64,000 nucleotides of DNA from Coniochaeta sp. PMI_546 (Eukaryota > Ascomycota > Sordariomycetes > Coniochaetales > Coniochaetaceae): the NCBI GenBank assembly GCA_021432605.1, contig MU271160.1:62001-126000 (forward strand). The letters run 5' to 3'. The position numbers were made by a program, and so were the translations under genes. Below the pieces are notes generated by a model. That model did no database searches. It was not told where the DNA came from and was given only the letters and a program-made list of their open reading frames with translations. Each line of letters starts with the position of its first letter. Position 1 is the first letter of the stretch. Shown here piece after piece: positions 1-64,000 of the stretch.

Positions 1-624
1 ACCAAGCAGACGGAAACACGCTTTTACAACCATGATGACATGGTCGGGAGGGCTGATTAGTTGGTTAATTCCACCAAGTCAGATTGGTCTTGCTTGAGGA
101 GGCAGGTGGAATAAGGAGAAAGCAACCCGATGTACCTGCCAAGACCTGAGCCACGGCTGGGTTCTATTAATCTGGGCGATGCAAATGAGTCCAGAGGGTT
201 CATTCTAATGCGCTTCCGAAGCGCCCAGAACCCTGTGAGGCAGTTGCCTCAGGGGTGGTATCGAGGACCTGGCCATTACGCGATGCTAGCCCGCGGACGG
301 ACACGGGCACGCTTGATGTTGCGATGTGGCCGTTAAGCCACTGAGATTGAGTTGCCCCATAGAGCCTAAGGTGCCAATCAAATCCATGCAGGGAATCAAT
401 CTGCCGGGCCATGGCGCACGGCTTGGCGCTGTCCTCCCCTGTCTTGGACCTCCCTTTCCTGGATAGCGGCCCCGATCCTATCGAGCCAGGGCATGGAGCG
501 ATCTGGATCGCCCTGGCACGCAGGGCGGGCTGACGGTTGATTGAGGGGCTACTTTGCAGCTTTGGTAAGGTAGACAGCGAGATTCCGATAACGTCGAGGA
601 CAAGGGTCGGTAAGGCTCATACCT

Positions 625-1110
625 TACGCTCAGCCGCCCCTGGTATCCTTGCGCTATCGCTGGCCGCGGAGTATCAAAACCCCTTTTGACGGCGTACGCG
701 ATACCTCAAATTACGGCTACAGCTATATGCAGTACACTGGAACCTTCAATATGTCCGAGGACTGCTTGAACCTGAACGTCATCCGCCCGGCTGGAGAGCA
801 CAAGAAGCTTCCGGTCGTGGTCTGGAATTTTGGAGGGGGATGTTACGCTGCTAGTGGTTTCATTGCCGACCCTCAGTACAACCTCTCCGGCATCGTCAAG
901 GTCAGTCAGGAGATGGGGCAGTCCGTCATTGCCGTTGACATGAACTACCGCCTAAATATGTTTGGCTTCCTCCAAACCCCTCAGACCCTAGCCGAAGGTT
1001 CAAGCAATGCTGGCTTGCTCGACCAGCGTCTTGCTCTGCCATGGGTGCACGAGAACATCGCGGCCTTTGGCGGGGATCCTTCGCGTGCAGTTTCGTGGGG
1101 CGAAGTGCAG
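625..1110 (+). pseudogene. Type-B carboxylesterase fragment
   Basis: One frame reads as the N-terminal third of a type-B carboxylesterase/lipase. Visible blocks are a QPP..LRYRWP stretch, the SEDCLNLNVIRP box, the oxyanion-hole GGG, and a WVHENIAAFGGDPS segment leading to the nucleophile elbow. Homology stops at WGE, exactly where the catalytic GESAG would follow, and the next codons are unrelated. There is no ATG at the 5' end of the homologous part. The catalytic serine and the whole C-terminal half are missing, so this is a truncated relic. It is not a close copy of the intact esterase at 56.8-59.1 kb, because the conserved boxes differ in detail. Confidence 0.75.
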
Positions 1111-1177
1111 GCGCCCCCCTGTCCTTCGCGACGGAATCTTTTGCCTTATCCTTATAGCTTGTCGACCAAGAGGTCAA

Positions 1178-1640
1178 ATGAGCAGGTTCCTTGCCAGTCT
1201 ACTTGTGGATAAACGTAATGAAAGTCCCGTGAATGCGGTCCTTATCCTCGTCATCATCAGCAATGTTCTCGAAGTCATCCTCGTACTCATAGTCCTCACG
1301 ATTGTACTCCTCATCATCGCTAGCGAGATGCTTATCACAATACATGTCGCGAACCACCTCGGCTCCATACATTCGCCGGCAACCCAAAGTGAGAATGGTC
1401 CATAGGGTCGTTGAATTGCAGTTTGCTCCATATCGTCGTCGACCAGGGAGTGACCACCGCTGTAGTCCGCAATAGCTTCAAGTGCTTCATGGATATTGAT
1501 GGGCGCCGTCGGCGAGTCGCTTAGCTTCTGCGTGGCTGGTTCCTGCGAAAAGCTTCTGGTGTCACGTCTGTCGAGCAAGCATGCGAGGTTAGCAAGTGCT
1601 TTAACGCAATCAAATATCCTCACCTATAGGCTATACCCAC
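1178..1640 (-). pseudogene. Degenerate hypothetical gene with acidic C-terminus
   Basis: Two overlapping minus-strand frames look protein-like. The upstream one contains ALEAIADYSGGHSLVDDDME. The downstream one contains LWTILTLGCRRMYGAEVV followed by a strongly acidic DDEEYNREDYEYEDD-type tail. They fit as parts of one protein separated by a frame change near position 1430, either an unrecognised splice or a frameshift. I do not recognise the family and see no clear start or terminator. It could also be chance coding potential. Confidence 0.3.
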
Positions 1641-1679
1641 ATGAAGGGATGGTTGGGATTGATCGTCTCGAGATATGAT

Positions 1680-2700
1680 GTGACACAGCGCCTCAGCTCG
1701 GCATTGTCTCCTTCGGTGAGGTCGTCATTGTCAAGCGTCGTGTGCCGTTGTGACTTGAGCCGCGGTACGGTTCTTCTTCTTACGAATGTAGATAAAAGCG
1801 TGTGATTCTAGCGTCGAGAAGGGGAGAAGGTTAACCTGAGGCAATATGATACAAGGGGACGGAGGGGCGAGAGGGAGGTCGTACTCATGAGTTGAAGCTG
1901 ATGGCTTGATTCGGTAACGCTAAGGCTGCTGAGCCGCAACACCTCCTAGAACTTGATAGGCAATGGAGGAGGCATGATTGACTGGGGGTTGCTATGCTGC
2001 GCCGAGTTCGCCTTAAGAGACGATTCCGTTTCGAATTGTTATGCCATTGTTGATATCTGTTGGTTGCAGACTGATTGATGTCGAAAGGCGGCAAACTTAG
2101 GCTTGCTGATATGCTCAACGACCGTTCAGCGCCCATTCCAGCATGAAAAACTGATTGCTTAGTAAGATAAAAAGTGAGATGAGTATTTAATCACGAGAGT
2201 TGAGGTTGTACACGTTGTCGACTGTGTTATGTTTTAATTTTAGGCAACGCGCGGTTCCTGTAAAGGGAACGAGTTCTTGACGCTCTACTTGGTCAGAAAG
2301 ACGTGATGAATGGTGAATTATCTGCCTAGGTTATTTGAAGATCTTTTACAGGCCTCGCTAGCAAGGTAGAGAGGTACTAGTGCCAGCGATGAAGTTGATG
2401 CTGCGATGGCCTTTACTTTTTGAACCTGGGGTTTGCACATATGCGTCTTTGCAAAATGTCTGAAGTACCGCAGATTTACAAAAACAGAATGGTTCTTTCG
2501 GCAATCTTCACCCACTTTTGGTGTATGTATTTAGAAGACATCTAAACCACGTAGGCCATGTTATCACGAGATGTCTTTGGAGGACGTCCAAACAGTACAC
2601 ATTTGCTGGGGACATTCTACTTCGCCTGGGCAGGAAAGGATCATCTTGTCAGAAAAGTATTCGCAGAATCTAAAGAAAGCTAACTAAGCATCATTGGAAC
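1680..2700. other. Intergenic, no gene seen
   Basis: Only short uncorroborated frames occur here. The right end should hold the 3' flank of the minus-strand helicase gene. Confidence 0.5.
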
Positions 2701-2707
2701 GGCCTCT

Positions 2708-5700
2708 TCAGTCGGCCTGCTTCTTTTCCTCCTTCCTGGCCCGCCAAGTCTCCTTGATGGGAGCCTGAACATCGGCGAAAGTCTGGCCGCGGGCCCGAAG
2801 CTCCTCCGCTTGTTGGTCGTGTTTAGCACGCATCTCCTCCGTCGTACTGACGTCGCTAGCCTTGACCGCAGCCGCAAACGCACTCTGCTGCTGGTTATGT
2901 TGCCGAACCGCAGGCGGCCCGGCTTCCTTTCCCTTCCCTTTGCCCTTGCCCGTAGGCTTAGCCTCGGCCTCCTTCTCGTCGGCCGCCGTTTGCGCATCAT
3001 CTGCCCAACTCTCCAACGGCGCCTCTTTCTCCTTGGCCTTCTCCTCCTCAGCCTCCTCCTCAGCCACCTCCTTCTCCTCCGGGTCTTTCTTGCCCTTCTT
3101 CTTCCGGTTCTTCTTCTTCTTCTTCGCCTTCTCGTCCTCCTTTTCCTCCGGCTCGTTCCCGACAGGCGCAGGCTGATCCTTTATGACGGGCTCGCGGATG
3201 ACGATAGTGGCAAGCCTGCCAAACTGGACGTACTTCTCGTGCACCTGACGCAACGCAATGGCCTTGACCGTATGCATGCCGCCGGCGGGATCCTCAACGT
3301 AGAAGACGGCCTGCTTAGCTTTGCCTTTGCCAGAGGTGGCGACCAAACCCTCCTCCCCGTCCATAACCTTCTCGGTGTCCGGCTTATTGGGCGCCGGCTT
3401 GCCTCCGCATGCATAGATGTCGCCGACCGCGACAAGACCAGCTTTGGCCCGTGTCATGGCGACGTTGAGGCGGTTCTCGTTTGTCATGAAGCCCGGGCCG
3501 GGTTTCGGATGCCTATTGCCTAGCACGAGGATGATAATGTCGTGCTCACGGCCTTGGTAAGCATCAACGGTCGACGCATCTGGTATAACCGACAGGCAAG
3601 AATACTCCGGCTTCTTCCGCATCCGTCGCATGACCTCGACGTTGGCACTATACGGCGTGACGAAGCGGATCTTGTCGGCTGAAACGCCCATCGTCTTGAC
3701 GAAGTCAACCGCGAAATCTAAAGCGACCTTGACCTGGTCGGGAGACCGTTTGGATTTTGTCAAAGGGTCGGTAAAGACCCTAGATTCGCGGCAGTCGATG
3801 AAGGCGGGGAGCAGCTTGCCTGGGGGCGAAGGTTTGATGTCCGGGTACTTCTTCACGAGGTACTCCTCGAGGGCCTGGCCGGCGGCAAATTTGGGATTAG
3901 ATACCGAGCACCAATCGCCGTATTTGAGGCCCAAATCTCCGTACATGACCTCGGCGAGCCAATCAAACATCCCGTTTGCCATTCGTAGCTGTGTTGTGAG
4001 CCGGTAAACGGGCATACCGCTGCCAGCAAGGAACTCTAGCGGAGACACCCGCCCATCCGCGGCAAAACGATTGAGCAGATTCATGGTGAGGTCCGTATCG
4101 TTGGTAGTCATTACGGCGGGCTGAAGTTGTCTCGGATCCCCGCCAAGAATGCAGGGCAGTAGAGTGTTGCCCCAAACGCAGTAGAGGTCGGCGCGGTTGA
4201 TGTTGCCGGCCTCGTCCACGACCACGGCACGTGCACGCTGCGTCTTCCAATCCCGGTAGAGTTCGACGTTTTCTGTCAGGGCGGGGGTAGTACAGAGTAT
4301 GTCTGTACACTGGACAACCTGCTCGAGGAGTGCCTTTATCGCACTCTGCGTCACAACCTTCCCTTGCTTGTATTCCTCCCAGGTCAAGTCCCCGGTTGCG
4401 ACTGCACGGAGACCAGCCAAATCAGGTCGAGCGTCAATCTGCGCCTGCAGGTCGTGCAGAGCGGCATTGTCATGCTCGCGGAGGCTCCGGATTTCGCTTG
4501 CCTTGGACCGGAAAAGGACAAGGAGCCAGAAAGCCGTAGACAGCGGGAGCGTCCATTTCGACTCATACTGCCAGCTCTTCTTCGGAGCCCCGTTGACGCT
4601 ATCGGCCGGATTTCGCAATGCGTACTCAAAAGCGGCCATTTCGTCGTTCGGCTTGAACGCGCGGAGAACCATCGGGTAACGATGTGGCGTTGACCTTCCC
4701 TCGTTGCCCCGGTCGACAACTGTCGTAGAGACCACATCAATTCGACTGGCCAGATTGTCGATAGAAACATTCGTTGGTCCGGAGCACAGTATCTTGCCGA
4801 AGGTCTTCTGGGCGCCAACGGCCGCCGCTGCCATTAGGTGGGTCTTGCCATAACCAGGGGGCTAGCACACATGAGTTAGTTGTCTAGCAGTTGGGTATTT
4901 GTGGGCATGGGTCAGGATAAAGAAACTTACAGCTGTAAGAAGCGCCAAACCGGCCGGGCGATCTGTCAAGTAAGCCTCGAATCGAGATCGGTCTTCTGGG
5001 AGAGCACCAGCCTCAACCACGGCGGCAGTATACTTGGAATCCCCCGTAGCCAGAAAATTTACCGAAGGTAAATGCCGAAGTGACAGCCTGGTCGAGGAAT
5101 TCATAGACAGGTGCTCCATTCTAGCCGTGGCGCGTTGCACAGTGTCGCAGCTGGGAAGTCTGGTGCGCCACTCATAGAAGCCCGTACCCCGCATGAGGGC
5201 ACGGTGCAAATCCATCCGATCGTGGAGTTCCTCCTCGGTCAGATCACCATGCTCGCCGTGACCAGGATTTGATGGCTCTGCGGCTGGGAGAAAAAGACTT
5301 GCGGCTCGTACCTTGCGCTCCACGTCTGGGAGTTGGGACGTGAAGTTGAGAGCAGAGCAATTCTAGTACTCTTGCCCATCTCGTAGCGCCCGATGCGCGT
5401 CAGATCGTGACCCAAACGCCTTCAGTACGAAGTCGGGACCCCGTGGCTTTTGTTGTGGCAAGGGCCGGCGGACCCGTAACACCAGATCGTCCTCATCTAC
5501 CGGGTGCGACTGGAGTGCGTCGACGCCATCGGGGTGAGCCATGATCTGGCAATCCCTTTACAAGAGTCAGTATCTAGTACACAATAGCTAGTAACGAAGA
5601 GGCTGATGACGTACCAGTCTCCTTCAGGAGACTCATCATCCCAGGCCCCGTATAGATGAAGGCGGAAAGTCTCTTCCTTCGTCAGGCGACGCCATGCTGC

Positions 5701-6787
5701 ATCGAAGCGCTCGCGAAACTTCGCCGGGAGTTTTACAACGGCAAATGCGAATTTGACCTCCGCAGGCGAAGCCCCATCCGCACACACGAAATAGACAGGG
5801 ACTTTGATCTGCCGGATCGTCTTGATAGCCTCCTCCAGCCACATGATATCTTGTACACACGCATGAGTAACGGCGGTTACGTGTGTTGTGTCATTTTCGA
5901 AGCTGGTGACGGTTAGTCGCGGTGATACACGTATGGGGCCGATAAATTGCGGTCTGGACTTACTAAGTTGCCCTGACGAACGGCGTTGGACCCTTGTGTT
6001 CTTCAAGAAGCCGGGAGTAGAGTGCCTCATCCCATTCCTTAACAGGGCCATATGGGTAGCTGAACGGGTTTTCTGGCAGCCGGTCGCTGCTGAAAAGCTC
6101 AGGCCTTTTGACTCGGCCAGAAATGACCAGTCTGAAAGACTGCTGCCGGAATAGGTCAAGCAGGCCAGTGTCGCCGACGATGGGGGCGTTGTCGTTGAGG
6201 ATGGCTTCGAGTTCTGCACTCCCCGAATCGGCGAATGGCGCTCCAAAGAAGCGAATGGTCGCACGGGCATTGTCACAGAACTCAACCTTGAGCAGAGAGA
6301 GAGACTGTGAGCAAGGAAAGCGGGGAAGGAGCTGCGGGGCTGCTTCCACAGTGGTCTTCGTATGATTCCGCGGGAATTCCACGCGTATGATGATACTGGA
6401 GCTTGGTAGCACCGTACCATTGTCAACACCCATTTCCCCTAGAGTAAACCGTCAGCTAATATCACGGATGATTCAAGACAGGTCCTGAAGTGACGTACAT
6501 CTGTGGCGAACACCGAAGCCGGACTTCTCGTTGTCCACCTGCTTAGGATCTGCAGGGAAGAACTCAAGCGTGAAGCCCATCCAGGTAGGCCTGGCTTCGT
6601 CCACGCAGCACCAAGCGATTGCGGTGACTTTGTTCGCGTCGAGCTTCGCCAGCTTCGGACCACAGGCAAGAATCAAGTCCTGGTCACCAACCAAGACAGC
6701 GCAATGTTCGAGCCACTTGATAGGGTCGTCGAGCTGCTTGGCGACAGCCTTGTTGCCCAGGAGATTTGAAACTTCTTCCTGAGACAT
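2708..6787 (-). CDS. UPF1/DNA2-like superfamily 1 helicase
   Basis: Six exons are inferred: 6787-6499, 6438-5964, 5902-5615, 5555-5429, 5362-4931 and 4861-2708, coding for 1254 residues. The helicase core has Walker A APPGYGKTHL (about residue 538), motif II VVVDEAG (about 753), motif III GGDPRQLQP, a TPYSANVE block, motif V STVDAYQGREHDII and motif VI NVAMTRAK. The Walker A is created by splicing 4862-4930, which supports that intron. The N-terminal 500 residues are unrecognised. The last 170 residues are Lys/Glu-rich and low complexity, which suggests RNA or protein contacts. The start is the only ATG in frame at the 5' end. The fourth intron, 5363-5428, is weak: it has a GTACTG donor, is 66 nt long and would carry an in-frame TAG if retained. 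An ATP-dependent nucleic-acid helicase is secure; the substrate is unknown. Confidence 0.88.
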
Positions 6788-6939
6788 GATGACGGTGACT
6801 GCTTGCTTTGTGAGTCAATGAACCTTATTGTCTTACCATGTTACGCGTGTCGCAAATCGCATCGGACTGGATTTTAGATGGGAATCTAGACTTACTGGTA
6901 AAGTGAGCGTCCCTAAATTCGTCGACGATTGCTGAAGTT

Positions 6940-7130
6940 AAAAAGTACCAGGAGGCAAGCCAACCCAGTCGAAAAAAACTCAGCTTATAGAAGTCGAATG
7001 TGTGGATGAACAACTTTATTGGAGGCGAACAAAACTCTCGCCGCCAACAGACGCGTGAACGTAAACTTTTCCGAATCTCTCGAAGAAAAGCCAACCGTGA
7101 AAAAGTACCGAGAGGCAAGCCAACCCAGTC
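6940..7130. repeat. 31-bp direct repeat pair
   Basis: The stretch at 6940-6970 recurs at 7100-7130 with two mismatches, 160 bp apart. Each copy begins with AAAAAGTACC and ends with AAGCCAACCCAGTC. The pair lies just upstream of the helicase start. No protein-coding role is apparent. Confidence 0.85.
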
Positions 7131-8219
7131 AAAAACACTATCGACTTTCCTGTCCTTAAGACCGTAATGAGTTGACTAGTTCCCAAACGATGCAATAATA
7201 AAGGCTATGCACAGAGTGCTTCGTCTTTCGTGTGTGAATTTGGTGCGGTGTGAAGGCGAGAGTAGTTGTTGAAGGAGGACAGAATATCGCGTTGGAAGTT
7301 TCAGGCGTGGTTTATGTGGGTGGAAATGGGTTGTGAATTTCGTCTAGGTCATGTGGATCTGATTTTGGGAAAAGGAAGCTACGGTGGTAATTAGATTGCA
7401 GACTCTAGGTTGGACTTTGGCAGCCACAGCCTCCCGAAGGCCTGCGCAGCAATGACATTCTCCTCATGATTTGCCCGCCCTCAGAGATCACAAACTGAAG
7501 AGCGTGAAATGTCCCGGCTGGTTTTGGTCTTCTGCAAAGATGGTGGCATGCGATGGTGACATACTTGTGCAAGGGTGGCCGAAACCAGCTTAGCAAGAGA
7601 GGCTGTAGTCAGGCTGGGCGTGACTGATTTTGCGTAACTTCACTACTGAGAGGGAAGCCACCTTGACCGGAAGCCACCTTGACCGAGGCCAAAGTCGAAT
7701 ACCCGGAGATTGCATTGCCCATGAGCATGTTAATAATTAGCTGATGCGTGAGATTGCCATGTTGGATGCGGGATGCCATATGAGGTGGCACCGTCAGGGC
7801 CTCGCATGTCACCGAAGAGAGGCCAGGTCAAATGTAAAGACGGGGTGGTGGCGACGAATTATATCACCGCTGTGTCAGAACTAACCATACACGTTTTAAG
7901 TTCACCTCGTCATTAATGTGCGAAATCATGGGCTGCGTGGGCCTCCTGGAAGACTGTGGCATCTCTGAGGTAGAATTGGTGATATTGTCAGGAGATGCGG
8001 CTCGTATTTCCTTGGTTTTATGAATGTTTTCGAAAAGAGTTGCCCATCCTCGCAGAAGACACGATGCACGAGGCCTTGTGTATGACAGGTGCGAGTGAAC
8101 AGCCTATCCAGGGCGACGCAGTAGCTACCTTCTTATGTCTGAGGAAGTTGACGGCAGCAGTCACACGCTGACGGCTTCTATATTTATAGCGAATAATTTC
8201 CTTATACGGCGTTGACGAT
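7131..8219. other. Intergenic, no gene seen
   Basis: No frame here resembles a known protein. A short imperfect duplication (GGAAGCCACCTTGACC, twice near 7658-7690) is the only structure noticed. Confidence 0.5.
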
Positions 8220-8505
8220 TTGAACGAACATACCGCGAAGCCAACAAGCCAAGCGTCAACACGGAAGACAAACATACCAATCAGATTATTGGCAACGTTG
8301 GGTCGCAAATCTTACAAGCCACAAGAAGTATGTTTTTGCACCAGAAGCTACCTAACATTGGTCGGTTCTTCAATTCCATCAAGCAATCGAAACGCAACCC
8401 AAAGAGGGCGTCAAAGAGAAATTCAATCAAAGCACTTGTTCGGCCCATCTCCCAGGCGGCCAAGTGTGGCCTGGATAGACTTTCCAACGAAGAATCCACA
8501 AGATA

Positions 8506-9575
8506 TTGAGGAACCCAACCCTCCTCTACCCAAACCATCAAGTTCAATCGGAGTTCAAGAGCCTCAGATCATCAAAGGCCGCAGGATCCATCAAATCAAT
8601 CGCAACACATTCGTATCGGAAGCACAGGCTGGCCTACCAGAACATATCGACCCGATCCAGGCACGATTGCACGAGTGAAGATGTCGAACGAGGTAGACCG
8701 ATGACCCGCGACGGCGCTCTGGACCATTTACTTAGGCATCACCATTCCCCTGCCAGGCCACGAACTTGCACACGGGCGCGACGAAACTCACACACTGCAA
8801 CGAGTCTTGATGATAGCAAATCAAAAGATTCCCTTACTCGGCAAAACGGGTACCTTTTGATGAGGATACAAAAGTCATCTGATCAGAGCGATACCGCCAC
8901 AGACAAGATCTATGGAAGGCATTGCCTGCCTAGGGTAACAACGAGGCAAAAGTCAAAGGTAATGGTCACCACAGATGGTCCCAAGGTTAGCCTGAATCAT
9001 GAGACCCCTGTTCCAAAAGTTGACTATGCTGACGGGATCTGCAGGATGAAAATGAGCCGCAAGTGCAACGAGATTGATCACTTCTCCCAGGACTGCCCGA
9101 CTGGAGGTATGGTGGGGGCTACCGTGTCGGTGGTCAGGAGAGCCACAGGGTTGCTGAGTGCACCGAGCCTCGTACATGTCCAGGGTGCCGCAATTACGAC
9201 GAGTACGGCCAACCGGCAAGGCCGCGCCCCAAACCTCGTGACTATTCTCGCGTCAAGGGCCCCAACCACCAGCAGATGGCAATGTAACTGCAAGGACCCC
9301 TTGGTTCCGAGGAGGCTACCGCAACTATGGTCAGGAGGGCCACAGGGTTGCTGAGTGCACCGAGCTTTGACAAATGTCCAAGGAGCAGTTCCACAACTGC
9401 GACGAGTACGGCCACACAAGCAAAGACAGCCCAAGGCTTTGTGACTACTCTCGCGTCAAGGGGTCCAACTGCCAGCAGAAGGCAAGGTGCCCTGCAAGCC
9501 GCCCTTGATACCCGAGGATGATGCTGGCGATGGCGGTTTCGACGGCGCGGCGGCGGCTCTAGGCGGCCTGCCACC
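8506..9575 (+). pseudogene. Zinc-knuckle (CnjB/GIS2-like) protein relic
   Basis: Several frames carry CCHC zinc-knuckle pieces: CNEIDHFSQDCP near 9060-9105, and two related copies of a segment reading like GQESHRVAECTEP near 9130 and 9330. Each copy is followed by a DYSRVKG-type linker and an acidic, glycine-rich tail. This order (knuckle, KPRDYS-like linker, knuckle) resembles cellular multi-knuckle nucleic-acid-binding proteins of fungi. The coding frame is not continuous and two neighbouring units are near duplicates, so the gene looks broken. No reverse transcriptase, integrase or terminal repeats were seen, so a mobile origin is not supported. Confidence 0.5.
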
Positions 9576-10642
9576 TAGGATACAATGGCCGTTGATGCCA
9601 ACGAGGCTTGGTAGATGTCAACGCGCACTTTTGTGACGCGACTGATGGTGCTTGTTGAGTGTTCGTTACATCGGAGGAACCCTTGAACGCTTCTCTTGTG
9701 GTTTTGTTTAGAAAGAACCTTGTCTTCGCATTGATGAGCTTGAAGTCTCGAGAGCTGGAAGAATGTCGATGTCACTTGGTCACGATAGTCGCTGTGGCCA
9801 CGATCGCCTTCTCCAGGACTTGTGATATCTGTTTGCGATTGTAGCTGCACAGAGAATTGCACAACCTGCAGGCGGCAAGCAACTCAACAATTTACCGCAC
9901 TCGGGAGGAAGCTCTTGAAACCACACACCCAGAGCATGGACCATGGAAGACCAATCCCCGCCTGTCAGTGATAGATGGGTTATTCCAGAGAGCAAGAGGT
10001 AATGAAACCGCGTTCTGTTCTGGCTTTAGCCCGCGAGCTGGTGACGGCGCTAATGGATCAAGCAGGTTATCGATTGCTCGGCTTGCTTCACGGTGGAAAT
10101 ATAACGGGACAGCATTTGTCGGCGCGCCGCCAGTGGAACATCATCTCCGAGTACATTGCTCAGAGGACTCTTGATGTACCGCCAGGGCGTTGGGATGACT
10201 GGGAAGCGTTCCACTAGATCGTATGTGGCGACATGGAGTCGGATGCATCAATGCTCCCGTGCGAGGCAGACGCACGCCCATGCTTTTTAAGTGCTTGGAG
10301 CTGTCGAGGCCACTATTTTCTCTGAGCAAATTCCAAGTGTCAGAGCACACGCCAACAGCAGGCCGGGACCGTCAGGATAGGTAGCCAGGCAACTGAACCT
10401 TGAACTTACAAGAATATTGCTGAGACGACAAGCAATTACAAGCTATGTCCTATGGTCAGAACCTCAGGGATTGCCGAGAGCTCCCACTCAAGAGCTGCCT
10501 CCTTCCAGGGGTACGCCCGGAACATTGACGGCCACAGCATGGCCGGTGTGAAGGCACGGTCGGCTCCCATCGCCGAGTCGGCTAGATAGGCACACGAGAC
10601 CACAGGTACCCTTTGGCCGGTTTCACTCTTTTGACGGCCGAC
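9576..10642. other. Gene-poor stretch
   Basis: Short frames of 70 to 105 codons occur on both strands, but none has a recognisable domain or a convincing splice structure. Confidence 0.4.
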
Positions 10643-11059
10643 ATGTCAAGAATGCCAAATTACAGCTCTGACACAGAGGAAGTGAAAGGTCAGACCATTC
10701 CACCCAGTCTCAATGAGTCGCTCTTTCCGAAACGGACCTGGTCAATGCTCTACGGGAACTCCTACGTATGTGACGGGTTCACACTGGCCAAGAATCAATT
10801 CCGGGACGTTGACGTCGTGCTCAGTCGTCGAGTTGCATTGCCTGCGGATACCTCTCGATGTAAGCACCTAGAACTCAAGCTGAGTACTAAGACCATCCTA
10901 TGGGTGGAAGACGGAAGCTTGATTTTGAAAGCCGTCCCGGAGTACTTGGATGTTCGCCTGAAGGATGCGGACCTGGATGCCTCATCTGAGCGGTCTGCCT
11001 CGATGCTCTTGAAGGAGCATTCCCCGACCCTTCCTAATCTGCGGTGGCATCAGATCTGA
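10643..11059 (+). CDS. Hypothetical ORF, unrecognised
   Basis: A 138-codon frame starts at MSRMPNYSSDTEE. It runs through a mixed-composition middle into the first unit of the tandem repeat at 10940-11284, where it ends. I recognise no domain. The frame is open for over 400 bp and the composition is protein-like, but there is no independent support such as homology or splice sites. It may be a relic that was interrupted when the repeat expanded. Confidence 0.25.
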   Translation: MSRMPNYSSDTEEVKGQTIPPSLNESLFPKRTWSMLYGNSYVCDGFTLAKNQFRDVDVVLSRRVALPADTSRCKHLELKLSTKTILWVEDGSLILKAVPEYLDVRLKDADLDASSERSASMLLKEHSPTLPNLRWHQI

Positions 11060-11284
11060 CATGCTGGAGTACCTGGATACCTCGGAAATGGATCCAGGTG
11101 CGTAATTTGAGTGGTCTACCTCGATGCTCCTGACGAGGAAGGAGCAGTCCCCGACCCTTACTGATTTGCGGTATGGCATCAGATCTGACATGCTGGAGTA
11201 CCTGGATACCTCGGAAATGGACTCGGGTGCGTAATTTGAGTGGTCTACCTCGATGCTCCTGACGAGGAAGGAGCAGTCCTCGAC
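10940..11284. repeat. Three tandem copies of a 127-129 bp unit
   Basis: Units begin at about 10940, 11067 and 11196, each with GAGTAC(T/C)TGGAT. The second and third are almost identical over GCATCAGATCTGACATGCTG and the following 90 bases. The first is more diverged and the third is cut short near 11284. The near identity of units 2 and 3 suggests a recent second duplication. Confidence 0.9.
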
Positions 11285-11644
11285 ATGAACCCCCTTCCGC
11301 AGCCTGCCATCCCACAAAAATCAGAAAATGCGTTCAAGGTATGTGAATCTCTATCCATTTCCAGATCTTCCCCCCAACCTCATTTCTTGTGCTGGATGAT
11401 CATCGTCGTTGTGGTTGTCTCCTGTCCCCGATGCTTTGCGTCTCGTTCTCTCTACCCTTTCTCGAACCCCGGCTCCTTACAATAGTCACACCCCTTCTGT
11501 GAAGCAACGGTGGAGTGACAGCGGTCTTTTTTTTTGGAACTGGGTTGGCTTGCCTCTCGGTCCTTGTTTAATTGATCTGCTGGCCACGAGCCCGGCTGAG
11601 AAGTTGTGCCCTGTAAGGAGTTCGGTCGTTCCAGTCCCCTTACC

Positions 11645-14600
11645 ATGTCCTTCTCAAAGACCAGCGTTCAGTCCATTGACGCCCTCGTCGAAGCCACCGA
11701 GACAGCCTGGGTCAAGTACAACTCCGCCCAAGACCAGTATACCGACCAGAAATCCGCCATCAAGCATGTCAGCACTGCCAAGTCCACCTTGGCCCCTATT
11801 CTAAGCCGTCTGGCTGATATAGCCGAAGAGGGACTATACAGTCAGATCGCCCTCCTGGAACTCCTCACAGAGCAGTATGCTTTCTCGTCCTTCTCGCCGC
11901 CCTTCATCACACAAGCTGACACTGTAGGTGCAGACATGTTCCCATCTCAGACAATGCCAGACGGGTTTGCAACTTCGATTTTGGGCGGCCGGCTGTTGAA
12001 AGTCTCGGCGATAAGTTGGAAGGCCTCCGCCGTTCCTTGCCGCGCCCAGAGTCGACCACAAGGTCCGTCTCCAGCGGCAATGCCAAGTTTCGAGCACGGG
12101 CGAATGCTACCTCGTCGTCAAAGCCAGCCAAGACACCCAAGGGCACATCTGATGGAAAGAATGCTGCCGCTCGACATGCCTACAAGACTCCCACCTGTAA
12201 GTTCAATGTAAAACCTGACGAAGGTGCAGAGGAGCGCACTAACAGTCTACAGCGTTGCCACAGTCCGGCCGACACTCCAATGTCGATCGTTCCACGGAGG
12301 AGAACAGTAAGTAGCTCATTCCCATACCCAGCGTCATTGGACCCCCTACGGGTCACCCCTAGACACCATTCTTTCTGTACCTCGCAGTCACAGCGCCGTC
12401 GTCAGACCATAGCTGCACCCCAAGATCACCATTATTTGTGTTCGCCAGTACATTCTTTCTGTACCAGGCAGTCGCAACACGCTATCGAGGAGAGTGGCCG
12501 TCGTGGCAGGGATCCCGTCTCCATGTCTCCTACACAGCCTTGGCAAGACGCCACGAGTTGCAATCCCTTCCCATGACTGCCATACATCTGCGTACAAGCA
12601 TCATGCTCCAATTATGCTGACCTCTGCACCAGCCGCAGATGCCAGCAGTCCTCTCACTCAGCAGCCTGGCCCCAAGCAACGGCGTGCCCCGAGTTCGAAA
12701 GGACCCCTGAGAGACACCAAGTCGGCAGCAAGCGATGCCACCGAGAGCGAGCCAAGGACCAGGCCATCACGGTCGACAAGGACGACAGTAGCCACCTACG
12801 ATGCGGTCGCCGCATTTGCCGCGTACGACTTGTCGGGCGACGATGAAAGCCCTTCCGCGAAGCGTCGCGTTCCCGGTCCATCTGACGCAACCGATGGCGG
12901 TAACAAGACAGGACCAGTGAAGTCTTCAGCTCCAAAGCGCAAAAGGGGTAAGCACACAGCCTTCCATCCTCGCCTGCACCTCTCATGCTGCACTTCATGA
13001 GCACACATATTTGTTCGTGCGTCACAGCATATGACGATCACCGCTCTGACCCCAGCTCTGTTATTGCACCGTCTTGATTTCATGTTTGTTCGTGCGTCAC
13101 AGCATATGTCAATCACCGTCCTGACCCAGTGCTGTTGTTGTACCGTTCGACTCTTCTTGTTTCTGTGCTTTGCTCTTCTCCACGCTGTCTGTCGTCTGTA
13201 GAATCCGCCGATGCAACTGTCCCGAGAAGTCTGCTCTCCCCTTTCCACTTGTTCAAGCGGCTTCGGTGAGGTTACAGTGAACCTCTGCCTTGGACAGCGT
13301 CTGAACCAGATCAGATCCTCACGTCCACACGTTGGACGATGTCCAAAGAGAATTTCTGATCATTTTGCGCTTGTCCCCCCCTTCTTTTTGCCTGCTCCAA
13401 TTCGCGTACTAATCTGCTGCGTACAAGCCTCCTCTCCTGTCGGTATCGTCCCACAGCAGCCGCCTGCCAAGAAGAGTCGGCTCCGCGAAGAAAACACGTT
13501 GACCAGCGCCGGCAACGCACCCAAGTCCCAGCGCGCAGAAACAGCTACCAAGGCTCGGTCACTCAGAGCCAGGAGGTCACAGCCAGGGAATCTCTCCGAG
13601 GTGTCGCTGTTTGATGCAGCTTTCAGCAGTGCACACACCGAGGATCATGCAATCCCAACCGCGGTGGATGACGGCAGCCCAGATTCTGCTGAAGCCTATG
13701 CAGATCCGGATGGTGATGCCCCCTCCGACGCAAGCACCTTGGAGTCTCCCGAGTCCGACAACGAATCTTCGTGGAGTGGGATCCTAGACGGTCCAGCCCT
13801 GGACAACGAACCGGCGTCAGGCACTTGCGTGGTGAAGGTCCCCGATGAGGACAAAGTCAGGATCCGAGAATATCTGCTCGCACAGGGTGTCCCGCTCGAC
13901 GCTGATGCTAGTCCGGCGAAAGCCACGGCGAACAAGGATAGTGCCGTCGAAAACGAGGATCCCGTCGACGAAACGCAGCAGATTCTGGATCTCCTAAAGT
14001 ACCGCACAGAGTTCACCAACTGGCGCACTGTGCTGCTAGACCTCGCCGCATTGTCGCTAGCCGAATCTCGTGTTGATAATCTCGAGGCTTTCATGGATAC
14101 GTTGGTGACGAGACCTCCCAGCCTGACACCCAATCCCGTGGGTTCGTTTCGCAATCGGCCCGGCGACGATTGGATCAACGACGACGATGAGATCACCGAG
14201 GAATGGGACACGAGTCTATGTCCAGACATCGAAGCCCTGGCCGGTCCCGAGCTTGATATCCGTACCCTCTCCAAGCCCTCGGGTCGACGCGATGCAACCC
14301 TGTCTCTGGTCCTCCACTACCCGACTTTCAATACTGGGCGCCTGCGAGGAGGCTCCACGTTTGACCCTTCAAACCCATGTCTCAACATGATAAAGACCAA
14401 GATCGGTCCCAGCCAGGCAGTCAAGGTCCAGGACCGCATTATGGCGAGACACGAGTGCGAGAAGCAGGTCGACTGGTCCCGAGCGTTTCCAAACTGGGCA
14501 GAGATGGCAGAGAGGTTCCTGTCCTTCAACAGGTTTCTCAACGAAGATTCGCCCATTCTGATATTGATGGGGAATGAGAACTGCCGCCGTGACAACCTCG

Positions 14601-15673
14601 GCGACCTGGTCCGGCTTGGTCAAGACGACGAGATCTGTTGGATTCGCTTCGCCGTGGCTGCCAAGCTGTTCGGAGACGGTGCGTCATTCGCGCTAGTCAG
14701 AAACAAGACCACGCGGGCCATCAAGCGCGTGGTGTTCCTGAGCTGGCACCCCAACCGCTTCTTCCACAGTGGTCCCAAAGTCTACGGAGCCTACCACGAC
14801 CTGATCTTCAATGCTTGCTGCGAGCTGGCCGGTATCGACTCTGTCAACGAGGGGTACTTCACATGGAAGTTGAAGAAGTGGGAACCACCTCTCAATATGC
14901 TCAATCGTCTACGAACCTACGAGAAGCAGACGCATTTACTGGACGAAGGCCTTGTTCGAACCCTACTCAGCAATCTCATTAAGGACAACCCGGAGTTATT
15001 TGGCTCGCACGTTCTGTCTAGGTCAGCATCTGGATCTTATATCGGCGGGGTGATAGCCACGCTGGGGGGCCAAGGCCTTGCCACACAAGCAGCGGCTGGG
15101 TATCCCAACCTCGCGAAAGGCCTAGCCACAAATACAGCCAGAGGGTTTGCCAACCTCGCGAAAGGTCGCGCGACGATGGCAGCTGCGGGCAACCCCCAGC
15201 TCGTGAAAGCCTTCGCCACAAATGTAGCCCGAGGGCATCCCGGGCTCGTGAAAGGCCTCGCCACGAATGCAGCCAAAGGGTATCCCAACCTTAAAAAAGG
15301 CATGGCCACTCGCCAAGAGAAGTACCTAAGGCACGCCCGCGCACACCTAAAAGCAGTTTTTAAGTTGAAGCAAGTGCAAGATCTGTTGACAGCAGACCCG
15401 GCGGACCTGGCATATAGGCCTAAACAAACGCGGGACACATTGATGAAGTTTGCGGAAGCGGACATGTCGGACATCAAGTCGCGTGTCACCTTCAAAAACT
15501 GGTTGTATGCAAAGGTAGTGTTATGGACGCCTGACACTCCGGAAGGGTTGCGATGGGATGGAGACGGGTGTCCGGACGAGGATACGTTTGACTACAGCAA
15601 GCCGCATCCGGGATATCGAGAGGGTTGGAGGTTTAGTAAGAAAAATGCCAAGGGTAAAAAGGAGGGAGATTAA
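11645..15673 (+). CDS. Multi-intron orphan protein with 15-residue repeats
   Basis: The ATG at 11645 opens a helical N-terminus (MSFSKTSVQSIDALVEATE). Likely introns are 11875-11933, 12197-12252 and 12307-12386, then one ending near 12470 and one or more between 12948 and 13440; the last two regions are not resolved. The long last exon (about 13440-15673) has four parts. These are a basic/acidic disordered region, a helical EFTNWRTVLLDLAALS segment, a folded core with ILILMGNENC and VVFLSWHPNRFF strands (about 14540-14880), and five tandem 15-residue repeats (15074-15298) before a basic C-terminus. I do not recognise the family. The paired strand motifs faintly recall uracil-DNA-glycosylase folds, which is speculation. 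The N-terminal exons could belong to a separate gene. Confidence 0.6.
13011..13160. repeat. 75-bp direct duplication inside an intron region
   Basis: The segment starting TTGTTCGTGCGTCACAGCAT at 13011 recurs at 13086 with moderate divergence. Both copies lie in the long non-coding gap between exons of the 11.6-15.7 kb gene. Confidence 0.85.
15074..15298 (+). repeat. Five 45-bp repeats coding 15-residue units
   Basis: Exactly five units follow one another in frame: GLATQAAAGYPNLAK, GLATNTARGFANLAK, GRATMAAAGNPQLVK, AFATNVARGHPGLVK and GLATNAAKGYPNLKK. The pattern is G-x-A-T-x-x-A-x-G-x-P-x-L-x-K. Units differ at many third positions and several residues, so the array is old and probably under protein-level constraint. 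Confidence 0.95.
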
Positions 15674-15995
15674 TTGTTCTGGAGGTGCTTGCCTGAGCTT
15701 TTGTGGTCATTGTCTTTCATGTTTTCTCTGCTGGGGTGGTTTCTTGGCTGGGGTGGTCGTCTGGCTTGCGTGGTTTGCGTGGTTTGCTTGGTCTGGCGTG
15801 GATGCTTTGGAGATGATTCCCGTAGGGCTTCTCTTTCTTAGTCTTATACCCGTACTCCCGCTTTAGTTGCAACTTTGTATGTCGATATTGCATTCGGAGC
15901 ATGCGTGGTGTTGGACCAGGACTTCGCCAAGTCGGGTCACATCGTGTTGCTGCGTCGGACGCAGTTGTTTGTGTCGGGAGAAGGCCACAACTTAC
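15674..15995. other. 3' flank of the orphan gene
   Basis: GT-rich sequence (repeated TGGTTTGCGTGG-like steps near 15760-15790) follows the stop codon. It lies where the second exon of the DUF1996 relic would be expected, but none is found. Confidence 0.4.
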
Positions 15996-16108
15996 GGATC
16001 CAGCCGCTCAACAACTAGCTGGGAACAAGAGAAACGGAGCGTCGCAGCGGCAATAGCGCCTGGCGCAAGTGCACCGGCAGCGAGGAGAAGCGGCGATTTC
16101 CAGTACAT
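15996..16108 (-). pseudogene. Orphan first exon of a DUF1996 secreted protein
   Basis: The frame from the ATG at 16108 encodes a signal peptide (MYWKSPLLLAAGALAPG...) followed by LRFSCSQLVVERLDP. That is the characteristic opening of fungal DUF1996 proteins, where it continues into LVNPG..SPH. The frame ends at a consensus GTAAGT donor at 15991-15995, as a real first exon would. No following exon, and none of the downstream DUF1996 blocks, is present in the next kilobase or elsewhere in the window. The piece therefore looks like a promoter-proximal remnant left by a deletion or rearrangement. Confidence 0.75.
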
Positions 16109-16149
16109 CTTCGGATGTTCTCCGTGACAACGCCTGGAATGGCCGTTTG

Positions 16150-17240
16150 AGTGGTGTTGTGAACTGAGACGATTAACTATTGTTCGCACTGCGAGTGTAC
16201 TTTTGATACTCTACGCTCGAGTATAAGACTGTATCCCCACAGACGTGAAAGGAGTACCGGAGAATTTTATGCCTGTCCCTGGAACCCCCTCGCGGCCATG
16301 GCCTCGCCACCCAAACAGCAACAACGTGGATTCAACTGCCGGCAATCGGCACCTCGTCGGGCCATGTGGCCTCCTGGAATGCATTTTGGAAGTTGATGGA
16401 AACGACGTCGAATCAGTTTTTCGCTTCGAAAATGGATACTGAATTATCCTCCAATTACCCAGATTGGGTTGTGTCATGCGATGGCTGCAACTTTCGCGAT
16501 AACGGCGCCCGGCCTTGACGACGGTCCATCTCGGCCATCCGGCAAATCAACCCCAGAAAGTCAATCCCGGCTGCCCAATGGAACTCCAGTGCCACTAAAA
16601 CTGGAAAGAACACCTGTGGACCACCTTTCGCAAACATCGCTGGCAGTCAATCCAGCCCTCTGCCTGGTTTGTTGTCTGCACTATCATATGGCTGATATCA
16701 GGATATGGAGCACCAACGCTAGCCCCTGGTGCTGGCTCCTGGAATGCAATTCTTACCAAGATCGAGTCGATCGATCGGCAGTTCGCCAGTGAATCTTGAC
16801 ACGCACTCTTCCACTCGCAGCTAGATGCTCTGGTTATGTCGCGGTCCTACTTCGGCTTTGGATAGGAGTCAAGATACCCCTCGCGCCGTCCCGCGCATGG
16901 TTGGCGATGCAACGACCGACAGTCATGTTCTATCTCCTCTGTTTCCTTTCCTCAACCCCACCATGCATTACGGTAGGGACTACAAGTGTGGCTAATCGGC
17001 TTGGACCGAACGGAGGAAGATGGCAAGACTTGTAGCGACTGCCTCCAAACAGTCCAATCAGGCAAAGCAGCGGACTGCTATCAAGATACACAAGGACTTT
17101 ATTGATAGAGCATGCTTGGGTCCACACTCAATGGTCAAGCAAGATGCAGAGCAGTGAGTGGTAGCTAGGCTTCCCATGCCTAGACCCTACACTAACTGGC
17201 GTTGTTCTGAGTCAAGGATGCAACGCTACGGGTGACGAGT
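16150..17240. other. Intergenic, no gene seen
   Basis: No frame on either strand has a recognisable domain. The right end merges into the truncated transporter remnant. Confidence 0.45.
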
Positions 17241-17259
17241 TTCTCTTAAATAGAGTTCA

Positions 17260-17796
17260 AGGTTAAAGCGACGTCGAGCGAGTGTCAAGCTCTCCCTCGC
17301 AATCGTCAATAGTGCTTCGATTCCTGGGCGCATCATCCCCGGTGTACTCGGTGATAAGCTTGGGAGAATGAATGCACTCTGCGCTGCTGGTCTATCCACA
17401 GCGATTTTGATCTTCTGCTGGCCCAAGGCTGTCTCAGTAGCCGGAATCGTCGTCTTTGCTGTGGTTGTTGGCTTCACGTCCGGCGCTATCATCTCAGGCA
17501 TCTCGGTTGTCCTCAGTACGTGCGCCAAAGACCCTAAGGATGTCGGCACGTACATGGGCCAGGGTATTGCACTCGCCTCTCTTGCGGCATTGGCGGCGCC
17601 GTCGGCGAACGGAGCATTGCTGAAGGCATATGGCGGCTTCGATCAGGTTACGTATCTGTGTGGAACATGTTGCATCTTTGGAGCGTTAGTGCTTCTGCTC
17701 GCCAAGCGCCTTACACCTCAGGGGTATTGGGCAAGATCTGACCGACTCGACGATATTTTGGGTCTTTTCAAAAAGGAAAGAGAACCAAAACAATGA
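17260..17796 (+). pseudogene. 5'-truncated MFS (monocarboxylate-type) transporter
   Basis: The frame reads LAIVNSASIPGRIIPGVLGDKLGRMNA, then three to four hydrophobic segments, and ends normally with a basic tail (KKEREPKQ). The GRIIPG..GDKLGR loop and order match the C-terminal half of fungal monocarboxylate-permease-like MFS proteins, around the loop before TM8 and onwards. A stop lies in frame just upstream and no N-terminal six-helix half can be found in the preceding kilobase. The 3' end is intact while the 5' half is gone, so it should not make a working transporter. Confidence 0.7.
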
Positions 17797-18436
17797 CATG
17801 CAGAGAACAGCAGGGAAGGATTTAGTGCCTCTCTACACTATTCATCAATGTACCGGTCGTCATCCTGGTGAGCATGCAGCTTATGGTACACTAACTGCTC
17901 TTAAAGCTGCCGCGAAAGAAAGCGTTCAGTGAGAGTCTGTCTCGAATAGTATACTTCAAAAATATACCATTTGATTGCTGGTTGCTGAAATGTCGTGTCA
18001 CTTTGCACGGGTTAGATGCGCGCTGACAAACCAACAATTCCGGTCTTGAAGAGGACACCCAAAGCGGAAAATGGTGCGACACGGTTAATACTGAGCAACA
18101 ACCTATAAAGGTATAGCACCGGCTCAGTGGCGTGATAGTATCTCGTGCGGATGCTTTCCACAAGGCACCGACGTCCACGATCCTGCGAAATCCGAAACCC
18201 GAGGTTTTCGGGACTCAGGTCCCTTTGTAATCGAGCTATTGTAATCAAACACATCTTCCAAGACGACGTCGAATGGATATGTGATAGCAATACGCCTTAA
18301 GAAGAAGGCAACATGTTATATGAGGTCGTCACCGCGCCCGACATGCTATAAAGTGTTGTCGTATACATATATTGGGAGTCTAACTCATCGCATACCTCAC
18401 AGCCCAGACGACGAACCAAGTTATAAACTCAGAAAG

Positions 18437-19602
18437 ATGACTTCTACATCCTTCAAAGCCGTCTATCTGACTGAAGACGGTGATATCACCATCCGCGAGA
18501 TCCCAGAGCCCTATAAACCAGAAGGTTCCCAGGCAGTAGTCAAGGTGCAATACTCTGGCATCAATCCCGGTGACTATCGCCACTACTTCATGGGCATGCA
18601 TAGCTTCGTCATGGGATATGATTTCGTTGGTGTTGTCCAGGAGACTGGCCCAGATTCCCCCTTCAAGGTCGGGCAGTTGCTCATGGGCGAGACAATCCCT
18701 GTACATACCTCCTCTTGCTCATGGGTCCATTAACACTGTCCTGACTTGCCTAACAGGGCCACAAGAGACCTCTCTCCAGCGGTGCGCATCAAGCTTACCT
18801 TCTTGCCGAACCTTACTTGACGTTTCGACGTCCGGCTGACCTGCATCCCTTGTCTGCCGTGGGCTTGGTCTCAGTCGCACAGACTGCTTCTGACGCTCTT
18901 TTCAACGTCTTGGGATTTGCCTTGCCTGCCGCTGGACTGGACGGTGATGACCCCACTGGAAGGGCGATCTTGATCTGGGGGGGTGCCAGCGGCTGTGGCT
19001 GGGCAGCACTGCAGCTCGCCAAAGCTGCCGGATTTGGGACCATCATAGTTACCGCTTCACAGAGAAACCATGCTGCCCTGAAAGGGGCTGGGGCAACGCA
19101 CTGCTTCGACTATCACAGCGAGACGGTCGTGGCCGAGATCCGCTCAGCTGTGGCTAAGGAAGGTCTGAGATTGACAGTGGCCTTTGATGCAGTATCTATC
19201 GGTCTAGGCATCTTCGAGCCGCTGACTGAAGCGGAGAAAGCATCCATCGACGCCAATTACGACAAGAGCACACCGGCTCTGGCGAAGAGCTGTCTATCGG
19301 AGCCCAGAGACGGAGAGAAGATCAAGCTGGTCTCTACGCTGCCGGTGCTGAAGGATCCTGACTGGGTCTTTGCTCTTTATTCGAGGAAGCACTACCCGCA
19401 AGATGAAATTGACCATCCAGGCTGGTGGCAGCGGCAAGAGAAGACTGTAACTTGGCTGATCGAGAATCACAAAACCGCGTGGAGGCCACTACCGAACAGC
19501 AGAGTGGTACAGAACACTGAAGAGGTTGTGAAAGCCATCAAAGACGTGTTCCAGGGGAAGGTTAGCATGGAAAAAGTGGCCATCCAGCATCCCATGTATT
19601 GA
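18437..19602 (+). CDS. Trans-acting enoyl reductase-like MDR protein (ToxD/LovC type)
   Basis: Exons 18437-18700 and 18757-19602 give 369 residues. The 56-bp intron has a CTGAC branch site. The N-terminal GroES-like half contains YSGINPGDYRHYF and GYDFVGVVQ. The Rossmann half has the nucleotide-binding GGASGCGWAALQLAKAAGF. The catalytic and structural zinc ligands of true alcohol dehydrogenases are absent, as in the zinc-independent LovC/ToxD group. Known members reduce enoyl intermediates for a partner polyketide synthase or act as stand-alone NADPH oxidoreductases. No polyketide synthase lies in this window, so the substrate is open. The start is the first ATG of the exon (ATGACTTCTACATCC). 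Confidence 0.85.
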
Positions 19603-20170
19603 GAGATCGGTTCACGGCATTCTCGTGAGACCTCCCACAGCACGAGTACTTCTTTCCACTCGTCACACCCTTCTCAGTTCCAGTCATGCTTTAGCAGAAC
19701 TGTAGTATGAGTTGATGTGGTTTAAACTTGCGTTGCACAGTCATTGAGATGGAATGTGCGATTCTGCCGCTTCATTGCTTGCGGCAAGTTGCCAAGGAGG
19801 CGCAGTGTTGTTACCTGGGGAGGGTTTCCATAGGTTTCCCAATCGACATTAAGAGTCGGAATTTAGGCTATATATCGTGACCACTAGGCCCAGTCTTTGA
19901 CATTAAAACCTGCACGTATTGTGGCGGTGTTGCTTCCTGCCTATTCACCTCGTCCTTCCGGTGTAAACATTCATGTATATAAGTCCAGTTAGCGGGAAAT
20001 ATACACCTGAACGTTGCTCTTCTCCTATACATAGGTCAACTAGTTATCTCATAGCCACCAACCGGTCTCGAATTACAATGGCCTCCTAGGATACTCCATG
20101 CGTACAATTCTTCAGTCAGACGAGACAGCCCAGCATACAAAAGACCCAGCATACAAAAGGAAATTTACAC
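19603..20170. promoter_or_regulatory. Intergenic with TATA-like element
   Basis: A TATATAAG element lies near 19977, about 190 bp before the small ORF at 20171. A 15-bp direct repeat (CCCAGCATACAAAAG) occurs twice at about 20129-20160 in the presumed leader. Confidence 0.35.
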
Positions 20171-20458
20171 ATGATGAGTCGACCCGACTCAGTGTTGTCG
20201 CAAGCGACAACACTCAGGGACGGGCCAAGCACACGGATACCTCAGGAATTTGTCTACTACGTCAAGGCCACGCCAAAACCGCCCAAGGAGAAGAAGCCCA
20301 AGTCGAGATTAGGATCTTTCATCGACAGGTTCCAGAGCTCAGCAGTCAAGGCCGCGCAGGAGATCAAAGAGCGAGAGGAGGAAGAGGAGAGGCGTACGGG
20401 AATCAAGAAGTATCGCCCGCTCCCAGTGACTGGCAACGTCAATGCTTTCTTGTCATAA
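20171..20458 (+). CDS. Small basic hypothetical protein
   Basis: A single-exon frame of 95 codons. The middle is Lys/Pro-rich (KPPKEKKPKS), followed by an amphipathic helix-like stretch, then a run of acidic residues (KEREEEEERR) and a short tail ending NVNAFLS. No signal peptide, membrane segment or known domain is visible. It lies between the enoyl-reductase-like gene and a convergent P450. A TATA-like element upstream favours a real gene, but it could also be chance. Confidence 0.45.
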   Translation: MMSRPDSVLSQATTLRDGPSTRIPQEFVYYVKATPKPPKEKKPKSRLGSFIDRFQSSAVKAAQEIKEREEEEERRTGIKKYRPLPVTGNVNAFLS

Positions 20459-20853
20459 GAAAGGCTCATGGCAGTGCATGGTTGTATCCACTTTACTGGA
20501 TGTACTGGAAGTTGTGCGGCACTGACTATTCCAAGCAAGTAAGCAGGGATTGGAATGATCAATTAGTGACATGTGCTGTTTCTGATTTACCACAAATGAA
20601 TGAAAATAAATCGTTCGTTCCCAAGTCAAAGACAGGCTTTCTAGTTCTATTGCTTGTGTTACAAAGTACTGCGCCAGATGCATTCAGAACAGACAAATGC
20701 TTTCAGACCGGCATACGTTGAACGTAGCTTCCAGTAAGCCATCGAAGCCCGCCGCTGTGCTTAAAATCCTCGGTATCGAACCGTATCTGCATATAAAATG
20801 TGACCTGGTCTGTATAAAAGTCCATGAAAGACGGACTGGATACTGTCCGTCCT

Positions 20854-22906
20854 CTACCGGACGATGATAGGGCCTACCAAAAGAGAGTCCGGCCACGAGC
20901 CACTTGCATATCTCTGCTTCATCTGCACAGAACGTAGTCCAGCCTCATCTACTGGCAGTTTATCTCCTTGTCTTCCAAGTTTCTCAGCTTGTGTATGAGT
21001 AGTCGGTGGTGGCGTGTCCCGCACGTTTATGAGGAAGTCATGGTCGCCCTTTTCATTGGGAGGCTCCAAGTCGCCGAGAGAGTCACAGAGAGTATCTCCG
21101 TCTACGTCCGCAAACATATCGGTGACAATGCGCATCTTGTCAGGATCGCGGACGATGGCGTCGAACTGGAACTTCACAGGCTTTGCAATCAGCAGAGGAG
21201 TGTAGTTGTCCCAGTGAACCGGGATCTCTTTGCCGTGGGCATCCCGCTTCTTGCGGATATCAATTGCCCATGCCATTCCACCCATGGTCAAAAATAGATC
21301 TTGCTCGACGATGGGTAGGCCTTGACAAGTGCGGCGCCCAAAGCCGAACTGTGAGTAGCCCTGGAGGTTCGGGTACGTTGTCAGGGGTTCTCGGTATGTC
21401 GGATAGTGGGCCGAAAGCCATCGATCTGGGTTGAACGTTTCCGGGTCCGGGTACATTGACTCGTCGCGAGTTATTCCCCTATTTGACAGACCTGATCAGC
21501 TGGTTCATTTGTGTGAGAAGCGGCCAGGAGGAAACTCACCATTCCAAGGCGTGGATTGTTGCACCTGCCGGTATGTGGTACCCTTCGTAGACATCATCCG
21601 TCTCAAGCGCATGGGGAATACCTGAACCAATAGAAAGAAACATCAGCACTTCGATACTACGCCGACGTGGAAGAAATGATCGGGCATCCCACCTGTCGGG
21701 ACTGGCGGTCTCCAGCGGATGACCTCTTTCACAACTGCCCGTAACAAGGGGAGCTTTTCCCTATCCTGCCATTCCGGGCACCGCCCGCCCAAAACGGCAT
21801 CGATCTCCTGCTGAAGGCGAGCCTGCCACTGAGGATAATGACACATGGCTAAGATATAACTCTGAATTGGGCTCCCGATGGTGAGGGCGCCGGCAATAGC
21901 CATGATGCCCACAACATGGGTGGCGTCACTTATCTCGTTTATAGTCAGGCTTCCAGTCCCTTTCGTTTGCAGAAATGTCCTCGTAAAGCTTGGCTCAGCC
22001 TGGCAGTCGTCCATCATGCGCTTCACGAATTCGACATTGCCCGTGAGAAGCTTCTCCTCGAGTCGATAGCGGGCCTTCTCCTTTTTCTTCCACGGACTGA
22101 GAATTTCGGGTACATGAGCCAGCCAACTAACGACATTGGGCAGAGCACCAGATGGGCTGATGGTCTCCAATAGGCCAAACGTCGTCTTCCGCAGCACCGG
22201 CGCTGGATGGGGCGATCCCCAGCTGAGACGAGAGATGGTCCGACTCGTGAATTGTTCAACCCACTCTAGGTAATTATCCGGGTCCCGCATCATGAGATAC
22301 AGGAAACGGCCACGTTCCTTTGTCGGATAGTCGTGAAGAGAGTCAGAAGCGCTGGTGTTCATGAGGTGCTGACATAGTCTCCGTTGTCGCTTCCAGATGT
22401 CTGGGTGCTGTTTAGTCTTGCCCAACAAATTGGTGTATGTGATATATTTGCACCATACCGTTTCTGCCCATGAGCGCCAGGTAATCTCCGCTAGTCCTGT
22501 TGTTGGGAAGGTTGGGAATAGTCGGCCGGTCTGAATAGATGGGCGCTCGCTTCGAGAGCAGGTCGTGGGCAATTTTCTCGGACGAAATCCAGACATGGAC
22601 AGTCCCGAAAATGTTCATCTGGTAGATCGGCCCGTATATCTTGCTCCATTGGAAAAACTTGAGCCACGACAGCTGTGATGGAACGTCGTGTACTCGGCCA
22701 ATGAACGGCAACCCTGATGGTATCTGTCAGTGGCATATATCCTTGGTTCTCTTGCTTTCGTAGTCCTGCTGTTCCAGTAATTGCTTACCACGCGGTCCGG
22801 GTAGTGGTCGAGTTCCTGGGGGCAGCCTGGGACCTGTTATGTGTCGATACAGCCCAACCCCTGCTAGAAGAGCAAGAGACAGGAAGATCAACAGCCCTGT
22901 AGCCAT
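20854..22906 (-). CDS. Cytochrome P450, OrdA-like
   Basis: Exons 22906-22789, 22713-22459, 22400-21693, 21621-21540 and 21478-20854 give 595 residues. The protein has an N-terminal membrane anchor and a proline hinge (LPPGTRPLPGP). The helix-I region is AGALTIGS, the ExxR motif is KEVIRWRPP, a PERF-like FNPDRW follows, and the heme loop FGFGRRTCQG carries the cysteine ligand. It should be an ER-bound monooxygenase of the group containing O-methylsterigmatocystin oxidoreductase, which often works in secondary metabolism. It is convergent with the enoyl-reductase-like gene. About 80 hydrophilic residues follow the usual P450 C-terminus, which is unusual and may reflect a missed 3' intron. Confidence 0.88.
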
Positions 22907-22909
22907 ATT

Positions 22910-24970
22910 GAAAGCTGTTCGACTCGTCTAAATCCCTGAACGGGCAGTGACAGACAGCGTTATGGATGACAACAAGTGTGGGAAGGACGGAGAAGAGCGA
23001 GTGATCCTGCGCGTTACCATGACTATGTATCCAAAATGCTGCAAGAGCCCTGCCTAGAGATCTGGGTCGATGGAGCCGTATTTATCACGTTGAGTCCACA
23101 AGGGTGACGATGGGTACTCGCTGAGTCTTCCCACACATGGCTGATTGGTGCCATCTCTCCACCCTTGGCGTCCACCCTTGGCGACACCCGCAGCGGAATT
23201 AACATTACTTCGTGACGGCATGAAAGTGAAGGCCTCTTCTTCGCAGATCATGTCGAGGAACGATACTGAAGTGCGTGGATTCTCCGCTTTGGTCCCGTAA
23301 ATAGAATCCAAGCCGCCACTGATGCGGTGCAAAACAGCAACAACCCGGAATTGGACAGTAAAACTTGGTCCTGAAGCTCCAGCAACGGCAGACACCGCAA
23401 GGATGAGGGAGTACAGATGTGAAAAGCCGTGTATTCTGGAAATCAGGCCAAGAACCCAGGTGCATGCCCAAGCAGAGTGGTGGAGGCACAATGTAAGACA
23501 GTACAGTACCATGGTCAAGGGTACAGTGTCTGGAAAGACATGGCCAGCTTGTCAGCCATCCGCATCGCATCCTGTCGTAAATAGCGGTACATCGGTCGAG
23601 AACATGCGAACGCGTGGGACCAGACAGTTGCCTTCCTTGGCTTCGAGGGTTGAGGTCTCGAGTTCCCGAAGGATGATACATAAACTCTGGCATGGCATCG
23701 GAATCTCAGTTTGCCAAGGCGTGCTGGTGCTAGCAACGGAGGCGGCTAGAGTTATGGGTGAGCTGTGCTGACCGATGGTAACGAATTGCATACCTCGCGT
23801 CAGCTATTCCAAACCAGTCGCAGGGTCGGAGTGCAACATTAGGTTTACCTACACATGGCAGACGCATCTTAGGGGTCAGCAGAGGGTTCGTTGGAATGAG
23901 GACTGAAGTTTTTATTATCGGATGTGGTTGTTCTGATCCCGTCGATGTCAACTTTCGGGACTTCAGCGCAGCGCAGCGGGAAATGCATATGCGGGATTAG
24001 TGTAGGTTGGAAGTCGTCAAGCTGCATGGGAGCGGGTCGAGCCGAGTTGTCTATTCTTCTTGGGCTTTTGTGAGCCAAATGTGCAGACCGAGCATTGTTG
24101 AGAATGGAGATGAGGCTAGAGCACATTCTCAAGACGAACAGATGCGGAGTTGAGAAGGGAGTGCTTGAGTTCCCTCGCATGGCCTCGAGGGACACACGTG
24201 TGAAGTATCATGTCGCGATACTGTGGCGAGAGCAAGGGAGATATGCCAACAAGTATGTTGCCGGACTTCGAAGGCAGCGAAATATCGCAGCTTGGGGTCG
24301 ATAGAGAAGGGGTGCTTGAGAACATGCCAAGATCATGGACACTTATGTTGATGTGTCGGCTTACCGAAAAACAGCTGCGGGAAGATAACGCTTATGCGTG
24401 TGTCGACTCTGTTACTTGGAGGTCATGGAAGGTCTGCCATGCAAAAACATGGAGCTTTCCAGCCATTCTGCGCAATATTGCCCGTGCAGCTGCTCTCCCG
24501 AAGCAGTCTAGGCAACGTCTGTTGTTTTTTGGGCCAGTGATAGCGAAGCACATGTTATTTCAAGCCAAATATCAGGGCAACAGGTCCTTGTGTGATATAT
24601 CCTCTGAAGATCATCCGAGCAATGGGCGCGGGGAAGTCACAGGAGAAACTTAGCAAGACCACAAGGCTGCGAGGCACCGCACGTTTAGCATGGTTAATCA
24701 TTAACTTTTCGTTGAGCCAGGATATCTTTCGTATCGTCCTCCACCTCCATATGATAAGTCGGCGACCTTATCCTGCACGAAGCAGGATCACTACCTGGCG
24801 AGATGCACAAATTGACGACGGCGAAATGAGCAGCATCAGTCCATCCTCAGAAGTCTGTATGCAACGGTCGACTTGATAGCTCTCGTGCCTAAAGTTACTG
24901 GGTATGTAGGGAATGGTCTATGTCTATCGCGGGCTCGACCATGACGATTCGACTGGCTGTGAAGCCCGAA
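22910..24970. other. Two-kilobase gene-poor interval
   Basis: Frames of up to 160 codons overlap each other on both strands between 23050 and 24650, but none has a recognisable motif, anchor or splice pattern. The left end is the P450 promoter and the right end the 3' flank of arginyl-tRNA synthetase. Confidence 0.45.
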
Positions 24971-24975
24971 GCTGT

Positions 24976-27248
24976 TTACATCCTTTGTGGACACATTAGC
25001 CAAGTTCAGGCATTCGGATAGTATATCATGCACTTACCTCTCCACGGGGTCAAGTCCTAGCAGCCTCATGCCGTTTGACAGGACGATGCGAGCGGCATCA
25101 TAAAGAGCCATGCGCGCCTTCTTGATCTCCGGCTCGCTGCCAACGATCCTCAAATGATCGTAACTTCCACTCAGGACGTGGGTCATCTTGAACAGATATG
25201 TCAGGATGTTGGTGGGCTCATATGTCTTTAGGACCGTCTGGACCACGTCAGGCCATTGTGCGAGCAGCCTGATCAGGTTGATAGCGTGTGTCTCGGTGAG
25301 CAGCGACAAGTCTGCCGAGTCCAGTTCCTGCTTGGAGAGCGCAGCCCTGCGCTCGATTGAGCAGATACGGGCATGAGCGTACTGAAGATATGGGCCAGTG
25401 TCGCCCTCGAAGGATGTCATGGTCTCCATGTTGAAGGTATAGTTGTTGATCCTCTTTCCGCTCATGTCCTGGACCATAACACTGCTGATACCAAGGATGT
25501 CGGCAGTGGCCTCCGGATTCTCAACCTGCGAGTACTTGTCGTCGTTCTTCTTCATCACCTCGTGCATCTTGTCGGCCACATCCCGGAGAATATCGTCCAG
25601 GAACTTGGCTGTTCCCTTCCTGGTGCTCATTCCAAGCACCAACCCGAAATTGATATGCTGGCACTTGGCCGCGATGTCATTGTAACCGAGAAGCTCGATG
25701 ATCTTAAATAGCTGCTTCAGGTGCAAGTCCTGCGCCGAAGCAACGACATAGATCATCTTGTCGAAGTGGTATTTTTCATACCTGTTCAACAGTTCGCTGA
25801 TATCACGAGTGAGGTAGAGAGCGGTGCCGTCCTTCTTCCTCACGATGGGCCGTTCCAGGCGCTTGCCCTCCTTTCCTGGGATAAGTTCGGCAAAGTTGAC
25901 AATCATGGCGCCCTCCGATTCGGTCGAAATCTTCTTCTCAGCCATCTCCTTGGCTATCTTGTCCATTGCTTCCTCTGAAACCTGGCTCTCGCCGCTATAT
26001 TCATCGAAGTGGATGTTCAAGCGGGCATAGGTCTCCTTGTACCGGACGATACTGAGCTCTCGGAACCGTTTCCACAGTGCCACTGCATCGGCATCGCCGT
26101 CTGTCATCTTCCTGAAGTACCGACGAGCTTGCTCATCGAGGCTATTCGCTTCACGCTCTGTGACATCTTTGCCCTCCGCTTTCTCTTTGGCAATCTCTTC
26201 CTTCTCACGGGTCATGTCCGCGTTCATCCTCACGTAGAGCTCGTAAAGGTGGTTGATGGGGTCCTTCTTCAGTGCTTCCTCGTCTCCGTATTTCTCGAAG
26301 GCTAGCGCAAGTAGACCGTACTGCTTTCCCCAATCGCCCAGATAGTTGATCCTGATTACATCCCAGCCGGCCGCCTCATAGACATTCGCGATAAAGCCGC
26401 CGATGATTGTACTTCGGAGATGGCCAGCATGGAAGGGCTTCGCGATATTGGGGGACGAGAACTCGACGATGATCCTCTTCTTGCCTTTGCTGGGGTCCGA
26501 CGGATCTCTCAGACCGTTGAACTTGTTTCGACCGTACTCGGAGCCGAGACTGCGGATCATTGGCAGCACAGCTTTGGTGAGCGGCGCCGGCTTCAGGAAG
26601 AAGCTGATGAAGTAGTTGGTCACTGTCGGGGCTTGGAACAGAGGGTCCTCAGGGAACTGGCGTCGCATATCGAGTCAGCAAAACGAACAACTGTTCTGCT
26701 GCGACTTGGAGTTGGCTTACCTTTTCAACCCACTCCTTGGCGAGCTCGTCAGGTTTCTTGCCCTTGACCCTGAGGGAAGGCGCGGCCAGGATGATGTCGC
26801 CCTTGTCTAGACCACTCGTCCATTGCAGATTGGGATATATGATCTTGTGGTCCACGCCGGTTATGTCGTGCAGGACGTTGGCGAGGTGTCCTCGGTAGAG
26901 ATCGAAAGGGTTGATGGTGGGGTGGCAGTTTGGGTACTTCGCAACGATGTCATCGAGGGACAGCCCGCTGACCTGGGCCGCAAGCGCTTCGGCCATGGTG
27001 CTTTGAGGACGCCTAGGGCGCAATGAAGTGTGAAATTGCCGAACTGACGACTGGAAAGCTTGCTGGCGAGCACACTGAGGCGGATTGGGGTGCCTGAGAG
27101 TGACGAGAGAGTTGTTGTTGGTGGGGTTTTGGAGGTGGGGTGGAAACTTGGGTGGAAAAGAAAAAAGTCGTCGCGAGCAGAATGGAGACGAAGAAGCAAC
27201 AAGAAGAGAAGTATGAATTCGCGGAAAGAGAGGCTTGGAGTGAGTCAT
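24976..27248 (-). CDS. Arginyl-tRNA synthetase, cytosolic/mitochondrial
   Basis: Exons 27248-26721, 26656-25038 and 24982-24976 give 717 residues. It charges tRNA-Arg with arginine. The class-I HIGH motif appears as SPNIAKPFHAGHLRS and the KMSKS counterpart as MSTRKG; the WDVIRINYLGDWGKQYG and DGTALYLTRDI blocks are typical of the eukaryotic enzyme. The first 84 residues are rich in Ser, Arg and Pro with few acids, like a mitochondrial presequence. An in-frame ATG at 26996 (MAEALAAQ) would start the cytosolic form of 633 residues. The last exon is only 7 nt: it adds the final Met so that the protein ends PVERM, as in relatives. Without that splice the frame stops at PVER. Confidence 0.95.
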
Positions 27249-28161
27249 GAGATTAAACTCCGGCCCCGTAGAACTTGAAATGGAAGGACGTTATGCTTGT
27301 ATCCTCCTCTCTAACTTCTATCAAGCACACAGACTTAGAGTAGGTACCTTGATGAACACCTCTGAGCAGCTGTCCTGGAAAATAACCGTGACTCAGAAAT
27401 TGCACTTTCGGTCGGGCGATGCAGAGCGTGGTCCACCGAAAATTTTATTAGGTAAGCTCGGTCAGCAGGCTTCACCTTAACTTCCCTTGTGGGTCACACT
27501 GCTCTTCACATGTCCGTACGGGTTTGCACGAGTAGATACATCGTTTCGTTGAGTAACAAAGTATTCTTCACTTCTTTTTGATGTGATATAGGTCAAACAG
27601 CGCTGCGTTACGACACCTGTTAATCAGGTAGCCTGTTCGTTAATCTTAGATAGTAGTGACATAGGACATCAAGTATGACCTGCCGGAACGGTCACCAGAA
27701 CCGCGCGACTCGCGCAGAGCCTTGCGAGACTCAATCTCAACTCGGCACGACAACCTCATGAAGCTACGTAATTCATGTGCCCTGCCTTTATCCTCTCTGA
27801 CCCTTGAACTAGAGACTTACCCGATCCCGACCATAGTGGTAACCACTACTCAACCGTGAATAGGCGTCTGACGGCCTCCGTCGCGGTCTGTCAATGAGAC
27901 TCAAGGCTTTTCAGGAGTGGCCGTATCTCCTCGCAGGATCTACTCGACGTGGTCAAGATCCTGCTACACCCAACAGCAAGCAATTGTGCATCCTGTGACC
28001 GATCCTGCGATCTCTGAGATCGCGACGCGACGTGCCTCGGGTGCTAACGGGCAGCCTACCTTCCTTTGTCAACCCGACAAGACACTATGGGAAGACGTCC
28101 CGTCGAGGTTGCTCCAGTATTGTTCAATCCATCGCGAGAAGCATCAACAGGCGTTTTCCAA
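27249..28161. other. Promoter of ArgRS and 3' flank of ferric reductase
   Basis: No gene recognised. The stretch separates two minus-strand genes. Confidence 0.4.
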
Positions 28162-30106
28162 CTAAAAGCAGTATTCCTCGACATGAAGATGGATGCCTTG
28201 AGCGCCGGTACCCTTGTGCACAGCCCTCTCGTCAGACAGGGCCGCAACACAGTTTCGGACCCTGGCCACTAATGATTTGCCGCCACATACCACGACTGAT
28301 GTCTCCCCACCTGTAGCCTCGACAGGTCGCCGGATGAATGCCTCAACATCCGGCCGCGTGGCTGTGTGGAAAACGTGCGAATCGACACTGGCGGCACTAA
28401 GCCGTTTCCTTGGGGACAGAGCCGCCGACTTCTCAATATCTCCTGGCCCGGTCTCCGTGGCCTTCTCAGTCGATATTTCCTTGCTCATGCTACCTGTCGT
28501 TGCGGCGAGAGAAAGCGTGGAATCCACCGCCTTCATGTTCGTGTTTGAGAATGGCGAGACCTGGCCGCTCTGGGTGACGGCAATGTGAACGAGAAGCTCA
28601 ATTCCAACCTCCCTAGCGCGTTCGATGAGCTCGTGTAGGCGAGAAACATAGAAGTCGATCTCTTCCCCCTGCTTGGCAGTGAGGAGAAAATCGATGCGCT
28701 TTGTACAAACGCTCTTTTTCGTGCTCAGGACGCTCTCGAGGATAGGCAGCGTGAAGGATGCGCCAGTCGATGCTGATATCAGCACGAGCGTCTCGTATAT
28801 GTCCCAGCGAGGCGGCACACCATATGGGCCAGAGACGAATGCCGTGATCCTCTCCTTACTGCCTGCGGCCTGAGCTTTGGCCGCAAAATCATGCAGCCTT
28901 TTAGAAAAGCCATTGTGCTTCCGAACCACGAGTTGAATGCTGTTGCAAATACAAGTCTCCGGGAGCTGATGCGCGCTAGCAATTGTATAGGGGTGCGCCT
29001 CCAGCGGCCCGACTTTTGGCATCCAGAGGTATAGATGTTGGCCTGCCCGCCATTTAAAATGCACGTCTTTAATCGTAACGACCGCGATGGACTCCCCAAC
29101 GGCCCGCACCTGCGCTTGATGGCCGACCCTCTGTCCACCTTTGCAGCCACCCTGGGCGGGGCGGAACTTGATGTTCTGCCATATCAGTAGCGCCGTCCGG
29201 TACACTCGGTCGAAGCACAAAGCCGCAATTGCGAACCAGACGTTGTACCGGGCATACACCGGTACGTGGACATAGATCAGCCAGAGGAACAGCACAGCAC
29301 TGACGATATGCTGTAGGACGAAGAGTTCGTATGCCATGTGACGGAATGGCGCAAATGAAGATACCAAGGTCCACAGTAATACTGCCCATGCGCCGAGTCC
29401 GTACTTGATCATGGGCATCATGACCACCATGTCGTTGAACAGGTCGGCTTGCGTATACTCTGTGTAGAAATGGAAGCCGTGCACGGTTGCCGTCACGAAC
29501 ATGGTGCGTCCCACCCATCGGTGAAACCAGTTGAGCCGCTCGTAACTGGTCCCGGCAAGAAACCCCAGGATGCTGGTTTTCGAGGCCAGGAGATATAGAA
29601 GCGGCACCTGCATAACCGTGACCCAGGCGTTGCGGAAGCCGATCCGCTCCCAGAAGTTGAAGTCGAAAACAATGGCATCGTCAGCCATCATATAGATGAT
29701 AATAGCCCAGTAGCATAGGAGGAAGATTATGCGTCCTGTGGACGGCGGTGAGAGGAATGACAAGTACCGGAACGGGATATGAAGCTGCGGGTAGCCCACT
29801 TCCCGCACCACAGCGGTCATCGTCGCCCAGGTCTGCAAGAAAGAGTTCCCCGGTTTTGTCGGAAACTGGACCGATGTGGAGGAGCACGACCGTAATCTAC
29901 ACAATCGGTGTACGTTAGCTATTGCTGTCTTCAGCCGCTGACGCCAGGATCACAACGAACCTCAGCTGTGCCTGATAGAGATTGACGGCGCGTATCAAAA
30001 GGATGATTCCAACGACGACTGCGATGATGTACCAGAAGTCTCGAGCCAGCGCCATGTTCCCTGTCTGAAAGACATTCGTCCCCATATCCATGCTTCCCAT
30101 ATCCAT
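28162..30106 (-). CDS. Ferric/cupric reductase transmembrane component (FRE-like)
   Basis: Exons 30106-29961 and 29896-28162 give 626 residues. The first exon carries a Met-rich extracellular start (MDMGSMDMG) and the first membrane helix. The membrane core has histidine pairs suited to two hemes (FHRWVGRTMFVTATVHGFHF and LQHIVSAVLFLWLIYVHV). The cytosolic half has the FAD motif HPYTIAS and NADPH-binding GPYGVP and VVVCGGK motifs. Such proteins pass electrons from NADPH to extracellular Fe(III) or Cu(II) before uptake. A Ser/Thr-rich insert of about 90 residues interrupts the NADPH domain. The intron donor is GTTCGT, not the usual form. It is divergent from the BIM1-like copper protein gene 2 kb away, which supports a metal-uptake role. 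Confidence 0.92.
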
Positions 30107-32162
30107 GATGGCGGTTGGCGGCTTTGCCCAACGTCACCTGTTAATGTGCGGAGCTCGGGCTTGTTTGCCAGAGGGGGCAAGGAGTGGGAGGTATAGTTTT
30201 GTGTCCTGTTGTAACATCCAAGATCTTATCGCACTTTTCGCCGGCAACCTTGATCAAGCGCTGAGAGGCGAGGGCGGTTTCGACCGAAGATATCTAGTTA
30301 TCGCCAACCATATTCCCAGGTTCCGTAAGAGCAGTCAGCTAGCGCGTATGGAAGACTGAGGGAGCGCTATGATCCGATATCCGACTGAATGGTTCAGACT
30401 TGCAGCGGTTTGTCGAAGCTTGTCAAGCGAGTTGGTTTGAGCAGATTCGGTTGACAGAGCTAGCGGCCGCCAGTGTCGGAAGAGATGATCGCCTTCTTTC
30501 GGTCAGCCGGTAGTACACCAAGTAATTCGGCTAAACTGGAATGATCGAATATAGTTGTAATGATTTGCTGGCTTGAAAATAAGATATCACCTCGTGGCGG
30601 TGGCCTACACTGCAACAATAAGGCGAAAATATCGATGGACGGAAGTTCTGCACTCCAAAAATGTAAGTCTGTTTTTCGACGACCACCCCAGTTCTCTTTC
30701 CCTTCTCATGTTTGCGCCGGGAGACATCCTCGAGACTGGTGGTACGTACTGTCATGTCCGTCACTCCCGTCGGACTGCAAACGGTGGAGTAGCCACCGAG
30801 GGGCAGAAGGGACTGGAGGGGCTCAAACAGCGGCAGGTGACTGGCCAGACTCTACCGCAATGCCGGGAGCTAAGGACGCCACAATGTGCTCAAATACACT
30901 CAAAAAAAACCAGCTCACTTGCTTCTTTAGGGAAGGCGCACCCGTTGAAGGAGACCCTACCGCATCGCACCACCCTGCATGTCGTCAACCCCTTGTTCGA
31001 GGTGGCAGGTTGTCAGGGTTGCCCCTCCAATGTGGAGGTTTTAGTTGCATTCTTCCCCACCAAGACTCGTGCGCGTTTCGCAAGTTTGTTGGTCTGCAAC
31101 ACGACATTGCATTTTTAGCACGACCTCGAGGACATTGTTGTCATCTTGTCCAGCTCACTTGCTGTCTTTGCGTGCGATTACATACTAAATGCAGTGGCGC
31201 AATCTTCTCAAGGCACTTGGACTGGCGTCGCATTCGGATACCGGCATCACAAGCTGCTCGCGACAAGTAATGATCTTGGTAGATGCGTCGGAACCATGCT
31301 TGGCAAGAAAGCTTGGTATCTCTTGCGATCGGATACCTTACACACAGGATTCTTGTGGCGGAACAGACTCAATCTCATGGTCCATGGAGTCGCCAGGACT
31401 CAGGTAGGTAGACCGATCTAGCTTCTGGTCTCGCGTCTGGTGTGTACCTAGGTTGGCTAGAAGAAGGACTGGTAGAAACAGAGAACAGCCATCCCGTGAG
31501 CCGAGGATCACCACCTCTACCGGTGAACATTGGCGTAAAACCATGGCGTACGGTATTCTGCTTTGAGAATGTTTGATGTAGATGGATCCATCCTTCAGAT
31601 GCGCGACTCCGTCTCGTTGAAACGTGTGTCCCGGATGTCTGGTTGCATTTTCTACACCTGTACCTTACCTTAAGTACCTAAACGGTTTTGTCGTCCAACT
31701 CGGGCCTTTGACCGCTGGCTCGCTCGGGCAGGCTCCACAAGAGCTACCCCGTCAGCTCCCCCATGCCTACCTTCCTCGGTCACCAAGGTACCTTACCTCA
31801 CTCGACCTACCTAGACTGACGCGATTATAAAGTTAGAACAATCCCCACAGCCTCCGAGTCGTCTCATATGCTATTGCTCTCAGATTCACATCTACGGCAC
31901 ACAATTTCGAGACCCAATCCGCCGCCACCGACCACCTAGTAGCAACTCTTACTTGTTTCTGGCAGTTTGATATTGAGGACTTTCCCGGCTCGGCACCTTA
32001 ACCGGCTATTTGGCAGATACGCACATAACCAGCACCCTGTGAGTGACCTCGTGGACTGTGGATAGCCTCTATTTTCCTATGGACGATTGCCTGTCGCACC
32101 TTTGCTGACCCTGCTTCCTCTTCTCTCAGTTGCAGATATTCAGCAAGTAACCTACCCGAGCA
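30107..32162. promoter_or_regulatory. Shared divergent upstream region of FRE-like and BIM1-like genes
   Basis: Two kilobases lie between the divergent starts. GATA-type hexamers occur (ATCTTATC near 30220, AGATATC near 30290), which in fungi can bind iron-responsive GATA repressors; their density is not clearly above chance. GGTACCTTACC-type steps occur at 31661-31680 and 31787-31800. Frames near 30560-31270 show no domain. Confidence 0.3.
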
Positions 32163-32941
32163 ATGGCATCGTTCAAGGCAGTCGCTTCGGCGGCCATCTG
32201 CTTCATCTCAGCAGCCAACGCACACTTCAACCTCATCGCGCCCCCCACGATTGGTTTTGACGACGACAAGGAGAGCAACGGCCCCTGCGGTGGTTTCACG
32301 CCCGACTTTACAAACAAGAGCGCCCTTGTCGACTTCCACGTCGGCGGTGAGCCGGTCGCTCTGAAGTTGGGCCACAGTCAAGCGAATTGGCTGTTTCGCG
32401 GCACACTTGACGAGACAGCCAGCGGCAACTGGACGCAGCTGTTCCCAATCGTACAGCAAAGCGGCCTCGGCCTTTTCTGCGAGACGGCCATCCCGGCCCC
32501 CGAGTCATGGGTGGGCAAGCAGGGTGTTGTTGGCGTTGTTGCGAACGCGGTGGACGGATTGTTGTATCAGGTAGGTGCCGCTGCGTCGTAGCGAGGCAAA
32601 GGTGCCTCTTCACGACCGCCGTTGCTAATCACGTGGTTCTCCTATAGTGCGCGACCGTCAATTTCGTAGCTGGCGCGGGGACCGTAGGGTCAAGCTGCAC
32701 AAACGGCAGTGTCCAGGCGTCGTTCGTTCCAGATCAACAACTCTCGGCTCTCGTCGGGGACTCTGCGAATACCACATCGCCTTCAACGACGTCGGCAACG
32801 ACGACGGCTGGAACTTCGCCAACGACCAGCACCTCACCGAGCACTACCGCCAAGACCAATGCTGCCGCGGGTTTGGGCCCTACTGTGGCAAGCCTAGTGT
32901 CGGCAGCAGCACTAAGCTTGTTGGGGCTGGCACTGCTGTAG
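32163..32941 (+). CDS. BIM1-like (X325) copper-binding GPI protein
   Basis: Exons 32163-32570 and 32648-32941 give 233 residues. The signal peptide ends ISAANA, which leaves His21 as the mature N-terminus (HFNLIAPPTIGFDDDKE), the first ligand of the copper site in this LPMO-like family. The family blocks GPCGGF and GHSQANWLFRG are present. A Ser/Thr-rich stalk and a hydrophobic tail (VSAAALSLLGLALL) indicate a GPI anchor. Characterised relatives bind Cu(II) at the cell surface and aid copper import or shape the cell wall; they do not cut polysaccharides. A GCTAATC branch site lies in the 77-bp intron. Confidence 0.9.
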
Positions 32942-33186
32942 GCGGCGTAATTTATTTGCTAAATTATATCATGGACGGCTGTGTGCATGTATGACACCGG
33001 GTTGATTTTGGCTCACATATTTATGTGAAGATGAGCAATGAAATGCAAGCGTAATTCTAATCGCTTTGAGTGTCTTCTTCGCCGCTATAGTGATTGTTGA
33101 CGTGGTTGCAGCAGCCAAGCGTGACTCTACACACCTCAGGCAAACAATACGATAGCTTCGGTATCTCGATACTTATGGGGAATGGC

Positions 33187-33618
33187 AAAGGTAAGGTAGG
33201 TAACTATGCCTGCCACTATCCTCAGGTTGGCCGATCTTGACCGTCCATTTTACTTTTACTGCTTCTGGGCATGCAACGACAGCATTCGACAGATGGGAGC
33301 AAGGCAGGCCCGGAATCACACCGGTCATTCTTTTCTAAAGAACGTACCTACCAGGAGGGTAAGGTAAGGTTGGTAGGCACCTTACCTCATCAAGCAAGCT
33401 AGGTTATTACAGGCTGGTCTTCTCCTCGGCATAACATGGCGTCTCAACTCTTGGTTTTTGCACGATGGAGAGGCAGGCACGATGTCAAGCAAGGCAGGAG
33501 CTTACAAGATAGGCATCGTCACCATGGCCTGATCTTCCATATTCGTCCCTTCCTCTTCAATGACTGGCAAGGTCTAAGATTGAACTTCAAAGGTCGGTAC
33601 TTGAGAGGTAAGGTAAGA
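33187..33618. repeat. Cluster of GGTAAGGTA-type motifs
   Basis: GGTAAGG steps occur at 33189-33200, 33358-33388 (together with the inverted CCTTACC) and 33606-33617, between two plus-strand genes. Similar steps occur at 31661, 31787, 39668, 45549 and 55468, mostly upstream of genes. They may be promoter elements or a low-complexity family. Confidence 0.5.
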
Positions 33619-33907
33619 TAGAACTTGGCGACTGTGGAAACCAGAGCAATTTGATCTTGGACATGACAGAGGAATCCTTCGCTCTCCCATGCCACTGAGG
33701 CCTCGCACGCCATCTGCCTCCAATCCCTGTTTCGCTGCCATTTGCCTTCGTCCCTTTATCTCCTTCTCCGTGCTCGTGAGTTGGCCGCTGCACTTCGAAG
33801 ACGCTCGCGGAGACCGGTCCCTCATTGAGGTACCGCCTCCAGCTACACGGGACTCCCACCACTCAACGCGTTAGGGGCCTGTCTGTTGTGACACAAATCT
33901 TCAGGCC

Positions 33908-34901
33908 ATGCATGCTGCACGCAACTTCAATAAGACCCGCCTGCTTGCCATGGCAGGTATCATGGAGCTCTCACTCGTTGCTGGCCAGGTAGTCTTGGCG
34001 CCGTCCACCATCACGCAACCTGTCACGCTGTCTGTCGGCACGCCGGCAAGCCAGTTCACCCTCAGTGTGGTCCGGACAGGTCTGGTCACTGTGGATGTCC
34101 ATGGCAGCAACTCATCCCCAAATCCCCTCTCAAGCATCCCCACCGTCTTTACAACCACGCCGAACGCCGCTCCGGACCAGCCATTCAGCCTTCCCACCCA
34201 GCAAGTGGTCGTCACCCAGGCACCTTGCGTGTCTGCATGCCTTCAAGAGGGGCTCATTGCCTCAGCTGCTGGACCTTGCGCCCTCTCTTCAGGAACTGCT
34301 GTTGACAACGCCTGCGCATGTCTTTCCGCACCTCTCGTGGCCATCCATGCCCTCACCAACTGTGCCAGCGCGGCATGCTCGGGCGGTGCTGCTGGATCCG
34401 CTGGACTGGCTGTTGACCTCGTTGCCGTGACCAGCCTGTACAACCAGTATTGTCTTACCGCGGTCGGTGCCGAGGCATTTGCCACTGCCGTTGCCAGTGG
34501 ACAAGCCGTCCAGGCTTCTGCTGCAGACGGATCCAGCACCACGAGTACATTCAGCAGCGAGACGACAACATTGTGGTCAGGAGGCACGATTGGCAATGGG
34601 ACTCTGACGAATAGTACCACTCTGACCACCAACGCGACTTTCGGCGGAGGAACCAACCCCACGGTGGCACCGACGTTTGTTGATCCGGGAATCACGACCG
34701 GTCTTCTGTCGACGACGAGTGCTGTTGGTGCTGCCAGTCCGGGGAGTAAAAGCCAGGCGAATATGAAGCTACCTCGCAGTGCAGAAAGGTCAGTCGTCAC
34801 AAGGATCTTGCCGATATGCTATGCACTGGGCTGACGTCCGACTATCTAGGGCCATTTTCTCGCTCGTATTCGCCCTTGCCATGCCTCTCCTGATGATTTG
34901 A
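33908..34901 (+). CDS. CFEM-like GPI-anchored cell-surface protein
   Basis: Exons 33908-34788 and 34850-34901 give 310 residues. A hydrophobic N-terminus (LLAMAGIMELSLVAG) can serve as signal peptide. Eight cysteines at about residues 108 to 185 follow the CFEM order C-x3-C-x12-C-x11-C-x-C-x13-C-x4-C-x24-C. An Asp lies three residues before the CxC pair (VDNACAC), the position of the heme-iron ligand in characterised CFEM proteins. A Ser/Thr/Asn-rich stalk follows. The short second exon supplies the hydrophobic GPI tail (IFSLVFALAMPLLMI), which supports the splice. The last loop is longer than the CFEM consensus, so the domain is divergent. The likely role is heme or iron capture, or cell-wall adhesion. 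Confidence 0.78.
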
Positions 34902-35282
34902 GTCCTGGCCCGGGATCGCTTCGACATTGCTTTATTAGATATTATCACAAGTCGCGAGACAGTGCAATAACATGGAAGATGCGGTCACAGAAGGAAGAAC
35001 TTTGGGGGAGGATTATCTCATACTGTGCAAGAAAGCTGTTGCGGGCTGTATCAAGGCCGATGTCATAATGTACAGCAGTTGTACCATTGTTGGCCTTCGG
35101 CGGGGATCTGGTCTGTATCGCTACTGCTTTGGGGGTATATGTATCACTACAAACGCTGCCATGTTGGAGGGTCACAGTATGGGGCCATTGAATTAATAGT
35201 TAGCCGCCTTGATGAAGAGAACATGATGCATATCTTTTATCTCCACTATGTGCAAAAAGCAGGCGAACACTCCCGAAACTCC

Positions 35283-38200
35283 TCACTTGATCTGCATTCT
35301 CTCCAGGTGCAGATCCTCCAATGTCAACCCCGACAGGTGAAGCTTGTTCATTTCGTTGGCAATATCGACTTCGACACCCTCGTCGTACGAGTCTTCGTCA
35401 TCCCCGTCTGCGGCCTGCTGGTGACTAGTCTCGAGTACCCTGCCGTCACGAATACGATCGCTTCCTCCTCTGCTGGCGCCTGACTTCAACTCAGGCAGAT
35501 CACGCTCGTCTCCAGCCTCCCAGCCTTCATCACTTGCCTCCCTAACTCTATTACCAACGGGAGTCTTGTCAGCGGTTACGACGGCAGCCTTTGCGCCAGG
35601 GAGGCGTATTTCGCTCGCCTCCAGTGTCTCGAGGATATCTCGCAGAAGAACGTCCATGGGACATATATAAGCGACTCTCTTGCGCTCGCTCCAAGCCAGG
35701 ACGTGTCCGCAGAGGTGGCCGTGCTGGCGGTCCACGACCCAAGCACCACTGTCGCCCGGCACGCCCATGGGGAGCCTTCGCCTGCGCCTCTCCGTAGTCG
35801 TCTCTGGCGTGGTGCCGCTGATTTGGTACGTGTGGCTCGGGGACTTGCGTCCGTAGATCTTTACCGAGGTAAGGGCGGGCAGGATGAGACCTGTTTGCAG
35901 CCCGCTGGTCCTGGCCATACACTGCACCTCTAGACCAGGAAGAGAAGAGGCAGGCGTGACGGCCGTGGGATGGCAAACAGAGGCGTCGAGGGCTGTCGGT
36001 GCTTTACCAGCGCCGGTCTCTTGCGTAGAAGAAGGGGTAGTAGTCGATGGGATAAGGTTCTCTTCCGGCCGACGGTCATTCTGAAACTCGAACAGTGCCC
36101 AGTCGATCTCATGGATCAGGCCTTGGTCGGACCGGCGACGTATTCCGCTCGAGGCATAGACTTCACCTAGGCTGAACGTGTCCAAGTGATCATCGTTCTG
36201 TGTTTCTGGCGAGGGGTAAAACCCTTCTTCGACGTCGTCTAACGCCGGTTGCGTTACGATGTAGCCGTCGCCGCAGCCAGGCTCAATCCCTGGGATATCG
36301 CCAGCCTCGCCTTCGTGATAATCATCCTCTTGCTCGTCTTCTGATGCTTCGCTGGTGATATCCGACTCCGAGAAGGCTTCCGACTCGGAATCAGAGAACT
36401 CGCAGGCGAAGTCCTCGGTGCCACTGCTCTCCGCCTCGTCGTCTAGGGTCTGGTACTGCTCTGCATACCAGGCCGCCAGGTCAGCAACAACCTCGCCCCT
36501 AGCCATGCTCCGCCCGACTATCTCGTTTCCCAGGCCTGCAGATTGGTCCTGATCCGGGTCATCTAGCATATGGTGGACAGTCATCCCGTAAGGTTTGTCG
36601 TCAACCATGATCAGACCACCGAAGCTGACAGGTGGTAGATGGCGGTCACCGATCCAGGCGCCTATGCTCGCGCCATTTTGCGGCCTCTCCTGATAGTCAG
36701 GATTGGCAGCAGATATATCATCGATATCTGTGTCACGCTTCATGCTCCTCCCAACTCCGCGATTCCGCGATCTCAACACCTGTCCTCTGCACACCTTGAG
36801 GCCAAAGCCTGCCCTCCCGTCAAACAAGATGCCCAGCTGCTTCTTGAGTATCGCTCTCACTTTCCCAACAGACGTGCAGACAACGAGAACAGTGGGCTGT
36901 GTCCTTTGCGGCGACTCGCCTATTGACTCGAGGGATATCTCGACCGACTCCGGATGCTTGCGGTAAAAATGTCGAAGCGCCATGTTTATCTGCGGCATGA
37001 GCACCTTGTTCCATTGTTCGACGATGTCTGCAGAGAGAGCCACGTGCGGATAGAGTCGCATTTTGGTCGATGCTTGCTTGCTGGCAGGGATGATGGTTTC
37101 CGGCACTAGACAGTATGGTTAATAAGGTTGCCAGCGATAGCGAAAGCATTCTGTGAAGGTTACCTTGCGGCCTGATACGGGCCTCCTCGGTTTGCGAGAC
37201 GCTAGTTTCTGTCGGAAGGGTTTGCGTTTGTGGCCTGCTAGTGGTGGGCGTATTCGCAACTGAGCCCTTGGACTTGCCCGACTTCTCATCTTTTGAGGAC
37301 CCTGACAATGAAACGGTTCTCAGACGAGTCGGTTGAGCCCTCGCCTCACCAAGATCATCACTCAGACGCTCCTCGAGATTACTAACACCGTCCAGGATGC
37401 AGCAAGCCTCCAAGTACCGACTGGCCTTGAGCTGTACCCTTGCCACTACCTGGTCGCTGGTGTGCTGGCCGGCCATCTCCTGATCCACGGCATTCCAACA
37501 AGTCTGGACGGCCTTCATGTAGAGCGTGCCGCACCGAATCGCGAGCTGCTCAAGAACAGATTCTGGGATGGAGGGCATGGAAGGATCGGGGACGAGATTC
37601 TCCAGCTTGTTCCACAGCCCGATCGAGAGGAGGAGCATTGAAAGGGAGTAGAGGTCGAAAGTCTTCGAGTCGGCGTTGTTGCTCAGGGGCGACTGCGCCG
37701 TACTCCGCGGGTCGAGGGGATGCTTGTAAAGGGAGAAGGTAGCGGAACTCGTCTGGTCGCTTTGGAATGTGTCGGAAAAGAGGTCGAAGGATGATACAAG
37801 AGGTCTTCTGATGTCTACCTCTCCTGTAGTCATCCCACTGACGCCTGGATCGGTTCCAACCGCGTTACAGAAGGAGATGTTGGTGTCGATAAGATTTCCA
37901 TGCGTGATGCCCCTGGCGTGAAGGTCAAAGACAGTATTAGCCAGGTTCGCGGCCAGGCGGAACTTGGCTTCGAGTTTAGGTTCAAAGTCCGGGCGCGCTA
38001 AAAGGTCCGCCAGAGAGCACAGGTTGTACAGGGGATTCTGGGTTAGGTGCTCAAAAGTAACGGGGTTGAAAGTTGCTGGAAACTGATATACAAGACCGTA
38101 TCGCGAGTTTTCTGTGTCCTCAAAATGACCGAGAAGCCGTGGCAGGCCAGTCCATGAGCCCGGCGAACGCTGTGGCTCGGCTTGCAGACCTGCCCAAAGC

Positions 38201-39027
38201 TTCTCGAACCTGGTCATGGGCGGAGGGATGCCGGTGGCGGAAAAGATAGGATCAAAGTTTGCGTACTCGAGCAACAGCGGCGAATGAGGTTGGCGGCCGG
38301 AGGGCCCATGTGTCAACCCAGAGTACGCCTGCTTGCTCATGAAGACAATTTCGCGCGAATGTTTTGACTGGGCCATCTCCGTCATTGGCTCTGCCTGCAT
38401 CGAACGCAAGTTGGTCAAGGCCATGGGATCGATGAGATGTGGCGTCTGCATCCGAGATGGTTCAAATGCCCGGATATCCTCAGTAGAAGACTCGGTCTTG
38501 AAAAGACGCTGACGAGCAGCTTCAGACGACTGCGCATATGAAGACCTCGTCCGTGAAAGATCGTACAACGTGTCGATCGATGAAGTCAGGTCCCGTACAA
38601 GGTCTTCGAAACGGCCTTTGTCCCAGGACACCAGTGGAATCTTCTGATCCCGAGACTTTTCCGAGTCGTAGCCCTTCTCGCTCCCTGCCAGCCGTCGTGA
38701 ACTGTGCCAAAGTGGTTCGGCTTCGGCGAGGATGTCCTTGATGGTTGACATGATGCTTCCTACAACCTCGCTCAGACCGGCCTTGGAGAGCGAAGAGTCT
38801 ATCAGGATCTCAGCCGACTGGCTCGGGTCTGACCATTCGAGACCCCAGCTGACGAGGCGGTCCTTCTGTATGCGTAGCTTGCGGTGGAGCGCCTTGATCT
38901 CTGGATCCTCAGCATTCTGCACAGGTTCTTTGACGAAATCAGACGACTTCTTGGTGTCGTTGTAAAGGCGACTTAGGCGTCGCTGGAAGGGCAGCTGATA
39001 GCCGCCCATCGGGATGAAAGACTCCAT
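35283..39027 (-). CDS. HeLo-like / pseudokinase / trypsin-like protease fusion
   Basis: Exons 39027-37164 and 37105-35283 give 1228 residues. The first 170 residues are helical with [16 protein letters not shown], as in HeLo-type prion-forming or cell-death domains. Residues about 225-550 form a kinase-like fold: the catalytic loop is [11 protein letters not shown] in place of HRDLKxxN and the DFG region reads SFDLF, so it is probably inactive. After a Ser/Thr-rich linker, residues about 765-1115 resemble a trypsin-fold protease, with His799 or His800 (GMTVHHML), Asp956 (EIDWALFEF) and Ser1074 (GDSGAWVV), a complete triad. A very acidic insert of about 70 residues lies between His and Asp. 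There is no signal peptide, so it should be cytosolic. Cell-death or self-recognition duty is inferred from architecture. Confidence 0.82.
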
Positions 39028-40184
39028 CCTGGCTCTCTCGCTCTTGTTGCTATACTGGCGAACTCAGTCCAATTAACAGAGGCGACTGCCTTGTAGACCT
39101 ACAACATCCCTCTTGTGGCGCGCCAGATACAAAGGCTTCAAGTGAACGCAATCAGGTCTGGGCTACACATGTGCGAGTTCAATGAAGCTTATTCCGCTGA
39201 TCGACACCGCGAAGTGAGCGTGCGCGTAGTGGGTATTGCTCCAGAGTGTAGCGACAAGTCGGCGTTGCGGCTGAAAGCTGCAGAGACAGAGCGAGCTGAC
39301 TGTAGATGTAGAAGGGAAGAGAGGTTGTGGGAGCCTCAACAATAGGCGTCCTTCACATCATGAGAAGCCATCACGGTACCCGTGCGACCAAGACAAGTTT
39401 ATTTCGGTGCCTATCGCTAGGCTTGCAGTTAACTACGATAGGTATACTTACGATCTACATTTCTCTCAGGACGAAAGCCTGGGTCGCGCTTCCTTCACAC
39501 ACATTGGCTCGGTTAGGCCTCCAGAATGCTGTTGCCTGATCAGCTCGACATGATGGTCCGTGCTTTCAACTCCAGTCGAAGTGGGTCACCCTGGAAGAAT
39601 GCAGGTGCCTGTTCGAATCACGTGTTTCATACACCACTGCCGTTTCTATCTTAGTAAAGAGCTACGGTAGGTACCTTACCACTAAGCACAATTGAAGAGT
39701 CGACAGCAACATAGTGTCCTGCCAGTCAACAAGACACGATACCAGTCAAAGAAATGTTATGTATTCGTGTCTACCTTATGCATGGAAGCCACGAAAGTAA
39801 ATAGCAAAACGGATTGTCCATGCGTCGAGCCGAGGGGTATATGCTACACATACAAAATGAGAGACACTCTTCAACCAGAGACTTTCCCACCACCTCGATG
39901 TCAACCTTGAAGCTTGCTGCTTCTCCTCACAATCCATCTTTCCTAGACCAGGCTGTTCTCGCCGATCTCTGCGTATGTGCTGCCTCGAGTTCAGAAAAAC
40001 AAAAGACACCAACCCAAGTAAACGTCACATTTCGTCCAGCGTTTGCGATGGTCATTACACATGCTCCCATGTCCTCCTTCATCCCGCCGTTGCAGTCCTT
40101 CAATTTTGATAGAAAGCCAACACTGCAAAGCCTCCAGAGCAAGTGGGCTCGATTCGTGGTTCTCCCTTAGCTCCATCCAGAGCT
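39028..40184. other. Intergenic
   Basis: Upstream region of the HeLo gene and 3' flank of the RDEL protein gene. One GTAGGTACCTTACC step lies near 39668. No gene recognised. Confidence 0.4.
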
Positions 40185-43100
40185 TCACAGTTCATCCCTA
40201 GCGTGCTTCGCAGCCTCAGTAGCTTCACTAGCGACACTAGCAACCCTCTCCCCAACACTCTGCACCGCCTCGGACGCACCGCTAAGCCCCGAGGCCGCGC
40301 CGTCCTGTGCAGCGCTGGCCAGACTGGCAGCCGATGCGATACCTGTACTGTAAGCCGCGTTAAGCCGCGAGAACACGCTTTCCGAAAAGGTTGGTTCCTT
40401 GCCGACAACTAGCTCCGAGATGATGCTGCTAACGACGTGATATTGCTGCGAAGCTTGTCCAGAAGCCGAAGCTGCGTACACGCCAGCAGTGCTGGTGACA
40501 GAAGCCGCTCCGTCAGTGGCTGCGGCAGCATAATCTCCGAGCACACTGTACATGCTCTCGTACCACGGGGTCGGGGTCGGGGCACCGTAGACGCGGACGC
40601 TGAGCTGGCTAATAACGTTGTCCCAGTTCTGCGCTACTGCGTCACCAGCAGCTCCGGCGGCTGACGCGATGTTCTCGTACCCGGCGGATGCAGCCTCGTA
40701 GCCAGCCGCGGCAGCCGATGACACATTCTCGCCGACGACAGAAGCAGCCGACGCGGCAACAGATGCGGCGCTGTCGTAGCCAGCTGAGGCGGCATCGTAG
40801 CCCGCGGCAGCAACAGAGGACACATTCTCTCCGACGACAGAGGCGGCTGACGCTGCCGAGGCGCTGGCGACTGATGCGACGGAGGCGGCCGAAGCACTTG
40901 CTGCAGACGCTGCGGATACAGCTGATGCGCTTGCAGCCAATGCCGCCTCAGATACATTCTCGCCAGCTGCAGACGCAACCGAGGCGGCTGACTCACTAGC
41001 CACGGATGCGAGAGATGACACCGTACCGGCAAAGTCAGTAGGGGTTGACGTTGCCGTTATCGAGCTCACAGCCGAAGAAGCAGCAGCGAGGAACTCGGAG
41101 TAGCGAGCATAAGCAACGCCCAGTCCGGCATAGTAATTGTGACGCGCGTTCTCAAGCAGTTTCTGGACATGCTCTGGTGCGGTTGACGGTGTCGGTGTAG
41201 CGAGACCAATACGGACCTTGGCGCTCTCATACTGTTCTTCAGCCCACGCGCGACCCTGGGCAAGCCTTTCCGAAGCGATGGATTCGATTTGAGCCCACTC
41301 AACTGATGGTACGTTGGGAATAGGTACAGCTGTAGGGAAGAAATTGTTCGTGGTCGGTGCCGGCGCAAACTGTTCCGAAGCTGCCTTCAGAGCGGCATCG
41401 AGGCGGGAGCTGGCCGATGACATGGCGTTGCTATAGACAGACGTGACTGAAGCGAGCATTTGTTCATGTGCCGGTTTCGGCGTACCATGGATTTGCACGG
41501 AGACTGCGGATAACGCTTGGGAATAGTGGGCGTTTGCTTGCGACACGGCAGCTGAGTAGGCGGACTGCGCCATGGCCGAAACCGTCGAGGGTAGCTCGCT
41601 CATCCCGCTGGCCACACTCTCGTAGGTGTCATCATCAAGGATGATTTGACGACTAGGCACCGCCTGAGCCGCGGCGCCGAACATCGCGGATTTGACCGAC
41701 GGGGTTGCGGTGGAGTGGAGGGACTCCTCCTCGGAAGAGGCCAGTATGACGGGTTCCTCCAACTCGACCCCGTCAATCGGGATCTCAACCGGCGCGGGCC
41801 CCTCCTCTTCTAACTCGGTAGTGTTCCCAGAGAACACAGGGGTCTCGGTAAGGAGAATCTCAGTTGCTGCAGAGGCTAGGTCCGGCTTCGTTTGGCTTGG
41901 ATCCTCCTCACTTTCGGGGACAGCAGATTCCGTACCTGATACTACGCTCACAACGGGCTCGAATACCTGGGCTGCAATGCTCGAGGCTGCTTCGGTTGCG
42001 CTGCTGATATTCTCGGAAGCACTAGAAGCGGCTGTCTCGGTCGCACTGCTAACGCTCTCGAATCCCTTCGAGGCTGCTTCAGTCGCGGTGCTCACACCCT
42101 CGGAGACCTCTGAAGCCAACGCCTCAGTTGCGCTGCTAAGGCTCTCGGAACCTTTCGATGTCAGGCTCTGGATGGTAGACGTCCCTTCCAAAACGCTTGA
42201 GACCTCGCCAGACAAGCTGCTGCCGATGCTCTCCGCAGATGCGGTTGCGCTCTCGGCATGACTGGACAAGGCAGACCCAGCGTTTTCGACAGCATGCGAG
42301 GGCTTGAAGACGGGAGCAGCTTCGCTGATAGCGTCCGCAACCGACTCGGCTACATCTTCCACCTTGTCCACGACGCCGTCAGCAACGGACGTGGCGGCAG
42401 CCTTCGCACTTTCGACGGCATCGGCAGCCTGCTTCATTAGATCGCTATCAAACTCCTCGGTGGCGTCAGCGGCAGCCAACTTCCAGGAAGCAACCTGCTT
42501 AAGACGTGCCAGCTCCTTCGCAGCGGACTGGGCGACATTCATGGCCTCCTCCTCGATAGTGGCACCCTCAAGCTGAGCTGCCTCAAGTGCAGGATGGCTG
42601 ACTATCAGCTTCTCCAAGTCGCTGTGCCATTCATCGAATCGGTCCTTGAGGAGGTGGTACTTCTGCCAGTCTCGGTAGGTGATGCCATCCATCCAGGCCC
42701 ACTTCATACCAATTTTCTGGATAGCCAGATCTCTGATAGAGTCCAGGATCCTGAAGTGGTTATCAGCGGCGGTGGTGACAGCGCCGTGCAGCTCGGCCTC
42801 ATAGTTCTCGCGCCACTCGCGCACCTCCTGCGCCTTTTCCTTGATGGCCATACCAGCACGACGCACGACTGAGGTGATCTGTTCCTGGGCTTCCTCGGGC
42901 TTCGCGTTGCCTTTGGACACGGCGCCAACTATATTCTGGATGTCGCGACGTAGAGTCACCAATTCGGAGACCACGGTGGACTGGAGCTGTTCAAGCAGAG
43001 CCTTGCCGGTAGTGCGGGCATTGCGCCGGATCATACGCTTGGAAATCTCATCGACACGGTCCTCAATCTCGCTGGCGCCCTCATCAGCGGCCTTTGTGTA

Positions 43101-44398
43101 TCGCTCTTGCCAGTCTTTGAGGTCAGCAGCGACAGTCTCGCGGGCAACCCGGCGGATCTCGTCTTCTTGCTCTCCTTGTTCCCACTCAGGTGCCTGAACA
43201 TGATCATTGCTCTTCCTGGACGCCTCGGTGGTGGACTGAGCCTGGTCAGCCTCCTGAGCGTCCGATGCCGTGCCACTAGCGATGGTCGATGAGGATGAGA
43301 CACTAGCCGAGGCTACCGTGGAAGCAACGGATGGGGTCGGCTTCGTGAAGGAGGACACGACCTTGCCTAGCGAACTTCAAGCAACAAGTTAGCCACAAGG
43401 GTGTAAGTAAGTCGCGCAGTATCTCCACACGTACCTGGTCAGGTTTTCAGCCAAGGGTTTTGGAGCGCTCGATTGACCATTGTAGCGACCAAGACGCTGG
43501 CCGATCTTGTGGAGTTGGGGTTCCACGTTCTCGACATATAGACTTCTGATTTGCGGCCAAACGACACCATCGAGCACGAAGTAGGTCTTGTTCCATGCCC
43601 AGACAGCAGAAGGGACAGCCGTGTCCCGAACGAACGACGAAGCGACGCGATAGCCGGTTTGAGCATGGGGTTGGAGGTAATTGTAAGACGGTAGCAACAG
43701 CTCATGGTATGTTTGGAGAGCATTCGTTTTCGCAATATCGTAATACGGAGCCAAGGCAGTGGAGACCGTGTTGACGTGAGGTGCTAGGCTCTCGTCGTAC
43801 TTTGACTTGACCAGGGACTGGTATTTCAGCAGTTGAGGGTGGACGTTCTTCTCCCACTGCACCTGGCTGTACGTTCGCGCCTTCAATAGTTGCGGCGCGC
43901 CGTGTTTAGCCGCATAACTCCAACCAGGCGAGATGACGGTCCGATCCAGAGTGACGTAGAATGGCTTGACAAGATCCACATACGGAGCGGCGTAGGCATC
44001 GTAGTATGGTTCGATATGGGGTGTGACGGCATGCTTGACTTGAAAGTATGGCTTGCAAATTCGAGGGGAATTCTCGTCGCAGGCTTCTAGCGTTGAAGGA
44101 CATCGAAGCAGAAGTGTGAAGATGGAGTACCAAGTCAACAATCTAGGCGATGAGAGGTCAGCGACTGGTAGGATGACAGAAGCAAGGGCACCAAAGAAGA
44201 TTGACTCTCTAACCTAGCAATGATACTGAAGCCACGAGCTACGAAGCCGGGCCCTTGTTGTGGCGTTCTCCTTCTTGGGACGACTGCGTGTCCATTGATG
44301 TGTCCGTTGAGATGGGATTTGCCGTTCAAATGACCATTCACACCGTTGGCCTTGCCCTTGGCCTTGGACGCCTTCAGCGAGCCGTTGCTCTCCTCCAT
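40185..44398 (-). CDS. Large ER-resident Ala/Ser-repeat protein with C-terminal RDEL
   Basis: Exons 44398-44214, 44142-43435 and 43374-40185 give 1360 residues. A basic, Asn/Gly/His-rich cytosolic start is followed by a membrane anchor (LLTWYSIFTLLL). A conserved block then has a repeating Tyr/Pro pattern (PYFQVKHAVTPHIEPYYDAY, PYVDLVKPFY). Next come coiled coils (residues about 330-600) and a long Ala/Ser-rich region containing a near-perfect tandem pair (VVGENVSS...AGYDAASAGY). The chain ends ARDEL, an ER-retrieval signal, so it is probably a type II ER protein with its bulk in the lumen. Relatives are, to my knowledge, often labelled hoxa13-like transcription factor; no DNA-binding domain is visible. 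The start at 44398 has a good Kozak context; an in-frame ATG also exists at 44458. Confidence 0.85.
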
Positions 44399-46096
44399 GG
44401 CGAACGGACGTTCAGCTCCAGGCTGACACTGGGCAGAAGGGAGAATGCCAGTACCCAAGTGATGACTTCGATGGAGCTATACTCTTCAGGTGTTGACGTC
44501 GAAACAGACGTCGAGTCTCAAATTAGCCGACCCGCGATAACAAAGTTGTTTGGGTGGTGAACACAAAGAGGAGGAGAGTAGAGAGTCGCAGGCAATAAGA
44601 CAGCCTCGCGTCAAGGTAAATAAATATTGCTGAGAAGCGTTTATGGCGCTCTTTTGCCGGTTTATGTGTTGATGGATGGGTAAATGGGAGACGGAGGTTG
44701 GCAATTCACGGTGGCAGATTTTCTGGCTTGGTATCTGTTCCTGTGTCTATCTCTATGATGACATGGGCTAAGAGTCCAAGGGGGGGGAGCTTGGACCATG
44801 ACCGATGTCACACCTTCGATTTGACGAACGCATGCAGGGGCTTCTGATGAATGTCCAAAACATGGAACGAATCCACCTCCTACTGTCCAGAACCTGACAC
44901 CGCAAGTAACACGTTCGTTCCGCAGAATATTACAGAATATTGAGACCTAGATGGACTCGGTGTGCCGCGACAGTTTAACCAACTTTCTGCTGTCAATAAC
45001 AAAATCTGTGAGTACAGAAAGCCTGCAGCGACGGACTGGGAGGAGGGCTTGGTCAGTCAGTACTGCGATAGGAACCTTATCTTTAGATGTGGCACGTGTT
45101 GCTCTTTCTCAACTGCCCAGGTCACGTCATCCAGCAGTTGTGGCTTGAGATGGTGGTGCATGTGGGCTACTGGTCTGGGAAAAGAAGGAAGCTTGGTGTT
45201 GCCAGCATCCTACTTTTCGTAGTGCAGCTTATTACCTTGTACGGATGTATCGTGTTTACTGCGTTACTCGGGACTTTTCAAGGCCCTTGAGATGCCGAAC
45301 TCCCCGCCCTCAGGCAGCCGTGACCGTCGATTGGCTAGGAAGGCGCCTTCCAGTTTGTCCCTATGACATATTGCATGTGATACACCTCCGTTGTTTGATG
45401 CTGCAAGGCTCTGCTTTACCTTGGTTGCTGTCGACGAGTCGCTGTCTTGCGTGTCCAGTGCCGATGAAGAACATCTTGGTTTGGTCATCGTGCAATCGTG
45501 TGATAATTGTAGTTAGGTTGTATCGTCTAGTGTACATAGTTCTACTATGGTAAGGTAAGGTATGTAAGGTACATATCTGGTTCACACATGTAGGTACATT
45601 CGTACTGAAAATGGTTGGGGTCCGGACCCGTTCCGACCGATCCTCCGATCTCAGGGCTCCACTTATCACAGTAAAGTTGAAGGGGACCTGGTACGTACCT
45701 ACCTTCCCCAAGCGTCGATTCCTCGAGTCTACCTCTCTTACTGTTCTCAGTCCATCGGACCTCCTAGGTTGCCACAGCCCTCACGACCTTTCCACCTTCC
45801 TTCTCAATACCAACACTGACCTTCGAGTCATCAAGAGACATAGCTTTAGAGGTGTCTTGTCTGTAGCGACATAGAGATGCATCTTGCATAGGGTTCCTCT
45901 TCAATACGATCCTTCTCTTGATACTCCTTTTCCCATTACGAATAGCGCGGGGCATTTGCGATACGCCACGTCGATGCTGCTGCTGATTCTCGTCTCTCCG
46001 TGACAACTGCAGTAGCTTGCACGTCTGTCTCCCTCGCCGCCTGTCGAATGGCTTCTCATTAACTGTTCCCGTCGTTCCTACCTCCGTCCTGTGATC
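44399..46096. promoter_or_regulatory. Shared head-to-head upstream region
   Basis: About 1.7 kb lie between the divergent RDEL-protein and Doa10 genes. An inverted CCAAT box (ATTGGCT) lies near 45339, and a GGTAAGGTAAGGTATGTAAGGT run at 45549-45570. Pyrimidine-rich sequence precedes the Doa10 start, as is common at fungal transcription starts. Confidence 0.35.
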
Positions 46097-49000
46097 ATGA
46101 CCGACACTGCCGAGCCGGGCCCTGACCTGGGTCCGGACTTGGCTCAGTTTCCGAACACGCGCCACCGGCTATCCGCAAGTGGTCTCCCTACCTCTAACTC
46201 GAGTCGACAACACCCTGCCGCCGATGCGAATCCGACTCCCGCCTCAGATGTCGATACTTGTCGAATATGCAGAGGAGAAGGAACGCCAGCCGAGCCGCTG
46301 TTCTACCCTTGCAAATGCAGTGGGAGCATAAAGTATGTCCACCAGGACTGCTTGATGGAGTGGCTTTCCCACTCTCAGAAGAAGCACTGCGAGCTGTGCA
46401 AGACGCCCTTCCGATTCACCAAACTGTACGCGCCGAATATGCCCAAGGCACTACCCTTCCACATCTTCATCAGCCACGTCGCGCAATATTTGCTCAGGAA
46501 TATGCTCGTATGGTTGCGGGCAGCCTTGGTCGTCAGTGTTTGGCTAGGATGGCTTCCGTATCTGATGCGCTCAGTTTGGTCTTTCTTATTCTGGGTCAGC
46601 GACGAAGGCTTCAGTCGCAATACAACTCTCTTTGGAACGCCGAACGGGAGAGGGCACAACGGAACCAGTTTCGTTTCTACTCTCTCTTCGTGGGATAACG
46701 CTGGAATATGTCCTGCAACTCCGCTGCTACCAGTCAGCACGTGTTCAGCTTTCACCACCATCACAAACCAGACCTCTCTTGATTCCATACCCCGAATAGT
46801 CCGTGCTCTCTACGCCATCAACATCACAAAGTCCGACCGTCCTTATGCAGCTTTCTTGCGCCTTGTTTTTGGAGGCATTAGCGCAAGGGACAACGCTGCC
46901 CTTCTTCACTCCTCCGCCTCTCCGGACGTCCTTGAATCGGGAATGCCGGCTCCTCCATCCTTACTGAGCGAGGTTGGGTTTCTGCGGAACCTCACTCGCC
47001 ATACCGGACTGAATCGAGTTGTTATCGCCACTCTTGAGGGCCAAATCATAACCATTTTGGTGGTTGTATGCTTCATACTAATTATACTGGTTCGCGATTA
47101 TGTCGTACAGCAGCAACCAGATATCAATATGCGCGCTGCTTTCGTGGCCGGGGACGACCAATTGCCCGTACAGCAACCCGAAGATCCTCGCCATGAGAAT
47201 GATGGCAATCCTCCAAACCCAGAACCGAACTCCGGAGCTGCTGATGTCAATCGTGCCGAGAACGGCCATAGGGACATGAACCCTGAAGTCGACGAATCGC
47301 AGGTTCACTTCGCGGAGCCACGCCCTCGTCGTGGTACTGGCGACTCTGCGGCCAGATGGGAACACGATGATCTAGGCCCATGGCAGCCGTCACAGTCGAG
47401 TAATTTTCAGGTGCAAGACGACTGGTTTTACGAGCCACCTGCGAGTGGGGCTCTTCGCCCAGGCGACATTGAGCTGCCGGGTCCAGCCCACGGCCACGGA
47501 GACTTCTCTGAAGATGAGGACACGGCTGTCCGTCAATTCATGCGCATCTACCGGCAAGCCGAAGGCAATCCGGAGCGCATACTTGAACTGGCCAAGGAGC
47601 AGCATCTTCAAGATAAGCTCGATTGGTGGATGAAGTTGACACGGTCCAAAATCGACCGACACGATGGCATAGCGAGTAGCAATGATACAGGCTTGTTGGC
47701 GTCAGCAAACGGCGAGAGCAGGATGCGGGAGCATGACCTCACCGCAAATCCGACGTCCTTCGAAGACGAACAATTCGTGGATTATAGTGAACAAGTCGAT
47801 ACCTCGCTAGACAAGGGCAAGTCTAGACTAGATGATGACGACTTTGAATCTGCGGTCCAATTTGGACATACTGCCCGGCCTCGAGCAAACACGGATAGTC
47901 CCAAGGTCAGCACGACCATCAATTCACTGGCAAATAACAGCTGGTCATTTGCAGACCTTCCAACAGGTGGCCACAGTGCCGAATCACAAGACGATGTTTC
48001 CGGATTTCATGGCAGCTCAGACTCAATGATTCCTACTCCGTCTTCGAGCAGTGTACTAGCTGACGCTGCATCAATGGGAAGCGCGCAACTTTCCTCAAGT
48101 ATGCCGGAAACGGCTGATATCGACTTGGCCGGCGCTCGTCCGACTCCTGTGCCAGGTGCCACACAGCCGGACGACCCGGATTTTGATTTTAATACACCTC
48201 CTGGTCCTGATGTGCGTGTTCAGCAGCGACGCCGACCGGCTGGCCTGCTGGGTCAAGTCGCCGATTTCATGTGGGGGGACGTTGAGGCTATTGATCCAGC
48301 CGAACTTGTTCCGCTCCATGTTCCGGATGAGCTCCATGACAACGTGGACGCCCAGTTCCTTGACGCTGCCCAGGAAGCCGAGATCTTGATTGATGATGAA
48401 CGCGATCGGGAGGTGGTCGAAGCGGCTGTGGCAGCCGGTCTTGACCCCGATGCCATCGAGGATGCGGAGGACTTGGAAGGCATACTTGAACTTCTCGGCA
48501 TGCGTGGCCCAATTGCTGGCCTCTTTCAAAATGCAATCTTCTGCGCATTCCTCGTTGCAGTCACGCTCCTTCTAGGTGTCTTCTTGCCGTACAACCTCGG
48601 TCGTATCACGGTCTGGACTCTTGCCAACCCCATGCGTTTAGTTCGAATCTTGTTCAGCATTTCCAAGTTCCTGCAAGATCTGGCTGTGATCTGCTTCGGC
48701 CTCGTTGTCGGTCTCACGTCATACACTTTTGTCGGGTGGTGGAAACTCCTCAGCCAAGACACTCTACCGCGATTTGTTGACGCCGCTCTCAATTCCTCGT
48801 GGAATATGTCAAGTAACGCCGCCACAAGAGTTGTCCAAAGCTTCAGTACTGAGATGCCGATTCTGTCTGCCAATGAAATGCGCAATTTCTCGGCATTGAG
48901 CCATGATGCCCTTTTGACTGTTAAAACTTACATCTCTGTGGCATTTTGGGCCATGGGTCACGGCCTGGAGCTTGTGTTTGGTGGTGGCCGTCATGTCACC

Positions 49001-51436
49001 ATCTCCGACGGTATCGCCTGGGTAGCATATCTTGGGCGCGTCGCCTGGAATGTCTTTAAAGAGCTCCCGCACACTCTATCTGATCCGAGCTCTTGGGTTA
49101 TCAACCTCAGCCTACCGGAATCAGTGGATTCGGTCAATCCCGAGCTGGCCTACTGGGGCGGTATGGACAGGTTCTGGGCCATACTCTGTGGTTACATCGC
49201 TTTTTCCATCCTTGCGGCCCTCTACCTACGTCGGGGCGTTCCGTTCTCATCTGGGCCGACAGGACAAGACTTGGAAACGTCTCTCCTGGACGGCCTGAAG
49301 CAAGCGAGCGGAGTGATGAAGGTCATACTCATCATTGGGATAGAAATGCTCGTGTTCCCGCTCTACTGCGGTCTACTACTGGACGTGGCGCTTTTACCCT
49401 TGTTTGAGAACACGACGGTGAAGTCCAGGCTGCTGTTCACGTTCAACTACCCGCTCACATCGATCTTCGTTCACTGGTTTGTCGGCACTGGCTACATGTT
49501 CCACTTTGCCCTCTTCGTTTCCATGTGCCGCAAGATCATGCGCAAAGGTGTCCTCTACTTCATCCGCGACCCTGACGACCCGGAGTTCCATCCTGTTCGC
49601 GACGTGCTGGAACGCAATGTTACTACGCAGCTCCGGAAGATCCTCTTTTCAGCCTTTGTGTATGGCGCACTGGTAATCGTCTGCCTGGGCGGTGTCGTCT
49701 GGGGCCTTTCCTATTCCATTCCCAACGTCTTGCCGATACACTACTCATCCAACGAACCAGTGCTCGAATTCCCCATTGACCTGCTCTTCTATAACTTCCT
49801 GATGCCTCTTGCAGTCAGGTTCTTCAAGCCCAGCGATGGACTCCACGCAATGTACACATGGTGGTTTCGCGAGTGCGCCAGAGCCTTGCGGCTCACCTGG
49901 TTTCTGTTTGGGGAACGTCGGGTGGACGAAGAGGGTGTCCTCGTCTTACCGAAGGACTCCCCTCATCAAAAGCTTCCATGGTGGCGGAAATTATTCCTGG
50001 AAGTTGATACTGCGGACTTTGATGTCGTTCCTAAGACGTGGAAGCACATTCTCGAAGGCAGCAAAGCTAAGCCGACGGCGTCAATATCGGCTGATGACAT
50101 GATGAGGATGGACTTTATCAAGCTCAAGCTGAGAGAGACTGGACAAATCGTTCCGGATGGTCGATTTGTACGCACACCTGCCTCAGATCAGGTCAAGATC
50201 CCCAAGGGCAAGGCAGTCTTTCTGGAAGTCACGGAGAGCAACAGGAGGCAAGACGGGAAGTCGGACAACCAGGAGACAGACATTTACTCGACACACCAAT
50301 ATCAACTTGTCTACATCCCTCCTTACTTCCGCTTCCGGGTTTTTCTTTTTATCCTATTTATCTGGGGCTTCGCCGCCTTTACAGGAGTCGGCATCACCAT
50401 TGTCCCTTTGGTCTTTGGTCGCAGCATGTTCAAGCTGCTCATCCCTGCTCATATCCGCACCAACGACATCTATGCCTTTAGCATCGGAATCTATATCCTC
50501 GGCTCCTTGGCGTACAGTATTTCGCATATTCATTCCATCCTCCTCAAGGTAAAGTCATCGATCGCTGCGGCAGTAGAGTCTATCACTAGCCGGGATGCGG
50601 CTCACCGAGCCATCAGCATGGCAGTGAAGGCCTCACGGCTCCTCTATGCCTATTTCTTTCTCCTGGTCGCCTTCCCTATCATGGTCATCTCTTTGATGGA
50701 GCTCTACCTCCTGATACCTCTCAATACGTGGAAGTACAGCGCCGTCTTCTCTACACCGGCACTGCCCGCCATCGACGCCGTCTCTGGGCCAGGGGTCGTC
50801 GCAGCTGCAAGCGTCGTAAACATTAATCCTCGACACACCGTTCGCGTCATCCAGTCATGGACAATCGGGCTCTTATATCTCAAACTTGGGGCGCGGCTCA
50901 TTTCCACGTGGTACGAAGATACTCGACTGTCCGCTGCCGTGCGCGCGGTCCTCCGCCGCGGGTGGCTAGATCCCGATGTCACCGTTCTGACGCGAGCATT
51001 CGTGATTCCGGGCCTCGTCATCTGGGCAACACTGGTATCGGTGCCCCTGCTAGTAGGGCGCACGCTCGTCGCTTACGGGGCGACGGAGAGCATCATTGCG
51101 GCGGTGGCAGGCGGGATCCCCGCATATCCGGGGATAGTCATAGACCTCGACCCCGGCTTCCAGGCTGGCGACGCCAATATCATCAGGACCGATCAGCTGG
51201 ACCGGGAGCTGGCGGGTGCGGTAACTGTCCTCGTCTACCGCCTTAGCTTCCCTCTCACCGCCCTAGGTGTCGCCACGGCTGCGGCGGGCTGGAATCTTAT
51301 CAATGTGTTCCAGGGTTGGAAGATCCGAATCCGCGACGAGGCATACCTTATAGGAGAACGCCTCCACAACTTTGGTGTCGGTAACGGGCCCGCCAGGGCC
51401 AGGGGTTCCTGGAGGGGTGGTGGTCCTAGGTTGTGA
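46097..51436 (+). CDS. Doa10/Ssm4-type RING-CH E3 ubiquitin ligase
   Basis: A single exon of 1779 residues. A RING-CH (C4HC3) domain at about residues 55-101 reads CRICRGEG...CKCSGS...HQDCLMEWLSHS...CELCKTPF. It is followed by about 14 hydrophobic segments spread over the protein, for example ITILVVVCFILIILV and FRVFLFILFIWGFAAFTGVG. This matches Doa10/MARCH6, an ER and inner-nuclear-membrane ubiquitin ligase that marks misfolded or short-lived proteins for degradation together with Ubc6 and Ubc7. A hydrophilic acidic loop of about 450 residues lies between the second and third membrane regions. The start is the ATG at 46097, inside a favourable context. The length is close to that of other Pezizomycotina members. 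Confidence 0.95.
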   Translation: MTDTAEPGPDLGPDLAQFPNTRHRLSASGLPTSNSSRQHPAADANPTPASDVDTCRICRGEGTPAEPLFYPCKCSGSIKYVHQDCLMEWLSHSQKKHCELCKTPFRFTKLYAPNMPKALPFHIFISHVAQYLLRNMLVWLRAALVVSVWLGWLPYLMRSVWSFLFWVSDEGFSRNTTLFGTPNGRGHNGTSFVSTLSSWDNAGICPATPLLPVSTCSAFTTITNQTSLDSIPRIVRALYAINITKSDRPYAAFLRLVFGGISARDNAALLHSSASPDVLESGMPAPPSLLSEVGFLRNLTRHTGLNRVVIATLEGQIITILVVVCFILIILVRDYVVQQQPDINMRAAFVAGDDQLPVQQPEDPRHENDGNPPNPEPNSGAADVNRAENGHRDMNPEVDESQVHFAEPRPRRGTGDSAARWEHDDLGPWQPSQSSNFQVQDDWFYEPPASGALRPGDIELPGPAHGHGDFSEDEDTAVRQFMRIYRQAEGNPERILELAKEQHLQDKLDWWMKLTRSKIDRHDGIASSNDTGLLASANGESRMREHDLTANPTSFEDEQFVDYSEQVDTSLDKGKSRLDDDDFESAVQFGHTARPRANTDSPKVSTTINSLANNSWSFADLPTGGHSAESQDDVSGFHGSSDSMIPTPSSSSVLADAASMGSAQLSSSMPETADIDLAGARPTPVPGATQPDDPDFDFNTPPGPDVRVQQRRRPAGLLGQVADFMWGDVEAIDPAELVPLHVPDELHDNVDAQFLDAAQEAEILIDDERDREVVEAAVAAGLDPDAIEDAEDLEGILELLGMRGPIAGLFQNAIFCAFLVAVTLLLGVFLPYNLGRITVWTLANPMRLVRILFSISKFLQDLAVICFGLVVGLTSYTFVGWWKLLSQDTLPRFVDAALNSSWNMSSNAATRVVQSFSTEMPILSANEMRNFSALSHDALLTVKTYISVAFWAMGHGLELVFGGGRHVTISDGIAWVAYLGRVAWNVFKELPHTLSDPSSWVINLSLPESVDSVNPELAYWGGMDRFWAILCGYIAFSILAALYLRRGVPFSSGPTGQDLETSLLDGLKQASGVMKVILIIGIEMLVFPLYCGLLLDVALLPLFENTTVKSRLLFTFNYPLTSIFVHWFVGTGYMFHFALFVSMCRKIMRKGVLYFIRDPDDPEFHPVRDVLERNVTTQLRKILFSAFVYGALVIVCLGGVVWGLSYSIPNVLPIHYSSNEPVLEFPIDLLFYNFLMPLAVRFFKPSDGLHAMYTWWFRECARALRLTWFLFGERRVDEEGVLVLPKDSPHQKLPWWRKLFLEVDTADFDVVPKTWKHILEGSKAKPTASISADDMMRMDFIKLKLRETGQIVPDGRFVRTPASDQVKIPKGKAVFLEVTESNRRQDGKSDNQETDIYSTHQYQLVYIPPYFRFRVFLFILFIWGFAAFTGVGITIVPLVFGRSMFKLLIPAHIRTNDIYAFSIGIYILGSLAYSISHIHSILLKVKSSIAAAVESITSRDAAHRAISMAVKASRLLYAYFFLLVAFPIMVISLMELYLLIPLNTWKYSAVFSTPALPAIDAVSGPGVVAAASVVNINPRHTVRVIQSWTIGLLYLKLGARLISTWYEDTRLSAAVRAVLRRGWLDPDVTVLTRAFVIPGLVIWATLVSVPLLVGRTLVAYGATESIIAAVAGGIPAYPGIVIDLDPGFQAGDANIIRTDQLDRELAGAVTVLVYRLSFPLTALGVATAAAGWNLINVFQGWKIRIRDEAYLIGERLHNFGVGNGPARARGSWRGGGPRL

Positions 51437-51999
51437 AAGGAACAAGAGACTGATTGCAAATGGTCGTCGGTCCATACGGTTGGGAGTAGTGGTACGACTA
51501 CTGTTGTATAATAATGAGCTTATTTGTTTCAACCTGGTTCTGTGTATGACCTGCGTTGCGTTTTATCGCCACGGCGCAAGCAAATTGTTGTACAAGGGGA
51601 TAGAGGGCTAGAGGCGTTTGGACGACACTGAATCTCGTCGGTTTGAGTAGATATGACCGGGACGGAGCCGTCAAACTATTGGCTAAAGTACAAAAGCTTG
51701 TACAATATGTTTATCTTTGACATGGATACAAGATCTCCACGTTGAGCCGACAGATAGGAATGAACAAAAGAGATCCAGTTGCTATCCCTGTCGCAGCTCA
51801 AGCCTCAAACTTCAGAGCGGTATGTCTACCGAACCGGCCACATCGACTCGGTATTGTCTCGCTGTCATGTATGAAAAGTGTCGGCTACTTTCTCGGGCTT
51901 AGTATCATGTGTGGCCGAACAGATGGAACACTTCACAAGGGGCTTGTAGACAGGCGCCGATCAGTCCTAACAATCAGCCAACCGCATTTATTTCCCTGG

Positions 52000-53060
52000 C
52001 TTCAAGAGGTAAGCATCGCAGTCTACCTTACACAACAGACACCGCTCTCTCCTCGTCGGCATCACCAGCGGCCTCATCGTCTCCTTCGACTTCTTTCCCG
52101 GCACGCTCAAGTGATGCGTCACTCGCTTTCGAAAATGGTTTCTTCGTTCCGATCCCGCCACTCTCCACTGCGACCCTAGTCACCCAGCACGGTGCGCTAT
52201 GTCGAATCGTCCGACTATCTCAAGGTGGTCGGGGCCGTACAGAGGTCATTTGGGGGTATTTGGCTGTCAGTACCGCTGTGGCAGTCTCGCAGTACGAATT
52301 CGTCTTCTCTCTCCACCAGCTGCGACTGAAGAACATGATGCGAACTTGGATATTGCCTGTCTTTCACGGCCATGTGGACCAGGAACATCGCATCGCTCAT
52401 CGTTGGTATTGAGGAAGGAGATATTGCAGCTGTGCCTATCATCGTCGGTGGCCTGACTTTTCAAGGTCTGGGACTCTTCGTTGCCGGGATGATGTATGCG
52501 CGGATGGTAGGAAGACCACGGCTGGTCTGCCAGACCATGAGTACCGGCCTGGGAATCTATCGACCTGCGTCGGTCCGCCAGCATTCACCGCACGAGAGCT
52601 ATGTTGCTTGGCAAATGGGTTGCCTGATGGCCTCGATATTAACTGAGACGGAGGATCCGATGCGTTTACATCGGAAACGTTGCCTGTCGTAGCAGCCTTT
52701 CGAGCGTTGAGCGTCCTGTGGTTCGACACTGCCGCCATAGCGCTCTTCATGGCCACGCCACGGCACTTTCATCTCGAGTGGTGGGCATCTGTCTTCCAGA
52801 CTCTAGCTTCCGGACTATGGCTTCCGGATCATGGCCTTCGAACTCTGGCTTGCTCTGGCAACTATAGAGCTAGGTAGGGCGATGTCATGTGGGGCGATCC
52901 TGGATGTTGCCACGGAGGATGTCGGCTGTCGTTGGAGTGATATATGTGTCTTCGTTTCCTACCACTTTGTGTGGGCTGTCTCTGTCCAGGATATTATGTA
53001 TCCTAGGCGGGACAGAAGTCGCAGAAGGTACTTGACTATAGAGTCGACCGAGGGCCCGTA
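52000..53060 (+). pseudogene. TDT/Mae1-SSU1-like transporter pseudogene
   Basis: Pieces of one membrane protein appear in succession in three frames. They are ISTAVAVSQYEFVFSLHQLR-like sequence near 52265-52330, RNIASLIVGIEEGD and PIIVGGLTFQGLGLFVAGMM near 52380-52500, VGPPAFTA near 52572-52596, FMATPRHFHLEWWA near 52748-52790, and VQDIMYP at 52985-53006. The order and motifs match fungal C4-dicarboxylate/malate or sulfite transporters of the TDT family. At least two frame changes that no ordinary intron explains separate the blocks, and no start codon region is evident. The gene is decayed but still easily recognised, so inactivation may be fairly recent. Confidence 0.75.
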
Positions 53061-53097
53061 GCCGTCGTGCGGACCGGGTATTGTAAGCAGGGATGTC

Positions 53098-55057
53098 TCA
53101 TAAGAGAAGATACATGATACACAAGACACCCAGGTACAGGTGCCGGGCGATGCTGCTTCCTCGTCGGACCGTGGACGATGCCGCGGCGTCGACTGATGTT
53201 CCGTTTGATGTTGATGTTCCATTGGAAGTCGTGTTTGTTCTGGCGGCACATTAGCATATGATGTTTTCAGAAACACAAATTTCCACCTTGGACCAGATGG
53301 GGTACAGGGCTACTTACGATGGTTCCGGAACCACCGTCGACACTGCTGCCGGTCGGACACTTTGAGGATTGTGGAACAGGTCCGCTGCGTCCCATTTCCG
53401 CTTTACCTGTTCCAGCCGAGGTAGGTTCGGACCCCAATAGTCCTGCTGAGCATTCGTAAGGGCCGGATCGACATAGCCGGCGTACGACTCGGCGACCGCT
53501 GAATCGGCTGGAAGCGTTGACACAACCCGGTTATGGAAGTCCGTGAGAAAGGTCTTGGTTGTCTGACTCAGAGGTAAGCCAATAGCGTACGACTGGTAGA
53601 ACATGAACTTGTCCCTATGCGGGTAGGCTGTAGCATTCAGAGGAACGTCGTTGATGGCTCCGCCTGTGACGTCGAAGATGATGAACCACAGCAGTGTGCC
53701 TTTGCTAGCTCCATCGACCCACTTGAAGATATCCGTGACATTCGAGGAGGAAATCGCATCCTTCCGTGTGAAAGCAAGGCTTTTGGAATAGAAGGGGATC
53801 GGCGTATTAGAAAGGTAGAGTGCTTCGTTCGTAGCGTCTTGTGTCACCGAGGCAAGCCAGTTGTTGATCGTGAAGCTAAACTTCCCGCCTTTTGGGAAGC
53901 GTGCCTGAATCCCAGTCGCGTTGAATTCGGCCTGAGTACCGTAAAAGGTCCCAGTGATGACACAGCCGAGGGGCTCCAATATAAACTCCGAGCCGAATCG
54001 GCGATCTAGGTTCGGGTCGGCTGCTAGCGTCTGCCAGGCGGTGAACGTCGGAGCCATATCCGCCGCACTTCCGAAGGAGACCGTATAAGTGAACTGTACG
54101 ATGTCTCCTGGCTCAGGGTGAGTCTTGACAACGAACTTTGTCACGACACCGAAACCTGCCCCGGCACCCTTCAATGCCTACGAACATGTTAGTGGTGACT
54201 ACGTAGCTTGCATGCGCGGTCGTACCCAATAGAGGTCCGAGTTCTGAGTCTCGCTGGCGCGTTGGATTTTTCCATCGGCAGTCACAACTTCAACCTCGAC
54301 GACGTGGTCAAGCGTGCTTCCCCACATCCGTGACGCAGGGCCGAGACCGCCCTAGATTAACATGTCAGTAGTTATAACAGCACTGGATATCGAAGGTGGA
54401 AGCCTGACAATAGTGGCATGTCCGCCTAGGCCTACACCAGGGCATGTGCCGTGGGCAATGGCACGGCCACCGGCGTCGTGAAGCTTGGTAGTCACATCAC
54501 CGAGCAGCGTACCGGCACCAATCGTGGCTTGCCAGGTAGAGTTGTCCATGCTGAACTCCTGGAAGTTGACCATGTCGATGGAGATAGCTCCGTCAGTGCC
54601 ACCCAAGCCTATCAGGGGTGGTCAGTCTCCGCGGGACATGGGCAGGTGTGAAATGTGCATTTCGGGAAAGAAGGAGCAAGAGTTTACCATAGTTACTAGT
54701 GGATGTATCAGCATGATGTCCTGGATAGGCACCCGGGGAACCTACGCATATGAATGGCCACCAGATTTTGCTTGGATCTTAACATTGTTGGCGGTGGCGC
54801 ACTTGACTATAGCAGAGATATCGGTAGCAGTTTGTGGGCGGATGACAGCAACGGGAGTAACCCCGATGTCCAAGTTGTACTTTACGAGAATTAGTTCCAT
54901 GGTGGCATCCAGACTCCATGGATGGGCAGGAATCTTCACTTACGGGCTTCACCCAAGCCAATTGATACAATGGATCACTAGGATATCTGACGCATGATGC
55001 TCTGCCATTGCAGACGTTGTTCAGACATGTCTGAAGTGAGCTCCCGGAGTTGCCCAT
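53098..55057 (-). CDS. BBE-like FAD-linked oxidase (glucooligosaccharide-oxidase type)
   Basis: Exons 55057-54944, 54879-54746, 54695-54688, 54608-54409, 54351-54226 and 54177-53318, then an optional seventh at 53239-53098. This gives 527 residues with the last splice or 481 without it (stop at 53314). The FAD-binding PCMH domain has KSGGHSYA, whose His can bind FAD, and HGTCPGVGLGGH, whose Cys gives the second covalent bond. This is the bicovalent pattern of AA7-type oligosaccharide oxidases and berberine-bridge-like enzymes. The protein starts MGNSGSS with no visible signal peptide. The third exon is only 8 nt and restores ANYGLGG. The seventh exon adds an Asn/Ser/Thr-rich stretch and a hydrophobic end (LYLGVLCIMYLLL). 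The substrate may be a sugar or a secondary metabolite. Confidence 0.88.
54688..54695 (-). other. 8-nt microexon of the BBE-like gene
   Basis: The exon TAACTATG lies between introns 54696-54745 (50 bp) and 54609-54687 (79 bp). It completes an Ala codon, adds Asn-Tyr and begins Gly, giving HSYANYGLGG as in related enzymes. Skipping it shifts the frame. Confidence 0.8.
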
Positions 55058-56804
55058 GGCTGAACTTGCAAAAGTCTTGGCGAACGACGATAAGATAAAA
55101 GAAAAGTCTCTCAGACAGGGGTATCTCAGAATACCTGGTAAGAAAATGCTAAACAGCAAAGGCTCAAAACGAGACTGGCAAGATGAGAGAAACCTACACT
55201 AAAATACAAATGGAGGTAGACGAACAGGCAGAGCCAGAGTGAAGTAAAAGAAACACAGAGCTGGAAACAACTCTACAGAGTCAGCGTCATGGGCCAACGC
55301 ACCCTGGGAAGTGACGTTGGGCTGTTTATGACAAGCTGGAAGGGACGGGACGTGCAAACTTGCCAGCAAAAGGGCAGCCGAGCTTCCCAGGGCCGCAGAG
55401 TTGTCATCGTACCATTGGACCTGCACGAAGCACGGGCAGCCTCCAAGGGAGATATAGCTCGAACAGGTAAGGTCCTTAAGGTACCTTTGGAGATACCGGG
55501 CAGTAGGTAGCGATTTCAAGGTCGGAGGTTGGGAGACGATGGCGACCATTGACGCAAGCCACGAGCCACGGACCATGTCATGTCGCTCTTGCCGGCATCA
55601 CAAGCAGCTAAGGCAAGGTAGCCAGCATAAGGAATGGTTATAAGGCAGCAGGGAAGGTGCGATCTGGGACCTTTGGGTGAACCGTGTACTGGGCAGAGAG
55701 CTAACCGAACCTGACACTGATGACAACTCCCTCGGCTCAAATGTTTCGATCCCCGAACCAGGCTGGTGAGACCCAAAACAGTCCGGTGGTTCACGTGGCA
55801 TGACGACGACGCGAGGAGACATTCTCGCCCTGACCAGTAATTGAGGCCATCGGGCTGCAATTCCTCGTGGCAGATCTTCCTCGAGAGAATAGAAGCTGCA
55901 GAACCAATGGAACATTTTTTTTTATGGATGCTCAGCACAAGAGACTTGGAGAGGCTCGGGAACGAATGGGGAAGCTGCGGCTCTGGACCCCGCCAAGCCG
56001 TTAACCGATCGACCCCACCAGGTTTAGCCTCTTTAAGGACTTCTGCCAGCCAGCTGCATTTTACCTTCGACGTGGCGCCTCTCGAAGGCACCGAATTGCC
56101 TCCACCGTCTACGTATTTGTTCTCTCCAATGCGGAATGATGTGTCGACTCTTGGACCGGAGAGTCACTTATCCGTGGATATGGCCGACTCGTGCAATGAT
56201 CTCTTAGCCCAGGAATTCTAGGAGTCTGTGTGCATCTCCGCAATGCCCAGGGTCCTGGAGAGTCATAGCCGTGGAGACTTCAAAGCTAAAGGGCGGTGAG
56301 GATGCGTCCGTTGGTACCGGAACTCCATGCAGCGCCGCTCACCGCAAGGGCGACAGAACATTTCCAGCCGCAATCACTTTTGACCCGGGCAGCTGAGTCC
56401 TAGATAACAGGAAATGGGTCAGGTACCGTGGCCCGCCACGTCAATCGCCAAATGCACGTCATACTACCTAGGTCTCACAAATCACTCTTCGGGCTCTCGT
56501 AATCCTTCTCATCTCTCACCTAGGTGAACATCTTTGTGAGACTACCCTTCTTCTTGACCAGATCAGCAGTGCTACATACTTCCGTTCCTGGCTTTTTCCC
56601 GGTCTACTAGCAAATCAAGCGGCTTGAAAGGGCGGACATAATAGAGACAGGCAATATCTTGGAGGAAGGGAAAATGCGTTCAGCAACTTCACCCGGTCAC
56701 CCAACAGGTTTCTGTCTTGGGGCATTGCCCAGGTAGTTACACGAAGATATTTATCCATTGGTCGTATGTCCAGCTCTTCCCGTTCCTATCCCGCTGTGGT
56801 CTGG
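55058..56804. other. Intergenic, no gene supported
   Basis: A 191-codon minus-strand frame at 55516-56091 is open, but its composition is Ser/Cys/Arg-rich, it has no domain, and frames on the other strand overlap it. The right part is the 3' flank of the esterase gene. A GGTAAGGTCCTTAAGGTACC step lies at 55467-55486. Confidence 0.45.
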
Positions 56805-59073
56805 CTACACAGCGACGTCAGTCCGAGGATTGGCCAGCATATCCAACGGCAAACCTAAAGCCTTGCACTGGCTCTGTTCGACAAACGGTACCTGGGCACC
56901 ATTCCACTGGAGGAGCCTGATAGTCGGCTGCTGCGGGTCAACTACGGCCCACCTCCCTGTTACCTGAACCTGTGCAAGAGAAGCATAATATGCCCGGGCC
57001 TCCAAATACGCCTTGTCTGGATTTGGGTCCCCAGTCCTGGCAAACGCACTCCAATAGTCGACTACCAGTTGCGTGAAGGGCACATCAAATCCGTCCCGGT
57101 CTGCCTGCCCAGCGCGGCGAACGTTCCCGAAGACGATCAGCTGCTCCCCTGCGTGGCACTTATAATATTCTCCGTCCGGGTCGCCATGCGGCCTCGCCGC
57201 CGTCTTGGGCGCGTCGCACCACGCCTTGGTGTAGCCGGACGGGTTGTAGGTGCGGTTGAACTCGAACGCGTACGTCGACCTGAAGGCCTTGTTCTTCGCG
57301 CCGGCATAGGCCTTGGCCAGCTCGAAGCACGAGAACTCGCCGTCGGTGGCTATCCGCAGCGAGGCGTTGAATATCTGCTCCGGGGTGGCGACTGAGTTCT
57401 CTGCTACGCCAAATGCCCATGGCTGAAAAGAAGCCGCTGCCGATGGTGGAAGTGAGAAGTGGTTTCCGACATTGTTTGCGAAGTACTCCGTGAAGTTCGT
57501 GCCGTTTGTCGGGTAGTTGTCTATGAGCACACCGGCTTCGTCGCGGTTAATGCCCGTCATGACGTCCACTTCCGATGCGTATCCTGGTTTGGAGAGATCC
57601 AGTTCATGATTCAGCAGGTAGACGCCATCAGCGGTGGCGCCGCTTGAAATAATCGATGAACGTCAGCGCTGATATGGGCAAGGCTTGTGCATGCAACACG
57701 ATGAACTACTCACTTGGCGTTTGTGGTAAGATTGACAAGGTCAAATCCTCCAATCTTGTTGATACAGGCAACTTGGTCCGTTACATTCAAGCACCCAGCT
57801 GCTTTCAGGACCCTTGTGGTGGTGCTTCGATACTCGTTCTCCGGCGTGGCGTACTGAGACCAGGTGAACTTCCCATTGTTTGGGTAACCAGATGGATCCG
57901 ACTGCATAATGGCTCTGTGGAACAGCCCCTTTGCCTTCGGCGACGCGAGAAGGATATGAGTGCCCATCGCCCCGGCCGACTCGCCAAACACGGTGACCCT
58001 GTCTGCGTCGCCGCCGAAGTAGTGTACGTACTTTTTCACCCACTCCAACGCAGTGACCATGTCTGAGATGCCATAGTTACCGTTATGAACACCGTCATTG
58101 AAGGCGAGGAATCCAACGTTCCCGACGCGGTAGTTCACTGAGATGACGACCGCGTCGCCGCGCGATGCCAGATTCGTGCCGTCGGTGTTGGGGTTCTTGC
58201 CAGATCCCGAAGTGAAGCCGCCTCCGTAAAGGTAGACCATGACGGGCTTAAGCTGCGCTTTCTTGGCCCCAGCCATAGGGGCGAGGTACGGTGTCCACAA
58301 ATTGAGAAAGAGACAGTCCTCGCTGCTGCCCGACCTCACCTCTCCGATCGGCTGGACACAGTCAGCCCCAGCATTGATGGCCGATACTTGTGCAGATTCG
58401 TTGTATAGCTTCAACCTCGAATATGAGAACCGTTCCGGCGTCTCGGCATACCGGATGCCCCTGAACTTGAAAGTGTGATAGTCTCGGTAGCCGGTAAGCT
58501 GGACTTGATCGACGAAGTGCTCAACCTGCCACGACAACGAATTGTTCGAGACCGAACTTGTGGAAACTGGAGCCGTCTGGGTGCACAGAGCTGGGATCTC
58601 GCTGCTACAATCGACATCATACAACTCTCCTGCAGGATTCATTCCGGCACACACATCGTCGGCCTCGTTCTCCTTGGCAATCCAGTACAGCTGGTCCTTG
58701 GTGGCCAGTCCTTGGAAGACTTGGTATGATAACGATGAGTTCAAGCCAGCGGCAAAGTCTTGGACATCTGGGTTCCACAAGGTCTCTCCCAGGAGCTTAC
58801 ACGCGGTCTCAGCCGCGTAGTAAGGGCTGGGTTGGCTGACTAGTATGGCTCCGTCTCCATTGTTCTCCGCCCCTGTGAAAACGTGTTATACGATCGAATC
58901 CTCTACAAGAAGATAACTTGTTGACTGGTCTACTTACCGTCGAGCTGGTTCTGGGTAAGTATGGTCAGTCCTCCTCCGAGGTAAAGATGACTAGTTTCCG
59001 GTTTGGCTACGCTCAATACTAGCAACGACGTTGCAACGAGGCAGAAACACGATTTCCTAGGGAAACCGGCCAT
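56805..59073 (-). CDS. Secreted type-B carboxylesterase/lipase
   Basis: Exons 59073-58938, 58872-57714 and 57642-56805 give 710 residues. A signal peptide (KSCFCLVATSLLVLSVA) is followed by about 110 residues not found in most esterases, with YYAAETACKLLG and several cysteines, before the alpha/beta-hydrolase domain. That domain shows SEDCLFLNLWTP, the oxyanion-hole GGGFTSG, the nucleophile FGESAGAMG, a candidate acid in NRDEAG and a candidate catalytic His in KCHAGEQLIVFG. Many N-glycosylation sequons support secretion. It should cleave carboxylic esters outside the cell or in the secretory path. The first exon was joined because it alone supplies a start and signal peptide, through a clean GTAAGT intron. 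Confidence 0.9.
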
Positions 59074-59860
59074 TTTGAGTATGCCTTTCAAGTTACGAGG
59101 CTAGTTTGATTATGTTGGCGAACCTGCCACACTTTTGACATATGTTGCCAAGAACCTCTGCGAGACGCGTTCCTTATATACTTGGGCTTCTATACACGTC
59201 AAGCAGCTCCCGCAATGGGAAGTGCGGTACTACAGCTCCTTCCCGGGATATAATATGGAAGCGTGTATACACTCGCGCTCCAGCTGAGAAGAATAGCCGC
59301 TGCACGTGCCTTGCATTCCCGAGTGCTGCGATGGAAGCCACTGTAATCGAGCAGTCGAAGTTCCGCCAGGACACCATATGCGAATACTGTGCCTTACAAG
59401 TTCAGAATTCCAGTGGCCAGAGCACTATACTATAACAGATGTGTATATGCCAAGGGACATAGAAGTAGGAGAGGGTGACAGAACAACCCGAAGTTCACAA
59501 CATGCGGCACGAGTTCCGATCCCCGCTCCGGATAATGTAGACGACTCCAAATAACAGGAAAGTACCAAGTAAACACAGTGTTTATGGTTGAAGGGATAAT
59601 ACCAGTCATTCACGGATACCGAGATTCCGGAACTTATCACGCATGTCGGCTTGCAATCGTGTTTCTAGTTGAGGACCGAGAAGTAGGTCGGCGTGGGACC
59701 AACACCATCGATTACCCCTACCCCTCGACGAAGCACATCATACCAGGTAGCCATCCCGGGATCCACAGAACCAAAAACTCTCTTGTCGGAAGCTTCACCA
59801 TGCTCGGGTATAACTTAAGAACCACGCCATCACTCCATCCATCAAGGTCAATGAGCGTAC
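59074..59860. other. Intergenic between esterase and P450
   Basis: Esterase promoter plus 3' flank of the P450. No gene recognised. Confidence 0.45.

Positions 59861-64000: not shown

Follow-up and report, generated by a model that had tools for sequence, protein, structure and literature searches.

The fusion gene and its surroundings

The window analysed here, i.e. the whole 64,000-nucleotide stretch of contig MU271160.1 of Coniochaeta sp. PMI_546, contains on its minus strand (35283-39027) a gene composed of two exons, whose 1228-residue product joins a HeLo domain, a pseudokinase and a protease in one chain (Table 1). This three-part fusion, together with the span and the product length, had already been recognised in the preliminary description of the locus, and the strand is here corrected to minus. 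The spliced 1228-aa product is identical to a public protein of the same strain (P0001), and another protein of this genome likewise has an identical public counterpart from PMI_546. Seven alternative GT-AG choices also stay in frame (products of 1202-1223 aa), and the exact splice therefore rests on the public annotation.

Table 1. Coordinates of the fusion gene and its parts within the window
Feature	Position	Strand	Remarks
Exon 1	37164..39027	-	codons 1-621 plus one base of codon 622; covers HeLo and pseudokinase; public protein P0001
GT-AG intron, 58 bases	37106..37163	-	GTAACC...CTAG; splice matches public protein P0001
Exon 2	35283..37105	-	pre-protease domain, protease, tail, stop codon
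HeLo domain, residues ~1-190	38458..39027	-	Pfam PF14479, 30.7 bits; usual hydrophobic N-terminal segment absent
Pseudokinase, residues ~221-555	37363..38367	-	E254 for Lys, HGN for HRD, SFD for DFG; resembles L013 and L014
Alpha/beta pre-protease domain, residues ~636-745	36735..37064	-	predicted model, NAL1 alignment range, profile alignments
Chymotrypsin-type protease domain, residues ~755-1130	35580..36707	-	predicted fold, structural matches
Acidic Ser-rich insert, residues 806-889	36303..36554	-	shortly after catalytic His
Catalytic His800 codon	36570..36572	-	alignments; comparison with L010
Catalytic Asp956 codon (EIDWALF)	36102..36104	-	alignments
Catalytic Ser1074 codon (PGDSGAW)	35748..35750	-	alignments

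We rejected the possibility that two genes had been wrongly joined, since all 120 listed homologues (the best 120 of 549) are predicted as single chains, and the ATG of exon 2 itself (codon 637) is present in only 20-29% of the 120 aligned sequences. A pseudogene was also dismissed, because the reading frame is intact and conservation is strong.

Five ATG-started frames of at least 100 residues overlap positions 34500-40000, two of them being the exons of the fusion gene. Among the longer neighbours in the window are genes for arginyl-tRNA synthetase, for a ferric reductase and for a ubiquitin ligase of the MARCHF6 type, and the neighbourhood is an ordinary chromosomal setting. Domains of the gasdermin or NLR type were absent from the 10 frames scanned (out of 17 listed, two more being the fusion gene), a scan confined to long unspliced frames. 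One neighbouring frame (33908-34834) encodes a seemingly secreted, Ser/Thr-rich protein without a Pfam match, whose cysteine pattern we take to be CFEM-like. Upstream of the fusion gene lies a 949-residue open frame (40185-43034) that matched neither Pfam nor NCBIfam.

The HeLo and pseudokinase domains

The N-terminus had been described as HeLo-like, and the profile search bore this out: exon 1 matches PF14479 above the curated cut-off (30.7 vs 23.2 bits), and the same family is precomputed for 111 of the 120 listed homologues (best 120 of 549). According to the available text of a review, HET-S and its relatives attack membranes by means of their extreme N-terminal helix. Across the 120 orthologues of the fusion protein, the best 19-residue hydrophobicity at the N-terminus does not exceed 0.38. 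The same genome contains seven further HeLo loci, six of which open their match hydrophobically (0.92-1.85); the value for the seventh (L007) is 0.24, for a partial match covering only profile positions 65-181. Because the hydrophobic N-terminal segment is missing and residues 1-39 are modelled at pLDDT <50, the HeLo domain of the fusion protein has probably lost the ability to pierce membranes, and may have a docking or oligomerising role. The TAG within the HeLo match of one of the paralogous loci (L001, contig C3, 1501-2199) would either lie in an unspliced intron or mark a broken copy.

Residues ~221-555 are predicted to adopt a kinase fold, and the altered catalytic loop (HGNL) noted earlier was found throughout the alignment: His376 is present in 120/120 sequences and Asn378 in 104/120, with Asp in 3/120. 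The beta3 Lys position (assigned by eye) is occupied by Glu254 in all 120, and the DFG position (also assigned by eye) reads S-F-D, with F414 and D415 in 120/120. Judged by its residues, this is a kinase-like domain devoid of the VAIK Lys, the HRD Asp and the DFG Asp. Exon 1 reached 12.9 bits against the kinase-like family DUF7580 (PF24476), below the cut-off of 27. Two loci of the same genome that resemble the kinase part of exon 1 adjoin HeLo loci (L013 adjoins L001, and L014 adjoins L006), and it is therefore very likely that HeLo-kinase genes without this protease exist there. A weak and partial PADLOC match of exon 1 to MkoA (E 0.0013, 38 residues) was taken as chance.

The protease half and its relatives

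The triad positions proposed for the C-terminal half proved invariant: His799, His800, Asp956 and Ser1074 occur without exception in the 120 full-length sequences, among them the query, and in a further 120/120 from the exon 2 list, i.e. in 240/240. Of the two histidines, His800 is assigned as the catalytic one, since the paralogue L010 aligned there reads A-R-H. The predicted fold is of the chymotrypsin type (bacterial chymotrypsins superpose on 177-192 residues with an rmsd of 2.4-3.0), and the combination of this fold with the His-Asp-Ser triad places the protease half in the PA clan. It is apparently intact, and putatively active.

The domain had previously been called trypsin-type. Trypsin owes its specificity to Asp189, which lies at the bottom of the S1 pocket. 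In the fusion family, the position six residues before Ser1074 (1068, mapped by counting back) is Met in 39, Leu in 70 and Ile in 11 of 120 sequences, and Asp in none; the chymotrypsin-like part of that assignment thus stands at the level of the predicted fold, while the specificity position is not trypsin-like.

The long acidic insert reported between His and Asp was found as well; its length is 64-101 residues in the 120 sequences, and its final 60 residues are at least 30% Asp/Glu. As it comes directly after the catalytic His, a role as an autoinhibitory lid is plausible. Nothing was found in support of the calcium-like role also suggested for it.

Standard family searches recovered little: exon 2 matched no Pfam family at E <=10 and nothing in PADLOC, neither exon matched NCBIfam, and sequence searches of the PDB with each exon separately gave no match at E <=10.

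Among the scored candidates of the same genome, there is no close second copy of the protease half. Three weak relatives were detected, namely L009 (E 1.5e-5), L010 (4.5e-4) and L011 (0.095), which in profile comparisons with the protease half gave 95.7% over 157 columns, 97.3% over 348 and 81.3% over only 38, respectively. L010 (contig C5, 889-3009) encodes a relative of the pre-domain and protease with an intact triad, has no known Pfam domain above cut-off, and has 48 homologues, the named ones being, as we assume, mostly from Sordariales. L009 (contig C14, 310-2880) has GDC instead of GDS, i.e. it is a cysteine-nucleophile variant, and its open frame also encodes a transglutaminase/Rad4-type domain. 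The weaker relative L011 (contig C3, 85-3138) also reads GDC at the active site; its long frame additionally contains C2H2-like zinc-finger matches below threshold and a short piece resembling pyruvate kinase, and the locus may be chimeric or decayed.

The best solved structural match of the modelled protease half is rice NAL1, with an aligned range that spans both the pre-domain and the protease, so that the predicted structure has the two-domain arrangement of NAL1. The Foldseek TM-scores to NAL1 are 0.44-0.53, and the VIA Z values range from 16.6 to 21.0 among NAL1 chains, some of which therefore score no better than bacterial chymotrypsins. The motif “RTSG...G” was dropped as a NAL1 signature because it is common to bacterial chymotrypsins, such as alpha-lytic protease.

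A family profile of the protease half (A1) did not recover NAL1 from the PDB, and none of its 82 members matched the NAL1_N or Nal1_C Pfam models at E <=10, in a search whose HMMER filters lose many weak matches; against the S64 model (PF08192) the result was likewise 0/82 at E <=10. In a Pfam scan of all 82 members, 21 families were touched, none of them in more than two members and none at an E below 0.017. We took as chance a contact with the alpha-lytic protease prodomain in one member (E 0.038) and a ribosomal-protein match of the profile in the PDB (E 0.21). A scan of prokaryote genomes with A1 produced 9 pattern matches and no relative.

The connection with the Ssy5 family (S64) is provided by a bridging protein, P0288, which matches the fusion family profile at E 1e-17 and the S64 model at 25.5 bits (cut-off 23.6), the latter match being short (profile 632-687 of 692). 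The protease half is thus related, at the profile level, to a protein that matches S64. One could suppose on this basis that the fusion protein is a housekeeping or nutrient-sensing protease, standing in for Ssy5 in fungi that have no recognisable Ssy5, and the S64 model found no match in the Coniochaeta genome. It found none in any control genome either, so that an Ssy5 may still be present, and we consider such a stand-in role unlikely. Nal1_C likewise had no match in the Coniochaeta genome or in any control genome. The only NAL1_N match in this genome (L020; 36 residues, E 0.0119), located among short overlapping frames, was taken as chance.

NAL1_N was also searched for in archaea. It matched none of six archaeal genomes; among 392 genomes from a single archaeal phylum it matched 14 (above cut-off in 10), at 17 loci in total (L040-L056). 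With rice NAL1, one of these archaeal proteins gives a match at about 1e-74, although NAL1 has been described as plant-specific. A profile built from nine open frames taken from the 17 loci (A3) was compared with A1 using Hhalign, which gave 70.8% (E 3.8e-5) in one run and 24.4% in another; the score in the latter run was higher than in all 11 reversed or shuffled controls (37.3 vs at most 27.6). The same archaeal profile gave 11.2% with L010 and 55.9% with P0288. These comparisons suggest a weak link between the archaeal NAL1 relatives and the protease half.

Conservation and proposed function

Of 7993 candidates scored in the homologue search, 549 proteins had E <=0.001. The best 120 of them, query included, are all longer than 1050 residues with coverage of at least 92%, and the 119 other than the query are 57-81% identical to it. 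The named species in this list, presumably Sordariomycetes of many orders, occur once each, except for Mycothermus thermophilus (twice). A search with exon 2 produced 307 matches, and the best 120 of these add Glarea and Rhynchosporium, which we take to be Leotiomycetes. Mean identity to the query over the 120 aligned sequences is 0.71-0.87 in the HeLo, pseudokinase, pre-domain and protease blocks, 0.60 in the link 191-220, 0.46 in the acidic insert, and 0.17-0.21 in the linker, the variable loop and the tail. In four Neurospora species, the HeLo part is 97.4-100% identical and the protease 93.5-99.2%. In this between-species comparison, the conservation profile fits a working protein and not a fast-changing allorecognition gene. 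Such good conservation over many fungi suggests that the fusion is a signalling protease rather than a killer acting in self/non-self recognition.

The likely Podospora orthologue has already appeared in print. In the available part of PMC3689799, Pa_7_4390 of Podospora anserina (1236 aa) has the table entry HeLo “pore-forming toxin”, its field for associated domains being empty, and belongs to a group of seven HeLo genes that are induced during incompatibility (2.58-fold for Pa_7_4390), in a study where 2231 genes were induced twofold or more. We consider it the probable counterpart of the Coniochaeta gene, because a P. pseudoanserina homologue (P0099; 1236 aa, tagged 704390) agrees with it in both length and locus number.

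This induction, the membership in the HeLo family and, according to the accessible part of a review, the association of HELL with kinase or pseudokinase domains in a known fungal cell-death layout would all suit a cell-death switch, in which the pseudokinase would sense non-self and the protease would free or activate the HeLo domain, which would then damage membranes. Against this, the hydrophobic N-terminal segment is absent in 120/120 orthologues, the first 39 residues are modelled with low confidence, conservation is high even in the HeLo part of the Neurospora proteins, and the long frames scanned in the window revealed no gasdermin- or NLR-like domain. We find such a switch unlikely, and less likely than a conserved signalling protease. 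The membrane toxicity, prion-like assembly, allorecognition and balanced polymorphism put forward in the preliminary description are not supported, given the high between-species conservation, the missing segment and the fact that no close second copy turned up among the scored candidates of the genome.

Another possibility is that the protein is an executioner without a pore of its own, whose HeLo oligomers would gather the proteases to cut a death effector, e.g. a gasdermin. The intact triad is compatible with this, and there is a precedent, since the fungal serine protease HET-Q2 cuts the gasdermin HET-Q1, as stated in the consulted excerpts of the literature. On the other hand, over 80% of fungal gasdermin genes cluster with a protease gene, according to the available text of a review; no gasdermin partner was recognised among the 10 long frames, and the cross-order conservation of the fusion differs from the patchy occurrence of death clusters. 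We consider the executioner role unlikely.

We regard, with about an even chance of being right, the fusion protein as a conserved intracellular signalling protease of the Ssy5/NAL1 type, controlled by its HeLo-pseudokinase module and perhaps by the acidic loop. The N-terminal half would act as a regulatory and docking module that has ceased to be a membrane-piercing toxin. The C-terminal half would be a protease of the chymotrypsin type, equipped with an alpha/beta pre-domain and broadly comparable in kind to fungal Ssy5 and plant NAL1, both of which cut transcription regulators. At rest, the protease would be held in check by the acidic Ser-rich loop near the active site, by the HeLo-pseudokinase half, or by both; its release would be triggered most simply by phosphorylation of the loop, or by binding to the pseudokinase. 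Once freed, it would cut one or a few targets, among which there might be a regulator of transcription that acts in the response to stress or to non-self.

Several observations weigh against the signalling-protease interpretation. The profile members lack Pfam matches to S64 and NAL1 and the PDB search missed NAL1; the structural scores are low (TM) or overlap with those of bacterial chymotrypsins (Z); the archaeal link is weak, varying between runs and between partners; and the S64 match of P0288 is short. CK2-like sites are common in any acidic Ser-rich stretch, and the induction reported for Podospora in the text available is modest, and fits a death-related role equally.

More tentatively, filamentous ascomycetes may possess an undescribed, conserved three-part protease in which an MLKL-like HeLo-pseudokinase unit controls a protease of the NAL1/Ssy5 type, i.e. 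an ancient death module turned into a proteolytic switch. It might head a wider, unannotated fungal family, some members of which have Cys in place of Ser and are joined to various partner domains. If so, a gene widespread in fungi and so far listed under toxins would encode a regulated protease, and HeLo-pseudokinase signalling would be linked in one molecule with Ssy5/NAL1-type cleavage of regulators. By implication, Ssy5 might not stand alone among the proteases of fungi, and the NAL1 layout might extend beyond plants.

No description of the HeLo-pseudokinase-protease fusion was found in the available text of the open-licence literature (including PMC12881547, PMC3531502, PMC4986451, PMC10197012, PMC1325252 and PMC9815663), where Pa_7_4390 figures only as a HeLo toxin without associated domains, unlike the fusion as analysed here. 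The combination of an N-terminal HeLo domain with a degenerate kinase resembles MLKL and the fungal HeLo/HELL proteins with a kinase or pseudokinase; the HeLo and kinase-like loci of the same genome (L013/L001 and L014/L006) differ in that no protease was seen with them, and six of the seven HeLo paralogues differ in retaining the hydrophobic N-terminal segment. NAL1 (NARROW LEAF 1), a plant trypsin-like serine protease that is called plant-specific in the accessible text of PMC12915138, lacks a HeLo domain and a pseudokinase and gave no sequence match, but its pre-domain and protease are both covered structurally. Ssy5, the yeast amino-acid sensor protease, has neither HeLo nor kinase, and is presented in the part of a survey available to us (PMC5567314) as single-domain and as the sole fungal innovation among serine proteases. 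It cleaves itself, is released when its prodomain is phosphorylated and degraded, and then cuts Stp1 and Stp2 (PMC12958826, as far as its text was accessible). The fusion would share with it the character of a chymotrypsin-type signalling protease, which in Ssy5 is governed by an N-terminal part.
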